The position numbers and the translations under genes were made by a program. A stretch of DNA of 51,506 bases, from assembly GCA_016932995.1 (NCBI GenBank), contig JAFGBU010000012.1, forward strand, positions 1 through 51,506. The letters run 5' to 3'. This DNA is from Desulfovibrionaceae bacterium. Its GTDB lineage: Bacteria; Desulfobacterota; Desulfovibrionia; Desulfovibrionales; Desulfovibrionaceae. This document shows, piece after piece, positions 1 through 51,506 of this stretch. The notes beneath the pieces are model-generated. The model did no database searches. It worked only from the letters and a program-made list of their open reading frames with translations, and was not told where the DNA came from. Every line of letters begins with the position of its first letter. Positions within the stretch are counted from its first letter, which is position 1.

Positions 1-381
1 CGGGGGCGGGGGCGGGGGCATTTTTTTCTTGATCCGCACAACGAGCTCGTCGAGCCTTCGGACCTGGTCCTGGCTCAGGTGCTTCTTGAGCTCCCGGGCC
101 GCTGCGTCCAGGGCCAGGTCCAGCTCGGGCTTGACCTTGCCGTGGATGCGCCGGGCGTCGTTCTCCAGGCCCTGCAATATCCGCCGGGCGACGCATTCCT
201 GGTCCTGGTCCAGGTCCAGGCTCCGGCACAGCCTCCAGAACATGATCTCGCGCACGATGGCAGGCGGCCCGGGCCGGTCCAGGAACTCGCGCTTGACCAC
301 CAGGGCGGTCGCGCCCGCGCCGATGATGATCCCGGACAGGAATATGACCGCGATCCCCAGCCAGGCCTTGCGTCTGGTCAT
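1..381 (-). CDS. Membrane-anchored periplasmic CnrX/Spy-like sensor protein (partial, runs off the window)
   Basis: The ATG at 381 opens a frame that is still open at base 1, so the C-terminus is missing (about 127 residues seen). Residues about 6-28 are one hydrophobic segment (AWLGIAVIFLSGIIIGAGAT), an uncleaved N-terminal anchor. The rest is charged and helical with two LTxxQ-like turns (LDLDQDQ, LSQDQVRRLDEL), the pattern of the Spy/CpxP/CnrX metal-resistance or periplasmic sensor fold. It is the third gene after an ECF sigma factor and a small one-TM protein, the order of genes in the CnrYXH type of signalling cassette, so a role as the periplasmic sensor is inferred. No His-rich metal site is visible in the part present. 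The last visible codons encode KKKM followed by a proline run from CGGGGG repeats at 1-18. Family confidence is moderate; the ligand is unknown. Confidence 0.6.
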   Translation of the reverse strand, partial: MTRRKAWLGIAVIFLSGIIIGAGATALVVKREFLDRPGPPAIVREIMFWRLCRSLDLDQDQECVARRILQGLENDARRIHGKVKPELDLALDAAARELKKHLSQDQVRRLDELVVRIKKKMPPPPPP

Positions 382-470
382 CCGATTTTCCCTGCTGGTG
401 TGCTGCCCGCCAGGCGCGCGGCCGGAGCAGGCCCGTATTTCAGCATATCGATGCGCTGGCCCCGCGACAA

Positions 471-767
471 CTAGAAGAGCACGCTCTGGCCGGAAAGGGA
501 CGCGGCCCGGTCAAGGGCCAGGAGCGCCGCGTCCGGGCCGCTCAAAAACAGGGCCACGGTCAGGACCCCGACCGCCAGGGCCATGCCCGCCGCAACCACG
601 GCGCAGGGCCTGAGCAGCCTCCCGAAGCCCTGCTCGGCCGGTTCCTCCGACCTGACCCGGGCCATGGTCTGTGCAACCCACTCCGGCCCGAGCTTCGGGC
701 CCTGCCCATCCCGGTGCGCGCGCACCAGGGCCTGTTCCGCGCGATCGACCTTTTCCCTAAGGTTCAT
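471..767 (-). CDS. Small single-TM protein, probable anti-sigma factor
   Basis: 98 aa: a soluble N-terminal half (residues 1-50, helical, EKVDRAEQALVRAHRD), one TM segment at about 53-76 (AVVAAGMALAVGVLTVALFL), and a short periplasmic tail. Its ATG (765-767) lies inside the end of the sigma-factor gene, an 11-base overlap that suggests translational coupling. Size, topology and position match small CnrY-like anti-sigma factors, which hold an ECF sigma factor at the membrane with a cytoplasmic helix. The HxxxCxxC zinc motif of ZAS anti-sigma factors is absent. The assignment rests mainly on topology and context, since the family is too divergent for sequence recognition by eye. Confidence 0.55.
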   Translation of the reverse strand: MNLREKVDRAEQALVRAHRDGQGPKLGPEWVAQTMARVRSEEPAEQGFGRLLRPCAVVAAGMALAVGVLTVALFLSGPDAALLALDRAASLSGQSVLF

Positions 768-1359
768 CCGAGCCCTCCATGGCTTTGCGAAGCAATCGCC
801 GCAGCATGTTGCGGCCTCTGTGGGACCTGATCTTCACGTTGGCCGCGCTGAGGCCCAACATGGCCCCGGCCTCGGCCGCGGTGTAGCCCTCCAGGTGGGT
901 CAGGGTCAGGACCGTCCTGTCCGTGGGCCCGAGCCTGTCCAGGGCCCAGGCCAGGGCCTCGGCGGCCTCCCTTTTTTCGTTTTCCCGCTCGAACGCGGCC
1001 CTGGCCCTTTGCTCCGAGGCCTCGCGCAGCCAGGACCGCAAGCCTTCGGGCAGGGCGCTCAGCGCGGTCTCGCGGTTCTTGTACCGCGCCCGCCAGTAGT
1101 CGTGGCAGGCCCGGACCGCGATGGCCGCGAGCCAGGGCTCCAGGGGCCGGTCCAGGTCGAACCCGGCCAGGGACCGGAAGGCCCGGACAAAGGTCTCCTG
1201 GGCCACGTCCGGGACCTGGGCCGGGGGCACGTGCCGGGAGGCCAGCCCGGCCACCTTGGCCTTGTATCTGTCAATGATCTCCGAGAAGCGGTCCACGTCG
1301 CCCAGGAGCACGGCCTCGATGGCGGCCCGGTCGCCGCTGTTCCCGGAGCCCTTAACCAT
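757..1359 (-). CDS. ECF-family RNA polymerase sigma factor
   Basis: 200 aa, starting at the ATG 1357-1359 (MVKGSGNSGD); the frame is open further upstream, but that part has no sigma similarity. Region 2 spans about residues 22-92, with FSEIIDRYKAKVAGLASRHV, DVAQETFVRAFR and PWLAAIAVRACHDYWR typical of ECF sigma factors. Region 4 spans about 135-190, with LGPTDRTVLTLTHLEGYTAA followed by GAMLGLSAANVKIRSHRGRN, the DNA-recognition helix. There is no extra C-terminal domain. It directs RNA polymerase core to a specific promoter set when released from its anti-sigma factor, probably the overlapping 98-aa membrane protein, with the Spy/CnrX-like protein as sensor. The regulon is not visible here, and no promoter with an obvious ECF signature was identified upstream. 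Confidence 0.88.
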   Translation of the reverse strand: MVKGSGNSGDRAAIEAVLLGDVDRFSEIIDRYKAKVAGLASRHVPPAQVPDVAQETFVRAFRSLAGFDLDRPLEPWLAAIAVRACHDYWRARYKNRETALSALPEGLRSWLREASEQRARAAFERENEKREAAEALAWALDRLGPTDRTVLTLTHLEGYTAAEAGAMLGLSAANVKIRSHRGRNMLRRLLRKAMEGSDEP

Positions 1360-1422
1360 GTCCGCCGCGCATATGTCTTGGACGCCTCGGGCCGTGCTTG
1401 AAGACACGAAGTTCAGGATTGG

Positions 1423-1464
1423 GCATGGGGGGCCGGCTAAGGCTGAAAACCGGCCCCCGCATGC
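1423..1464 (-). terminator. Strong GC hairpin downstream of the EF-hand gene
   Basis: Arms at 1423-1436 (GCATG then GGGGGCCGG) and 1450-1464 pair over about 14 bp with one bulged base and a 13-base loop. It starts 24 bases beyond the stop of the leftward EF-hand gene, where a transcript end would be expected. There is no T-run after the stem on the minus strand, so it is not a classic intrinsic terminator. It could be a 3'-end stabiliser or a Rho-assisted site. Confidence 0.45.
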
Positions 1465-1487
1465 CGGGCACGCGCCGTTGAAGGCCC

Positions 1488-1952
1488 TCAGACCGCGATG
1501 TTCAACGACTCGTAGGTGTATTGCTCCTCGTCCTCGCCCACGGAGTCGAACAGGCTGCTGAGCAGGGCGTCCAGGTTGTCCTGGTAGGCGCTTACGGCCT
1601 TTTGCTTGCCGAACTCGCCGCCCAGCTCCAGCCCCTCCAGGCCCTCGCCCTCGGCCGTGGGCGGCGGGGGAAGGATGTCCTTCAACCGGTCCTCGTTGTT
1701 CTCGATCCCGGTCTTGAGCTCCTTCTGGCTGAGCAGGCCGTCCTTGTCCGAGTCCATGTCCTGGAAGAGCTCCTCGTCGAACTCGACCTCGTCCGCGCTG
1801 AGCATGCCGTCCCCGTTCTTGTCCAGCCCCTTGATCAGGCGGCCGGACATCTGCTCGGATATCTCCTTGATGTCCGGGGGTTCCTTGTTGATGTTGTTGA
1901 CCTGCATCTGGGAGAAGGTGCCCGCCACGCTGCTGATGCCGCTGATCTCCAT
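1488..1952 (-). CDS. EF-hand calcium-binding protein
   Basis: 154 aa without signal peptide or TM segment. Two adjacent canonical EF-hand loops are visible at about residues 44-55 (DKNGDGMLSADE) and 66-77 (DSDKDGLLSQKE), each with Asp at 1, 3 and 5, Gly at 6, a hydrophobic at 8 and Glu at 12. These should bind Ca2+ as a pair. The N-terminus (MEISGISSVAGTFSQMQVNN) resembles the leader-less starts of small bacterial EF-hand proteins, and the C-terminal third is acidic. A good ribosome site (AAAGGAG) precedes the ATG at 1952. The role is unknown: calcium buffering, signalling or an extracellular partner are all possible. It is transcribed alone, between argC and the ECF cassette. Confidence 0.8.
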   Translation of the reverse strand: MEISGISSVAGTFSQMQVNNINKEPPDIKEISEQMSGRLIKGLDKNGDGMLSADEVEFDEELFQDMDSDKDGLLSQKELKTGIENNEDRLKDILPPPPTAEGEGLEGLELGGEFGKQKAVSAYQDNLDALLSSLFDSVGEDEEQYTYESLNIAV

Positions 1953-2109
1953 AAGCCGTCTCCTTTGGCCCTGGATATCTCCCTCCGCCTGCGCCCGGTT
2001 CGGGCAAGACGACCTCGCCGCAGGGGGACCGGCCCATGCCGGTGGGCCTGGCGGTCCTCCTGTAATGTAATTCGCCGGGGCCGAGGAAAAGGTTACGCGC
2101 CGGGGCCGG

Positions 2110-3165
2110 CTAGGGCATGAGCGGGGCCATGCCCAGGCCCGCGTCCTCGGGCAGGCCGAGCATGTCGTTGGCGTTGGCCAGGGCCTGGCCCGAGGCCCCG
2201 CGGCAGAGGTTGTCGATGGCCGTGACGATGACCAGCCTCTGGGTGCGCGGGTCCGCGGCCAGCCCGATGTCGCAGTACATGGTCCCCCGCACCCAGCGGG
2301 TCTCGGGCAGCGCGCCCTGGGGCAGGACCCGGACCCAGGGCTCGTTCGCGTAGCGCCGCTCGTAGGCCGCGCGGATGTCCTCGGAGTCGGCCCGGACCTT
2401 GAGCCGGGTGTAGATGGTCGAGAGGATGCCCCGGTTGATGGGCAGAAGGTGGGTGTTGAAGGACAGGACCACCTCCCGGCCCGCTATCTTGGAGCACTCC
2501 TGCTCGATCTCCGGGGTGTGCCGGTGCCTGCCCAGGGCGTAGGCCCGAAACGAGTCCTGGACCTCGCAGAAGGCCGTAGCCAGGACCGCCTTGCGGCCCG
2601 CGCCCGTGGTCCCGGACTTGGAGTCCACCACGATGTCCTCGGTGTGCACCAGGCCCTCGGCCAGGGCCGGGTACAGGCCCAGGATGGCCGAGGTCGGGTA
2701 GCAGCCCGGGTTGGCCACCAGCCTGGCGGCCTTGACCTGTTCCCGGTAGAGCTCGGGCAGGCCGTAGACCGCCTCCGGTATCCTCTGCGGGCAGGTGTGC
2801 TCGACCCCGTACCAGGCCTGGTAGACCTTGGGGTCGGTCAGCCTGAAGTCGGCGCTCAGGTCCACGACCCTGAGCCCGGCGTCGAGCAGCTCGTCGGCCA
2901 AGACCATGGCCGTCTTGTGCGGCACGGCCAGAAAGACCAGCTCGCAGGCCGAGGCCAGGTCCCGGGTCTCGGGCCGGGTTATGTCCAGCCGGCCCAGGCT
3001 GGATCCGTTCAGAAAGGGGTAGATCTCGGCCAGGGTCTTGCCCGCGTCCTGGCGCGAGGTGGCCCGGACCAGGTCCAGAAAGGGGTGGCCGGCCAGGAGC
3101 CTGGCCAGCTCCATGCCCGTGTAGCCGGTCACGCCGACGAGCCCGACCGCGGTCTTCTTGGTCAT
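2110..3165 (-). CDS. argC: N-acetyl-gamma-glutamyl-phosphate reductase
   Basis: 351 aa, the usual length. ArgC reduces N-acetylglutamyl phosphate to the semialdehyde with NADPH, the third step of arginine synthesis. The N-terminal Rossmann motif GVTGYTGMELARLL, the catalytic Cys in VANPGCYPTSAILGLYPAL and the conserved GRHRHTPEIEQE stretch are all present. The C-terminus LVIVTAIDNLCRGASGQALANANDMLGL is diagnostic of the family. It is the last gene of a leftward series (cbiR, cobU, DHH, polA, DUF1844, argC) and starts 16 bases after the DUF1844 stop. No other arg gene is nearby. Confidence 0.96.
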   Translation of the reverse strand: MTKKTAVGLVGVTGYTGMELARLLAGHPFLDLVRATSRQDAGKTLAEIYPFLNGSSLGRLDITRPETRDLASACELVFLAVPHKTAMVLADELLDAGLRVVDLSADFRLTDPKVYQAWYGVEHTCPQRIPEAVYGLPELYREQVKAARLVANPGCYPTSAILGLYPALAEGLVHTEDIVVDSKSGTTGAGRKAVLATAFCEVQDSFRAYALGRHRHTPEIEQECSKIAGREVVLSFNTHLLPINRGILSTIYTRLKVRADSEDIRAAYERRYANEPWVRVLPQGALPETRWVRGTMYCDIGLAADPRTQRLVIVTAIDNLCRGASGQALANANDMLGLPEDAGLGMAPLMP

Positions 3166-3181
3166 GCCTGGGCCTCCGGTC

Positions 3182-3481
3182 TCACTTGACCTTGTTCACG
3201 TACTTCATGCGCAGGTTGTAGAGCAGGTCGCAGAGCAGCTTTTTCTCCTCGCTGTTCAGGCCCTTTTCGCACTTGTCCTGGAGCATGCCCAGGATGTCGA
3301 TGGTCTGCTTGGCCAGGTGCGGCCTGGGCTCGATCCTTCCGCTTTCCGGGTCCGGGGTCTCGCCCAGGAGCACCAGGGCCGAGGAGCTCAGGGACAGGAT
3401 GAACGAGGAGAAGGTGACCTCGGGCAGGGGCATGCCCTGCATGGAGTCCTTGCCGCAGGAGCATTTGCTGTCTTGGCTCAT
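3182..3481 (-). CDS. DUF1844 family protein
   Basis: 99 aa from the ATG at 3481, preceded by GAGG about 8 bases upstream; the open frame extends to 3550, but that part lacks family similarity. The core LPEVTFSSFILSLSSSALVLLGETPDPESGR followed by HLAKQTIDILGMLQDKCEKGLNSEEKKLLCDLLYNLRMKYV is the DUF1844 signature (quoted here in pieces, helix after helix). A Cys-rich N-terminus (KCSCGKDSM) could bind metal. The function of the family is not established. It lies 16 bases upstream of argC and 83 bases downstream of polA in the same direction. Confidence 0.85.
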   Translation of the reverse strand: MSQDSKCSCGKDSMQGMPLPEVTFSSFILSLSSSALVLLGETPDPESGRIEPRPHLAKQTIDILGMLQDKCEKGLNSEEKKLLCDLLYNLRMKYVNKVK

Positions 3482-3564
3482 GTCCGCATCCTCATGGTTT
3501 TTTGGCCGCAGGCTCGATCCCTGTCTAACGCACGGCCGCGGGGTTCTCAAGCCCTCATCCGAGC

Positions 3565-6207
3565 TTAGTGCGCCTCGGCCCAGGTCCGGCCCAGGCCCAG
3601 GTCCACCTTGAGCGGCGCCTCGAGCTCGAACACGGACTGCATTATCTGCTTGAGCCGTTCGCCCGCGGCCCGGGCGTTTTTCTCCGGGGCCTCGACCAGC
3701 AGCTCGTCGTGGACCTGGAGTATGAGCCGGGCGGACAGGTCGCGCAGGCCCTGGTCCGCGTGGGCCCTGATCATGGCCGTCTTGATGATGTCCGCGGCGC
3801 TGCCCTGGATGACCGTGTTCACCGCCTGGCGCCTGGCCTGGGAGACCAGCTGCTGGTTGCGGGAGTTGAGTTCGGGCAAGAGCCTGCGCCTGCCGGCCAG
3901 GGTGGTCACGAAGCCCTGGTCCGCGGCCCTGTCCACCAGGGTTTCGTAAAACTCCTTGAGGGTCGAGAGCTTGGCGAAGTAGCGCTCGATGAACTCCTTG
4001 GCCGTGGCCAGGCCGGTCTTGAGCTCGCGGGCCAGCTTCTGCGGGCCCATGCCGTAGATCAGCCCGAAGTTTATGGTCTTTGCGCTGCGGCGCTGGTCCG
4101 GGGTCACCTCCCGGGCGTCGACCTCGAAGAGCAGGGCCGCGGTGCGCGCGTGGATGTCCTCGTCGTTCCGGAAGGCCTCGATCAGGGCCGGGTCCCTTGA
4201 GAAGTGGGCCAGGACCCTGAGCTCGATCTGCGAGTAGTCGGCCGCGGCCAGGAGCATGCCCGGCCCGGCGATGAAGCAGGCCCGCATGCGCGAGCCTTCA
4301 ACCCCCCTGATCGGGATGTTCTGGAGGTTGGGCCCGGAGCTGGACAGCCTGCCCGTGGCCGTGGCCAGCTGGTTGAAATGGGTGTGGACGCGGCCGGTTT
4401 CGTCCACCAGCCTGGGCAGGGGCTCCAGATAGGTGGAGCGCAGCTTCTCCAGCTTGCGGTACTCCAGGATGTGCTCCACGATCGGGTGCTCGGCCGCGAG
4501 CCTCTCCAGGACCTGGTTGGAGGTGGACAGGGCCCCGCCCGGGGTCTTGCCCGCGGGCCTGAGCCCGAGGTCCTTGAACAGGACCTCGGCGGCCTGTTGG
4601 CTGGAGCGGATGTTGAACTCGCGGCCCGCCAGGCCGCAGATCTTGGCCGTGAGCGCCTCGATGTCCCGGCTGACCTCGTCAAGGAACCCGGAAAAGGCCT
4701 TACGGTCCACGCCCACGCCCGCGCTCTCCATGTCCGCGAGCACCGGGATGAGCGGGGTCTCCAGGTCGCGCATGAGTTCGAGCAGCCCGGCGTTCTTGAG
4801 CCTGGGCAGGACCAGGTCCTTGTAGCCCAGGGCGGCGAGCCCGTGGGCCTCGGGGTGCTGCGGCCGTGCGGTCTGGTCCGCGAGCAGGCCCCGGCGCAGG
4901 CGCTCCCAGGAGTAGTTGCGCTCCTCGGGGTCGAGCAGGTAGGCGGCCAGGCCCAGGTCGAACCAGGCCCCAAGGGGCACGGCCCGCCAGCAGGCGTCCC
5001 TGCGCAGCAGCTCGATCACGCTTGGCGCGGCCAAAAGCGAGGCCCGGGACAGGGCCCGGGCCAGGTCCTGCTCGGACCCGGTGAAGCGCCATTCCCGGTC
5101 CCTGAGGCCCAAAAGGAAGAAGCCGTCCATGGGCGCCAGGCCGACCTCGGCCCCGGAGACCTCGGGCAGGTCCCGGACGTCCTTGGCCTCCCGGACCGCG
5201 AGCGGCGCGAGGTCCTTTGGCGGGCCGGGCTCGGCCAGCAGGAGGCCCTGGACCGGGCCGGTCTTGGCCGGGGCTGTCTTGGTCGGGTCTGTTTTGGCCC
5301 GGGTCTTTTCGGCCCTGTCGCGGTCCTCCGGGACCAGCTCGCGCAGCAGGCTGTGGAACTCGTAGGCCTTGAGGAACGCGGCCAGGGCCTCGGGGTCGGC
5401 CGGCCGGACCAGGAAGTCGTCCAGGGACCTGTCGCCGGCGCAGTCGGTCTTGAGCCTGGTCAGCTCGCGGTAGAGGAACACGTTGTCCAGCTCGGGCTCG
5501 ACCTTTTGCCTGAGCCTGTCCGGGAGCTCGTCCGCGCGCTCGCGCAGGGCCTCCAGGCTCGGGAAGTCCTTGAGTATCTTGAGCGCGGTCTTGGCGCCCA
5601 CCCCGGGCACCCCGGGGATGTTGTCCGAGGGGTCCCCGGTCAGGGCCTGGAAGTCCGGCCACTGGCCGGGGCTGATCCCGGTCTCGGCCTCGAAGTCCTC
5701 GATGCCGAGGAGGGTGTCCTTTTTGGTCCCCGGGTCCCAGAGGAACACGTTCTGGTCCAGGCACTGCTTGAGGTCCTTGTCCGAGGCCGCGATGACCACC
5801 GGCCTGCGTCCCTTGAAGGCCCGGCACAGGGCCGCGATCAGGTCGTCGGCCTCCAGGTCCTGGTCCGGGACGCTCAGGCTCAGGCCGAGCAGGGGCACGG
5901 CCCGTTGCAGGGGCTCGATCTGTTGGGCCAGGGGCTCGGGCATCTTGGGCCGCTGGGCCTTGTACTTGTCGTATATCCGGTGCCGGAAGGTCGGGCCTGG
6001 CCCGTCCATGAAGAAGCCCAGGTACTTGGGCCTCTCCTCCCTGAGGATGCGGGTCAGGATGCGCAGGACGATGAAGATGGCGTTGGTCGGGAACCCGTCC
6101 GAGCGCTTGAGGTCGGGATAGGCGTAGAAGCCGCGGTACAGAAACGAGGTCCCGTCCACGAGAAAGACGGGGTCCTGGTCCAGATGGAGTCGTTCCTTGA
6201 GGGACAT
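3565..6207 (-). CDS. polA: DNA polymerase I
   Basis: 880 aa. Residues 1-290 form the 5'-3' flap exonuclease, with LEADDLIAAL, ASDKDLKQ and GDPSDNIPGVPGVGAKTA intact. Residues about 310-500 correspond to the 3'-5' exonuclease fold, but the catalytic DxE of Exo I is replaced by LAP (EVGLAPMDGFF) and no Exo III YxxxD is visible, so proofreading is probably lost. Residues 500-880 form the polymerase, with GPNLQNIP, motif A DYSQIELRVLAH, motif B RRSAKTINFGLIYGM and motif C QVHDELL. It fills gaps in excision repair and removes Okazaki primers. An Ala/Pro/Lys/Thr-rich linker (about 295-315) separates the nuclease from the rest. It starts 26 bases after the DHH gene stop. Confidence 0.97.
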   Translation of the reverse strand: MSLKERLHLDQDPVFLVDGTSFLYRGFYAYPDLKRSDGFPTNAIFIVLRILTRILREERPKYLGFFMDGPGPTFRHRIYDKYKAQRPKMPEPLAQQIEPLQRAVPLLGLSLSVPDQDLEADDLIAALCRAFKGRRPVVIAASDKDLKQCLDQNVFLWDPGTKKDTLLGIEDFEAETGISPGQWPDFQALTGDPSDNIPGVPGVGAKTALKILKDFPSLEALRERADELPDRLRQKVEPELDNVFLYRELTRLKTDCAGDRSLDDFLVRPADPEALAAFLKAYEFHSLLRELVPEDRDRAEKTRAKTDPTKTAPAKTGPVQGLLLAEPGPPKDLAPLAVREAKDVRDLPEVSGAEVGLAPMDGFFLLGLRDREWRFTGSEQDLARALSRASLLAAPSVIELLRRDACWRAVPLGAWFDLGLAAYLLDPEERNYSWERLRRGLLADQTARPQHPEAHGLAALGYKDLVLPRLKNAGLLELMRDLETPLIPVLADMESAGVGVDRKAFSGFLDEVSRDIEALTAKICGLAGREFNIRSSQQAAEVLFKDLGLRPAGKTPGGALSTSNQVLERLAAEHPIVEHILEYRKLEKLRSTYLEPLPRLVDETGRVHTHFNQLATATGRLSSSGPNLQNIPIRGVEGSRMRACFIAGPGMLLAAADYSQIELRVLAHFSRDPALIEAFRNDEDIHARTAALLFEVDAREVTPDQRRSAKTINFGLIYGMGPQKLARELKTGLATAKEFIERYFAKLSTLKEFYETLVDRAADQGFVTTLAGRRRLLPELNSRNQQLVSQARRQAVNTVIQGSAADIIKTAMIRAHADQGLRDLSARLILQVHDELLVEAPEKNARAAGERLKQIMQSVFELEAPLKVDLGLGRTWAEAH

Positions 6208-6233
6208 GACGGATGCGCCCGGTCAGGCCGGCT

Positions 6234-7229
6234 TCAGCCCCTCTTGAAGGTCCATTTTTTGCCCTTGCCGAGCTTTTTGAGCATGAACATCTCGGGGTCG
6301 CTGCCGCTGAGCGCGGACAGGTCCATCTCGGCCCTGGCCGCGGCCTTGTGCCCGCCGGCCGAGCCGAACTCCCCGAACAGGCCGGCCGAGAACTTGCCCA
6401 TGTCCTTGCGCAGGCCGTCGCCCCTCAGGATGACCACCAGCTTGTCGCTGCACTCCCCGGAGACCACGACCCAGGGTATGCCGTGCACGCGCATGAAGAA
6501 GTCGGCCACGATGACCAAGATGTCCGGGTTGTCCACCTTGCCCATGTGCGCGTACAGGCCGTGTCCGATGCGCCGCAGGTTGTAGAAGGCGCGCGAGAAG
6601 TAGCGCATCCAGTCCAGGTGGAACTCGCTGCGGACGATGCGGTTGAGCAGGAGCTGGTCCGCGTGCTTGCTCAGGTACTTGAAGGCGCTTAGGTCCGCGT
6701 CCACGAAGTCCCGCTCGAAGCTTCTGGTGTCCGACTTGATGCCGTAGAGCAGGGCCGTGGCCAGGAGCTTTCCGGGCCTGATCCTGAGGTTGTAGAGGTA
6801 TTCGGTGAGCATGGTCGAGGTCGCCCCGTACTTGGGCCGGATGTCCGTGAACAGGGCCCGGACCGGGCTCTCCTTGATCAGGGGGTGGTGGTCGATGACC
6901 ACGGAGAACTCGAACTGCTCCAGGCTCGGGTGGTGGTGGGGCTGGGAGTCCACCAGGGCGAAGCGGTCGTACTGGGCGATGAGGTTGGGGATGATCCTGC
7001 GCGTGGGGATGCGCAGGTAGCGGATCATGGCCAGGTTGTCGGGCCTCTTGACCTCGTTGATCTGGCCGATGCCTATGTCCAGGACGCGCCTGGTGAATAT
7101 CCTCTTCAGGGCCATGGCCGAGGCCAGGGAGTCGGGGTCGGCGTTTATCACGATCAGCCAGCGCTCGTCCTTGTTCAGGAGCGCGAGCAGCTGCGACAGG
7201 CTGTCGTCGAGCTGTTTGAATATCGCCAT
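6234..7229 (-). CDS. DHH-family phosphoesterase (nanoRNase/pAp phosphatase-like)
   Basis: 331 aa. DHH domain motifs: NADPDSLASA (residues 29-38), Asp94 in ALVDSQPHHH, and DHHP at 113-116. A conserved KSDTRSFERDF lies in the middle, and the DHHA1 substrate-binding motif GSAGGHKAAARAEM is near the C-terminus. These ligate two Mn2+ ions in the NrnA/GdpP/RecJ superfamily. The absence of membrane or nucleic-acid-binding domains makes an NrnA-like short-oligonucleotide or pAp hydrolase the best guess, though some relatives act on other phosphodiesters. The extended C-terminal basic tail (KKLGKGKKWTFKRG) is notable. Start and stop are separated by one base from cobU, so translation is probably coupled. 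Confidence 0.85.
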   Translation of the reverse strand: MAIFKQLDDSLSQLLALLNKDERWLIVINADPDSLASAMALKRIFTRRVLDIGIGQINEVKRPDNLAMIRYLRIPTRRIIPNLIAQYDRFALVDSQPHHHPSLEQFEFSVVIDHHPLIKESPVRALFTDIRPKYGATSTMLTEYLYNLRIRPGKLLATALLYGIKSDTRSFERDFVDADLSAFKYLSKHADQLLLNRIVRSEFHLDWMRYFSRAFYNLRRIGHGLYAHMGKVDNPDILVIVADFFMRVHGIPWVVVSGECSDKLVVILRGDGLRKDMGKFSAGLFGEFGSAGGHKAAARAEMDLSALSGSDPEMFMLKKLGKGKKWTFKRG

Positions 7230-7230
7230 A

Positions 7231-7740
7231 TCAAGCCTTTTTCAGGGCCAGCGGAAGCCCCGCGGCCACGAAGTAGACCGTCCGGGCCAGGTCGGCCACC
7301 TGTTGGTGCAGTTCTCCGAGGGCTTTGACGAATCCCCGGGCCTCCGCCGTTGCCGGCAGAGGGCTGAACCCGATCTCGCAGGACACCAGGATCAATTCCC
7401 CGCCGTCCCAGCCCGACAGGCAGTCGAGCAGGGCCTGGACCATGTCCCGGCCGCAGCCGCTCTCGCGGCAGGCGAAGAGCCAGAAATCAAGGCTGTCGGC
7501 CAGGACGCAGCCGTATTTCTCCTTAGCCTCAATGATCGACCGAGGCAAGTCCAGGCCCACTTCCAGGACCGGGATGTCCGGAGACCTGCGCTCGCGGTGC
7601 TCGAGTATCTGGCGCCTGAAGGGCAGGTCCTTGGCCCGTCCGGTGGCCAGGAGTATCCGCGGGCCCGGGGCCTGGTTCATGAGCCTGAGCCCGAAGGCCG
7701 ACTTGCCCGACTTGTTGCCCCCCAGGATCAGGGTGATCAT
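7231..7740 (-). CDS. cobU: CobU-type adenosylcobinamide kinase / guanylyltransferase
   Basis: 169 aa. P-loop GGNKSGKS (residues 7-14), then ILLATGRAKD, a HRERR stretch holding the guanylylated-His region, ELILVSCEIGFSPLP and the C-terminal LGELHQQVADLARTVYFVAAGLPLALK, all characteristic of CobU/CobP. The enzyme phosphorylates adenosylcobinamide and transfers GMP to give AdoCbi-GDP, the substrate for nucleotide-loop attachment. The P-loop has Asn-Lys where many relatives have Ala-Arg. Its ATG overlaps the cbiR stop (ATGA), which links it to corrinoid salvage. No other cob genes are in the window. Confidence 0.88.
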   Translation of the reverse strand: MITLILGGNKSGKSAFGLRLMNQAPGPRILLATGRAKDLPFRRQILEHRERRSPDIPVLEVGLDLPRSIIEAKEKYGCVLADSLDFWLFACRESGCGRDMVQALLDCLSGWDGGELILVSCEIGFSPLPATAEARGFVKALGELHQQVADLARTVYFVAAGLPLALKKA

Positions 7741-8546
7741 CGGTTAAGGTCCCTCCAGGAGTTCAGCCACCCGGCCAGGGTCCTCAGGGATATGAACAGG
7801 CCCTGGGGATCAAAGACCTCGATGGTCACCGTGCGGCCCGGGCTAAGCCGCCCGAGCCAGGCGCGCAAAAGCCCCCGGCCGTCTTGTCCCAGGCCGTCCA
7901 GGGACTGGTGCCGGCCCCTTGGGCCGGGCGAGTAGACGTGGAGCATAGCGACCCGCTCCCAGAGCCCGGGCAGGTCCATGAGCGCCCGCTGTCCGTAGGC
8001 CAGGGCGTGGCCCAGGTCCAGACAGACCCCGAAGCCCGAGTCCAGGACCGCGGGCCAGATCGCGGTCAGGTCGTTGCCCTGGATGTTTTCAAGCAGCACC
8101 GCGGCCGGGTTGATACCGGCCGCGGAAAATCTCCGCGCCAGGCCGGGCACGCTTCCGGCCTCAAGCGGCGGATGCAGAACATAGGCCCAAGGCCGCAAAT
8201 ATGCAACCCGCTCAAGGAGCCCGGAAACGGCCTCCCAGACCGCGTCGACGCCCCTGGTCCAGGGCAGGTCCAGGGGCAGGTGGGCGTGATAGCTCAGGGG
8301 CAGATCGGCCAGGGATCGGGGCAGGTCGTTCTCGTCGTAGGCCAGGCAGGCCTCGGTCTCGAACAGGGCCAGCCCGACCTCGGGGAAGAATTGGGACAGC
8401 CATGCGCAATTATTTCCCACCCTGTCCGGCAGGGTGAACGAGGTCGCGGCGACCCGGAACCGGGTGCCCGGGGGCAAAATGTCCCGGGCCGGCGCGGGGT
8501 TCAGGCCGGGGTCCAAGTCGATGGGGGGGAGCTGCGCTTCGGGCAT
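7737..8546 (-). CDS. cbiR: Cobamide-remodelling phosphodiesterase CbiR (AP endonuclease type 2 / TIM-barrel fold)
   Basis: 269 aa TIM-barrel of the xylose isomerase-like/AP-endonuclease 2 superfamily. Visible signatures are GTRFRVAATSFTLPDRV, GLALFETEACL, LSYHAHLPLDLPW (residues 85-96), VLHPPLEAG, VLLENIQGNDL, GVCLDLGHALAYG and MLHVYSPGP, which resemble the CbiR proteins that hydrolyse the phosphoribosyl bond of cobamides so that the lower ligand can be exchanged. Conserved His, Glu and Asp residues in these strands would bind metal. The ATGA overlap with cobU, whose product acts on the cobinamide downstream of this cleavage, strongly supports the assignment. A Pro-rich N-terminal 25 residues precede the barrel, and the true start may be internal. 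Confidence 0.78.
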   Translation of the reverse strand: MPEAQLPPIDLDPGLNPAPARDILPPGTRFRVAATSFTLPDRVGNNCAWLSQFFPEVGLALFETEACLAYDENDLPRSLADLPLSYHAHLPLDLPWTRGVDAVWEAVSGLLERVAYLRPWAYVLHPPLEAGSVPGLARRFSAAGINPAAVLLENIQGNDLTAIWPAVLDSGFGVCLDLGHALAYGQRALMDLPGLWERVAMLHVYSPGPRGRHQSLDGLGQDGRGLLRAWLGRLSPGRTVTIEVFDPQGLFISLRTLAGWLNSWRDLNR

Positions 8547-8602
8547 GGCGATTGCATGGAGCAGGTGAAGACAAACAGGTGGAAAGTCCCGTGCAGGGGG
8601 AT

Positions 8603-8755
8603 ATGACTATGACCGGTTTGCGTGGCTGTCTGGAGCATTTTTTCAATCCGTTGCACGTGTTCTGCCGCTTGAGGCAGTTCGGTCTGACCACCAGGGCGGC
8701 CAGGCGCGTGTCCCTGGCCTACGAGCGCAGCCTGTTCAGGATGTTCGCGCGCTAG
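8603..8755 (+). CDS. 50-aa uncharacterised basic protein
   Basis: Starts at the ATG 8603 (MTMTGLRGCLEHFFNPLHVF) just after GCAGGGGG; the frame is open from 8552, but the preceding codons look non-coding. It continues CRLRQFGLTTRAARRVSLAYERSLFRMFAR. The amphipathic, Arg-rich helix pair and the phrase HFFNPLHVFCRLR look like a conserved small protein rather than a chance frame, and I have an impression of similar short proteins in Desulfovibrionales that I cannot verify. No domain or function can be named. It is divergent from cbiR (57-base gap), and its last 20 bases overlap the 3' end of the convergent EndoQ-UvrD gene. Confidence 0.55.
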   Translation: MTMTGLRGCLEHFFNPLHVFCRLRQFGLTTRAARRVSLAYERSLFRMFAR

Positions 8756-11700
8756 GCGTGTCCAACAGGCTCAGGCGTTTTTCCTTTTTGACGCTGTGGG
8801 CGGTCATGGCCGTGCGCTTGATGAGCTTTGGCGCAAGCTCCCCCAGAAACCTCGACGGCGGCAGGCGCAGGGTCCGGCCATAGAGCGTCCGCGAGGCCGC
8901 GTGGCTCATGAACAGCATTTGTCTGGCCCGGGTCAGGCCGACGTAGAAGAGTCTTTTTTCCTCGAGCACGGCCGCCTGGCCGGGCACTGATCCCGGGGCC
9001 TTTCCGGTCAGGGTCTCGGCCCCGAAAAAGGGCAGCACTCCGTCCTCCAGGCAGGGCATGAACACGGCCTCGAACTCCAGGCCCTTGGCCGCGTGCAGGC
9101 TCATGATCTGGACCTTTTCCGCGGACCGGCCGATGAGCTCCAGGCCGCTTTGCAGATGCACCCAGTTGAGCAGCCCGGCCCAGCCGCGTTTTTGCTCAAA
9201 GGCCCTTTTCAGCTCCCTGAAGGCCCGGCCCTCCCAGAAGAAGCGGTCAAAGGGCGGGGTCTCCCTGAGGGCCGAGGCCAGGCCCGCGGGCCCGCCGGCC
9301 AGGACCGGCTCGGGGATGTCCGGGCCGTTGTCCTCCTTACCGGGCAGGCCCAGGAACCTGCCCGCGGCGGCGAGTATGGCCGCGGCCCTGGGGTCGTCCC
9401 AGAAGGCCTCGGCCTCGGGCCTTGCGCAGGGCACCCCCTGCCTGGTCAGGGCCTTTTCCAGGATCGCGGTCAGGCCCCTGAAGCGGACCAGCACGGCCAC
9501 GTCGCCCGGGGCCAGGCCGCCGTGGCCCGTGGCGTCGGCCAGGCTGTGGCTGGTGGCCCCGATCAGGGACTTGACGCGCGCGGCGATCCAGGCCGCCTCG
9601 CGCATGGCGTCCGGGGCCTGGAAGAGATGTATCTCGGCCGGGGCGTCGTTTTGGGCCCTCAGCCTGGGCGCGTCCGGGAACAGCCCGCCGGACAGGTCCA
9701 GGATGGCCTGGGCCGAGCGGTAGTTGTCCTCAAGCTCCACGACCTCGATATCCGGCCACCTGCGCTTGAGCGCGGCCCGGGCGTCGCCCAGGGCGCCCCT
9801 GAAGCCGTAGATGGACTGCCTGGGGTCGCCGATGGCGAAGAAGCCCTTGCCGTCGTCCCGGGCCACGCTTGAGACCAGGGCCAGCTGCAGGGCCGAGAGG
9901 TCCTGTATCTCGTCCACCAGGACGTGCGAAAAAGGCGCGGCAAAGCCGTTTGAGGCGATCTGTTCGAGCATGAAGGCCAACAGGTCGTCGTAGTCGGCCA
10001 GGTTCCAGCTGCTCTTGTGCCCGGAGTAGTTTGCGGCCGCCGCGGCCAGGTCCGGGTCCTGGGGCCGCATGGTCTGCCTGGCCAGGCACAGGGCCTCCCA
10101 GGCCGCCTTGAGCCCGGACTTGGGCAGCTTGGGGTTGGCCTCGGCAAAGACCCTCTTGGCCGACTCCTCGTCAAGAACCACCGGGGGCTCGCCCTGGACG
10201 TGGCTCCAGTAGTCGAATGCCAGGGCGTGCAGGGTCCCGGCCTGGGGCGGGGAGATGTCCGGGCCCAGCCGGGCCCGGAGCCGGTCCCTGAGCTCCTGGG
10301 CCGCCCGGCGGGTGAAGGTGACCACGAGAATCTTCTTGGGATCGACCCCCTGGCCGAGGAGCCTCTCCACCCGGCCGGCCAAGGTCTGGGTCTTGCCCGT
10401 GCCCGGCCCGGCGACCACCAGGACCGGGTTCGGCCCGGCGAGCACGGCCCTTTCCTGGGCCGGGTTGTGCACAAGGGCCGAAGGGGCCGTTTCCCGGGCC
10501 CTGGGGGCCTGGTCCGGGACCGGCCCGGCCAAAGGCTCGGCCCGCGCGGCCGGGGCGATCAGGAGCCCGCCCCTGGTCATCTCGGCCCGCTCCTTGTCCG
10601 TGAACACGGAGATCACCCCGTATTGGCCGTCGAACCCCGGGGTGCGCAGGACCCGGCCCTCGCGCATGCGCCCGACGCCCTCGGCCAGGGGGCGGGAGTA
10701 CTTGGCGATGTCCTCGGCCGGGACGATCTGGAGCACGTCCAGCTCCGGGCCCAGGTCCGCGGTGATCCTGTTGTACAGGGCAAGGACCTTCTTGGTCCCC
10801 GGGCCCGCGCCCAGGACCTCGGCGATCAGCTCCTTGAGCGGGATGAGCGAGGCGAACCCGGGCCGGTTCGGGGGCCGGACCGGCTCCTCGCGGTCGGCCA
10901 GCTCCAGGATGCGCGAGAGCACGCCCATGGTCACCGGCCGGCCGCAGACCGGGCATATCCCGCCCCTGGCCCTTGATTCCTGGGGGTCCATGACCACCCC
11001 GCACTTGCGGTGCCCGTCCAGGTGGTACTTGCCCTCCTCGGGGAAGAACTCGATCGTGCCCAGGAAGCTCTGGCCCAGGCCCTCGCCGCGCAGGGCGCGG
11101 TACATGCCCTCGTAGGACAATTCGCCCCTGAACACGTTGGCCTCGCGGCAGAGCTTCTCCCCGGAGTGGGCGTCGGAGTTGGACACCAGGCGCATCCTGT
11201 CCAGGGCGCTCCACAGCCAGTTCATCTTGGGGTCCGAGGACAGGCCGGTCTCCATGGCGAATATCTCGCCCGACAGGTCGCCGAAGCACTCCTCCAGGGA
11301 GTCGAACCCGGACTTGGCCCCGAACAGCGAGAACCACGGGGTCCAGATGTGGGCCGGGATCAGGAAGGCCAGGGCGTGGGTCTCGAGGACCAGCTCCAAA
11401 AGGTCGCGGCTGTCCAGGCCCAGGATGGGCCGGCCGTCGCTCTCCAGGTTGCCGACCATGGCCAGCTTCTGGTTGAAGGCGCGCACCGCGTCCAGGTCGG
11501 GCATGTACACCAGGTTGTGGACCTTGCGGACCTTGCCCGCCTTTTTGTAGATCGAGCTTATCTCGGTCTGGAGCATGAACCTGGTCCGGCCGGGCAGGGG
11601 CCCGCCGCGCTCCGGCAGCTCGCGCTCCAGCCCGGCCTCGTCCCGGAGTCTGAACAGCCCGGACCCGTCGTCCTCGAGAGCGGTCTCGATCTCCTCCAGC

Positions 11701-11852
11701 CAGCCGGGGTGGGTGAAGTCTCCGGTGCCCACGACCTGCACGCCCTTGACCCGGGCCCAGGCGGCCAGGTTCCTCACGGTCAGGGCCTTGCTGGTCGCCC
11801 TGGAAAAGCGCGAGTGGACGTGCAGATCAGCGGTGTACTTCTCCATGGACAT
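8736..11852 (-). CDS. EndoQ-like PHP nuclease fused to a UvrD/Rep-type helicase
   Basis: 1038 aa from the ATG at 11852 (MSMEKYTADLHVHSRFS); 11846 is an alternative start and neither has a strong ribosome site. Residues 1-430 are a PHP nuclease of EndoQ type, with DLHVHSRFSRATS, VVGTGDFTHPGWLEEIE, SNSDAHSGEKL and a Cys cluster (C284, C300, C303) expected to bind zinc. EndoQ cuts 5' of deaminated or abasic sites in DNA. Residues 460-1030 are a superfamily 1A helicase: Walker A GPGTGKT (482-488), FTRRAAQEL, VDEIQD (646-651), GDPRQSIYGFRGA (675-687), MSLHAAKGLEFEAVFMP and RLFYVGLTRARQ. The fusion suggests incision and unwinding of damaged DNA by one polypeptide. It is divergent from the MarR gene by 90 bases. 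Confidence 0.88.
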   Translation of the reverse strand: MSMEKYTADLHVHSRFSRATSKALTVRNLAAWARVKGVQVVGTGDFTHPGWLEEIETALEDDGSGLFRLRDEAGLERELPERGGPLPGRTRFMLQTEISSIYKKAGKVRKVHNLVYMPDLDAVRAFNQKLAMVGNLESDGRPILGLDSRDLLELVLETHALAFLIPAHIWTPWFSLFGAKSGFDSLEECFGDLSGEIFAMETGLSSDPKMNWLWSALDRMRLVSNSDAHSGEKLCREANVFRGELSYEGMYRALRGEGLGQSFLGTIEFFPEEGKYHLDGHRKCGVVMDPQESRARGGICPVCGRPVTMGVLSRILELADREEPVRPPNRPGFASLIPLKELIAEVLGAGPGTKKVLALYNRITADLGPELDVLQIVPAEDIAKYSRPLAEGVGRMREGRVLRTPGFDGQYGVISVFTDKERAEMTRGGLLIAPAARAEPLAGPVPDQAPRARETAPSALVHNPAQERAVLAGPNPVLVVAGPGTGKTQTLAGRVERLLGQGVDPKKILVVTFTRRAAQELRDRLRARLGPDISPPQAGTLHALAFDYWSHVQGEPPVVLDEESAKRVFAEANPKLPKSGLKAAWEALCLARQTMRPQDPDLAAAAANYSGHKSSWNLADYDDLLAFMLEQIASNGFAAPFSHVLVDEIQDLSALQLALVSSVARDDGKGFFAIGDPRQSIYGFRGALGDARAALKRRWPDIEVVELEDNYRSAQAILDLSGGLFPDAPRLRAQNDAPAEIHLFQAPDAMREAAWIAARVKSLIGATSHSLADATGHGGLAPGDVAVLVRFRGLTAILEKALTRQGVPCARPEAEAFWDDPRAAAILAAAGRFLGLPGKEDNGPDIPEPVLAGGPAGLASALRETPPFDRFFWEGRAFRELKRAFEQKRGWAGLLNWVHLQSGLELIGRSAEKVQIMSLHAAKGLEFEAVFMPCLEDGVLPFFGAETLTGKAPGSVPGQAAVLEEKRLFYVGLTRARQMLFMSHAASRTLYGRTLRLPPSRFLGELAPKLIKRTAMTAHSVKKEKRLSLLDTPSARTS

Positions 11853-11906
11853 GGTTCTAGACGCATGCGCACCCGAATGCAAGCCGGCCAAGCGCGCCCT
11901 TGGACC

Positions 11907-11936
11907 TTGACTCGGGCAACGGTTGAATATACAACC
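11907..11936 (+). promoter_or_regulatory. Promoter with overlapping MarR-type operator
   Basis: The sequence GGTTGAATATACAACC (11921-11936) is a near-perfect 16-bp palindrome (14 of 16 positions symmetrical) with the TTG-N6-CAA layout of MarR-family operators. It begins 22 bases before the marR start. A TTGACT box (11907-11912) and TATACA (11928-11933) form a plausible sigma-70 promoter with a short 15-base spacer, so the -10 box lies inside the palindrome. Binding by the downstream MarR protein would block its own promoter and could also affect the divergent EndoQ-UvrD gene. The promoter boxes are less certain than the palindrome. Confidence 0.6.
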
Positions 11937-11942
11937 ATATCC

Positions 11943-12392
11943 ATGACAGGCCGAGACGATCCCCTGGAGGAGTCCCTGGGCCGGGACGTGGTCCGCCTGG
12001 CCAGGGCCCTGATGAGGCGCTTCAACCGCAGGCTGGCCGCCGCCGGCGCGCCCGTGACCGGAGAGCAGTGCGCGGTCCTGTTCTGCCTGTTCGCCGAGGA
12101 CGGCCTGACCCAGAGCGAGCTCTGCCGACGCCTGGTCCAGGACAAGACCGGGGTCAGCAGGCTCGTGGACGGGCTGGAGAGGCGGGGCCTGGCGATCCGG
12201 GTCAGGGACCGGGCCGACCGGCGGCACAAGCGCGTCCACCTGACCGGGGCGGGCAGGGCCCTGTGGGCCGAGGCCGAGGGCCTGGCCCGCGAGGTCCTGG
12301 AGGAGTCCCAGCGCGGCCTCGGCGTCCGGGAGCTTGAGCAGTGCCAGGACCTGCTCAGGCGGGTGTTCGCCAATCTGGAGGCTGCGGGCTGA
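11943..12392 (+). CDS. MarR-family transcriptional regulator
   Basis: 149 aa, starting at the ATG 11943 right after the operator. A helical dimerisation N-terminus leads into the winged helix: VTGEQCAVLFCLFAEDGLTQ, then SELCRRLVQDKTGVSRLVDGLERRGLAIR (recognition helix) and the wing DRADRRHKRVHLTGAGRAL, whose DxRxxRV pattern is typical of MarR proteins. These repressors release DNA on binding phenolic or lipophilic ligands or on oxidation. The following RND efflux genes are the likely target, with autoregulation through the palindrome at 11921-11936. Cys residues in the N-terminal part (C42 region and C62 region) could allow redox sensing, but this is speculative. Confidence 0.9.
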   Translation: MTGRDDPLEESLGRDVVRLARALMRRFNRRLAAAGAPVTGEQCAVLFCLFAEDGLTQSELCRRLVQDKTGVSRLVDGLERRGLAIRVRDRADRRHKRVHLTGAGRALWAEAEGLAREVLEESQRGLGVRELEQCQDLLRRVFANLEAAG

Positions 12393-12484
12393 GCCTTGAT
12401 TTGACATCCCTCGGGAAAAAAGACAGGCAGGGCCGTATACCGGAGATCATGGACCTGGGCCCCGCGGGCCTGCGGAAGACGAGT

Positions 12485-13552
12485 ATGCCGAAATTCAGAG
12501 CGTTTGTTTTTTTGTTGATCCTTGTCGCGGCCTTGGGCCTTCCGGCCTTGGCCCAGCAGCAGGGCCCCCCGGTCCCGGTGGTCACGGCCAAGGTCGAGTC
12601 CGGCGAGGTCGCGGCCCAGTCCGAGTACGTGGGCACCGTGTACTTCACGGAGATGGCCGACGTGGCCTCGGAGGTCGACGGCAAGATCGTGGAGGCGGCG
12701 GTTGAGGACGGCCAGACGGTCGCCGAGGGCGACGTCCTGGTCAGGCTGTCCACGGACATCCTGGAGAAGGAGGTCCTTGCGGCCAGGGCCAGGCTGAACA
12801 AGGCCAAGTCCGAGCACGAGCTGGCCAGGCTGAACGACAAGAGGGTCAAGCAGCTCTTTCAGAGCGAGTCCGTGGCCGAGGGCGAGTACGACGCCAAGAG
12901 GCTGGGCGCCAGGGGCGCGGAAAGCGGCATGGCCGAGGCCGCGGCCGAGCTCAGGCGCCTGGAGATCGAATTGGACAAGAAGACCATCCGCGCCCCGTTC
13001 AACGGGGTGGTGACCAAGCGCGACGTGTACAGGGGCGAGTGGATATCCAAGGGCCAGGCCGTGGCCACCGTGGCCCGGGCCGGGGAGTACGACGTGGTGG
13101 CCAACGTGCCCGAGCGCGTGGCCCGCGTGGTCAGGCCGGGCCTGGAGGTCGAGGTCAAGGCCGGGGGCCGCAGCCTTACGGGCAAGGTCTTCGCCGTGGT
13201 CCCCAGGGGCGAGGTGGCCACGCGCACCTTTCCGGTCAAGATAAGGGTCCTGGACCAGGGATTTCTGGCCGAGGGCATGGAGGCCCTGGTCCGGCTGCCG
13301 TACGAATCCGCAAGCCGAACCCTGGTGCTGCCCAGGGACGCGATCATCTCGGTCGGGGGCCAATTGTCCGTCTGGGTGGTCAGGGACGGCAAGGCCCAGC
13401 CCGTGCCGGTCAGGGTCGTGGGCTACCGGGGGCTTGGCGCGGGCGTTCAGGCCGAGGACCTGGCCCCGGGCATGGAGGTGGTGGTCAAGGGCAACGAGAG
13501 GCTCAGGCCCGGCCAGGCCGTGGCCCGGGCCAAGGACGGCCAGGGCTCCTGA
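12485..13552 (+). CDS. RND efflux periplasmic adaptor (membrane fusion protein)
   Basis: 355 aa from ATG 12485. A Sec signal spans residues 1-23 (MPKFRAFVFLLILVAALGLP then ALA before QQQ). The lipoyl half-motif EVDGKIVEAAVEDGQTVAEG, a short helical hairpin, TIRAPFNGVVTKRDVYRGEW closing the lipoyl domain, then the beta-barrel and membrane-proximal domains (GMEVVVKGNERLRPGQAV) follow in the usual order. The protein bridges the inner-membrane pump to an outer-membrane channel, which is not encoded here. The hairpin is short compared with AcrA. The signal has no lipobox, so the protein is probably not lipidated. It is 92 bases after marR and 35 bases before the pump gene; the three form one unit. 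Confidence 0.92.
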   Translation: MPKFRAFVFLLILVAALGLPALAQQQGPPVPVVTAKVESGEVAAQSEYVGTVYFTEMADVASEVDGKIVEAAVEDGQTVAEGDVLVRLSTDILEKEVLAARARLNKAKSEHELARLNDKRVKQLFQSESVAEGEYDAKRLGARGAESGMAEAAAELRRLEIELDKKTIRAPFNGVVTKRDVYRGEWISKGQAVATVARAGEYDVVANVPERVARVVRPGLEVEVKAGGRSLTGKVFAVVPRGEVATRTFPVKIRVLDQGFLAEGMEALVRLPYESASRTLVLPRDAIISVGGQLSVWVVRDGKAQPVPVRVVGYRGLGAGVQAEDLAPGMEVVVKGNERLRPGQAVARAKDGQGS

Positions 13553-13587
13553 GCCGGACGGCCCGGCGAGCCCCAAGGACGAGTCCC

Positions 13588-16500
13588 ATGGATCCGGTCA
13601 AGTTCTCCATAAACAATCCGGTCACGGTCCTGGTCGGGGTCATATTGGTGGTCCTGTTCGGGTTCATCGCCGTGGGCAGCCTCCCCTACCAGCTCTCGCC
13701 CTCGGTCACCGAGCCCGAGATCACCGTGACCACCAGGTGGACCGGGGCCACGCCCTACGAGATCGAGCGCGACGTCATCGAGGAGCAGGAAAAGGTCCTC
13801 AAGGGCGTGCCCGGGCTCATCGAGCTGGAGAGCGAGTGCTTCAACGGCGAGGGCCGCATCACCCTGCGCTTCAGCATCGGCACGGACGTGGACAACGCCC
13901 TGCTTCGGGTCTCCAACAAGCTGAACGAGGTCCCCGAGTATCCCGAGGGCATGGACCAGCCCATCATCTCGGCCACGGGCTCGGCCACCTCCCCGGTCAT
14001 CTGGACCATCGTCCAGACCCTGCCCGGGAACAAGGAGCCGGTCGAGCACTTCCGCACCTATATCGAGGACGAGGTCCGCCAGTACCTGGACCGCGTGCCC
14101 GGGGTGGCCGACCTGTTCATCGGCGGGGGCACGGAGACCGAGATGCACGTGATCGTGGACCCGGAGAAGCTGGCCGCCTACGGGCTGACCATAGTCTCGC
14201 TCATGGACGCCCTAAAGGCCGAGAACGTCAGCGTCTCGGCCGGGAACATGGGCGTGGGCAGGCGGGACTACCGCATCCGGACCCCGGCCGAGTTCCATTC
14301 GCCCGAGGAGATAGAGGACATGGTCATCTCCTCGTCCGGCGAGTACCGGGTCAGGCTCCGCGACGTGGGCCGGGCCGAGCTGGGCCACGAGAAGCGCAGC
14401 GTGGCCATGCTCCACAACGGCGTCCCGGGCATGGTCATAGGGGTCAAGCCAGAGCCCGGGGCCAACGTCCTGACCCTCACGGACCGGGTCCAGGAGGTCG
14501 TGGACCAGCTCAACGCCGGCAAGCTCAAGGAAAAGGGCCTCAAGCTCTACTGGGCCCACGACCAGCGCCCGTACATCAACGGGGCCATAGACCTGGTCAA
14601 GGAGAACATCCTCATCGGCGGCTTTCTGGCCGTGATCGTGCTCTTCGCCTTTTTGCAGAGCGTGTCCTCCACGCTGATCGTGGCCCTGGCCATCCCGGTC
14701 TCGGTCATCGGCTCGTTCATCATCTTCGGCGCGGCCGGCCGGACCCTGAACGTGGTCAGCATGGCCGGGATATCCTTTGCCGTGGGCATGCTCGTGGACA
14801 ACGCCATCGTGGTCCTGGAGAACATCGACCGCCACCGGCGCATGGGCAAGACGCCCTTTCTCTCGGCCTATGACGGCACCCGCGAGGTCTGGGGCGCGGT
14901 CGTGGCCTCGACCCTGACCACGGTGGCCGTGTTCCTGCCCGTGGTCTTCATCCAGGAGGAGGCCGGGCAGCTGTTCAAGGACATCGCCATCGCGGTCACC
15001 TGCGCCATCATCCTCTCCCTGTTCGTCTCGGTCCTGCTCATCCCCATGCTCGCCAACCAGCTCTTTTCCCTGTCCCTGCGCAGGGCCGGCAGGGCCCAGG
15101 GCCTGGCCGCGGCCCTCGGAAACCACGCCCAGAACGCCCTGGACCTGGCCAAGAACGCGGTCAAGGACACCGGCCTGGGGCGCCTGTTCAAGAACGCCTC
15201 CAAGAACGGCCTGAGCCTCAGGGACAACCCCCTGACCCGCTTCGGGGCCAGGGCCGCGGACCGGATCATGGGCCTTCTCGACCTGGCCATCAGGGACTGG
15301 AAGACCAGGCTGGCCACGGTGGCCGGCCTGACCCTGGCCTCCCTGCTCATGGTCTGGGCCTTCTTCCCCAAGATGGAGTACCTGCCCCAGGGCAACCGCA
15401 ACCTGGTCATCAGCATCCTGATCCCGCCCCCGGGCCTGTCCTACGAGGAGAACAGGGCCATAGGCCAGTACATCTACGACCAGGCCGCCCCGCACTTCGA
15501 CAAGGACGTGGGAGGGGTGCCCGGGATCAAGGAGATGTTCTTCGTGGCCGCGCCGACCATAAATCTGTTCGGGGCCGTGTCCGACCACGAGGACCGGGCC
15601 GGGGAGCTGGTGCCCTTTTTCAACTCCATCATGCACTCCATCCCGGGCATGTACGGGGTCAGCATGCAGGCCTCGATATTCGAGCAGGGCATAGGCAAGG
15701 GCCGGATCGTGGCCCTGGACGTGAGCGGCCCGGAGATGGAACGGCTCATCGCCGCGGCCGGGACCATGTACGGGATCATCAGCCAGAAGATCCCGGGCAG
15801 CCAGATCAGGCCCCTGCCCTCCCTGGAGCTGCTCTACCCCGAGATCCGCTTCCACCCCCTGCGCGACCGGGTCCGGGCCGCGGGCATGAGCGCCAACGAC
15901 CTGGCCCTGGCCGTGGACGTGATCATGGACGGCCGCCAGATCGGCGACTACAAGGAGGAGGGCAGGAAGAAGATCGACCTGGTGCTCAAGTCCGCGGAGC
16001 AGGCCATCGACACCCCGGAGGTTTTGTACGGCTCCCTGGTGGCCACGCCCAAGGGCTGGGCCGTGCCCCTGCAGTCCCTGGCCGAGATGGAGCGGACCTA
16101 CGGCATAAGCCAGATCCGGCACCTGGAGCGCCAGCGGACCATCACCCTCCAGGTCACCCCGCCCCTGGACGTGCCCCTGCAGCAGGCCATGGAGACCATC
16201 GAGAGCCAGGTCCTGCCCGCGGTCAAGGCCATGGGCCTGCTCAAGGGCGTGGACGTGCGCATGAGCGGGGCCGCGGACAAGCTCACCGTGACCAGGCAGG
16301 CCATGCAGTGGAACTTCCTGCTGGCCGTGGTCATCACCTACCTGCTCATGTCCGCGCTGTTCGGCAATTTTATGTACCCCTTGATCATCATGTTCACCGT
16401 GCCCCTGGCCTGGGCCGGCGGGTTTCTGGGGCTCAAGCTGGAGAACTGGCTCATCGCGCCCCAGGCCCTGGACGTGCTGACCATGCTCGGGTTCGTCATC

Positions 16501-16830
16501 CTGGTCGGCGTGGTGGTCAACAACGCCATCCTCATCGTGCACCAGTCCCTGAACAACATGCGCGACCAGGGCATGGACCGCCGCGAGGCCGTGCTCCTGG
16601 CCACGCGCACCAGGCTCAGGCCGATCTTCATGTCCGCCACGACCTCGATATTCGGCATGCTGCCCCTGGCCGTGGCCCCGGGCCCGGGCTCGGAGCTCTA
16701 CCGCGGCCTGGGCGCGGTGGTCTTGGGCGGCCTGGCCCTGTCCACGGTGTTCACGGTCTTTGTCATCCCCTGCCTGATGATGTTCTTCGCGCGCATGGAG
16801 GCCGTGGGCAGGCCCCAGGCCGGTCCATAG
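13588..16830 (+). CDS. RND-family efflux transporter permease
   Basis: 1080 aa, the full length for an HAE-1 type pump with 12 TM segments and two periplasmic loops. It opens MDPVKFSINNPVTVLVGVIL, followed by RWTGATPYEIERDVIEEQEK. TM4 carries GMLVDNAIVVLENIDRH, in which the first of the paired proton-relay Asp residues is kept and the second is Asn, as in many relatives. The second half has LLAVVITYLLMSALFGNFMY, GVVVNNAILIVHQSL and SATTSIFGMLPLAVAPG. A moderately long cytoplasmic insert (about 490-560) separates the halves. The substrate is unknown; the MarR partner suggests small hydrophobic toxicants. Confidence 0.95.
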   Translation: MDPVKFSINNPVTVLVGVILVVLFGFIAVGSLPYQLSPSVTEPEITVTTRWTGATPYEIERDVIEEQEKVLKGVPGLIELESECFNGEGRITLRFSIGTDVDNALLRVSNKLNEVPEYPEGMDQPIISATGSATSPVIWTIVQTLPGNKEPVEHFRTYIEDEVRQYLDRVPGVADLFIGGGTETEMHVIVDPEKLAAYGLTIVSLMDALKAENVSVSAGNMGVGRRDYRIRTPAEFHSPEEIEDMVISSSGEYRVRLRDVGRAELGHEKRSVAMLHNGVPGMVIGVKPEPGANVLTLTDRVQEVVDQLNAGKLKEKGLKLYWAHDQRPYINGAIDLVKENILIGGFLAVIVLFAFLQSVSSTLIVALAIPVSVIGSFIIFGAAGRTLNVVSMAGISFAVGMLVDNAIVVLENIDRHRRMGKTPFLSAYDGTREVWGAVVASTLTTVAVFLPVVFIQEEAGQLFKDIAIAVTCAIILSLFVSVLLIPMLANQLFSLSLRRAGRAQGLAAALGNHAQNALDLAKNAVKDTGLGRLFKNASKNGLSLRDNPLTRFGARAADRIMGLLDLAIRDWKTRLATVAGLTLASLLMVWAFFPKMEYLPQGNRNLVISILIPPPGLSYEENRAIGQYIYDQAAPHFDKDVGGVPGIKEMFFVAAPTINLFGAVSDHEDRAGELVPFFNSIMHSIPGMYGVSMQASIFEQGIGKGRIVALDVSGPEMERLIAAAGTMYGIISQKIPGSQIRPLPSLELLYPEIRFHPLRDRVRAAGMSANDLALAVDVIMDGRQIGDYKEEGRKKIDLVLKSAEQAIDTPEVLYGSLVATPKGWAVPLQSLAEMERTYGISQIRHLERQRTITLQVTPPLDVPLQQAMETIESQVLPAVKAMGLLKGVDVRMSGAADKLTVTRQAMQWNFLLAVVITYLLMSALFGNFMYPLIIMFTVPLAWAGGFLGLKLENWLIAPQALDVLTMLGFVILVGVVVNNAILIVHQSLNNMRDQGMDRREAVLLATRTRLRPIFMSATTSIFGMLPLAVAPGPGSELYRGLGAVVLGGLALSTVFTVFVIPCLMMFFARMEAVGRPQAGP

Positions 16831-16880
16831 CCGCTCGAACCCTTTTCTTTTTCTTTTCGGAAGGGTAAAACTTCGGCCGT

Positions 16881-18917
16881 ATGCGCATGTCCTTCAACGC
16901 CAAGCTGGCCCTGCTCATCTCCGGGGCCCTGGTCCTGTCCACGGTGGCCGTGAGCCTGTTCACCGGCTACTCGGTGGAGCGGTCCATGGGCGCCGAGGCC
17001 GAGAAGTCGGCCAGAAACGCCATGGGCCTGGTTTTGCAGAGCATAGAGGGCCAGTACGAGAGCCTGACCGCCTACCGGGAGCAGACCCTGAAGATGCGCC
17101 GGGAGCAGATGCAGAACGTGTCCAGGTCCCTGGTCGCGGCCCTGGACCACTTCTATGAGCTCCAGGAGCGGGGCGGGCTGAGCGAGGCCCGGGCAAAGGC
17201 CTCGGCCCTCAAGTACCTGCGCAGCGTGCGCTACGGCAACGACGACTACTTCTTCACCTACAACCTGGACATGGTCGCCATCTCCCACCCGGACCCCAAG
17301 GTCATGGGCCGGGACATGTCCGGGTTCAGGGACGCCAAGGGCTGCCTGGTCATGCCCAAGATCAAGGAGCTGATCACCAAGCACGGCAGCGGGTTCCTCG
17401 ATTTCTGGTTCTGGCGGCTCAACGACCCCGAGCCCTCGCCCAAGCTGGGCTACGTGTTTCTGTACCCCAAGTGGAACTGGATAATCGGCACCGGCGTGTA
17501 CATAGACGACGTGGACCGGGAGGCGGCCCGCAGGCTGGGGGAGATCAAGGACGACCTGTCCTGGGCCCTGGACAGGGTGCGCATCGCCCAAAGCGGGTTC
17601 GTGTTCGTGGTCGACGGCGCGGGCGGCGAGGTGGTCATCTCGGCCAGGTCGCGCGACCCGGGCTTTCTGTCCGAGGACTTCAAGGCCAAGGAGCTCCTCT
17701 CCAGGCTGGTCCAGGGCGCCAGGGCCGCGGCGGGCGGCTTCACCTGCCGCTGCGCCGCGGCCCTGGACCGGGGCCCTGAAAGGGTCTGGATGCTGGAGTC
17801 CAGGCGCTTCGAGCCCCTGGACTGGTACGTGGTCTCCGCAGTGCCCGAGAGCGAGCTCGAGGCCCCGGGCCGCAGGCTGATGATGCATCTGGCCTGGATA
17901 AACGCCGCGATCCTGGTCCTGGGCCTGGCCTTTGCCTCGTTTTTGGGCCGCAGGCTGACCAGGCCGCTGAGGACCCTGACCTCTTACGCCGGGGGTCTTC
18001 CGGAGCGCGACTTCAGGCTCTCGGAAACGGCCCTGGCCGCGGTCAGGGACATGGAGCAGCGCTACCGCGACGAGGTCGGCCGTCTGGCCGGGTCCTTCCT
18101 GGCCATGGAGCGGGCCCTGCAGGACTACATCCAGGACCTCAAGCTGACCACGGCCGCCAAGGAGCGCATCGAGTCCGAGCTCAGGATCGCCCGGGACATC
18201 CAGATGGGCATCATCCCCAAGCTGTTCCCGCCCTTTCCCGAGCGCACCGAGTTCGAGATCTACGCCAGCATAGAGCCCGCCCGGGAGGTGGGCGGCGACC
18301 TGTACGACTTCTTTTTCCTGGACCGGGACAGGTTCTTCTTCCTGATCGGCGACGTCTCGGGCAAGGGCGTGCCCGCGGCCCTGTTCATGGCCGTGACCAA
18401 GACCCTGGTCAAGGCCACGGCCGAGCGGGGCCTGGGCCCGGGCGAGGTTTTGACCAAGGTCAACGCCGACCTGAGCGAGAACAACGAGTCGTGCATGTTC
18501 GTGACCCTGTTCTGCGCCCTGATCAACCTGGCCACGGGCGAGGTGCGCTACGCCAACGCGGGCCACAATCCGCCCCTGGTCCTGCCCCGCCAGGGGCCGG
18601 CCAGGATGCTCGCCGGCCGCAACCAGATAGTGGCCGGGGCCATGCCCGGCGCGGCCTACGCCACGGACCTCCTGCGCCTTGAGCCGGGCGAGGCCCTGTT
18701 TTTGTACACCGACGGGGTGACCGAGGCCATGGACGCCTCACAGGCCATGTACGGCGAGGACAGGCTCATGGAGGTCGTGGACCGGGCGCGCTCCCTGGGG
18801 GCCAGGGAGCTGGTCTCCGCGGTCAACGCCTCCATCTCCGGGTTCGCCGGCGGGGCGGAGCAGTCCGACGACATCACCATGCTGGCCATCAGGTATCTGG
18901 GCCCGCCCTCGGGCTGA
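16881..18917 (+). CDS. Cache-HAMP-SpoIIE (PP2C-type) membrane phosphatase
   Basis: 678 aa (ATG 16881; 16887 also possible). TM1 lies at about 8-28. A periplasmic Cache region follows (about 35-330) with RYGNDDYFFTYNLDMVAISH and GYVFLYPKWNWIIGTGVYID, typical of single-Cache-2, then a second Cache-like lobe (SGFVFVVDGAGGEVVISARS). TM2 is at about 333-355, with HAMP to about 410. The SpoIIE/RsbU phosphatase at 440-675 has REVGGDLYDFF, GDVSGKGVPAALFMA, NAGHNPPLVL, LYTDGVTEAMDA and QSDDITMLAIRY, keeping the metal-binding Asp residues. It probably dephosphorylates an anti-sigma antagonist in response to a small periplasmic ligand. No STAS or RsbW-like partner is nearby. It is 50 bases after the RND gene. 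Confidence 0.92.
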   Translation: MRMSFNAKLALLISGALVLSTVAVSLFTGYSVERSMGAEAEKSARNAMGLVLQSIEGQYESLTAYREQTLKMRREQMQNVSRSLVAALDHFYELQERGGLSEARAKASALKYLRSVRYGNDDYFFTYNLDMVAISHPDPKVMGRDMSGFRDAKGCLVMPKIKELITKHGSGFLDFWFWRLNDPEPSPKLGYVFLYPKWNWIIGTGVYIDDVDREAARRLGEIKDDLSWALDRVRIAQSGFVFVVDGAGGEVVISARSRDPGFLSEDFKAKELLSRLVQGARAAAGGFTCRCAAALDRGPERVWMLESRRFEPLDWYVVSAVPESELEAPGRRLMMHLAWINAAILVLGLAFASFLGRRLTRPLRTLTSYAGGLPERDFRLSETALAAVRDMEQRYRDEVGRLAGSFLAMERALQDYIQDLKLTTAAKERIESELRIARDIQMGIIPKLFPPFPERTEFEIYASIEPAREVGGDLYDFFFLDRDRFFFLIGDVSGKGVPAALFMAVTKTLVKATAERGLGPGEVLTKVNADLSENNESCMFVTLFCALINLATGEVRYANAGHNPPLVLPRQGPARMLAGRNQIVAGAMPGAAYATDLLRLEPGEALFLYTDGVTEAMDASQAMYGEDRLMEVVDRARSLGARELVSAVNASISGFAGGAEQSDDITMLAIRYLGPPSG

Positions 18918-18946
18918 GCGGCGCGCAACATCGATCGGAGAGGGAC

Positions 18947-19375
18947 ATGCGGGACAAGTTCAAGGACCTGGCCGAGGTCATCGAGGAGATTCCCTTTGAC
19001 AGCTTTCTGGGCATCAGGGTCGAGGAGCTGCGCGAGGGATACGCCCGGCTCAGGCTGCCGTTCCGGCCCGAGCTGGTCGGGGACAAGAGGCGTCCGGCCC
19101 TGCACGGCGGGGTGGTCTCCACCCTGGTGGACACCTGCGGCGGGACCGCGGTCTGGGCCTCGTGCGCCGTGGGCGACCGCATCGCGACCATAGACATCCG
19201 CGTGGACTACCTCCGGCCGGCCCCGGGCCGGGACCTGGTGGCCGAGGCCGAGGTCAAGCTTCTGGGCAACCGGGTGGGCAACGCCCACGTCCTGGTCTAC
19301 GCCGCGGACAGCCCGGAAGAGATCGTGGCCGAGGGGCGCGGGGTCTACAACATCCGCAAGGCCGGGCGCGCCTAG
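18947..19375 (+). CDS. PaaI-family hotdog thioesterase
   Basis: 142 aa of the acyl-CoA thioesterase hotdog fold. The signature ALHGGVVSTLVDTCGGTAVW holds the helix with the catalytic Asp (VDTCGG) and the HGG turn, followed by TIDIRVDYLRPAPGRDLVAE and a C-terminal strand EEIVAEGRGVYNIRK. The enzyme would hydrolyse an aromatic or short acyl-CoA; the substrate cannot be told from sequence. It follows the SpoIIE phosphatase by 29 bases with GGAGAGGGAC before its ATG, so the two may be cotranscribed. It converges on slyD, 17 bases away. Confidence 0.88.
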   Translation: MRDKFKDLAEVIEEIPFDSFLGIRVEELREGYARLRLPFRPELVGDKRRPALHGGVVSTLVDTCGGTAVWASCAVGDRIATIDIRVDYLRPAPGRDLVAEAEVKLLGNRVGNAHVLVYAADSPEEIVAEGRGVYNIRKAGRA

Positions 19376-19392
19376 CCCGCCGGGCCCGGGGC

Positions 19393-19821
19393 CTAGAATA
19401 TCTCGATCAGCTCGAGCTCGAAGGTCAGGTCCCTGCCGGCCAGGGGGTGGTTGCCGTCCAGGACCAGGGACCCTTCCTTGATCTCCCTGACGGTTACGTG
19501 GGCCACGCCTCCGTTGTCCAGCCGGACCTCGAGCATCATGCCCTCCTCCGGGGTGATGTGCGGCGGGACCTGGGTGTTGTCCACCTCGATGAGCAGCTCC
19601 TCGTTGAACTGGCCGTAGGCCTCCTCGGCCGGGATGGACACGGTCTTGGAGTCTCCGGGGTTCATGCCGGTCACGGCCTTCTCGAACCCGGGGATGACCA
19701 TGCTCTGGCCGATGGTGAACTCCAGGGGCTCCCGCTCCAGGGATGAGTCGAAGATCGTGCCGTCCTCGAATCTGCCTTTGTAATGGACCTTGACGCTGTC
19801 GCCCGGCTTTGCCTGGGGCAT
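19393..19821 (-). CDS. slyD: FKBP-type peptidyl-prolyl isomerase, SlyD-like
   Basis: 142 aa. The split FKBP domain is clear: GDSVKVHYKGRFEDGTIFDS and LEFTIGQSMVIPGFEKAVTG, then the inserted-flap chaperone domain VSIPAEEAYGQFNEELLIEV to about residue 125, ending HPLAGRDLTFELELIEIF, the return of the FKBP strand. It assists folding by proline isomerisation. The His-rich metal-binding tail of E. coli SlyD is missing, so a nickel-delivery role is less likely even though hypF is in the window. It lies 49 bases after trpS in the same direction, with AGGAGG in its leader. Confidence 0.93.
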   Translation of the reverse strand: MPQAKPGDSVKVHYKGRFEDGTIFDSSLEREPLEFTIGQSMVIPGFEKAVTGMNPGDSKTVSIPAEEAYGQFNEELLIEVDNTQVPPHITPEEGMMLEVRLDNGGVAHVTVREIKEGSLVLDGNHPLAGRDLTFELELIEIF

Positions 19822-19870
19822 GTCGCCTCCTTGATTCAGCTGCGGGGGGGCAAGACGCCCTCCACCCTTG

Positions 19871-20872
19871 TTACAGGTCGTATTGGAAATTGAGCCGCTC
19901 GCGCACCCGGCGCATGGTCCGGCGCGAGAACTCCCTGGCCCGGTCGTTGCCTCGGGCCAGGATGGACATCAGCCGGTCCGGGTCGCCCTCCAGGGCCGCC
20001 CGGCGCGCGTGGATCGGGCCCAGAAAGCGCTCCATGGACTCGATCAGCAGTTTCTTGCAGTCCACGCAGCCCCAGGACGCGGCCAGGCAACCCTCGCGTA
20101 TCTCGGCGCACTTGGCCGCGTCGGTCATGAGCCTGTGGTAGGGGAACAGGTTGCAGACCTCGGGGTCGCCGGGGTCGGTCTTGCGCATCCGGGCCTTGTC
20201 CGTGAGCATGCCCATGACCTTGGGCCGGACCTGGTCCATGGTCTCGGACAGGTAGATGCCGTTGCCGTAGCTCTTGCTCATCTTGCGGCCGTCCAGGCCG
20301 GGCAGCTTGGCCTCCTCGGTGAGCAGGGCCTTGGGCTCGGGGAAGAGCTCGCCGTTCAAGTGGTTGAAGCGCCGGGCGATCTCCCGGGTGAGCTCCAGGT
20401 GCGGGAGCTGGTCCTGGCCCACGGGCACGGCCTCGGGCGTGTACATGAGGATGTCCGAGGCCATGAGCACGGGGTAGCCCAAAAACCCGTAGGTGTTCAG
20501 GTCCTTCTGGATCAGCTCCTGGCGCATCTCCTTGTAGGTCGGGTTGCGCTCCAGCCAGCTTAAGGGCGTGAGCATGGACAGGATCAGGTGCAGCTCGGCG
20601 TGCTCCTTGATCCGCGACTGCTGGAAGATGACGCATTTTTCCGGGTCCAGGCCCGAGGCGATCCAGTCCTTGACCAGCTCGGGCACAAAGCCCTTGATCA
20701 TGCGCGGATCAGCGTACTCGCTGGTCATGGCGTGCCAGTCGGCCACGAAGAAGAAGCAGTCGTACTCGGCCTGCAATCTGACCCAGTTGACCAGCACGCC
20801 GAAGAAGTGGCCCAGGTGGAGCGGCCCGGTGGGCCGCATTCCGGAGACGATGCGTTTTTTTCCCTGTGTCAT
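19871..20872 (-). CDS. trpS: Tryptophanyl-tRNA synthetase with iron-sulfur-type Cys motif
   Basis: 333 aa class I synthetase charging tRNA-Trp. The HIGH-type motif is in SGMRPTGPLHLGHFFGVLVN and the KMSKS motif in DGRKMSKSYGNGIYLS. A C-terminal region has Cys residues with the spacing C-x21-C-x6-C-x2-C (from EVCNLF to CVDCKK, about residues 238-270), almost the C-x22-C-x6-C-x2-C motif that binds a 4Fe-4S cluster in Thermotoga TrpRS. An additional Cys lies 7 residues before the second. The C-terminus LARGNDRAREFSRRTMRRVR is typical. It follows the M50 protease gene by 24 bases; slyD comes next. Confidence 0.96.
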   Translation of the reverse strand: MTQGKKRIVSGMRPTGPLHLGHFFGVLVNWVRLQAEYDCFFFVADWHAMTSEYADPRMIKGFVPELVKDWIASGLDPEKCVIFQQSRIKEHAELHLILSMLTPLSWLERNPTYKEMRQELIQKDLNTYGFLGYPVLMASDILMYTPEAVPVGQDQLPHLELTREIARRFNHLNGELFPEPKALLTEEAKLPGLDGRKMSKSYGNGIYLSETMDQVRPKVMGMLTDKARMRKTDPGDPEVCNLFPYHRLMTDAAKCAEIREGCLAASWGCVDCKKLLIESMERFLGPIHARRAALEGDPDRLMSILARGNDRAREFSRRTMRRVRERLNFQYDL

Positions 20873-20896
20873 GTCCGCTTGCTTTTGGAGTTGAGG

Positions 20897-21559
20897 TTAC
20901 ATTTGGATCCGCAGCAGCTCGGCGGCCTTTTCTATGACCGGAAATATGAGCGCGCCCAGGATGTTGAGTCCGAAGATGTTGCTTGCGACCACCAGCCCCA
21001 GGATCAGGAGCACGCCGTATCTGCCGAAGGACAGGTACTTGTAGGCCAGCCGCCTGGGCAGAAATCCGGCCAGGATGTTGGCCCCGTCAAGGGGCGGGAT
21101 GGGCACGAGGTTGAAGACCCCCAAAATCAGGTTCACGAACACCCCGGCCTGGGACATGGCCGCCGCGGCCCAGAGCAGGTTGAAGACGAGCGAGTGCTCC
21201 TCGGGGACCGGGACCCTGAGCAGGGCCTTGTACAGGATCGCGAAGAGCACGGCCAGAATGAAGTTCGTGGCCGGTCCGGCCAGGGCGACCAGGAGCATGC
21301 CCCTTTGCGGGTCCTTGAAGTTGCGCGGGTCCACGGGCACGGGCTTGGCCCAGCCGATCTTGGCCACGAAGAAGATGATCGTGCCGATGGGGTCCAGGTG
21401 CTTGAGCGGGTTCAGGGTCAGCCGGCCGGCGTTCTTGGCCGTGGGGTCGCCCAAAAGGTAGGCCACGTAGCCGTGGGCCACCTCGTGGCAGGTCAGGGCC
21501 AGGAGCAGGGGGATGGCGAAGACGCTTATCTCCCGGATTATCTGCGAGACGTCGGGCAT
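20897..21559 (-). CDS. Site-2 protease family (peptidase M50) membrane protein
   Basis: About 220 aa from the ATG at 21559 (MPDVSQIIREISVFAIPLLL); a GTG at 21577 would add six residues, and neither has a clear ribosome site. Zinc motif HEVAHGYVAYLLGD lies in TM1, with AKNAGRLTLNPLKHLDPIGT after it, and the third ligand is in FNLVPIPPLDGANILAG. About six TM segments (for example LVALAGPATNFILAVLFAIL) are predicted. The family cleaves substrates within the membrane; this short form without PDZ or CBS domains has no known substrate. It heads the leftward unit M50-trpS-slyD, an association I recall from related genomes. Confidence 0.92.
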   Translation of the reverse strand: MPDVSQIIREISVFAIPLLLALTCHEVAHGYVAYLLGDPTAKNAGRLTLNPLKHLDPIGTIIFFVAKIGWAKPVPVDPRNFKDPQRGMLLVALAGPATNFILAVLFAILYKALLRVPVPEEHSLVFNLLWAAAAMSQAGVFVNLILGVFNLVPIPPLDGANILAGFLPRRLAYKYLSFGRYGVLLILGLVVASNIFGLNILGALIFPVIEKAAELLRIQM

Positions 21560-21636
21560 GGAATCTGCGGCTAGCACGAAGAGCGGCCCCGGGCAAGGGG
21601 AAACAGGCCGGGCCCAGGCCTGTCCTTGGGCCCGAT

Positions 21637-22011
21637 CTAGGCCCCGGCGGCCTTGTCCAGGGCCATCTTGACCTTGTCTTTCAGTTCGGCGAGGTCCACG
21701 GACTTGACCACGTAATAGTCGGCGGCGATGGACTTGAGGTCGTGCTGGAAGCTGTCGTAGGCCGTGCTCAGGATCACGGGCAGGTTCTGGTCCTGGGCCC
21801 TGATCTCCTGGAGCAGGTCCAGGCCGGAGCGGTTGACCCCGAGCTTGATGTCCAGGACCACGATGGTCGGGTCCTCCCGCTCGATGACGTCCAAGATGTC
21901 CTCCTCGCCGTCCGAGGTGACCACTTCGTAGCCCTCGGCTTCAAGCTCCTCCTGGTAGAGCATGCGGATGTGTTTTTCATCATCCACGACGAGGATGCGC
22001 GTCTGGCTCAT
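21637..22011 (-). CDS. Stand-alone CheY-like response regulator receiver
   Basis: 124 aa from ATG 22011, with AAGGAG 7 bases before it. It consists of a receiver domain only: acidic pair D10-D11 in ILVVDDEKHIRMLY, phospho-acceptor D54 in IVVLDIKLG, the Thr switch in LSTAYDS (T83) and Lys103 in YYVVKSVDL. There is no output domain, so it must act through a protein partner; no histidine kinase is adjacent. An insert VNRSGLDLLQEI after the acceptor Asp is usual for the class. A TTGACA promoter lies upstream at 22065-22060. Confidence 0.93.
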   Translation of the reverse strand: MSQTRILVVDDEKHIRMLYQEELEAEGYEVVTSDGEEDILDVIEREDPTIVVLDIKLGVNRSGLDLLQEIRAQDQNLPVILSTAYDSFQHDLKSIAADYYVVKSVDLAELKDKVKMALDKAAGA

Positions 22012-22038
22012 GATCCGCTCCTTGGCTTGCTTTCTTTT

Positions 22039-22065
22039 TATGTATTGCAGCGGGTCGGGTGTCAA
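22039..22065 (-). promoter_or_regulatory. Candidate promoter of the response-regulator gene
   Basis: On the minus strand TTGACA (22065-22060) is followed after 15 bases by TACATA (22044-22039), 28 bases before the start codon at 22011. The -35 box is perfect, the spacer is short and the -10 box is a 4-of-6 match. Confidence 0.45.
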
Positions 22066-22091
22066 CCGGGCGGCTTGAAGCGGAGCGCGTC

Positions 22092-22139
22092 CCACCCGGC
22101 GAGGTTCTTTTATTTTGTATACTACAGAAGGCCGGGTGG
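22092..22139. repeat. 9-bp inverted repeat around an AT-rich core
   Basis: CCACCCGGC (22092-22100) and GCCGGGTGG (22131-22139) are perfect inverted copies flanking 30 bases that are unusually AT-rich for this genome and contain GTATAC. The element lies in the 221-base divergent region between the response regulator and the sulfur-carrier gene, outside both predicted core promoters. A regulator-binding region or a transcribed hairpin are both possible. Confidence 0.4.
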
Positions 22140-22164
22140 CACCGCAAGGCCCAAGCCGGCCCGC

Positions 22165-22192
22165 TTGACAATTCGGGGCCCCGGGCTACAGT
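22165..22192 (+). promoter_or_regulatory. Candidate sigma-70 promoter of the sulfur-carrier/TtuA unit
   Basis: TTGACA (22165-22170), a 16-base spacer, then TACAGT (22187-22192), 40 bases before the ATG at 22233. The perfect -35 box and the position make it the best candidate for the three-gene unit downstream. Confidence 0.5.
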
Positions 22193-22232
22193 CCCTTGGC
22201 GGCCGGCCTTGGGCCTGTTGGAGAATATCTTG

Positions 22233-22430
22233 ATGATACGCGTGAGACTCGAACCGGACGGGAAGATTCTTGAGTTCCCGCGTCTGAACACCGTGCTCCA
22301 GCTCTTGAACAGGCTCGGGCTCAGGTTCAACCAGGTCCTGGTCATCAGGGGCCCGGAGCTGCTCACCAGGGACCGGCGGCTCTATGCCGGCGACGAGCTG
22401 ACCGTGCGCAGGGTGACCTCGGCGGGCTAG
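22233..22430 (+). CDS. ThiS/MoaD/TtuB-like small sulfur-carrier protein
   Basis: 65 aa, ATG 22233, with GGAG 10 bases upstream. The beta-grasp pattern is recognisable: MIRVRLEPDGKILEFP, TVLQLLNRLGLRFNQVLVIR and LTRDRRLYAGDELTVRRVTS, matching ubiquitin-like sulfur carriers that receive sulfur as a C-terminal thiocarboxylate. The C-terminus ends SAG rather than the canonical GG, so only the last Gly is retained. It is followed after 11 bases by a TtuA-type tRNA thiolase, which makes it the probable sulfur donor to tRNA 2-thiolation. No E1-like activating enzyme is encoded nearby. Confidence 0.8.
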   Translation: MIRVRLEPDGKILEFPRLNTVLQLLNRLGLRFNQVLVIRGPELLTRDRRLYAGDELTVRRVTSAG

Positions 22431-22441
22431 GGGGGCGGGTC

Positions 22442-23347
22442 TTGAAGTGCAAGAGCTGCCGGGAACCGGCCATGGTGGACCTGCCCAGCCACAACGCGGC
22501 CTTTTGCGGGCCGTGCTTTCTGCGCTACTTTTCGGGCCAGGTCCGGGCCGCGGTCAAGGCCCAGGCCATGTTCGGGCCCGGCGAGCGGATACTCGCCGCC
22601 CTGTCCGGGGGCAAGGACTCCCTGGCGCTGGCCAACGAGCTGCTCGAACAGGATTGCCGGGTCAGCGGGCTGTTCGTGGACCTGGCCATCCCCGGGTCCT
22701 CTGACCGGGCCAGGGCCGCGGTCGAGGACTTCTGCCGGGCCCGGGGCCTGGACCTGGTGGTCGTGGACCTGGCCGCCGAGGGCCTGGCCATCCCCGAGGT
22801 CAAGAGGCGGGTGCGCAGGCCGGTGTGCTCGGTGTGCGGCAAGATCAAGCGCCACTTCTTCAACCGCGCGGCCGCGCGCGGCGGGTTCGAGGTCCTGGCC
22901 ACGGGCCACAACCTGGACGACGAGGCGGCCAGGCTGCTGGCCAACACCCTGCGCTGGGACGGGGCCTACCTCTCGGACCAGGGCCCGCTGCTCCCGGCGG
23001 AGGACGGGTTCGTGCGCAAGGCAAAGCCCCTGTACAGGCTCACCGAGTACGAGACCGCGTGCTACTGCTTTCTCAAGGGCATAGAGGTCCACGACGCGCC
23101 CTGCCCCTACAGCCGCGGGGCCACCTTCACCTCCTACAAGCGGCTTTTGGACGATTTGGAGCACAACAGCCCGGGCAGCAAGTTCGCGTTTTACGACGGG
23201 TTCCTCAACAGGGGCCGGCCGGCCTTCGAGGCCCAACAGGCCGGGCTCGGCCAGGGCCTTTCCCCGTGTCCGGAGTGCGGCTCTCCGACCTCCGGGGACA
23301 TCTGCGGGGTCTGCCGGATCAGGCGGCTGCTGCGCGGGGAGGACTAG
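22442..23347 (+). CDS. TtuA/Ncs6-type tRNA 2-thiouridine synthetase
   Basis: 301 aa, beginning with TTG at 22442 after a G-rich ribosome site (GGGGGGCGGG); the Cys residues right at the start justify this choice. Zinc fingers frame the protein: C3-C6-C22-C25 at the N-terminus and CPECGSP...CGVC at the C-terminus. The PP-loop LSGGKDS (54-60) activates the tRNA base with ATP. C129, C132 (CSVCGK) and C221 (APCPYS) match in spacing the three Cys residues that bind the 4Fe-4S cluster in TtuA. GHNLDDEA is the conserved family motif. It transfers sulfur to a uridine (U54 in TtuA, the wobble position in Ncs6); which site is used here cannot be told. It is cotranscribed with the ThiS-like carrier. Confidence 0.9.
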   Translation: MKCKSCREPAMVDLPSHNAAFCGPCFLRYFSGQVRAAVKAQAMFGPGERILAALSGGKDSLALANELLEQDCRVSGLFVDLAIPGSSDRARAAVEDFCRARGLDLVVVDLAAEGLAIPEVKRRVRRPVCSVCGKIKRHFFNRAAARGGFEVLATGHNLDDEAARLLANTLRWDGAYLSDQGPLLPAEDGFVRKAKPLYRLTEYETACYCFLKGIEVHDAPCPYSRGATFTSYKRLLDDLEHNSPGSKFAFYDGFLNRGRPAFEAQQAGLGQGLSPCPECGSPTSGDICGVCRIRRLLRGED

Positions 23348-24391
23348 GTGGCGTCCGGCTCGAATCCCCGAGGCGATTGTCCCGGGATATCGGTGCTCAT
23401 GCCCTGCCGGGACTGCCGGGACACGCTCGGCCCGGCCATGGACAGCGTCCTGGCCCAGCAGGGCGTGGACTTCGAGGTCCTGGCCGTGGACGACGGGTCC
23501 GTGGACGGCGCGGACCTGGTCCTGGCAAACTACGCGGCCCGGGACCCCAGGGTCAGGCTGCTCAGCCCGGGCCGGGTGGGCCTGGTCCGGGCCCTGAACA
23601 TGGGCCTGGACGCGGCCCGGGGCAGGTACGTGGCCCGCATGGACGCGGACGACCTGTGCCTGCCGGGCAGGTTCGCGGCCCAGGCCAAGATTTTGGACCA
23701 CCGGCCCGAGGTGGGCCTGGTGGGCTGCCGGGTGCGTTTCGGCGGCTGCCGCGAGGCCTGCGCCGGATACGCCCGCCACGTGGACTGGATCAACGAGCTG
23801 ACCAGGCACGAAAGCATCAGCCTGAACCGGTTCGTGGAATGCCCCCTGGCCCACCCCTCGATCATGTTCCGCAGGGACCTGGCCCTGGATCTCGGCGCAT
23901 ACAGGCAGGGCGCGTTTCCCGAGGACTACGAGCTGGTTTTGCGCTGGCTGGAGCAGGGCGTGCGCATGGAAAAGGCCCAGGCCGAGCTCCTGGTCTGGAA
24001 CGATCCGCCCGGCAGGCTGTCGCGCAGCCACGAGCGCTACTCAATCGAGGCCTTTTACCGGCTAAAGGCCGGGTTTCTCGCCCGCTGGCTGGCCGCGAAC
24101 AATCCCGTTCATCCTCGGGTCTGGGTCCTGGGCGCGGGCCGGACCTCGCGCCGGCGCTCGGACCTGCTCCTGGGGCACGGCGTGCGCATCGAGGCCTACG
24201 TGGACATCGACCCGCGCAAGGTCGGCCGCCCGGTCCACGGCCGGCCGGTCGTCCACCGCGATCGGCTGCCCGAACCGGGCCGGGTCTTTGTGGTCTCCTA
24301 TGTGGCGAGCCTGGGCGCGCGCGCCGATATCTGCGCGCACCTTAAGTCCCGGGGCTACGTCCCGGGCCGGGACTTCGTGCTCGCGGCCTGA
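23348..24391 (+). CDS. Family 2 glycosyltransferase with C-terminal nucleotide-binding-like domain
   Basis: 347 aa. The GTG at 23348 directly follows the TtuA stop; a later start would remove the first strand ISVLMPCRDC. GT-A motifs: VLAVDDGSVDGADLVLANYA, RALNMGLDAARGRYVARMDADD with the DxD-type metal site DADD, and FPEDYELVLRWLEQGVRMEK with the acidic catalytic region. Residues 250-347 (PRVWVLGAGRTSRRRSDLLL, GVRIEAYVDIDPRKVGRPVH) look like a small Rossmann-type domain that is not part of a usual GT2. The acceptor is unknown. Its end overlaps the convergent Ppx/GppA gene by 37 bases. The link to tRNA thiolation may be only transcriptional. Confidence 0.88.
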   Translation: MASGSNPRGDCPGISVLMPCRDCRDTLGPAMDSVLAQQGVDFEVLAVDDGSVDGADLVLANYAARDPRVRLLSPGRVGLVRALNMGLDAARGRYVARMDADDLCLPGRFAAQAKILDHRPEVGLVGCRVRFGGCREACAGYARHVDWINELTRHESISLNRFVECPLAHPSIMFRRDLALDLGAYRQGAFPEDYELVLRWLEQGVRMEKAQAELLVWNDPPGRLSRSHERYSIEAFYRLKAGFLARWLAANNPVHPRVWVLGAGRTSRRRSDLLLGHGVRIEAYVDIDPRKVGRPVHGRPVVHRDRLPEPGRVFVVSYVASLGARADICAHLKSRGYVPGRDFVLAA

Positions 24392-25413
24392 TCCGACTCC
24401 TCCCAGAGCCCGGGCGAGGCCAGCAGGCCGTCGGCCATGTTCAGGTCCAGGGGCAGGACCGAGTCGATGCCCAGGGCGCGCATGAACCCCAGGACCAGGG
24501 CCAGGTTGGTGACCTCGGTGGCCGCGAAGGGGTTGTCGATGTCCCGGTCGGTCATGCCCGCCCGGGCCATGAGCGCCCTGTGCGCGTCGGCCCGGGTGTA
24601 GGCCCCGGAGACCCCGGTCTGGAGCCTTAAGCTGTACCAGTGCACCCCGCCGATGCCGACCACGGTCAGGCCCGGCCCGGACAGGGCGGTCTTGAGCGCC
24701 TCGGGCGTCTGCCCGGCGGCCAGGGCCCGGGCCAGGTCCGCGGCGCGTTTGAGCTGCTCCTGGTCCAGGGGGTTCGGGCTCTCGATCTTTTCCGGGTCCA
24801 GGCCCTTGATCCTGGCCGTGACCAGGTCCTTGAAGCTGACCGAGGCCGTGTGGCCGAAGAAGAACACCGGCCCGTCCGGCCCGGGGCAGACGATCTGCAT
24901 GCTGCCCGCGCCGATGTCCCAGACCGCCAGGTCCCTGGCGGCCAGGCCCGTGGCCCGCGCGGCCGCGGCCAGGCCGAGCAGGGCCTCCTGTTTCTGGCTT
25001 ATGACCAGGACCCTTATGCCCGTGTCCTTGGATATCCGCTCGGCGAACAGCTGCCCGTTTCGGGCCCGGCGAAAGGCCGAGGTCCCTGCGGCCAGAAAGC
25101 GTTCCGCCCCGCTCTGAACGGCCAGGGCCTTGAGCCCGGCCACGGCCGCCAGGCCCTGGTCCATGGCCGCTTGGCCCAGGCGGTCGTCCCTGGAGCGCGC
25201 CAGGTCCTGCTCGAGGTCCAGCTTGCGCTCGGCCTTGAGCACCAGTCTCTGGATGCGGCCGGTCGCCGGGTCCAGGTCCGCGACCTTGAGCTTGACCGAG
25301 CCCGAGCCGATGTCCAGGGCCGCGAGCCTCTCGGCCCCTGAGGGGGTTGCGGCCAGCAGCGCGAGGAGCGCGAAGAGCGCGAGGACGAGCGTCGAGACGC
25401 GCCTCGGGTTCAC
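24355..25413 (-). CDS. Exported Ppx/GppA-family phosphatase-like protein
   Basis: 352 aa starting with GTG at 25413 behind a perfect AAGGAGG. Residues 1-27 are a Sec signal (VSTLVLALFALLALLAATPS then GAER), which is unusual for this family. The actin-like ATPase-fold motifs remain: AALDIGSGSVKLKVADLD, the switch region VISQKQEALLGLAAAA with the catalytic Glu, and LAVWDIGAGSMQIVC in place of the usual DIGGGSTE, so the second acidic residue is Gln. The C-terminal helical domain of full Ppx is absent. It may hydrolyse periplasmic polyphosphate or act as a binding protein. It is 9 bases after mltG and belongs to the ruvX-mltG unit. Confidence 0.82.
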   Translation of the reverse strand: MNPRRVSTLVLALFALLALLAATPSGAERLAALDIGSGSVKLKVADLDPATGRIQRLVLKAERKLDLEQDLARSRDDRLGQAAMDQGLAAVAGLKALAVQSGAERFLAAGTSAFRRARNGQLFAERISKDTGIRVLVISQKQEALLGLAAAARATGLAARDLAVWDIGAGSMQIVCPGPDGPVFFFGHTASVSFKDLVTARIKGLDPEKIESPNPLDQEQLKRAADLARALAAGQTPEALKTALSGPGLTVVGIGGVHWYSLRLQTGVSGAYTRADAHRALMARAGMTDRDIDNPFAATEVTNLALVLGFMRALGIDSVLPLDLNMADGLLASPGLWEESDQAASTKSRPGT

Positions 25414-25422
25414 GGGGCCTCC

Positions 25423-26547
25423 TTATTTTTTGGTCGAGCGGTAGTTGTTGCGGTCGCGTTTGATCTGGTACTTGACCACGGCCTGGTTGTGCTCCTTCAG
25501 GGTCCTGCTGAAGTGGTGCGAGCCGTCGCCCTTGGCCACGAAGTAGTAGAAGTCGTGCTTCTCGGGATTGGCCGCGGCCAGGAGCGAGTCCAGGCCCGGC
25601 GAGCAGATCGGCCCCTTGGGCAGGCCGGGCCGCTGGTAGGTGTTGTAGGGGTTGGTCTTGTCCGCGAGGTCGCCCTTTTTCAGGTTGCCGTTGAAGTCCG
25701 GGCCCAGGCCGTAGATGACCGAGGGGTCGGCGGCCAGGGCGATGCCCTTCTTGAGCCTGTTGGCGAAGACCCCGGCGATGCGCGCCCGCTCGCTCGCATC
25801 CCCGGTCTCCTTCTCGACCAGGGAGGCCAGGATGACCGTCTTGTGGAGCTTTTCGGGTCCGGGCAAGCCCAGGGGCCAGACCTTGCGGGCGTTCTTGGCG
25901 AACTCGTCGAGCATGGTCCGGACCATGGCCGGGCCCGGGTCATTCCTGGGCCTGGTCAGCAGGTAGGTCTCGGGGAACAGGTAGCCCTCGGCCGAGTCGG
26001 CCGGGATGTCGTACTCCGAGAGCAGGCCGGCGTTGTGCGCGGCCCGGCCGAAGTCCTGGGCCGGGACCAGCCCGGCCTGGGCGATCGCCTCGGCGGTCTG
26101 CCACCAGGTCAGGCCTTCGCGGACCACGACCCTGGCCATGACCCCGGGCGTCCGGGTGATGACCTCGAGGGTCCTTTCGGGCAGCCAGCCCGTGGACAGC
26201 TCGAACTCCCCGGCCCGGGCCCGGGAGGTCAGATTTTTTTCCTCGGCCAGGGCCAGGAACTTGTCCGCGTCCTTGACCAGGCGCTCGCGCTCCAGGCCCC
26301 TGGCAATGGACAGGAAGGTCTGGCCCGGCTCGATGACGAATATCTTCTCTTGGCCCGGGTCCTCGGGCGGCAGGTACAGAAAGTCCCAGGCCCGCCAGAC
26401 GAACCAGGACCCGGCGAGCATCAGGGCCGCGCTGGCCAGGGCCAGGCAGGCCATGATCCGGTTCAGGCGCTTCTTGCGTCCAGCCAGGCCTGAAGGATCA
26501 GGGCCGCTGCCCCCTTGTCCAGGGCCTGTTTCCTCTTTTTGCCGCAA
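25423..26547 (-). CDS. mltG: Endolytic murein transglycosylase MltG
   Basis: 374 aa. The start is TTG at 26547, seven bases after AAGGAGG and inside the ruvX gene; an ATG at 26457 would avoid the overlap but would begin inside the TM segment and lacks a ribosome site. One TM at about 31-52 anchors the protein, a LysM-like domain follows (EPGQTFLSIARGLERERLV), and the YceG/MltG catalytic core has KTVILASLVEKETGDASERA with the catalytic Glu, ADPSVIYGLG, DSPYN-like NPYNTYQRPGLPKGPICSPG and YYFVAKGDGSHHFS. It cleaves nascent glycan strands at the inner membrane to end chain growth. Confidence 0.95.
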   Translation of the reverse strand: MRQKEETGPGQGGSGPDPSGLAGRKKRLNRIMACLALASAALMLAGSWFVWRAWDFLYLPPEDPGQEKIFVIEPGQTFLSIARGLERERLVKDADKFLALAEEKNLTSRARAGEFELSTGWLPERTLEVITRTPGVMARVVVREGLTWWQTAEAIAQAGLVPAQDFGRAAHNAGLLSEYDIPADSAEGYLFPETYLLTRPRNDPGPAMVRTMLDEFAKNARKVWPLGLPGPEKLHKTVILASLVEKETGDASERARIAGVFANRLKKGIALAADPSVIYGLGPDFNGNLKKGDLADKTNPYNTYQRPGLPKGPICSPGLDSLLAAANPEKHDFYYFVAKGDGSHHFSRTLKEHNQAVVKYQIKRDRNNYRSTKK

Positions 26548-26876
26548 ACCCCGGCCTCCTTGAGCCTGTGTTCGGCCTCTGCGGACGAGAGCCGCTCGTC
26601 CATGAGCTCGACGGCCAGGCCGAGCCTGTGTTCAAGCGCCTGGGCGAAGTTTCTGGCCTGCCTGGTGCTTTGGGTCTCGGTCCCGTCCAGGGCCAGGGGC
26701 AGGCCCACGACAACGGCCCGGACCTTTTCCTTTTCAACGATGGCGGCGATTTGGTCAAATGCGGCCTGCCTGGTGGTCCGGGTGATGGTCCCAAAAGGCG
26801 AGGCCAGGACCCCACCCGGGTCCGAGATCGCCAGGCCGACCCTCTTCAGGCCGAAGTCTATGCCCAGGGCGCGCAT
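26463..26876 (-). CDS. ruvX: RuvX/YqgF-family Holliday-junction resolvase-like protein
   Basis: 137 aa. RNase H fold motifs MRALGIDFGLKRVGLAISDP (catalytic Asp7), VVVGLPLALDGTE and ELMDERLSSAEAE are all present, ending KGAAALILQAWLDARSA. The family processes 16S rRNA ends or resolves junctions. Its last 85 bases overlap the start of mltG, a gene pair common in many bacteria. The start ATG at 26876 lies exactly at the edge of an AT-rich island, and no Shine-Dalgarno sequence is visible in the AT-rich leader (CATACAATAAATC before ATG). Confidence 0.94.
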   Translation of the reverse strand: MRALGIDFGLKRVGLAISDPGGVLASPFGTITRTTRQAAFDQIAAIVEKEKVRAVVVGLPLALDGTETQSTRQARNFAQALEHRLGLAVELMDERLSSAEAEHRLKEAGVCGKKRKQALDKGAAALILQAWLDARSA

Positions 26877-26877
26877 G

Positions 26878-27870
26878 ATTTATTGTATGAATTTTGAAAT
26901 TAATGAAAATGTATATTTATCTATAAGCTAGTCTTTTTAAAGGCCCTTCATAATCTTCAATAAGTTTTGATATAGGCACTTTTCCTTTATAAAAAGTCTG
27001 AGAATCGTATAAGTCGTTGTTTGACAATGAACAGTGTTTACGAATTTTGTTAAGAACCCCTTTTTTAACTTCTCGTGACCAACCGGGGAAAACCACATTA
27101 AATATAGTCTGTTCTTTGATCTTAGATCGACTAGTGAAGATTTTTTTTGATTCTATTTTTTTAACCAAGTCTATAAATCCTTTTCTGGGATTTTTAAGTT
27201 CATAATTATATTTTTGTAGTATTTTGTTTAGTTGATGATAAGTAATATAATAAAATCTTTTGTCAATTTTTCTAGTGTTTCTTTTTAGAAAGTCAGAAAT
27301 TAAATATATTTCTTTATCATTTTCTTTTCTTAAATTTTGAGATTGTTTGTATGTATATAAATTATTAGCAGCAATATCCAGCATAAGTTTTTCAAAGGTT
27401 TTTTGTGTTTTTTTAGGAACTCTATTTATTAAATAAAGATAATACATTGTAGTTAGCAATCCAGTACGCTTGTTACAATCGTGGAAAGGATGATCTTTAA
27501 TAATTCCATATAACAATGTTGCGCATTTTTCAAAATCATCTTTCCATTTATTTGTTCCGTAATATGATATATTTTGTCTACTTGTTGCTGATATTAGTAA
27601 ATTTATGTCACGTGGTCCAATGCCGCCTACGGGGTATGAATCACTGTGTTGATCAATAAAAAAATCAACTATTTGAAAATGTGCGTATAGGATATCTTCA
27701 ACAGTTATCTTGCAGTCAGGGATGTGGTGTTGAATTTTGTTTAGTTTATCAACCCATCTTTGATATTCAGCGTTTAATTTTTTGGATATAAAGTTCATAA
27801 TAAATATTTTTTTATTTAAGATTAAACATAATGCGATTTTTTTATAATGACTGTCGAAGCTGTGCATCGC
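26878..27870. mobile_element. AT-rich acquired island carrying a Doc/Fic gene
   Basis: Base composition changes abruptly from GC-rich to strongly AT-rich at about 26878 and back at about 27870. The segment holds one gene and its flanks. No transposase, tRNA or long terminal repeat is visible. The two edges share a short similar word (GCGCGCATGA at the left, GCGCCATGA at the right), which may be coincidence. Insertion lies between intact ruvX and the DUF3124 gene. The evidence for transfer is base and codon composition; the mechanism is unknown. Confidence 0.75.
26917..27798 (-). CDS. Doc/Fic-family protein, candidate toxin
   Basis: 293 aa from ATG 27798 (MNFISKKLNAEY); an ATG at 27868 would add 23 residues, and there is no Shine-Dalgarno at either. 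The Fic motif HPFHDCNKRTG occupies residues 103-113; the Doc-type NKRT ending resembles kinases acting on EF-Tu rather than AMPylating enzymes. The region before it (VEDILYAHFQIVDFFIDQHS, VGGIGPRDINLLISA) matches the death-on-curing family. Residues about 165-293 are Lys-rich and extra to Doc; the stretch FYYITYHQLNKILQKYNYEL faintly resembles a HicA-like fold. No antitoxin gene is adjacent. Codon use is AT-rich, unlike every neighbour. Confidence 0.8.
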   Translation of the reverse strand: MNFISKKLNAEYQRWVDKLNKIQHHIPDCKITVEDILYAHFQIVDFFIDQHSDSYPVGGIGPRDINLLISATSRQNISYYGTNKWKDDFEKCATLLYGIIKDHPFHDCNKRTGLLTTMYYLYLINRVPKKTQKTFEKLMLDIAANNLYTYKQSQNLRKENDKEIYLISDFLKRNTRKIDKRFYYITYHQLNKILQKYNYELKNPRKGFIDLVKKIESKKIFTSRSKIKEQTIFNVVFPGWSREVKKGVLNKIRKHCSLSNNDLYDSQTFYKGKVPISKLIEDYEGPLKRLAYR

Positions 27871-27895
27871 GCCATGAATATATCGGCCCGGCCGC

Positions 27896-28399
27896 CTACT
27901 TCGGCGGCTCGATCTCGATCCCCCGGCAGACAAAGGAGATGCCCGCGTTGGAGTAGGTGCCGATCATGACCGACTCGACCAGGGGCGGGTGCGCCGGGGC
28001 CTCGGACCGCCAGGTGACCAGGAACTTGGCCCCGGAGCCCCCGGTGTTGTCCCTTTCCCCGACCAGGTACTCGGCCGTGCCCAGGGGCCCCCGGTCCACG
28101 GGCCCTGCCAGGTACTCGCGCACCGGCTTGCCGCGGTCGTCGAGGTATTTGACCGAGGTCAGGGTGATGGTCCGGGCCGGGTCGAGGTTGCGCACGCTCA
28201 AGGTCACGGTGAGCATGAAGGGCCGGTTCTTGGCCCCCTCGTAGACGTGGGAGTAGGCCGGCACGTACAGGGTCTGGCCCTTGGATTTGTCTTGGGCCCG
28301 GGCCGGGTTCGGCGCAAGGGCCAGGATAAGCCCGGCCGCGAGCGCGGCCAGGGCCGACAAAAGCCACCAGCGATCCGTTCTGTGTCTTGGGGCCGACAT
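27896..28399 (-). CDS. DUF3124 exported protein
   Basis: 167 aa with a Sec signal at about 1-36 (LSALAALAAGLILALAPNPA then RAQD). The mature part has TLYVPAYSHVYEGAKNRPFM, LTVTLSVRNLD, ITLTSVKYLDDRGKPVREYL, GSGAKFLVTWRSE and GISFVCRGIEIEPPK, the recognisable DUF3124 pattern. It is expected in the periplasm with a beta-sandwich fold; no activity is known. It lies 10 bases downstream of the FAD/Fe-S oxidoreductase, so the two are cotranscribed. The AT-rich island begins about 26 bases after its stop. Confidence 0.88.
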   Translation of the reverse strand: MSAPRHRTDRWWLLSALAALAAGLILALAPNPARAQDKSKGQTLYVPAYSHVYEGAKNRPFMLTVTLSVRNLDPARTITLTSVKYLDDRGKPVREYLAGPVDRGPLGTAEYLVGERDNTGGSGAKFLVTWRSEAPAHPPLVESVMIGTYSNAGISFVCRGIEIEPPK

Positions 28400-28409
28400 G
28401 CTGCGCCTC

Positions 28410-31400
28410 CTATGGCTGCGGCCCGACCGGGCCGGTCAATATCCTGGCCCGGCCCTTGATCTCGGCCGAGTCCAGGGCCTTTTTGAGCTCCCTTTTCCAC
28501 TTCGGCCCGCCCAGGGCCTGGGCCAGATACTCCGTGGCGTGCACAACCGGGTTGTGCCGCCTCATGTGCATCAGGCTCCTTTTTATGCCCACTTTGCACG
28601 ACGGGCAACCGACCACCAGCGGGGTCTTCTTGTCCGCCCCGGCCAGGTCGCGGCCGAGCTGCTCCTTTTTGCGTTCGCGCAGCCGGTTGTAGATGTCCGG
28701 GCTGGACAAGGCGCCCAGGCCGGACTCGGCGCAGCAGCCCGGGGACAGGGCCGCCTTGGCCCCTGAGAGCGCCTCCAGGCCCCGGCGGTACATGTCCGCG
28801 GCCTTGGCCTTGGGCGCGCCGACCCATTCGGCGTGGCAGGATGCGTGATAGATCAGGTCCTGGGCCTCGGGCAGGGGCCCTTTCAGGCGTTCGAGCAGAA
28901 ACTGGACCGCGTCCAGGTGCCTGAAGGGCTCGGCCAGCTCGCGCTTGAACTCGAAGCCCTCCAGGGCCTCCCGACAGGTGCCGCAGGCGGTCAAAAGCAC
29001 GGTCGCCTTGAGCCCGGCCCGGCCGGTGGCGATGAGCAGGTCCAGGATGTCCCGGGTGACCCGGTGGCGGTTGGTGTTGAAGGCCTCCATGCAGCCCGCG
29101 GCCAGGAGCGGATAGCCGCAGCACAGATGCCTGGGCGGCAGGACCACGTTGGCCCCGGCCTTGAGCAGCAGATACAGGGCGGCCATGGCGATGGAGCGCG
29201 AGAACAGCGCGGCCCCGCAGCCCGGGAAGTAGAGCGCGGTGTCCTCGGCCGCGGCCCCGGGGTTCTTGAACACGCACTGGTCCGCAAGCCCCAGCTCCTC
29301 GTACAGGTTTTTGTAGTCCAGGTGCGGGTTCGGCCCGGCCAGGGCCGGGTTCTCTATCCGGCCGCGCCAGCGGGCCGGGACCAGGCCCAGGGTCCGGTTG
29401 CCCAGGGACTGGCCCAGGGACAGGACCTTGGCCGCCTTGGGCAGCCGCTCGGCCGGGTCCCGGGCCAGGTTCTTGAGCAGCGCGGTCTTCAGGGGATGGC
29501 CGCCCTGGCCCTTGTACTCCAGAAAGGCCCGGATGCGCAGGGCGGCCCCGGCCGAGTCTATCTTGACCGGGCAGGCCGCGGTGCACTTGCCGCAGGCCGT
29601 GCAGTGCTCCATGATCTCCCTAAGCTCGGCCAAAAGCCCCCGGTCCGGCTCCCCGGCCTGGACCTGGGTGTAGCAGATGGCCTCGATGAGCGCGCCCAGG
29701 GAGATGTTCTTGTTGCGCGGGTGATGGAGCAGGCCCTTCTGGGGGTAGAACATGGGGCAGGCCTGCTTGCACTTGCCGCAGCGCGTGCAGGTCTGGATGT
29801 CCCGGAGCAGGCCGATGAGCTCCTCTTTGTCCTTGAGCGCGGTCTTGTCCAGGTCCTGGATGAGCCGGTTGAAGGAAAAGGTGTACGGCTCGGCCGGCAG
29901 CTTCCTGCTCATCAGCTTGCCCGGGTTGAGCACGCCGTTGGGGTCGGCCTTTTGCTTGTATTTTTTCAGGGCCTCGATCTTGTCCTGGGACAAAAAGCCG
30001 ATCTTGGTGATGCCGATGCCGTGCTCGCCCGAGACCTCGCCGTTCAGCCTCAGGACCTCGGCAAAGACCTCCTCCACGGCCTGGTGGGCCTCGGCGATCA
30101 TCTCCGGGTCGTTGGAGTTGACCGGGACGTTCACGTGGCAGTTGCCGTCCCCGGCGTGCATGTGATTGGCTATGACTATTCGTTTCGCGTTGAGATCATT
30201 GAATATTGATTCGATTTCCCGGTCTTTCTTGGGGTACGCGTCGCGCAGCTCGTTGAACAGGTATCTGACCTGGGCCTCCATCTCCTGGTCGCTCGTCTCC
30301 CGGGCCGTGATCCGGCCCTTGAGCACGGCCCGGCAGCGGTCCACCGCGGCCTCGATCTTGGCGTCCTCCAGGTCCACGCCGGGCAGCTCCCTGGCCCTGA
30401 TCAGGGCCCTGCGGTAGGCCTTGGCCAGGTACTTGAGGTTCAAATCCTCCAGAAAGTCCGAGAACCGGGGGATGACCTCCAGGGGGATGACCACGTCCTC
30501 GTTGATCTTGAAGCCCGAGGTCCGTTTGGCGATGGCCGAGAGCTTGTGGCGGTCCTCCCAGAATATCTCGGCCTCGCGCTCGTCCCTGGCCGCGAAGATG
30601 TCCACGCCCTCGAAGGGCGAGGCCAGGGCCACGATGGTCTCCGCGGCCTGGTCCAGGGCCTCCTGGTCGTCGGAGTCGAGCTGGAGCAGGAGCACTGAGA
30701 TGGGGTCGCCCTCGTAGCGCAAGGACTTCTTTTGGTAGTCTATGGCCTGGACGTACTTGGGCCCGAACTCCTCCAGGGCCGATATCTTGACCCGGTCGCC
30801 GTGCTCGCGGATGCGGTCGCGCAGGGCGACCACGTCCTTGATGACCAGCATGGCGTTGCGCATGGACCGGCCGAAGAACTCCAGGCACAGGGTCCTTTCG
30901 TGGGCGGGCATGCCGTGCAGGACAAAGGTCGCGTCCAGGATGACCCCGTCCACGCCCTCCTTCTGGACCCCGGGCAGGCCGCCCAGGAACTTGTTGGACA
31001 CGTCCTTGCCCAGGCCCGGGGCGCGCACGGCCCGGCCCTCGATGCGCAGGGTCTCCAGCAGCCTGGCCTTGTGGTCCAGGACCTCGAAGACCACGGTCTG
31101 GTCCGGAAATATCTTGTGCCCGGGATGGTCCTTGCGCCGGACCTCGATCAGCTCGCCCAGGGCCGTGACCATGCGGTAGCTCAAGATGTTGTCGATGGTC
31201 GTGCCGTACTCGAAGGCGTACGGCCCGCCGGAGTTCTCGGAGATGTTCCCGCCCAGGGTCGAGGCCGCCTTGGAGGCCGGGTCCACGGTGAACAGCAGCC
31301 CTTGACTCTCGGCGGCCTCGATCGCGTCCAGGGTGATGACCCCGGCCTGGGCCGTGAGGGTCATGGCCTGGGGGTCGATGTCCAGGATTTTCTTGAACCT

Positions 31401-31973
31401 GGCCAGGGACAGGACCGCGCAGCGGCCGGTCAGGGGGATGGCCCCGCCGGTCAGGCCGGTGCCGCCGCCCCGGGGCACGATCCCGAAGCCCAGCTCGTTG
31501 GCCAGGGCGATCAGGCGTCTGACCTGGTCCGCGGTCTCCGGAAAGGTCACGAACATGGGCAGCTCCAGGCGCAGGTCCGTGGCGTCCGTGGCGCTCTCCA
31601 CCAGGCAGTTGGGGGCCGTGCTTATGCACGACTCGGGCAAGAAGGCCCTTGCGCGCTCGAGGACTGCGGCCTTGAACCGCTGGTCGGCCTCGAAGGCCTC
31701 CCAGAACCCGCTTACGGCCGCGGCCAGGACCTTGGGGAAGTCGGCCGACAGGGTCGGCCGGGCCATGTTCAGCCGCCTGGACACGCTCTGGCGGACCAGC
31801 TCCGGGTCGATGAACGGGTTGTAGCGGACCAGGAACAGCTCGGCGGCCAGCCCGGCGGCGAGCGCGCGGACCTCCTCGGGCCAGCGGCCGTACTCGGCCA
31901 GGTCCATGAGCCCGAAGACCCGGGACAGAAGCTCCTCGTCGGAGATGGATATGTGCGGGCCCAGGTGCGGCAT
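28410..31973 (-). CDS. FAD-linked oxidase fused to a 4Fe-4S/CCG-domain subunit (D-2-hydroxyacid dehydrogenase type)
   Basis: 1187 aa from ATG 31973 with GGAAG before it. A helical N-terminus leads to a PCMH-type FAD domain (FGIVPRGGGTGLTGGAIPLT, AASTLGGNISENSGGPYAFE) and FAD-oxidase C domain (HMHAGDGNCHVNVPVN, EVSGEHGIGITKIGFLS), as in GlcD/Dld. Two 4Fe-4S motifs follow at about 728 (CTRCGKCKQACP) and 791 (CTACGKCTAACP), then two CCG (Cys-Cys-Gly) domains (YFPGCGAALFSRS, HLCCGYPLL, HASCHAEWVG, GCPSCKVGI). The architecture suggests oxidation of a 2-hydroxyacid such as lactate or glycolate with electrons passed to quinone or a heterodisulfide-like partner. The substrate is inferred only from family. 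It is divergent from serine biosynthesis genes. Confidence 0.9.
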   Translation of the reverse strand: MPHLGPHISISDEELLSRVFGLMDLAEYGRWPEEVRALAAGLAAELFLVRYNPFIDPELVRQSVSRRLNMARPTLSADFPKVLAAAVSGFWEAFEADQRFKAAVLERARAFLPESCISTAPNCLVESATDATDLRLELPMFVTFPETADQVRRLIALANELGFGIVPRGGGTGLTGGAIPLTGRCAVLSLARFKKILDIDPQAMTLTAQAGVITLDAIEAAESQGLLFTVDPASKAASTLGGNISENSGGPYAFEYGTTIDNILSYRMVTALGELIEVRRKDHPGHKIFPDQTVVFEVLDHKARLLETLRIEGRAVRAPGLGKDVSNKFLGGLPGVQKEGVDGVILDATFVLHGMPAHERTLCLEFFGRSMRNAMLVIKDVVALRDRIREHGDRVKISALEEFGPKYVQAIDYQKKSLRYEGDPISVLLLQLDSDDQEALDQAAETIVALASPFEGVDIFAARDEREAEIFWEDRHKLSAIAKRTSGFKINEDVVIPLEVIPRFSDFLEDLNLKYLAKAYRRALIRARELPGVDLEDAKIEAAVDRCRAVLKGRITARETSDQEMEAQVRYLFNELRDAYPKKDREIESIFNDLNAKRIVIANHMHAGDGNCHVNVPVNSNDPEMIAEAHQAVEEVFAEVLRLNGEVSGEHGIGITKIGFLSQDKIEALKKYKQKADPNGVLNPGKLMSRKLPAEPYTFSFNRLIQDLDKTALKDKEELIGLLRDIQTCTRCGKCKQACPMFYPQKGLLHHPRNKNISLGALIEAICYTQVQAGEPDRGLLAELREIMEHCTACGKCTAACPVKIDSAGAALRIRAFLEYKGQGGHPLKTALLKNLARDPAERLPKAAKVLSLGQSLGNRTLGLVPARWRGRIENPALAGPNPHLDYKNLYEELGLADQCVFKNPGAAAEDTALYFPGCGAALFSRSIAMAALYLLLKAGANVVLPPRHLCCGYPLLAAGCMEAFNTNRHRVTRDILDLLIATGRAGLKATVLLTACGTCREALEGFEFKRELAEPFRHLDAVQFLLERLKGPLPEAQDLIYHASCHAEWVGAPKAKAADMYRRGLEALSGAKAALSPGCCAESGLGALSSPDIYNRLRERKKEQLGRDLAGADKKTPLVVGCPSCKVGIKRSLMHMRRHNPVVHATEYLAQALGGPKWKRELKKALDSAEIKGRARILTGPVGPQP

Positions 31974-32076
31974 GTGCGCTTCCGCCCGCCGCGGGGCCCA
32001 AAGCCCCGGGCCGTTCAGGGTTTGTGAAGGAAAGAGACTATAGGAACAGGCCCTGCGCTTGGCAAGCTCCTTGTCC

Positions 32077-32125
32077 TGGACATGCTCGACTCGAACGGCT
32101 AATAAATACACCCTCCAAAGGGTGT
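32077..32125 (+). promoter_or_regulatory. Promoter with adjacent inverted repeat before the serine genes
   Basis: TGGACA (32077-32082), a 17-base spacer and TAATAA (32100-32105) form a good sigma-70 promoter. A perfect 7-bp inverted repeat, ACACCCT and AGGGTGT with a 4-base spacer (32108-32125), covers the expected transcription start. It could be an operator, or a hairpin at the 5' end of the transcript. Confidence 0.55.
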
Positions 32126-32167
32126 GAATACGTTGCCGCGCGCAGGCGACGAACCAGGGGGTCTATT

Positions 32168-33307
32168 ATGAGCATCAATGATTTCACCCCGTTGAAGCTG
32201 TTCATCACCGGGCCGACCTATATCCGCGAAGAGGTCCGGGAGGCCGGGACCCTGCCCGAGTTCGGGCACCGGGACAAGGAGAACGAGAAGCGCTTCAAGC
32301 CCATAATGGCCAACCTGAAGAAGCTGGCCAAGATAGACGACGGCTACGAGGTGGTGATCTTCAACGGCTCCGGGTCCACGGCCATGGAGGCCTCGATCCG
32401 CTCCCTGGTGGCCGGGGGCGAGACCGTGCTCAACGTGTCCGTGGGCGCGTTCGGCGACCTGTACCACAACATGGCCCTGGCCAACGGCAAGAACGCGGTC
32501 CAGCTCAAGTTCGGGCCGGGCCGGGCCATAGACTTGGCCGAGATGGACAGGGCCCTGCGGGAGCACCGGCCCCAGGTGGTCACCCTGACCCACAACGAGA
32601 CCTCGACCGGCGTGGTCAACGACATCGAGGCCGCTTGCGACCTGGCGCGCAAACACGGGGCCATGCCCCTGGTCGACGGGGTGAGCATCTTCGGCGGCGC
32701 GGACGTCAGGATCAGCCAGGCCCGGCCGGCCATGTACAGCACCTCGACCCAGAAGTCCCTGGGCCTGCCCGCGGGCTTCGGCATCGCCTTCATCGCGCCC
32801 GAGGCCGTGGAAAAGGCCGCCGGGGTGGCCGACCGCGGACACGCCTCGGACATCCTCAAGCAGCTCGACAGGGCGGCCAAGTTCCAGACCCTGACCACGC
32901 CCAACTGCACCCTGGCCAACCAGATGTGCGTCCAGCTCGACTACATCGTGAACCAGGAGGGCGTGGACAACAGGTTCAAGAGGCACGCCCTGATGCGGGA
33001 CATGGTCCGCGACTGGGTGGCCGGCCTGGACGGCTTCGAGCTCTTCGCCCAGGAGGGCCGCCGTTCGCCGACCCTGACCACGGTGCGCGCGCCCCAGGGC
33101 CTGGGCTCGGCCGGGCTCAAGGCGGTCAAGGAGCGCATGCGCGCCAGGGGCTATCTTTTCGACCCCGGCTACGGCAAGATCAACACGGCCCTGGAGAAGG
33201 GCGGCCAGAGGTGCGCGTTCCGCGTCGGGCACATGGGCGACATCACCCCGGACATGCTCCGGGACTATCTCTCGGACCTGGAAGAGGTCTTCACGACCAT
33301 CAAGTGA
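32168..33307 (+). CDS. Class V aminotransferase, probable phosphoserine aminotransferase
   Basis: 379 aa from ATG 32168, with AGGGGG 7 bases upstream. PLP-dependent class V fold: LFITGPTYIREEVREAG, GSGSTAMEASIRSLVAGGE, TLTHNETSTGVVNDIEAACD, LVDGVSIFGGADV and the Lys196 Schiff-base site STSTQKSLGLPAGF. The sequence is closer in style to alanine-glyoxylate/serine-glyoxylate transaminases than to E. coli SerC. Its gene ends 8 bases before serA, so it most likely supplies the phosphoserine aminotransferase step. A role in glyoxylate or sulfoacid metabolism is the alternative. Confidence 0.88.
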   Translation: MSINDFTPLKLFITGPTYIREEVREAGTLPEFGHRDKENEKRFKPIMANLKKLAKIDDGYEVVIFNGSGSTAMEASIRSLVAGGETVLNVSVGAFGDLYHNMALANGKNAVQLKFGPGRAIDLAEMDRALREHRPQVVTLTHNETSTGVVNDIEAACDLARKHGAMPLVDGVSIFGGADVRISQARPAMYSTSTQKSLGLPAGFGIAFIAPEAVEKAAGVADRGHASDILKQLDRAAKFQTLTTPNCTLANQMCVQLDYIVNQEGVDNRFKRHALMRDMVRDWVAGLDGFELFAQEGRRSPTLTTVRAPQGLGSAGLKAVKERMRARGYLFDPGYGKINTALEKGGQRCAFRVGHMGDITPDMLRDYLSDLEEVFTTIK

Positions 33308-33315
33308 GGGACGAC

Positions 33316-34506
33316 ATGAACAAGAGGATACTGGCCAACGACGGGCTCGTGCCCGAGGCCGTCAAGTACTTGCAGGAAGAGGGCTTTGTGGTCGAGACCG
33401 ACAAGCGCGACCACGACGACCTGGTGGGCGAGATCAGGGAGTTCGACGCGCTTCTGGTGCGCAGCGCGACCAAGGTCAGCCGCGAGATCATCGAGGCCGG
33501 GGCCGGGGACGGCGGGAAATTGAAGATCGTGGGCCGGGGCGGGGTCGGCGTGGACAACATCGACCTGGAGGCGGCCAAGGAGCTCGGGGTCATCGTCAAG
33601 TTCGCGCCCAACGGCAACACCAACGCCGCGGCCGAGCACGCCCTGGGGCTCATGTTCGCCGTGGCCCGCAACGTGCCCATGGCCCACGCCACGCTCAAGG
33701 CCGGGATTTGGCACAAGAAGCGCTTCCTGGGCCGGGAGCTGTTCGGCAAGACCCTGGGGATCATCGGCTGCGGCCGCATCGGCCAGTCCCTGGCGATCAA
33801 GGCCATCGGCATCGGCATGAAGGCCATCGGGTTCGACATCTACCGGAGCATCGACTCCAGCATCGAGTACCGGGACAGCGTCGAGGACGTGCTCAAGGAT
33901 TCGGATTTCGTCAGCCTGCACACCGGCGGGGACAAGGTCATCATCGGCGAGGCCGAGCTCAGGCTGATGAAGCCCGACGCCTTTCTGATCAACGCCTCGC
34001 GGGGCAAGAACGTGTCCGAGGACGCCCTGTACCAGGCCCTGAAAAAGGGCCAGATCAGGGGCGCGGCCCTGGACTGCTTCGAGAAGGAGCCCAAGCGCGA
34101 GGGCGATCCATTCGAGAGCAGGCTCAGGGAGCTGGACAACGTGGTTCTGAGCTCGCATCTGGGCGCGTCCACCAAGAACGCGGGCATCCGCACCGGGCTC
34201 GAGATCGCCGAGGTCGTGGCCAACTACCTGCGCCGCGGCGACTTCGGCAACTCGGTCAACGTGGGCCAGACCGTGGAGGAGGAGGGCCGGCAGATATACG
34301 CCATCTTCATCACCCACGAGGACAAGCCGGGCATGTTCGGCCGCTTCGGCACGGCCATGGGCGAGATGGGCGTGAACATCCGGGAGAACAACTCGCGCCG
34401 GCTCTCGGACGCGGTCCAGACCGTGTACGTCGTGCACCAGCCGCCGACCGAGGAGGTCAGGGAGCGCCTGGAGCGCATCGAGGGCGTGCGCCGGGTGAGC
34501 ATCTAG
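33316..34506 (+). CDS. serA: D-3-phosphoglycerate dehydrogenase
   Basis: 396 aa with GAGGGACGAC before the ATG at 33316. The catalytic and NAD-binding halves are clear: GRGGVGVDNIDLEAAKELGV, the Rossmann motif TLGIIGCGRIGQSLAIKA, INASRGKNVSEDALYQAL and the catalytic His in VVLSSHLGASTKN. Residues about 320-396 are an ACT domain (IYAIFITHEDKPGMFGRFGT, VNIRENNSRR), the usual site of serine feedback inhibition. It oxidises 3-phosphoglycerate to 3-phosphohydroxypyruvate, which the upstream aminotransferase converts to phosphoserine. A terminator follows directly. Confidence 0.94.
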   Translation: MNKRILANDGLVPEAVKYLQEEGFVVETDKRDHDDLVGEIREFDALLVRSATKVSREIIEAGAGDGGKLKIVGRGGVGVDNIDLEAAKELGVIVKFAPNGNTNAAAEHALGLMFAVARNVPMAHATLKAGIWHKKRFLGRELFGKTLGIIGCGRIGQSLAIKAIGIGMKAIGFDIYRSIDSSIEYRDSVEDVLKDSDFVSLHTGGDKVIIGEAELRLMKPDAFLINASRGKNVSEDALYQALKKGQIRGAALDCFEKEPKREGDPFESRLRELDNVVLSSHLGASTKNAGIRTGLEIAEVVANYLRRGDFGNSVNVGQTVEEEGRQIYAIFITHEDKPGMFGRFGTAMGEMGVNIRENNSRRLSDAVQTVYVVHQPPTEEVRERLERIEGVRRVSI

Positions 34507-34530
34507 CGACCATTGAACGAGCGCGCAACA

Positions 34531-34564
34531 AAGGCCCGGGCCTCTGGCCCGGGCCTTTTCTTTT
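34531..34564 (+). terminator. Intrinsic terminator after serA
   Basis: A perfect 12-bp stem, AAGGCCCGGGCC and its complement (34531-34542 and 34546-34557), has a TCT loop and is followed by TTCTTTT. It starts 25 bases after the serA stop. It ends just before the stop of the convergent hypF gene. Confidence 0.9.
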
Positions 34565-34579
34565 GGTCGCTGTCTTGGC

Positions 34580-36931
34580 TCAGAGCCCTTTCAGGGCCAG
34601 GACCCGCCTGCCCCAGGCGGCCTGGCCCAGTGAGACGCAGGCGTCGTTGGGCGGCAGCTCGGTGTGGACCAGGACCTCAAGGCCCCTTTGCCTGAGCGCC
34701 CCGGGCAGCTCCACGGCCATGGTCAGGTTCTGCATCACCCCGCCGGACAGGCCGCAGGTCCTGATCCCGGTCTCATGGCCCATGCGCTCGGCCAGGTTTG
34801 CCAGGCCGTTGATCAGCCCCAGGTGGAAGCGCCTGCTGACGATCGGCGCGGGGACCCCGGCCTCGGCGTCCTCTACGCAGGCCCTGAAGAGCTCGAAGCT
34901 GTCCAGCACGGCCGGGGACCCGTCCAGCACCGGGCAGGGGTAGGCCCTGTCCTCGGAGCGCTCCTGGACCTTTTCCAGGACAATGGCCGCCTGGCCCTCG
35001 TAGCTGATCTCCAGGACCAGGCCGAGCAGGGCCGAGACCGCGTCGAACAGCCGGCCGCAGCTCGTGGTCGTCGGGCAGTTGACCTTGGCCGCGAGCATCT
35101 GGGGCAAAAACCGGCTGGCCTGGCCGTAGTCCTTGAGCCAGGGCCAGGGCCGTCTGCCGGGCTCGCTCAGGCCCAGCTCCCAGAGCAGGGCCTGGGCCAG
35201 CCGCCAGGGCTGCCTGACCGCGGCCTCGCCGCCGGGCAGGACAAAGGGCCGCAGGTGCCCGAGCCTCTCCTGCCTGAGGCTGGAGGCGTCCACCAGCAGG
35301 CACTCCCCGCCCCAGATGGTTTTGTCCTCGCCGTACCCGGTGCCGTCCAGGGCCAGGCCCAGGGCCGGGCCCTGGTGGCGGTTCTCGGCCAGGACCGCGT
35401 GGATGTGGGCGAAGTGGTGCTGCAGGGCCAGGGCCGGAATGCCGCGCTTTGCGGCCAGTTCCCGGGCCAGGCCCGTGGTCATGTAGTTCGGGTGCAGGTC
35501 GTGGACCACGGCCCGGGGCTCGACCTCGAGCACGGCCTCCAGGTGTTTCAGTATCTCCTTGTAGAACCCCAGGGTTTCGAGGTTCTCCAGGTCCCCGATG
35601 TGCTGGCTGGAAAAGGCCTGGTCGGACTTGGTCAGGCACAGGGCGCACTTGAGCTCCGGCCCGACCCCCAGGACGCAGGGCCCGTCCTGGGCCAGGAAGA
35701 CCGGCCTGGGCGTGAAGCCCCTGGCCCGGCGCATGACCAGGGGCGCGCCGCCGGCCGGGTTGACGCGCATGACCGAGTCGTCGGTGCGGATGAGGATGTC
35801 CCGGTCGTGGAGCAGGAAAAAGTCGGCGATGGCCGCGAGCCTTGAAAGGGCCTCGCGGTTGCCCAGGCAGATGGGCTCGGACCGCGCGTTGCCCGAGGTC
35901 ATGACCAGGGCCGGGACCCTTTGGGGACCGATGATCCGGCGGTAATGGTCAAGGAGGATGTGGTGCAGCGGGGTGTAGGGGAGCATGATCCCCAGAAAGT
36001 CCGTGTCCGGGGCCACTGCCGGGGCCGGGCCCGGCCCGTGGCCCTTGCGCAGCAGGACTATGGGCCTGGTGGTCCCGGAGAGCCACTCGGCCTCGGCCTC
36101 CGAGACCAGGGCCAAGGAGCGGGCGGCGTCCAGGTCCGGGACCATGATCCCCAGGGGCTTGGCCGGCCGGTCCTTGCGCCTTCTGAGCTCGGTCACCGCG
36201 GCCTGGTTCCCGGCGTCGCAGGCCAGATGAAAGCCGCCCAGGCCCTTGATGGCCGCGATCTCGCCCCCTGCCAGCCTGCGGGCCAGGACCTCGAGGGCCT
36301 GGTCCGGCCCGGCCAGGTTCCGGCCGCTCTTGTCGGTCAGCCAGACCCGGGGGCCGCACTCGGGGCAGGCGGTGGGCTGGGCGTGGAAGCGGCGGTCGAG
36401 CGGGTCCTGGTACTCGGCCAGGCACCTGGGGCACAGCTTGAAGCAGGCCATGGAGGTCTGGGGCCGGTCGTAGGGGATGGACCGGGTGATGGTGTAGCGC
36501 GGCCCGCAGTTGGTGCAGTTGGTGAACGGATAGAGGTGGCGGCGGTCCTGGGGATCGAAGACCTCGGCCAGGCACTCGGCGCAGGTGGCCGTGTCCGGGC
36601 TGATGAGCACGTTGTGCCCCGCGCCCCGGGCGCTGTGCTTGATGCTGAACCCGGTCTGGCCCGGCGTAGGCTCCAGGTCCCGGACCGTGAGCCCGACGAT
36701 CTTGGCCAGGGGCGGGAGCTCGGTCCTGAGGCGGTTTTCAAAGGCCTCCACGCCGTCCTCGGTCCCCTGGACCTCGATGACCACGCCCTCGGGCGAGTTG
36801 AGGACGCTTCCGGCCAGATTAAGGCCCACGGCCAGGCGGTAGACGAATGGCCTGAAGCCCACGCCCTGGACCTGGCCGGTGGCGGTCAGGCAGCGGCGCA
36901 GCATGGGGCGGGCGGTCTTTTTCCGGGTCAT
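34580..36931 (-). CDS. hypF: [NiFe] hydrogenase maturation carbamoyltransferase HypF
   Basis: 783 aa from ATG 36931 (MTRKKTARPM); ATG 36943 is possible, but only 36931 has a G-rich site before it. Domains in order: acylphosphatase (GQVQGVGFRPFVYRLA, residues 19-34), paired C4 zinc fingers (CAECLAEV, CTNCGPRYTI, CPRCLAEYQDP, CPECGP), YrdC-like (about 200-385, AIKGLGGFHLACDA, MTSGNARSEP) and Kae1-like (HHFAHIHAVLAENR, GLALDGTGYGEDKTIWGGE, GLSGGVMQN). It makes the carbamoyl group that becomes the CN ligands of the Ni-Fe site. No other hyp gene is adjacent. It implies that the organism makes an [NiFe] hydrogenase. Confidence 0.96.
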   Translation of the reverse strand: MTRKKTARPMLRRCLTATGQVQGVGFRPFVYRLAVGLNLAGSVLNSPEGVVIEVQGTEDGVEAFENRLRTELPPLAKIVGLTVRDLEPTPGQTGFSIKHSARGAGHNVLISPDTATCAECLAEVFDPQDRRHLYPFTNCTNCGPRYTITRSIPYDRPQTSMACFKLCPRCLAEYQDPLDRRFHAQPTACPECGPRVWLTDKSGRNLAGPDQALEVLARRLAGGEIAAIKGLGGFHLACDAGNQAAVTELRRRKDRPAKPLGIMVPDLDAARSLALVSEAEAEWLSGTTRPIVLLRKGHGPGPAPAVAPDTDFLGIMLPYTPLHHILLDHYRRIIGPQRVPALVMTSGNARSEPICLGNREALSRLAAIADFFLLHDRDILIRTDDSVMRVNPAGGAPLVMRRARGFTPRPVFLAQDGPCVLGVGPELKCALCLTKSDQAFSSQHIGDLENLETLGFYKEILKHLEAVLEVEPRAVVHDLHPNYMTTGLARELAAKRGIPALALQHHFAHIHAVLAENRHQGPALGLALDGTGYGEDKTIWGGECLLVDASSLRQERLGHLRPFVLPGGEAAVRQPWRLAQALLWELGLSEPGRRPWPWLKDYGQASRFLPQMLAAKVNCPTTTSCGRLFDAVSALLGLVLEISYEGQAAIVLEKVQERSEDRAYPCPVLDGSPAVLDSFELFRACVEDAEAGVPAPIVSRRFHLGLINGLANLAERMGHETGIRTCGLSGGVMQNLTMAVELPGALRQRGLEVLVHTELPPNDACVSLGQAAWGRRVLALKGL

Positions 36932-36978
36932 GGTCCGCCCCATGTAACGCCGCAAGGCGTTCGGGGCAAGTTCGCGGC

Positions 36979-37899
36979 CTAGCCCAGCCTGTGCGTCAGG
37001 CACTTGAGCCTGCCGCGCAAAAAGCGCAGCGGCGCGAAGCGGATCGGGGAAAGCTCTGCCGGGGCCCTGAATGCGGAGCAGTCGAACCCGGCCGGGGACA
37101 GCGGGGCAAAGGTGAGGTCCGAGGGCTCGCTTCCGGCCAGGCCCCGGCGCAGGCACTCCTGCCACAGGGGCACCTGGCCCGGCTCCAGGCCGAGCATGGA
37201 GTACACGGCCGAGTCCAGGGCCACGGCGCTCTCGGACGCGGCCAAAAGCCCAAGGCCGCAGGCCCGGCCCCTGATCGGCCCGGAGTCGCTCATGGCCTCA
37301 ACGCCGTCCAGGAGGCTGATGGTCCGGGGCAGGGCAATCATGACCTCTATGATCAGCCCGGCAAAGTCCCGGGGCCGTCCGCCCAGGCGCACGTGGGCCA
37401 GGGCCTTGCGGAACCCGGTGACGCAGCCGAACAGGTTCTTGACCGCGGCGCTCATGCGCATCTGGCCGTGGGCCTTGAGCTTGGGCGCGTTCAGGATCAG
37501 GTCGGCCTCCAGGGCGAGCCTTGAGACCCCGATCCGGCCGCCGAAGGACAGGGCCAGGCCTTGGGGCTCTCCGAGGCCGGTTATTGCCGCGTCCAGACCG
37601 GCCAGGCGTTTGTCGAGGCCGCAGGCCCGGGCGTTTGCCCGGGCCGAGCCGAAGGCCGGGGAGTCGGCCACGAGCGGCCGCGCGCCGTGGTCCAGGACCC
37701 AGACGCAGGCCGCCCGCACCACCCGGGGGCTGGTGCAGGAGAGCCGGGCGTTGGCCCTGGAGACCAGGTTGGGCTTGACCAGGACCCGGTCCCCGGGTTT
37801 GGGCCCTGGCCCGCAGAGGTCGAGCAGGCCGCCCACGGTTGCCTCGAGCCTGGAAGAGTCGTATTCATCGGCCCTGGCCAGGGCCACGTTCAGGGGCAT
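36979..37899 (-). CDS. DUF362 family protein
   Basis: 306 aa from ATG 37899 (MPLNVALARADEYDSSRLEA). DUF362 motifs are visible: PGDRVLVKPNLVSRANA, TSPRVVRAACVWVLDHGARP with VADSPAFGSAR, LILNAPKLKAHGQMRMSAAV, KNLFGCVTGFRKALAH and SLLDGVEAMSDSGPIRG. Some relatives carry a C-terminal ferredoxin domain; this one lacks the Cys clusters. The function is unknown, with proposed links to redox or cofactor metabolism. It is 47 bases upstream of hypF in the same direction and divergent from the double ABC ATPase. Confidence 0.85.
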   Translation of the reverse strand: MPLNVALARADEYDSSRLEATVGGLLDLCGPGPKPGDRVLVKPNLVSRANARLSCTSPRVVRAACVWVLDHGARPLVADSPAFGSARANARACGLDKRLAGLDAAITGLGEPQGLALSFGGRIGVSRLALEADLILNAPKLKAHGQMRMSAAVKNLFGCVTGFRKALAHVRLGGRPRDFAGLIIEVMIALPRTISLLDGVEAMSDSGPIRGRACGLGLLAASESAVALDSAVYSMLGLEPGQVPLWQECLRRGLAGSEPSDLTFAPLSPAGFDCSAFRAPAELSPIRFAPLRFLRGRLKCLTHRLG

Positions 37900-37956
37900 G
37901 GGCCGGAGTCTAGGCCCAAGGGCCGCGGGGATCAAGGCCCGGCCGGGGTTGGGGAG

Positions 37957-39411
37957 ATGTCTGATCTGGGAGTGGTCCTCAGCAGGGCCTCGGTGTCGCG
38001 CGGCAGGCTGCGCATGCTCGAGGCCGTGGACTGGGAGGTTCTGCCCGGCGAGCGCTGGGGCGTGCTCGGCCCGAACGGCGCGGGCAAGACCACGCTCCTT
38101 CGGCTCTTGCGCGGGGACCTGGCCCCGGACCCGGGCGGCGGCCGCGTCTATCATTTGGCCGGCAGAGACCAGGAGAGCCCCATAGGGATCAGGCCGCTCA
38201 TGCCCATGGTCAGCCCGGCCCTGCACGACTTCTACACCGCCGGGCAGTGGCGGGTCAGCGGCCTGGAGCTCGTGCTCTCGGGTTTCTTCGACACCCCCTT
38301 TCTGTACCAGGAGCCTTCGGCCGCCCAGCGCCTGGCCGCGCTCAGGACCATGGACGAGCTCGGGATCGCTGATCTGGAGCACAGGACCTTTCCCGAGATG
38401 TCCAGGGGCCAGGCGCGCAAGGCGCTTCTGGCCCGGGCCCTGGCCCCGGGCCCGGCGATCCTGGTCCTTGACGAGTGCCTGGACGGCCTGGACCGCAGGT
38501 CGCGGGCCGGGGTCCAGGAGCTGCTTGACCGGGCCGCGTCCATGGCCGGGCTGGTCTGCGCCGTGAACAGGTTCTCGGACCTGCCCCGGTGCGTGGACCG
38601 GGTCCTTGTCCTGGACCGGGGTCGGGTCGCGGCCAGGGGCCCGCGCAGCCAGGTCCTCGGGGAGGGCGGCGGCCTTGGGCCCGGCCAGGCCGTTCGGCGC
38701 GCCGGGCTCCTGTCCGGGGCGGTTGATCCGGGGTTTGGTCCGGCCTTCAGGGTTTGGGGCGTGGACGTGGTCCTGGACGGATGCCGGGTGCTTGAAAATA
38801 TCCGCTTTGAGATGGACTGGGACCAGAACTGGGCCGTGTTCGGCCCGAACGGCGCGGGCAAGACGACCTTTCTGAGGCTTCTTTTGGGCGAGGTCGCGCC
38901 CTATGCCGAGACCGGGCTGGTTGAGCGCTGCGGCCCGGACGGCCCCTGGAGCGCCAGGGCCATGCGCGGCCGCTGCGGCCTGGTCTCGGCCGAGGTCCAG
39001 GCCGGTCTGGCCCGGTCCATGACCGTGATCCAGGCGGTCATGTCCGGGTTCAGGGCCGGGGTCGATCCGGCCGAGGCGAGGCGCCTCGCCCGCCGGGCGC
39101 TTGACCTCCTCGGGCTTTCTGGACTTGAGCACAGGATTCTTTCGAGCCTGTCCAACGGCCAGGCCCGCAAGGTCGTCCTGGCCCGGGCCCTGGCCCCGGG
39201 CCCGATGCTCCTGTTTCTGGACGAGCCCCTGGCCGGGCTGGACCGCCGGGCCCGGGCCGAGGTCCGGGACCTGCTCCAGGGCCAGGCCGAGGCGGGCCTG
39301 CGCCTGATCATGGTCACCCATCGCGCGGCCGACCTCATCCCGGCCGTAAACATGGTCCTTGAGCTTGAAGGGGGCCGGGTGGCCCATGCCGGGCCCAGGC
39401 AGGGGTGCTGA
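37957..39411 (+). CDS. Double ABC ATPase, ModF-like
   Basis: 484 aa from ATG 37957 with two ABC cassettes and no TM segment. Both have Walker A (GPNGAGKTTLLRLLRGD and GPNGAGKTTFLRLLLGE). The signature motifs are MSRGQARKALLARAL and LSNGQARKVVLARAL in place of LSGGQ. Walker B is ILVLDECLDGLDRR and LLFLDEPLAGLDRR; the switch His is clear in the second half (IMVTHRAADLI) but replaced by Asn in the first (CAVNRFSDLP). This layout resembles ModF/PhrA proteins near molybdate or photorepair loci, which have no permease. No permease or binding protein is nearby, so the role is open. Confidence 0.82.
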   Translation: MSDLGVVLSRASVSRGRLRMLEAVDWEVLPGERWGVLGPNGAGKTTLLRLLRGDLAPDPGGGRVYHLAGRDQESPIGIRPLMPMVSPALHDFYTAGQWRVSGLELVLSGFFDTPFLYQEPSAAQRLAALRTMDELGIADLEHRTFPEMSRGQARKALLARALAPGPAILVLDECLDGLDRRSRAGVQELLDRAASMAGLVCAVNRFSDLPRCVDRVLVLDRGRVAARGPRSQVLGEGGGLGPGQAVRRAGLLSGAVDPGFGPAFRVWGVDVVLDGCRVLENIRFEMDWDQNWAVFGPNGAGKTTFLRLLLGEVAPYAETGLVERCGPDGPWSARAMRGRCGLVSAEVQAGLARSMTVIQAVMSGFRAGVDPAEARRLARRALDLLGLSGLEHRILSSLSNGQARKVVLARALAPGPMLLFLDEPLAGLDRRARAEVRDLLQGQAEAGLRLIMVTHRAADLIPAVNMVLELEGGRVAHAGPRQGC

Positions 39412-39418
39412 TCCGGGC

Positions 39419-39835
39419 TCAGTTCTCGGCCGAGGAGATCGGGTCGGTCCCGGTCAGGGACCTGCCGCAGGTGGCCAGGGCCCTCATCAGCGCGGCCGGG
39501 GTCATGTTCAGCTCATCCAAAAATTGGATGCCCACGATGAGCCAGTCCTCGGTGCCGGCGAACCAGACGACCATGGCGGACAGGTCCTGGGGGAAGATGC
39601 TCTTGTCCCCGGTCAGCGAGTGGATGGCCACGTTCTCCCCGGCCTGGAAGTGCTCGAAGAGCCCGACGTTTTTTGACTTGAGCTTCATGCCGCCGCGGGA
39701 GATGTCGCAGACCAGGAAGCTGTGCCGCCGGCCGGCCAGCTCCAGGACGCACTTGATGCGGCCGTCGCAGTCGAACCTGGGATGGAGCCGCTTTTCCTTG
39801 GGTCTTGCCTTGTCCTTGAGGCCGATGGCTTCCAT
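39419..39835 (-). CDS. PilZ-domain protein
   Basis: 138 aa from ATG 39835 with GAAGG before it. The c-di-GMP motif is present as KEKRLHPRFDCDGRIKCVLE (RxxxR-like basic turn) followed by VCDISRGGMKLKSKN, the D/NxSxxG element of PilZ domains. Then come GENVAIHSLTGDKSIFPQDL and AMVVWFAGTEDWLIVGIQFL, the closing barrel strands. It probably binds c-di-GMP as a stand-alone receptor. The C-terminal 30 residues are not part of the fold. It converges on the ABC ATPase gene and is divergent from the TrpF-like gene. Confidence 0.85.
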   Translation of the reverse strand: MEAIGLKDKARPKEKRLHPRFDCDGRIKCVLELAGRRHSFLVCDISRGGMKLKSKNVGLFEHFQAGENVAIHSLTGDKSIFPQDLSAMVVWFAGTEDWLIVGIQFLDELNMTPAALMRALATCGRSLTGTDPISSAEN

Positions 39836-39884
39836 GTCCGGACCTTCGGTTGATATGGTTCGTAAGCCAGCGTAGCAGACAAGA

Positions 39885-40613
39885 ATGGAACATGCCAAGA
39901 AATTAAGATCGATCGAGGGCCCTGCGGGATTCCAAGCGCCCGTGATCCAGGTGGCCGGGGTCGGGTCCCTTGACGAGGCCCTGATGATCGCGGGTTTCGG
40001 GGCCACGCACCTCGGTTTTCCCCTGCGGCTCGCGGTGCACCGGGAGGACCTCGGCGAGGCCGAGGCCGCGCGCATCGCCCGGGCCCTGCCCCGGGGCGTG
40101 ACCCCGGTGGTCATCACCTACGAGGCCCGGGCCGAGGAGATCGTCCGGCTCTGCGCCCGGCTCGGCGCGCCCGTGGTCCAGGTCCACGGCGACCCGCCCC
40201 TGGCCGAGATTGCAAGGCTCAGGGCCCTGGCCCCGGACCTGGGCCTGGTCAAGAGCCTGGTGGTCGGCCTGGGCGGGCCGGAGGAGCTGGAGGCCAAGGC
40301 CCTGGCCCTTGCCCCGTTCGTGGACGCCTTCATCACCGACACCTATGACCCGGAGACCGGCGCTACCGGGGCCACGGGCAAGGTCCATGACTGGTCCGTG
40401 AGCAGGCGGCTGGTCGAGGTCTGTCCCAGGCCGCTGATCCTGGCCGGGGGCCTGAACCCGGACAACGTGGCCCGGGCCGTGGCCCGGGTCCGGCCGGCCG
40501 GGGTGGACGCGCACACCGGGCTGGAGGGCCCGGACGGTTTTAAGGCCCCCGGGCTGGTGCTCCGGTTCGTCACGGCCGCCAGGGCCGCCTTCGCCCGTCT
40601 GGGCCTTGGCTGA
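39885..40613 (+). CDS. TrpF-like (beta/alpha)8 isomerase lacking the catalytic Cys
   Basis: 242 aa. The fold of phosphoribosylanthranilate isomerase is clear: GATHLGFP, VVQVHGDPPLAEIARL, AFITDTYDPETGATGATGKV with the general-acid Asp152, PLILAGGLNPDNVARAVARV and GVDAHTGLEGPDGFKAPGLV. The usual KICGIT start, whose Cys is the general base, is replaced by IQVAGVGSLDEA (Ala24). It is not next to any trp gene. It may be a paralogue with another ribose-phosphate or ketosugar substrate. Ordinary TrpF cannot be excluded without a tree. Confidence 0.75.
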   Translation: MEHAKKLRSIEGPAGFQAPVIQVAGVGSLDEALMIAGFGATHLGFPLRLAVHREDLGEAEAARIARALPRGVTPVVITYEARAEEIVRLCARLGAPVVQVHGDPPLAEIARLRALAPDLGLVKSLVVGLGGPEELEAKALALAPFVDAFITDTYDPETGATGATGKVHDWSVSRRLVEVCPRPLILAGGLNPDNVARAVARVRPAGVDAHTGLEGPDGFKAPGLVLRFVTAARAAFARLGLG

Positions 40614-40717
40614 GCCGCATTCCGGTGTTGCCTCTTTGTCCCTAACCGTGTACAGGAACCTTTCTATGTCGCCCGCCGCATGCGCCGGGCATGCGGGGGC
40701 GGAGCCAAGGAGCGTTT

Positions 40718-40936
40718 ATGGCCAAAGAAGAAGCCATTGAGGTCGAGGGCGTCATTCAGGAGGCCCTGCCCAACGCCATGTTCCGCGTCGAGCTGGAGAA
40801 CGGGCACAAGATTTTGGGCCACATTTCCGGGAAGATGAGAAAGCACTACATCCGCATCCTGCCCGGCGACAAGGTCAAGGTCGAGCTCTCCCCCTACGAC
40901 CTGACCAGGGGACGGATCACCTTCCGCCTGCGTTAG
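40718..40936 (+). CDS. infA: Translation initiation factor IF-1
   Basis: 72 aa, ATG 40718 after AAGGAG. It is a single S1/OB-fold domain: [60 protein letters not shown] and RGRITFRLR are family-typical. It binds the A site of the 30S subunit during initiation. The gene is outside any ribosomal-protein operon and 164 bases before a cold-shock-domain gene. Confidence 0.96.
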
Positions 40937-41100
40937 CCGGGCACTCTGTCCGGCGAAAAATAGCCAACCATAACGGGCTGTTTGCCCATATGCCCGGCCC
41001 GCGCGGCGTTTTTCGGCGCGTCCGCCGCGTTGCCCTGGCCCTCGGGCTGTAGTATGTCCTTTTGAGCGCAGGCCCATCCCGGCAGGCAAAGGAGCTTGAT

Positions 41101-41310
41101 GTGAGTCACAGGGGCGTGGTCACCTGGTTCAACGACAAGAGGGGCTTCGGGTTCATCAAGGACGAGGCCGGCCGCGAGGTCTTTGTCCACTACAGCGAGA
41201 TCAGGCGCGACGGGTTCCAGACCCTGGCCGAGGGCGAGGCGGTGTCCTTCGAGGTCCAGGACGAGGAGCGCGGCCCCAAGGCGGTCAACGTGGTCCCGGA
41301 GGGCGGCTAG
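41101..41310 (+). CDS. Cold-shock-domain protein
   Basis: 69 aa starting with GTG at 41101, six bases after AAAGGAG. The nucleic-acid-binding motifs RNP1 (KRGFGFIKD) and RNP2 (VFVHYSEI) lie in a 5-strand OB fold: GVVTWFNDKRGFGFIKDEAG, VFVHYSEIRRDGF and LAEGEAVSFEVQDEERGPKA. It is an RNA chaperone-type protein; cold induction is not shown by the sequence. Its last four bases overlap the convergent 107-aa gene. Confidence 0.94.
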   Translation: MSHRGVVTWFNDKRGFGFIKDEAGREVFVHYSEIRRDGFQTLAEGEAVSFEVQDEERGPKAVNVVPEGG

Positions 41311-41630
41311 GCCCCGATCTCCTGGTTGAGGGGTTCCATGACGTTGTTCAGCTTGACCTCGCGGCCCTTGTAGCCGCCGTTTTCCAGCACGTATCTGATC
41401 AGCTTCCAGTCCACGTGGTCGATGAAGTCGACCTTGCCCTGGCCGTCCTTGTCCATGAGCCTGGCCATGTCCTGGAGAAAGCCCTCGATGTCTATGTACA
41501 CCCCCTCGTAGTCCACGCTCAGGACCCGGTCCTTGTACACAACCTTGGTGAACGGCAGGCCCCCGCGGACCTCCTCGAAGGCCTGCTCGGAAAGCCCGTG
41601 TATGTCTCCGTAGACCCGCACGTCCTCCAT
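41307..41630 (-). CDS. Uncharacterised 107-aa protein with one EF-hand-like loop
   Basis: Starts at ATG 41630 with GGAGGAATCGAGC before it, a strong ribosome site. The sequence is soluble with no TM segment: MEDVRVYGDIHGLSEQAFEE, then LPFTKVVYKDRVLSVDYEGV and the loop DKDGQGKVDFID, which has Asp1, Asp3, Gln5, Gly6, Val8 and Asp12 of an EF-hand (position 12 is Asp rather than Glu). The rest (HVDWKLIRYVLENGGYKGRE) is helical. I do not recognise the family. It is 30 bases downstream of lpxB in the same direction, although the order does not prove function. Confidence 0.72.
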   Translation of the reverse strand: MEDVRVYGDIHGLSEQAFEEVRGGLPFTKVVYKDRVLSVDYEGVYIDIEGFLQDMARLMDKDGQGKVDFIDHVDWKLIRYVLENGGYKGREVKLNNVMEPLNQEIGA

Positions 41631-41659
41631 GCTCGATTCCTCCCTGGGTTCAACCGGGT

Positions 41660-42805
41660 TTATGTCCGGCCCGGGCCTCGGGCCGAGAGGTCCTGAAGGA
41701 TGGCCTTGGCCGCCCTGTCCGCGGCCCCGGGCTCGCCGACCATGCGCCTGAGCCTGTCCAGGTCGCGGCGCACGGCCTCGGCCGCCTCGGCCTGCTCCAG
41801 CCAGACCAGGGCCTTGGCCGCGATGTTCTCGGGCCGGGCCTCGTCCTGGAGCAGCTCGGGAAAGGCCTCCTGGTTCAGGATGAGGTTCGGCAGGCTGACG
41901 AACGGTATCCTGACCGCGAGCCTGGCCAGGAAGAAGGTCAGGGGCGAGAGCCGGTAGGCGACCACCGCCGGCAGGCCCAGGAGCGCGCACTCCAGGGCCA
42001 CGGTGCCCGAGGCGGCCAGGGCCGCCCGGCTGCGCTTCATGGCCCGGTAGCGGCCCTCGGGCTCTATTATCTCCACCGCCAGGTCCCGGGGCCAGAGCCC
42101 CTCCAGCAGACCCCTGTCCAGGCCCGGGGCGCGGATCAGGCTGAACCTGGCCCTGGGCCGGGACAGGGCGATGATCCGGGCCGCGGCCGCGAAGTCCGGG
42201 AGCAGGGCCCGGACCTCCTTTTTCCGGCTGCCCGGGAGCACGGCCACCCGGTCCGGCTCGGGCGCGACGGACTCGAGCTCGGCCAGGGGCAGCTGGTCCA
42301 GGAGCGGGTTGCCCACGTACTCGGCGGCCACGCCCCTCTGGGCGTAGAAGTCCTTTTCAAAGGGCAGGATGCACAACACCTTGCGGAAATAGCGCTTGAG
42401 CAGCCTGACCCGGCCCTTGCGCCAGGCCCAGATCTGGGGGCAGACGTAGTAGTGGACCGGGATGCCCAGGCCGTGGGCCGATCTGGCGACCCTGAAGTTG
42501 ACCTCCGGGCAGTCGATGACCACCACGGCGTCCGGCTTGAGGCGCCCGAAGGCCTTCCTGGTCTCCGAGAGCAGCCGGATGATCCGGGGCAGGCCGGACA
42601 CAACCTCGGTCCCGCCCATCATGGACACCAGGTCCATGGAAAAGACCAGCTCGCAGCCCGCCTCGCCCATGGCCGGGCCGCCCATGCCTGCCAGGCGCAG
42701 GTCCGGGTCCAGGGCCTTGAGGGACTTGGCCAGCAGCGCGCCGTGCATGTCCCCGGAGGCCTCGCCGGCGCTGATCCAGATGAGTCTGTCGGTCCGCGCG
42801 GTCAT
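41660..42805 (-). CDS. lpxB: Lipid-A-disaccharide synthase
   Basis: 381 aa from ATG 42805 (MTARTDRLIWISAGEASGDM). The family motifs GEASGDMHGALLAKSL, GMGGPAMGEAGCELVFSMD, IDCPEVNFRVARSAHGLGIP, YYVCPQIWAWRKGRVRLLKR, LPFEKDFYAQRGV, YVGNPLLDQL and VLPGSRKKEVRALLPDF are intact. It joins UDP-2,3-diacylglucosamine to lipid X at the inner membrane, so the organism makes lipid A. The C-terminal membrane-associated region ends LSARGPGRT. It is divergent from the Gfo/Idh gene. Confidence 0.96.
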   Translation of the reverse strand: MTARTDRLIWISAGEASGDMHGALLAKSLKALDPDLRLAGMGGPAMGEAGCELVFSMDLVSMMGGTEVVSGLPRIIRLLSETRKAFGRLKPDAVVVIDCPEVNFRVARSAHGLGIPVHYYVCPQIWAWRKGRVRLLKRYFRKVLCILPFEKDFYAQRGVAAEYVGNPLLDQLPLAELESVAPEPDRVAVLPGSRKKEVRALLPDFAAAARIIALSRPRARFSLIRAPGLDRGLLEGLWPRDLAVEIIEPEGRYRAMKRSRAALAASGTVALECALLGLPAVVAYRLSPLTFFLARLAVRIPFVSLPNLILNQEAFPELLQDEARPENIAAKALVWLEQAEAAEAVRRDLDRLRRMVGEPGAADRAAKAILQDLSARGPGRT

Positions 42806-42938
42806 CGGGGGGCAAGGTATCTTGAAACCCCGTCCGCCGCAAGACGGCCCGGGTCGAACAGCTTGCAATGCCCGGGCCTAGCGGGTAGGTATCCGCATGG
42901 CCGTTTTTAAGGCCGGACAACAATAGCGAGGCGGGACG

Positions 42939-43853
42939 ATGATGCGCGTGGGAGTGGTCGGACTGGGCTGGATGGGCAGGGTCCACCTGCGGAACTATCT
43001 GAGCATGCCCGAGGTCGAGGTGGCCGGGGCGGCCGACGTGAGCCCGGAGGCCCTGGACGAGGTCAGGAAAGGCTTCAGGGTCCCGGTCTTCGACAGCCTG
43101 GACCGCTTGCTGGACCAGGGCCTTGACGCGCTGAGCGTCTGCGTGCCCACCAGCCTGCACCGGGACATCGGGCTTGAGGTCATCGAGCGGGGCGTGGCCC
43201 TGCTCATCGAGAAGCCGCTGGCCGCGAGCGTGGCCCAGGGCCGGGAGCTGGTGGAGGCCGCGGCCGAGAGGTCCCTGACGCTCATGGTCGGGCACATCGA
43301 GCGCTACAACCCGGCCGTGCAGAGGGTCAAGGAGCTGGTCGGCGACGACGTGATCTCCATACAGATCGAGCGGGTCGGGCCCTATCCGCCGCGCATCCAG
43401 GACGTGGGCGTGATCAAGGACCTGGGCTCGCACGACATCGACCTGATCAGGTTCATCACCGGCGCGGAGTACAAGGACGTGTTCGCCGTGACCTCCCGGA
43501 CCATGGGCAGGCACGAGGACACCGCGCTGATCACCGCGGAGATGGACAACGGGGTTCTGGCCAACATCAACACCAACTGGGTCACCCCGTACAAGTCCAG
43601 GAAGATCCGGGTGGCCGCCAGGACCAAGTACATCGAGGCCAACCTGATCACCCAGGAGGTCAAGGAATACAGCAAGTTCTCGACCTACGACAAGAGCTAC
43701 AGCGTGCGCGAGTGGCCCCTGGTCTACCGGGAGCCGGTCCGGGAGGAGCTGACCGCGTTTTTGGCCGCGGTGCGGACCAGGTCGCCCGCGCCCATCACCG
43801 GCGAGGACGGCCTGGTGGTCCTGCGGACCATCGAGCGCATCCTGGGCGGCTAG
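42939..43853 (+). CDS. Gfo/Idh/MocA-family oxidoreductase
   Basis: 304 aa from ATG 42939 (the next codon is also ATG) after GAGGCGGG. Rossmann motif MRVGVVGLGWMGRVHLRNYL, sugar-family EKPLA (LLIEKPLAASVAQG), MVGHIERYNPAVQRVKELVG and KDLGSHDIDLIRFITGAEYK with the catalytic His. It would oxidise or reduce a nucleotide-sugar or sugar-like substrate with NAD(P). Divergence from lpxB suggests a link to envelope sugars, such as lipid A or O-antigen synthesis. The substrate is not determinable by eye. It ends in a bidirectional terminator. Confidence 0.9.
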   Translation: MMRVGVVGLGWMGRVHLRNYLSMPEVEVAGAADVSPEALDEVRKGFRVPVFDSLDRLLDQGLDALSVCVPTSLHRDIGLEVIERGVALLIEKPLAASVAQGRELVEAAAERSLTLMVGHIERYNPAVQRVKELVGDDVISIQIERVGPYPPRIQDVGVIKDLGSHDIDLIRFITGAEYKDVFAVTSRTMGRHEDTALITAEMDNGVLANINTNWVTPYKSRKIRVAARTKYIEANLITQEVKEYSKFSTYDKSYSVREWPLVYREPVREELTAFLAAVRTRSPAPITGEDGLVVLRTIERILGG

Positions 43854-43872
43854 GGTCTTTTGGAGGACGACG

Positions 43873-43903
43873 AAAAAAGGGGCCCGCGGGCCCCTTTTTC
43901 TTT
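43873..43903. terminator. Bidirectional intrinsic terminator
   Basis: A perfect palindrome runs from 43874 to 43899 (AAAAAGGGGCCC, GC-centred, then GGGCCCCTTTTT) followed by CTTT. It lies between the converging Gfo/Idh and BON-lipoprotein genes and can end transcription in both directions because of the A- and T-runs at its two feet. Confidence 0.9.
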
Positions 43904-43917
43904 GGATTTTCAAGAAA

Positions 43918-44538
43918 TCATTTGGAGACCAGCAGATAGGGCTTGACCGTCAGGACCTCGTTCTCGGCCCGGGCCAGGGAGATGAGCCGGTCCCTGTCGA
44001 GCTCGTTTTCCACGGTCCCGACCAGCACGGCCGAGCCCTGGATCACGCTGATGTCCACGTCCGAGTCCTGAAGCGATTTTTCCTGGGCCAGGGAGTCTCG
44101 GATCCGCTCCTCGGCCATGGCGCTCTCGTCGCGGTTGTAGGGCGCGTCCTCGGTCTCCAGGAAGAAGCAGCCGGTGACCTTGCGCACCCCGCGCACGCTC
44201 TTGGTCAGGTCCATGGCCAGATTGGCCTCGGCCCTGTTGCGGAACAGGCCGACCAGAAAGACCTGGCCCCGGTGCGCGTGGGCCCTGACCAGCAGGAACT
44301 CGAACCGGCCGTTGTTCCGGAGCAGCTCGGCGGTCCGGTTCTCGATGCTCTGGTCGTTGACCACCAGCTCGTTCGGGCTGGGGTCGATCCTCTTGGGCGG
44401 GTGGAGTTCGTTGGCCAGCCGGTAGCCGGTCACGGCCGTGTTGGCGACCTGGAGCACCGGCATGATCGGCCCGGCCGCGCAGCCGGAGACGATCGCGGCC
44501 GAGATCAGGCCCAGGGACAAGATCAGAAACCGTTTCAT
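43918..44538 (-). CDS. BON-domain lipoprotein
   Basis: 206 aa. Signal with lipobox ISAAIVSGC, Cys20 being the lipidation site. Two BON-like segments follow: about residues 60-130 (SIENRTAELLRNNGRFEFLL, VRAHAHRGQVFLVGLFRNRA) and 140-206 (AEERIRDSLAQEKSLQDSD, VDISVIQGSAVLVGTVENEL). BON domains bind membrane or outer-membrane assemblies; relatives include OsmY and DolP-type proteins. It sits alone between the terminator and the GT39 gene. Function is inferred from the domain only. Confidence 0.87.
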   Translation of the reverse strand: MKRFLILSLGLISAAIVSGCAAGPIMPVLQVANTAVTGYRLANELHPPKRIDPSPNELVVNDQSIENRTAELLRNNGRFEFLLVRAHAHRGQVFLVGLFRNRAEANLAMDLTKSVRGVRKVTGCFFLETEDAPYNRDESAMAEERIRDSLAQEKSLQDSDVDISVIQGSAVLVGTVENELDRDRLISLARAENEVLTVKPYLLVSK

Positions 44539-44622
44539 GGCTTCACCCAGGGGTTGGAGTCGGCCGGGGTCCTGCCCGGTCCGCGCCCGGTCCGGGGGCC
44601 CGCGCCCTTCCGTCCAGGTCTC

Positions 44623-46305
44623 TTACTTGGTCTCTGCATTTTCCAGGCCAGACGGGCCCGGGGCCGAGTCCACCCGGCCGCTTTGGTCCCGGACCGCGAG
44701 CAGATATATCTGCCCGGAGATGGTCTGGCGGTGCACGACCTTCAGCCTGCCCGGTCCGTCGAGCCAGGGAACCCAGTCTTTCTGGCGGATTACTAGCACG
44801 ACCCTGGGGTGTTTTTCAAGTGTTTCTTTAAGTTTTTCCAATTCATCTATTTCATTGATGTTTTGTCCGAGGTAATAAGTGTATATTCCCCGGTAGATAT
44901 GAAAGGCCAGGGGCGTGTAGCCCTGTTGCGCGTAGCCCTTCATGACCTCGGCCTGCTGCCTGGGGCTCAGGACCGGGTCCAGGCTCGGCGCGATGAGCAG
45001 GGCGGCCGGCTGGATCCACAGCCCGGTCACCAGGGCCATGGCCAGGAGCCCGGTTCTGGCCGGCCTGTTGCGCAAATAGTAGATGAGGGCCGCGCCCGCG
45101 GCCAGGATCAGGGTCGAGAGGCCGACCCCGCGCAGGGGCGCGGGCGAGAGGAACTCGGCGAACGGTCCGGCCGCGGCCAGGAGCAGGTAAAAGGCGGCCA
45201 CGGCCAGGAAGAAGCGCCTGGAGCGCCCCTGGTCCAGGCCGAGCAGGCCCTGGGCCGTGAGCACGGCCAGGGGCGCGAACAGGGGCAGGATGTAGATCAG
45301 CACCTTGCCGCTCAGGCAGCAGAGCAGGCCGAAGCCGCTCAGGGCCGATATCCACAGCCAGGCCCCGGCGTCGAGGCCCGGGTCGTCGTCTTTGCGCCCG
45401 GCCAGGGCCCGGCGCAGGTTCGGGAGGGTCTTTTTGAGCGGCGCGGCCAGGCCGAACAGGGTCCAGGGCAGCCAGGCCAGGGGCAGGGCCAGGAAGTAGT
45501 AGGTCCAGGGCTCCTTGTGGTGGAAGGTGTTGGCGGCCCGGACCAATATCTGCTTGTGCAGGATGTTGCGCACGAAATCCCAGCCCTCCACAGTCATGGC
45601 CCCGGCCAGCCAGGCCGCGACAATGGCCGCGAACAGGGCCAGGGCCTTGAGCGTCCGGGCCGAGAGGAGCCTGCGTAATTCGCCCTTCCAGGCCGCGAAC
45701 AGGGCCCAGCTGAGCAGGGGAAAGGCCAGGCCCAGGGGGCCCTTGGTCAGGGTGGCGGCCGCGGCCAGGGCCATGCCGCAGAGGGCCCAGCGGTTCGGCT
45801 GGGCCCGGGTGCAGGCCTTGAACAGGCAGGCCTGGCTCAGAACGATGAGCGCGGCGAAGAACAGGTCCATGCGCGAGTAGTGCATGATCCCGGCGAAGAA
45901 CAGGGCGCTTAAGAGCACGAGCCCGGCGCCGAGCCCGGTCTGCCGGTCCAGGCCCAGGGCCCTGGCCAAAACGCAGGTGGCCAGGACGAAGAGGAGCCCG
46001 GACAGGGCCGCGCCCAGGAAGAACAGGCCCGGCGGGTCGGCCGGGGTCGCGGCGTCGAGCAGGGCCAGGAACCAGAAGTAAACGGGCGGCTTGTCCGGGT
46101 AGGGCGCGCCGTTCAGGTACAGGACCAGCCATTTCCCGGCCCGGGCCAGGTGCTCGTAGGCGTTGGCGTAGCGGACCTCGTCCGAGAACCACAGGCTGCG
46201 GGTGTTCAGGACGAAGACGGTCTGCAGGACCGTGATGATGGACAGGCTCGACCACGGCCGCCGGACCATGGCCCCCCACAGGCCGCGCTCCTCGGGCTCA
46301 GGCAT
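44623..46305 (-). CDS. ArnT/PMT-like GT39 glycosyltransferase
   Basis: 560 aa multi-TM protein. The N-terminal loop LWFSDEVRYANAYEHLARAG and KWLVLYLNGAPYPDKPPVYF hold the Asp-Glu and the YPDKPP element of ArnT-type glycosyltransferases, which transfer a sugar from undecaprenyl phosphate to lipid A or glycans. About 10-12 TM segments follow (for example GAGLVLLSALFFAGIM). The C-terminal soluble domain carries HPRVVLVIRQKDWVPWLDGP. A short stretch near 44800-44900 is markedly AT-rich, unlike the rest of the gene. The gene overlaps PAP2 by 8 bases. Confidence 0.87.
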   Translation of the reverse strand: MPEPEERGLWGAMVRRPWSSLSIITVLQTVFVLNTRSLWFSDEVRYANAYEHLARAGKWLVLYLNGAPYPDKPPVYFWFLALLDAATPADPPGLFFLGAALSGLLFVLATCVLARALGLDRQTGLGAGLVLLSALFFAGIMHYSRMDLFFAALIVLSQACLFKACTRAQPNRWALCGMALAAAATLTKGPLGLAFPLLSWALFAAWKGELRRLLSARTLKALALFAAIVAAWLAGAMTVEGWDFVRNILHKQILVRAANTFHHKEPWTYYFLALPLAWLPWTLFGLAAPLKKTLPNLRRALAGRKDDDPGLDAGAWLWISALSGFGLLCCLSGKVLIYILPLFAPLAVLTAQGLLGLDQGRSRRFFLAVAAFYLLLAAAGPFAEFLSPAPLRGVGLSTLILAAGAALIYYLRNRPARTGLLAMALVTGLWIQPAALLIAPSLDPVLSPRQQAEVMKGYAQQGYTPLAFHIYRGIYTYYLGQNINEIDELEKLKETLEKHPRVVLVIRQKDWVPWLDGPGRLKVVHRQTISGQIYLLAVRDQSGRVDSAPGPSGLENAETK

Positions 46306-46915
46306 TGCGCCTTGTCCTGGAGAAGATGTGGATGGCCGCCCCGGCCACGCTGCCCAGAAGCCAGCCGAAGAACACGTCCGAGGGGTGGTGCCAGCCCAGG
46401 TAGACGCGGCTGAAGCCCAGAACGGCCACCGCCGCGCCCAGGCCCAGGCAGCTTAGGACCCGTCCGGAGCGCAGGCCCAGGGGCAGGCAGGCCCCGGTCA
46501 TCTCCGTGGCGTGGCCCGAGGGCAGGGAGTGCTTGCCCGGGTCAAGGGTCATGGTCTCGAACAGGCCGCCCGCGTCCGGCCGGGGCCGGCCCAGGGCGAT
46601 CTTGAGCGCCCTGACCGCGGCAAAGGCGATGAGCGCCTGGACCAGGACGTAGACCACGACCAGCCGGACCAGGCCCTTGTCCCTGGCGCGCAGGCCCTTG
46701 ATCAGGAGCCAGGCGTAGACCGCGTACATGGCCGGGTTGGAGATGTCGCTGACCAGCTCGAAGGAGGTTGCCAGCCCGGGATGGGCCGCGCGGTGCGCGC
46801 GGAAGAACTCAGCGGCCTGGGACCCGTCGCCCAGGGTCAGCCAGACCACCGCCAGGACCAGGGCCAAGGGCAGGGAGAACAGGGCCCAGAGCGACAGGGA
46901 GCGGCGCGCGCGCAT
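46298..46915 (-). CDS. PAP2-family membrane phosphatase
   Basis: 205 aa, about six TM segments. The three PAP2 active-site motifs are intact: KIALGRPRP (residues 105-112, KxxxxxxRP), HSLPSGHATE (129-138) and SRVYLGWHHPSD (169-180), giving the Lys/Arg, Ser-Gly-His and Arg-His catalytic set. It probably removes a phosphate from a lipid such as undecaprenyl diphosphate, lipid A or phosphatidic acid. The 8-base overlap with the ArnT-like gene suggests that the two act together in envelope glycolipid modification. Confidence 0.9.
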   Translation of the reverse strand: MRARRSLSLWALFSLPLALVLAVVWLTLGDGSQAAEFFRAHRAAHPGLATSFELVSDISNPAMYAVYAWLLIKGLRARDKGLVRLVVVYVLVQALIAFAAVRALKIALGRPRPDAGGLFETMTLDPGKHSLPSGHATEMTGACLPLGLRSGRVLSCLGLGAAVAVLGFSRVYLGWHHPSDVFFGWLLGSVAGAAIHIFSRTRRNA

Positions 46916-46962
46916 GGGCTGTTATAGGGTCTATGGCCCGGGCATGCAACCGGGCAGCGGGG

Positions 46963-47160
46963 CTAGCCCTTTTGGTCCGGCCTAGGCCCGCTGGAGTAGC
47001 GGGCGAAGAGCTCCTCCGGCGCGTTGATCTCGGCCAGAATCTCGGCCAGGGTCATGCCTTCCTGCTTCCAGTACTTGAACCTGTGGTCCGCGCAGCTGAA
47101 GGGGATGATCAAGGTGCCGTCGTCCAGGAGATATGGTCTGTTGTTGTCGTTCGCGTCCAT
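46963..47160 (-). CDS. Uncharacterised 65-aa protein
   Basis: Starts at ATG 47160 after the G-rich site GGGGGGA, which sits in a hairpin. Sequence MDANDNNRPYLLDDGTLIIP, FSCADHRFKYWKQEGMTLAE and ILAEINAPEELFARYSSGPR shows a compact soluble protein with no TM or signal. It does not match a family I can name. The composition (Asp, Asn, Tyr) differs from chance frames in this GC-rich DNA, which supports it being real. It is 71 bases downstream of the DUF115 gene in the same direction. Confidence 0.65.
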   Translation of the reverse strand: MDANDNNRPYLLDDGTLIIPFSCADHRFKYWKQEGMTLAEILAEINAPEELFARYSSGPRPDQKG

Positions 47161-47161
47161 G

Positions 47162-47188
47162 AAGCAGTCCCCCCGAAGCGGGCTGCTT
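47162..47188 (-). promoter_or_regulatory. Hairpin covering the ribosome site of the 65-aa gene
   Basis: Outer arms AAGCAG and CTGCTT (47183-47188 and 47162-47167) and inner CCCG/CGGG pair to form a two-part stem in which the Shine-Dalgarno GGGGGGA is embedded, directly before the ATG at 47160. Alternatively it is a transcript-end hairpin of the DUF115 gene, whose stop lies 43 bases upstream; there is no T-run. Confidence 0.4.
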
Positions 47189-47231
47189 ACATCACGGCGC
47201 GGCGAATCTCAAGGCCCGGCGTGCGCGGCCC

Positions 47232-49004
47232 TCAGGCGGCCCGGTGGCCGGGGCCGACCCGGGCCAGGCTGCGGTCCATCTCCCGGACCTTTTTCAAGAC
47301 CTTGCGGCTGATCTTCTTGAACTCGGACAGGTCCCTGAGCTCATAGCGGCGCTTGGCCTTGGTGAGCCCGGACAGGTCCACGGTCTCGTTGAACAGGTAG
47401 GGCAGGTAGAGCGGGTCCTGCTGGATGAAGGCCTGGGCCCGGTCCATGAGCGCGTGTATCTCGTTCTGGTTGGCGCCGACCTTCTTGAACAGCCTCTCCA
47501 GGCGTTTTTCCAGGCCGCGCAGGGCCGAGGTCCACAGGGCGCTCTTGGGCTCGAAGCTCAGCCGCGGCCTGGGTCGCCTGGCCTCGGCCAGGCGCTTCAT
47601 GAACCCCTCCAGGCTGCCCGGGACCGAGGACAACAGCCCCTTGCGCCGGGCCTCGGCCAGGTCCACCGCGGCCGCGCCCCTGATGTCCGCGCCCCCGCCG
47701 TAGAGGTTGTAGACCGGCAGGCGGTGTTTTGCGACGTCGTCCTCGAGCTCCCTCTTGGCCGTCAGGTACTGGATGCTGGTCATGACCTCCCGGCCCGCGC
47801 GGTTCTTGATCATGCGGTGCCGGCCGGGCTCGAACTGGACCTCGCTGGTGTAGGAGTGGTGGCCCTCGGCGTGGGTCACGCCCTGGTTCCAGGCGAAGTC
47901 CTGGCCGACCAGGAGCAGGTGGCTCACCCCGCACCACCTGAGGAAGCGGACCAGGGTCAGGCTGACGTTTCCGCCCGCGTCCATGACGAATTCGTTCTGG
48001 TTCATGGCGAAGGTGGCCATGCCGCCCACGGTCCACAGGGGCAGGGTGGGGCCGGGGTAGCGCTCGACCACCTCGGGGTTGACCTTGGTCGAGTAGATGA
48101 GCGGGACGTCCTTGGCCAGGTCCAGGTCCAGCCGGTCGTAGACCTTGAGCATGGAGTGGTCGTAGTCCAGGGCCAGGCAGAGGTCGGGGCTCAGGCCCGC
48201 GGCCCGGGCCGCGGGCACGGTCTGCAGGGCGCAGGCGTACAGGGCGTAGCCCGGGTTCTTTGCCAGGGCCGGCCCGTTGTCTCTGAGCGAGGGCCCGGCC
48301 CCGATGATCACCGCGCCCAGGCCCAGGGCCGAGTCCCTGAGGGGCAGGAGGCTGCCGTCGGCCTGGGCCCGGTGGAAGTTCTTCAGCTCGTTGCCGACCA
48401 TGGTGTCCTGGCGGAAGCGCAGGGTGATGAGCTCGACGTGGAAGTTTTCGATCCTGCGTCTCACGGCGTGGGCCCATTGGGCGTACTCGGGCCCCATCTG
48501 CTGGCTGGGCAGGTCGCCGCGCAGATGCACCCTGCCGTAGACCAGCTGCAGGTCCAGGCACCTGACGACCTTGGTGATGTATTCCTCGTCCGGCAGGGCG
48601 AAGTGCAGCTTCTTGTTGGCGAAAAACGGCCGGTAGTCGGTCTGGCCGAGGCAGGCCAGGACCAGCTCGGGCCTGGGCTCGATGACTATGACCTTGTGGC
48701 TGTCCGGGGTGTTGACCAGGACGTGGTTGACCCCGTAGCCGAGGTTGCAGCCTATGATGATCGTCGCGCTGGTGTGCGCCTGGTCCTCGGGCGTCCACTT
48801 CGAGTACACCGGGCCCGGGGGCACGGCCTCGAACAGGCCCTGGCCCGAGGGCATGCGCCAGTCGATGAGCCCGAGCCGGTTCTGGAAGATGTTCTGGGCC
48901 AGGGCCGCCCGGTCGATGTCCCGGTTGGACAGCCAGCGGTAGAAATCCGGGCAGTAGGTCTCCAGGGCCTCGATGTTGGCCTTGAGAAAGGGGTAGCTCT
49001 TCAT
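47232..49004 (-). CDS. DUF115 (Maf/MptE-like) protein, possible motility-associated glycosylation factor
   Basis: 590 aa from ATG 49004 with AAGGATCGAGC before it; the frame extends to 49037. The central domain ALGLGAVIIGAGPSLRDNGP, LSPDLCLALDYDHSMLKVYD, TVGGMATFAMNQNEFVMDAG, LRWCGVSHLLLVGQDFAWNQ and GVTHAEGHHSYTSEV matches DUF115/MptE-like proteins. In flagellated bacteria these act as Maf factors in nonulosonic acid glycosylation of flagellin; in archaea MptE is a pterin pyrophosphokinase. No flagellin or sialic-acid gene is in the window, so the role is only suggested. The N-terminal domain is variable in the family. Confidence 0.8.
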   Translation of the reverse strand: MKSYPFLKANIEALETYCPDFYRWLSNRDIDRAALAQNIFQNRLGLIDWRMPSGQGLFEAVPPGPVYSKWTPEDQAHTSATIIIGCNLGYGVNHVLVNTPDSHKVIVIEPRPELVLACLGQTDYRPFFANKKLHFALPDEEYITKVVRCLDLQLVYGRVHLRGDLPSQQMGPEYAQWAHAVRRRIENFHVELITLRFRQDTMVGNELKNFHRAQADGSLLPLRDSALGLGAVIIGAGPSLRDNGPALAKNPGYALYACALQTVPAARAAGLSPDLCLALDYDHSMLKVYDRLDLDLAKDVPLIYSTKVNPEVVERYPGPTLPLWTVGGMATFAMNQNEFVMDAGGNVSLTLVRFLRWCGVSHLLLVGQDFAWNQGVTHAEGHHSYTSEVQFEPGRHRMIKNRAGREVMTSIQYLTAKRELEDDVAKHRLPVYNLYGGGADIRGAAAVDLAEARRKGLLSSVPGSLEGFMKRLAEARRPRPRLSFEPKSALWTSALRGLEKRLERLFKKVGANQNEIHALMDRAQAFIQQDPLYLPYLFNETVDLSGLTKAKRRYELRDLSEFKKISRKVLKKVREMDRSLARVGPGHRAA

Positions 49005-49125
49005 GCTCGATCCTTGGTTGCTGTGCCCGTCATGCAATACGGATGCCGGTTGCGAAGGGGGAGTTTTTGGCCTACATCATTGCCAGCCCGGCCCCTGCGG
49101 CCGGCGGTGTCAATCGGGGAAGCAC

Positions 49126-51420
49126 ATGGCGCATCGAGATGTTTTGGGCCTGGTCGGAGGCACGCCCCTGGTGGAGATCAGGCGGCTCAACCCGCGCCCG
49201 GGCGTCAAGATTTTGGCCAAGCTCGAGTCCTTCAACCCGGGCGGGTCGATCAAGGACCGCGTCGCCCTGGCCATGGTCGAGGCGGCCGAGCAGAGCGGCG
49301 AGCTCACCCCGGACAAGACGGTCATCGAGGCCACCTCGGGCAACACCGGCATCGGCCTGGCCATGGTCTGCGCGGTGCGCGGCTACAGGTGCCGGCTGAT
49401 AATGTCCGAGAACGCCTCCGAGGAGCGCAAGATGATCCTGCGCGCCTACGGGGCCGAGATCCGGCTCACGCCCGGCCGCATGGGCACGGACGGGGCCATA
49501 GAGGAGGCCTACCGCCTGGCCCGCGAGGCCCCGGACAAGTATGTGCTCATGGACCAGTACAACAACCCGGCCTGCGTCCAGGCCCACTATCTGGGCACGG
49601 CCCGGGAGATATGGGACCAGACCGGGGGCGCCTTGACCCACGCCGTGGCGGCCATGGGCACCACGGGCACGGCCATGGGCCTGGCCAAGGGGCTCAAGGA
49701 GCGGGGTCAGGTCTTTGTGGCCGGGGTGGAGCCCTACGCCGGGCACGGGATCCAGGGGCTCAAGAACATGCACGAGTCCTATCCCCCGGGCATCTATGAC
49801 AAGTCGGCCCTGGACGCGGTCCTGCGCGTGGACGACCAGGAGGCCTTCGAGCTCTGCCGCAGGCTGGCCCGCGAGGAGGGCCTGCTCGCGGGCATGAGCT
49901 CGGGCGCGGCCCTGGCCGGGGCCCTCAAGCTGGCCTCGGACCTGGATACCGGCCTGGTGGTGGTCATATTTCCGGACAGCGGGGAGCGGTATCTGTCCAC
50001 GTCCCTGTTCGCGGCCAAGGACGAGCGCGGGGTGCGCCTGTTCAGCGTGGACAAGGCCGCCAGGACCGGCCTGTCCCCGGGCCCTGCGGGCGCGGGCCTG
50101 TACACCGTGGGCCCGGGCCTGGACGACCCCGGCGATCTGGGGGCCTGGAGGCGGGTCGCGCTCCTGGACGTTTTGGCCCGCTACCGGGAGTCCAGGGGCC
50201 TGGCCAGCGAGGTCGCGGTGGGCCTGGCCGACCTGGACGACCGCGCCATTTCCGCGGCCCGCCGGGCCCAGCGGCCCAGGGCGGAGTTCGTGAGCGACGC
50301 GCTCGCGGCGATCAGGCGGCGGGCAGGGCTCTTGGGGCTCAGGCCCCGGACCAGGTTCGCCCTGGCCTCGGAGAGCGTGTTCACCTGCCTGGAGCTGTGC
50401 CGAAAGCTCCTGGCCAAGGGCCTGGCCTACGAGAAGCTCCGGAGCGTGTACTTCGACGTGCTCAGGGACGCCCGGTACGGCGAGATCCGGCACATGGACG
50501 TGGACAAGATCAGCCTGGGCAAGACCGTTGACCTGGCCGCCTATGTCAAGGACAACCCCCGGGACTTCACCCTGCTCAAGAGGGCCAGCCTCCTGGACCT
50601 CAAGCAGGGCGAGGTCCTGGACACCGAGTGGGGCAACGTCAGGCCGAGCTGGTTCCTGCAGCTGGCCGCGGCCGGCCTGGACGCCCTGCCCGAGATCAGC
50701 CTGTTTCTGGCCGCCGAGGCCCATCAGTTCCCGCACCTGGAGAACCTGCGGGCCATCTGGTCCTCGGCCGGGACCGAGGTCTCGGCCTGGCTCGTGGGCC
50801 AGCCGGTGACCGGCGGCGAGAATCTGGACATCGACCGGGCCCTGGAGGCGGCCGAGTCCGGCCTGGCCCTGCGCATGTGGCTGCTCTCGGCCCACTACCG
50901 CAAGCCCCTGGCGGCCGGGGACCAGGGCCTGGCCATGTGGGCCCGCAACTGGCGCAGGCTTCAGGACCTGGCCGGGGCCCTGGGACTGGCCGCGGGCGCT
51001 CCGGGCGGGGAAATCCCGGCCGAGGTCGAGCAGGCCGTGTTCGACCTCAAGACCGGGCTTGCCCAGTCCGTGGAGGACGACCTCGGGCTGCACCACTTCT
51101 GGCCCGTGCTCTTCGGGTTCGCCAAGAAGGTCAACGCCTGGCTGGGCCCGGGCCGGCTGTCCGGGGCCGCGGCCAAGACCTGCCTCAAGCAGCTCCAGGC
51201 CGTTGACCGGGTCCTGGTCTTTCTGGACCCGGACGTCTTGCCCGTGCCCGGGGACGATTTGCCCCAAGAGGTCCGGGCCATGGTCCAGGACCGGGAGCGG
51301 GCCAGGCTGGCCAGGGACTTCGCGGCCTCGGACGGCCTGAGGGAGCGGATTTCAAAGGCCGGGTTCCGGGTCGAGGACTCCCCGGCCGGGCCCAGGGTCT
51401 ACCGGGTCCAGGGGCCTTAG
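49126..51420 (+). CDS. O-acetylserine sulfhydrylase fused to a degenerate cysteinyl-tRNA-synthetase-like domain
   Basis: 764 aa from ATG 49126 with GGGGAAGC before it. Residues 1-300 are cysteine synthase: VGGTPLVEIRRLNP, SFNPGGSIKDRVALAM (PLP Lys43), EATSGNTGIGLAMVCAVRGY and GTTGTAMGLAKGL. Residues about 305-764 align by eye with CysRS: LYTVGP (325-330), LADLDDRA, RPSWFLQL (506-513), FPHLEN (535-540), RMWLLSAHYRKPL and the DALR-type end ARLARDFAASDGLRERISK. The HIGH motif is DLGA, KMSKS is lost (VTGGENLD at 561-568) and the zinc Cys/His are gone, so this half cannot charge tRNA. It may regulate or scaffold cysteine supply. The terminal inverted repeat follows 6 bases on. Confidence 0.85.
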   Translation: MAHRDVLGLVGGTPLVEIRRLNPRPGVKILAKLESFNPGGSIKDRVALAMVEAAEQSGELTPDKTVIEATSGNTGIGLAMVCAVRGYRCRLIMSENASEERKMILRAYGAEIRLTPGRMGTDGAIEEAYRLAREAPDKYVLMDQYNNPACVQAHYLGTAREIWDQTGGALTHAVAAMGTTGTAMGLAKGLKERGQVFVAGVEPYAGHGIQGLKNMHESYPPGIYDKSALDAVLRVDDQEAFELCRRLAREEGLLAGMSSGAALAGALKLASDLDTGLVVVIFPDSGERYLSTSLFAAKDERGVRLFSVDKAARTGLSPGPAGAGLYTVGPGLDDPGDLGAWRRVALLDVLARYRESRGLASEVAVGLADLDDRAISAARRAQRPRAEFVSDALAAIRRRAGLLGLRPRTRFALASESVFTCLELCRKLLAKGLAYEKLRSVYFDVLRDARYGEIRHMDVDKISLGKTVDLAAYVKDNPRDFTLLKRASLLDLKQGEVLDTEWGNVRPSWFLQLAAAGLDALPEISLFLAAEAHQFPHLENLRAIWSSAGTEVSAWLVGQPVTGGENLDIDRALEAAESGLALRMWLLSAHYRKPLAAGDQGLAMWARNWRRLQDLAGALGLAAGAPGGEIPAEVEQAVFDLKTGLAQSVEDDLGLHHFWPVLFGFAKKVNAWLGPGRLSGAAAKTCLKQLQAVDRVLVFLDPDVLPVPGDDLPQEVRAMVQDRERARLARDFAASDGLRERISKAGFRVEDSPAGPRVYRVQGP

Positions 51421-51426
51421 CAGAAT

Positions 51427-51457
51427 GTTGAAAAAGTCCGTCCTGGACTTTTTCAAC
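51427..51457 (+). terminator. Perfect 13-bp inverted repeat after the cysteine synthase gene
   Basis: GTTGAAAAAGTCC (51427-51439), a 5-base loop and its exact complement (51445-51457) start 6 bases after the stop. The T-run in the right arm makes an intrinsic terminator possible, but the run lies inside the stem. It could also be a dispersed repeat. Confidence 0.6.
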
Positions 51458-51462
51458 TCGAT

Positions 51463-51486
51463 TTGGCGAAAGCGCGGTTTCGCCAA
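51463..51486. repeat. Second inverted repeat, 9-bp arms
   Basis: TTGGCGAAA (51463-51471), a 6-base GCGCGG loop and TTTCGCCAA (51478-51486) form a perfect hairpin 5 bases after the first one. The next 20 bases to the window end show nothing recognisable. Two adjacent perfect hairpins suggest either a double terminator or the edge of a repeat element continuing beyond the window. Confidence 0.5.
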
Positions 51487-51506
51487 CTCTCCGGAATCAT
51501 TGGAAG

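Follow-up and report, generated by a model that had tools for sequence, protein, structure and literature searches.

What role could a relative of the enzyme that charges cysteine onto its tRNA play when it is carried on the same polypeptide as an enzyme that makes cysteine? The question is raised by a gene at one end of the window, by which we mean the whole 51,506-nucleotide stretch of Desulfovibrionaceae DNA analysed here. It makes up all of contig 16 in an assembly of 2.48 Mb (49 contigs, 99.5% complete). The original prediction had read this gene as a complete cysteine synthase followed by about 460 residues in the order of a cysteinyl-tRNA synthetase (CysRS), the latter unable to charge tRNA and perhaps retained to bind tRNA or a Cys-AMP-like ligand, and so to sense tRNA-Cys or to adjust cysteine production to demand. 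No published description of such a fusion was found in the open-licence literature.

Architecture of the fusion protein

The reading frame (positions 49126–51420, plus strand, as for all features below) is uninterrupted, encodes 764 amino acids followed by a stop codon, and starts where its homologues start. It ends 86 bases from the contig end, and a perfect 13-bp inverted repeat, read by eye and terminator-like, lies right after the stop codon (51427–51457). The N-terminal half (residues 1–300, 49126–50025), recognised from Pfam, NCBIfam and its invariant residues, matches the Pfam PALP domain over residues 8–284 (E = 5.8e-74). It passes the cut-off of TIGR01136, the cysKM subfamily (351 bits vs 344), and scores under both equivalog cut-offs, those of cysK and cysM. 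The PLP lysine, the TSGNTG loop, the GTTGT loop and the PLP-N serine are all present, and K43, N73, T74, G178, K213, N214 and S258 are invariant in the 108 fusions of the site comparison described below. The complete PALP fold and these active-site residues are shared with CysM and CysK, including the O-phosphoserine-dependent CysM 3dki, from which the fusion differs by its CysRS-like tail. Superposition by VIA-align left cysteine synthase B (2v03, Z = 43.3) and CysM (3dki, Z = 43.2) tied and gave no clue to the substrate. Judged by its sequence, the N-terminal half is a complete cysteine synthase, with a predicted cysteine-forming activity.

An interdomain linker (residues about 301–323, 50026–50094), placed from the Pfam domain limits and the AlphaFold2 model, leads to the tail. 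The tail opens with a domain that resembles the catalytic domain of CysRS but lacks its motifs (residues 324–595, 50095–50910); it is matched by Pfam tRNA-synt_1e (E = 3.9e-23) and also by NCBIfam, phmmer and fold comparison. The NCBIfam cysS model (TIGR00435) spans residues 323–759 (E = 5.3e-35) with 121 bits, below the equivalog cut-off of 340, and phmmer against the PDB aligned CysRS 1li5 with positions 17–452 of the 460-residue half (E = 5.6e-31). The C-terminal anticodon-binding domain (CysS_C, residues 710–753, 51253–51384; E = 3.7e-4) scores 21 bits, slightly under the curated Pfam cut-off of 23 bits, and the fold match continues to residue 761. The fusion was modelled by AlphaFold2 (pLDDT 92.2, pTM 0.83) from an alignment (A1) holding 70 of the 108 fusions after an identity filter of 80%, L050 being left out. 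With this model, Foldseek retrieved 1u0b_B, from the complex of CysRS with tRNA-Cys (E = 1.2e-26), and VIA-align superposed residues 302–761 on residues 1–461 of 1u0b_B (Z = 41.5, rmsd 6.2) and residues 301–707 on 8qhp_A (Z = 42.1, rmsd 2.2 over 390 residues). The model supports the assignment of residues 302–761 to a full-length class I CysRS fold. Pfam, NCBIfam, the PDB and the model agree on the order of domains that had been predicted, and the CysRS match beyond residue 305 on which the prediction depended is strong with tRNA-synt_1e, TIGR00435 and 1li5 alike.

Loss of the charging and zinc-binding signatures

The catalytic sites of 108 distinct fusions, half of them (54) from the order of the window and the other 54 from the rest of the phylum, were compared with those of 32 true CysRS, namely the enzymes of E. 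coli, of the genome itself and of the 30 best-scoring phylum loci, a set that leans toward well-kept sequences. Named sites were read off by E. coli CysRS numbering. Partial fusions were kept out of the 108, and two rows were dropped, L045 (identical to L046) and L033 (a copy of the window).

In the window protein, comparison with E. coli CysRS places a degenerate DLGA at the HIGH motif (residues 337–340, 50134–50145), and comparison with fusions and CysRS locates the deletion of KMSKS at residues 558–568 (50797–50829); both changes had been predicted. The first histidine of HIGH is present in 0 of the 54 order-level fusions and in 21 of the 54 fusions elsewhere in the phylum, the lysine of KMSKS in 0/54 (with the motif deleted in 49) and 31/54, respectively. 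Restoration of these motifs, expected of a working synthetase, is seen in none of the 54 same-order relatives. The zinc ligands had been described as lost, which holds for three of them, C28 being replaced by V328 (50107–50109), C209 by L513 (50662–50664) and E238 by L541 (50746–50748), but not for H234, kept as H537 (50734–50736). No order-level fusion retains C28, C209 or E238, against 32, 43 and 30 of the 54 others, and H234 is a histidine in all 108 fusions, 54 in each group. All four ligands are present in 24 of the 108, ten of which also have HxG and KMS. HxGH never occurs together with K.S (0/108 fusions), whereas HxGH and KMSKS are found in 32/32 true CysRS. The charging signatures of the tail are gone and, at the level of motifs, so are the cysteine-binding signatures in the window's clade. 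Relative to cysteinyl-tRNA synthetases proper (TIGR00435), the tail thus has in common the full-length fold and the residues reading G34 (see below), and differs in lacking HIGH and KMSKS, in having one zinc ligand out of four and in forming a separate group in the tree.

These losses bear on two explanations in which the tail would still handle cysteine. It could be an active ligase with altered motifs, MshC-like, using cysteine and ATP with a different acceptor. Ten of the 108 fusions, all distant members, keep HLGL-type, KMSRS-type and zinc motifs that would suit such a reaction; the deletion of KMSKS in 49/54 and the loss of the first HIGH histidine in 54/54 order-level fusions, together with the absence of any fusion combining HxGH with K.S, nevertheless make it very improbable. 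Two CysRS paralogues are described as catalytic in PMC9437257: MshC, which is the mycothiol cysteine ligase, and CysRS*, known from some Desulfobacterales, which inserts cysteine at UGA and keeps catalysis without an anticodon-binding domain. The fusion tail is likewise a CysRS paralogue but, compared with these descriptions, an inverse one: the CysRS catalytic motifs that characterise MshC are lost, and the signatures kept by CysRS* are gone while the anticodon domain is present. MshC itself (8hfm) matches the half weakly, over residues 4–216 (E = 0.021).

Binding of a Cys-AMP-like ligand, put forward in the original prediction, is unlikely in the window's clade, which has lost its zinc/cysteine pocket as well as the ATP signatures. 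It could nonetheless be argued that the tail was originally a feedback sensor, and has remained one in some lineages, in which cysteine or Cys-AMP bound at the zinc pocket inhibits the synthase, on the precedent of histidine acting through HisZ (PMC9437257) and with the 24 fusions that keep four zinc ligands, ten of them with HxG and KMS, as candidates. The pocket is gone throughout the window's order, with C28, C209 and E238 each at 0/54, and the zinc state has changed repeatedly, so that this is not the shared function. We consider this reading of the tail improbable. Cysteine sensing is possible in the distant relatives with four ligands, to judge from their residues, as something other than a shared property.

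A search of the assembly with the whole protein (E 0.001) returned three places: the fusion, a separate CysRS and a third that we take to be a TrpB-like enzyme. No cysteine synthase other than the fusion came up in this search. The separate CysRS is 29% identical over the tail and has visible HVGH, KMSKS and zinc-ligand motifs, so the intact cysS that had been anticipated elsewhere in the genome does exist. Across the phylum, a CysRS above the curated cut-off occurs in 378/395 genomes; the fusion therefore does not generally replace CysRS. The fusion would have to share tRNA-Cys with the intact enzyme, which is a counterpoint to a role in tRNA binding.

Conservation of the anticodon-reading residues

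In E. coli CysRS, G34 of tRNA-Cys is contacted by R427, D436 and W432, and R423 takes part in a water network (PMC12684709). R423, R427, W432 and D436 correspond in the window protein to R723, R727, F732 and D736 (51292–51333), as placed by phmmer, the site comparison and PMC12684709. Both R423 and D436 are kept in 108/108 fusions and R427 in 101/108, the remaining seven having K or Q; the position of W432 is aromatic in 108/108, and its phenylalanine in the window protein is also encountered in 10 of the 32 true CysRS. The motif extends to the partial or oddly matched members. Of 20 such loci 13 were opened; the six that reach the anticodon stretch all have it, two of them past a frame break, and the other seven stop at or near a contig end ahead of that stretch. 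The set of putative anticodon readers is common to all fusions examined.

Sites invariant in true CysRS are kept by the order-level fusions at 6/9 positions in the anticodon domain vs 13/67 in stretches 1–115 and 201–310 (Fisher p = 0.006); the CP stretch (11/21) and the helical stretch (0/5) stood outside this test. The DALR-like C-terminus had been called well kept, and this is correct for the anticodon-contact residues but not for the domain overall, whose entropy ratio to true CysRS is 0.95, i.e. a similar variability, and in which A435 and L442, invariant in true CysRS, are kept in 24% and 35% of order-level fusions. W458, likewise invariant in true CysRS, is present in 0/54. The lack of special conservation across the anticodon domain, its faster change relative to the synthase half (see below) and the loss of W458 in all 54 are counterpoints to a tRNA gauge, as is the possibility that folding explains the retention of R423, D436, R439 and D451. 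Among the ideas of the original prediction, sensing of tRNA-Cys is the one that survives best, since the anticodon readers are retained.

The conservation pattern might also be read without any tRNA, the tail being a structural or oligomerisation module that stabilises or places the synthase and whose readers hold the small domain together. Eight residues are near-invariant in fusions and not in true CysRS (P330, R343, S440, Y473, R486, L492, K493 and G495); six of them fall in the CP/insert region and none in the anticodon domain, as expected of a new protein–protein or interdomain interface, and the entropy ratio of the CP region to true CysRS is 0.92. Scaffolding alone, however, hardly explains why the G34 contacts R423, R427, W432 and D436 are kept when many true-CysRS-invariant sites elsewhere in the fold are lost, and we regard a purely structural role as unlikely. 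The retained readers would equally suit a tail that scaffolds the synthase with tRNA-Cys and the true CysRS in a transsulfursome-like assembly, for local supply rather than allostery. The tRNA-dependent SepRS/SepCysS route, which ties cysteine synthesis to tRNA-Cys (PMC5424206), is a precedent. Yet the tail has no charging signatures, nothing indicates contact with CysRS, and cysteine that diffuses freely would as a rule be enough, which makes this arrangement rather improbable.

Genomic surroundings were also surveyed. No tRNA-Cys gene lies near the fusion in any of 126 loci scanned over flanks of <1.5 to about 5 kb, some of these loci being the same place in two collections; 17 of the 126 carry other tRNA genes. 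An Rfam scan of eight loci gave one tRNA, called tRNA-Met by ARAGORN. No conserved operon emerged from clustering the ORFs that flank 39 loci (L090 and the window locus not included): the commonest neighbour, presumably a MurJ-like flippase, occurs in six loci, followed by two kinds of gene in five loci each, one of which we read as RlmB-like. The lack of linkage to a tRNA-Cys gene in the 126 loci and of an operon in the 39 are counterpoints to a tRNA gauge, and the former favours a structural module. No plasmid match to the fusion was obtained at 1e-60.

Distribution and evolution of the fusion

In the window's order, 158 of 297 genomes match the fusion at E 1e-85; the weakest of these matches (G239) is a fusion with a frameshift, and in a few others, e.g. 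G258, the contig stops before the tail is reached. At the same threshold 235 of the 395 phylum genomes match. A fusion was counted in 156 of them (E 1e-115 or better), including G388, whose contig stops at residue 344; the other 79 (E 1e-99 or worse) were taken as unfused synthases on their E value. Named relatives with the fusion are Desulfovibrio, Humidesulfovibrio, Desulfocurvus, Desulfohalobiaceae and Desulfonatronaceae, all of them Desulfovibrionales; a scan of genome contigs yielded 18 close relatives, and those named to genus or family point to the same order. The suspicion that other sulfate reducers have similar fusions is thereby supported. A local or recent fusion was rejected given the phylum-wide occurrence.

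In a tree of the CysRS part (47 of the 108 fusions and 16 of the 32 true CysRS, root not inferred), fused and true halves form separate groups with an SH-aLRT support of 100 in a quick tree, and a FastTree run agrees. With the root left open, a single origin of the fusion is the simplest reading of this split. The tree of the synthase half was built from 47 of the 108 fusions, and L050 was left out of both trees. It recovers the window's order as one group (support 99), and the zinc-intact state requires six changes on it, three of these changes being forced by starred branches. Such repeated changes suggest that parallel losses probably removed the signatures, whereas the anticodon readers were retained.

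Median dN/dS values over 24 independent close pairs are 0.08 for the synthase, 0.15 for the catalytic region and 0.21 for the helical and anticodon regions. All three lie below 1, so the tail is not debris and purifying selection acts on both halves; the anticodon region evolves more quickly than the synthase. A pseudogene was likewise rejected, on the strength of 108 distinct open proteins from different genomes and of dN/dS values well below 1. The fusion is real, old and widespread.

CysE and the acceptor substrate

The best score of the CysE profile in the own assembly is 38 bits, and no CysE was found in this genome at E 1e-25. At that threshold CysE occurs in 79/156 genomes with the fusion vs 187/239 without it (395 phylum genomes, Fisher p = 1.6e-8, kinship not corrected). 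In five fusion genomes (G005, G007, G016, G040 and G087), those with listed coordinates for CysE as well as for an unfused synthase, the distance between these genes is within about 0.5 kb in 5/5 cases. Since CysE is rarer with the fusion and sits beside the unfused synthase, the fusion seems to work without CysE.

The fusion synthase may accept O-phosphoserine (OPS) in place of O-acetylserine (OAS), a proposal that we hold less firmly than the role in tRNA binding. In the window, the gene for a phosphoglycerate dehydrogenase sits together with one for a class V aminotransferase that weakly resembles SerC, and phosphoserine is therefore plausibly made. The invariant K213 aligns opposite R210 of cysteine synthase B (2v03). 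According to PMC12800425, OPS users usually have a tyrosine where OAS users have a phenylalanine. The window protein has Y145 at this position, the marker having been located in the fusions through their DQ[FY] motif rather than by alignment with the sequences of PMC12800425. Among the 67 fusions scored for CysE status, however, tyrosine is found in six with CysE and two without, and phenylalanine in 28 and 31, respectively; tyrosine does not track the absence of CysE, the direction being opposite to the OPS idea (p = 0.26). With the marker unsupportive, OPS use is argued from the absence of CysE and the invariant K213.

Proposed function

Two known systems each embody part of the idea that a synthetase-like tail could gauge the demand for an amino acid. 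HisZ is a bacterial synthetase paralogue that has lost adenylation and serves as regulatory subunit of HisG, the ATP phosphoribosyltransferase (PMC9437257). As with HisZ, the fusion has a dead synthetase paralogue tied to a biosynthetic enzyme for the same amino acid: the signatures are lost, a true CysRS is encoded elsewhere in the genome and the tie to the synthase is physical. There are differences. HisZ is of class II, whereas the tail is of class I and keeps its anticodon domain; HisZ is a separate subunit mediating histidine inhibition, whereas the tail is fused directly to the last step; and in the window's clade, with the pocket lost, the amino acid is hardly the ligand. The second system is Gcn2, which is activated by uncharged tRNA (PMC4335047). 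It also joins a synthetase-like domain, similar to HisRS, to an enzyme, but this is a eukaryotic kinase that acts in translational control and not directly on an amino-acid synthase. Both parts of a demand gauge thus exist in nature.

We propose that the pseudo-CysRS tail binds tRNA-Cys and tunes the attached cysteine synthase to demand, a reading to which we assign a probability of roughly 45%. Readers kept, charging absent and fusion to a cysteine maker make this the most natural interpretation of the protein. The tail would bind tRNA-Cys through its GCA anticodon without charging it, perhaps in competition with the true CysRS, and its occupancy, possibly by uncharged vs charged tRNA, would alter the activity or the assembly of the synthase, so that cysteine would be made in step with translational demand. 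The eight fusion-specific residues may form a new interface. Within this scheme, binding of tRNA-Cys is likely from the residues conserved, and tRNA-gated control of the synthase is what we infer as the best single mechanism.

Even at its most modest, the result is a conserved CysRS lacking catalytic signatures, joined to the one cysteine synthase that the assembly search returned; it is a reason not to annotate such tails as synthetases, and it offers a clean test case. A broader and more doubtful possibility is that the fusions constitute a phylum-wide enzyme class gated directly by the charging state of tRNA-Cys, in replacement of CysE-based feedback. In that case the catalytic and zinc sites would have been lost time and again, and the readers spared, because reading tRNA-Cys was the one task left to the tail. 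If the tRNA-gated reading is true, it could explain how cysteine is controlled in fusion genomes without a recognisable CysE, and the few cases of metabolic control by a pseudo-synthetase would be extended to cysteine and to the class I fold. Coupling of this kind is usually attributed to RNA switches or amino-acid feedback; here, in bacteria of a large sulfide-rich phylum, a protein would link the making of cysteine to translation via tRNA.

Gene neighbourhood of the fusion

On its 5' side, the gene encoding the cysteine synthase-CysRS fusion is flanked by a divergent neighbour (47232-49037, minus strand), whose product matches the MptE-like family (PF01973) and, below the cut-off, the N-terminal domain of the Maf flagellar glycosyltransferase. 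Immediately 3' of the fusion stop codon, close to the contig end, lies an inverted repeat (51427-51457), read by eye, whose 13-bp arms match perfectly and enclose a loop of 5 bases. At two loci in other genomes (L174 in G337 and L170 in G151), the frame of the fusion match switches inside the CysRS-like half, reflecting either a sequencing error or a real frameshift. Five loci of the phylum set (L111, L081, L086, L107 and L114) carry near the fusion an RlmB-like rRNA methyltransferase gene, identified by reading of its sequence. In other bacteria, an RlmB-type gene is a frequent neighbour of ordinary cysS, and its presence near the fusion is possibly a trace of the origin of the CysRS-like tail.

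Serine and cysteine supply

Elsewhere in the window, a gene for a class V aminotransferase (32024-33307, plus strand), whose product scores best in NCBIfam against PhnW/BhcA-type models and weakly against serC_3, is immediately followed by that of an ACT-domain phosphoglycerate dehydrogenase (33325-34506, plus strand). The two are probably paired in the serine/phosphoserine pathway, the aminotransferase being a SerC of non-standard type. In five fusion genomes, a second, unfused cysteine synthase adjoins CysE (contigs G005:C10, G007:C2, G016:C3, G040:C57 and G087:C1), and this adjacency suggests that each of these cells possesses two separate cysteine routes.
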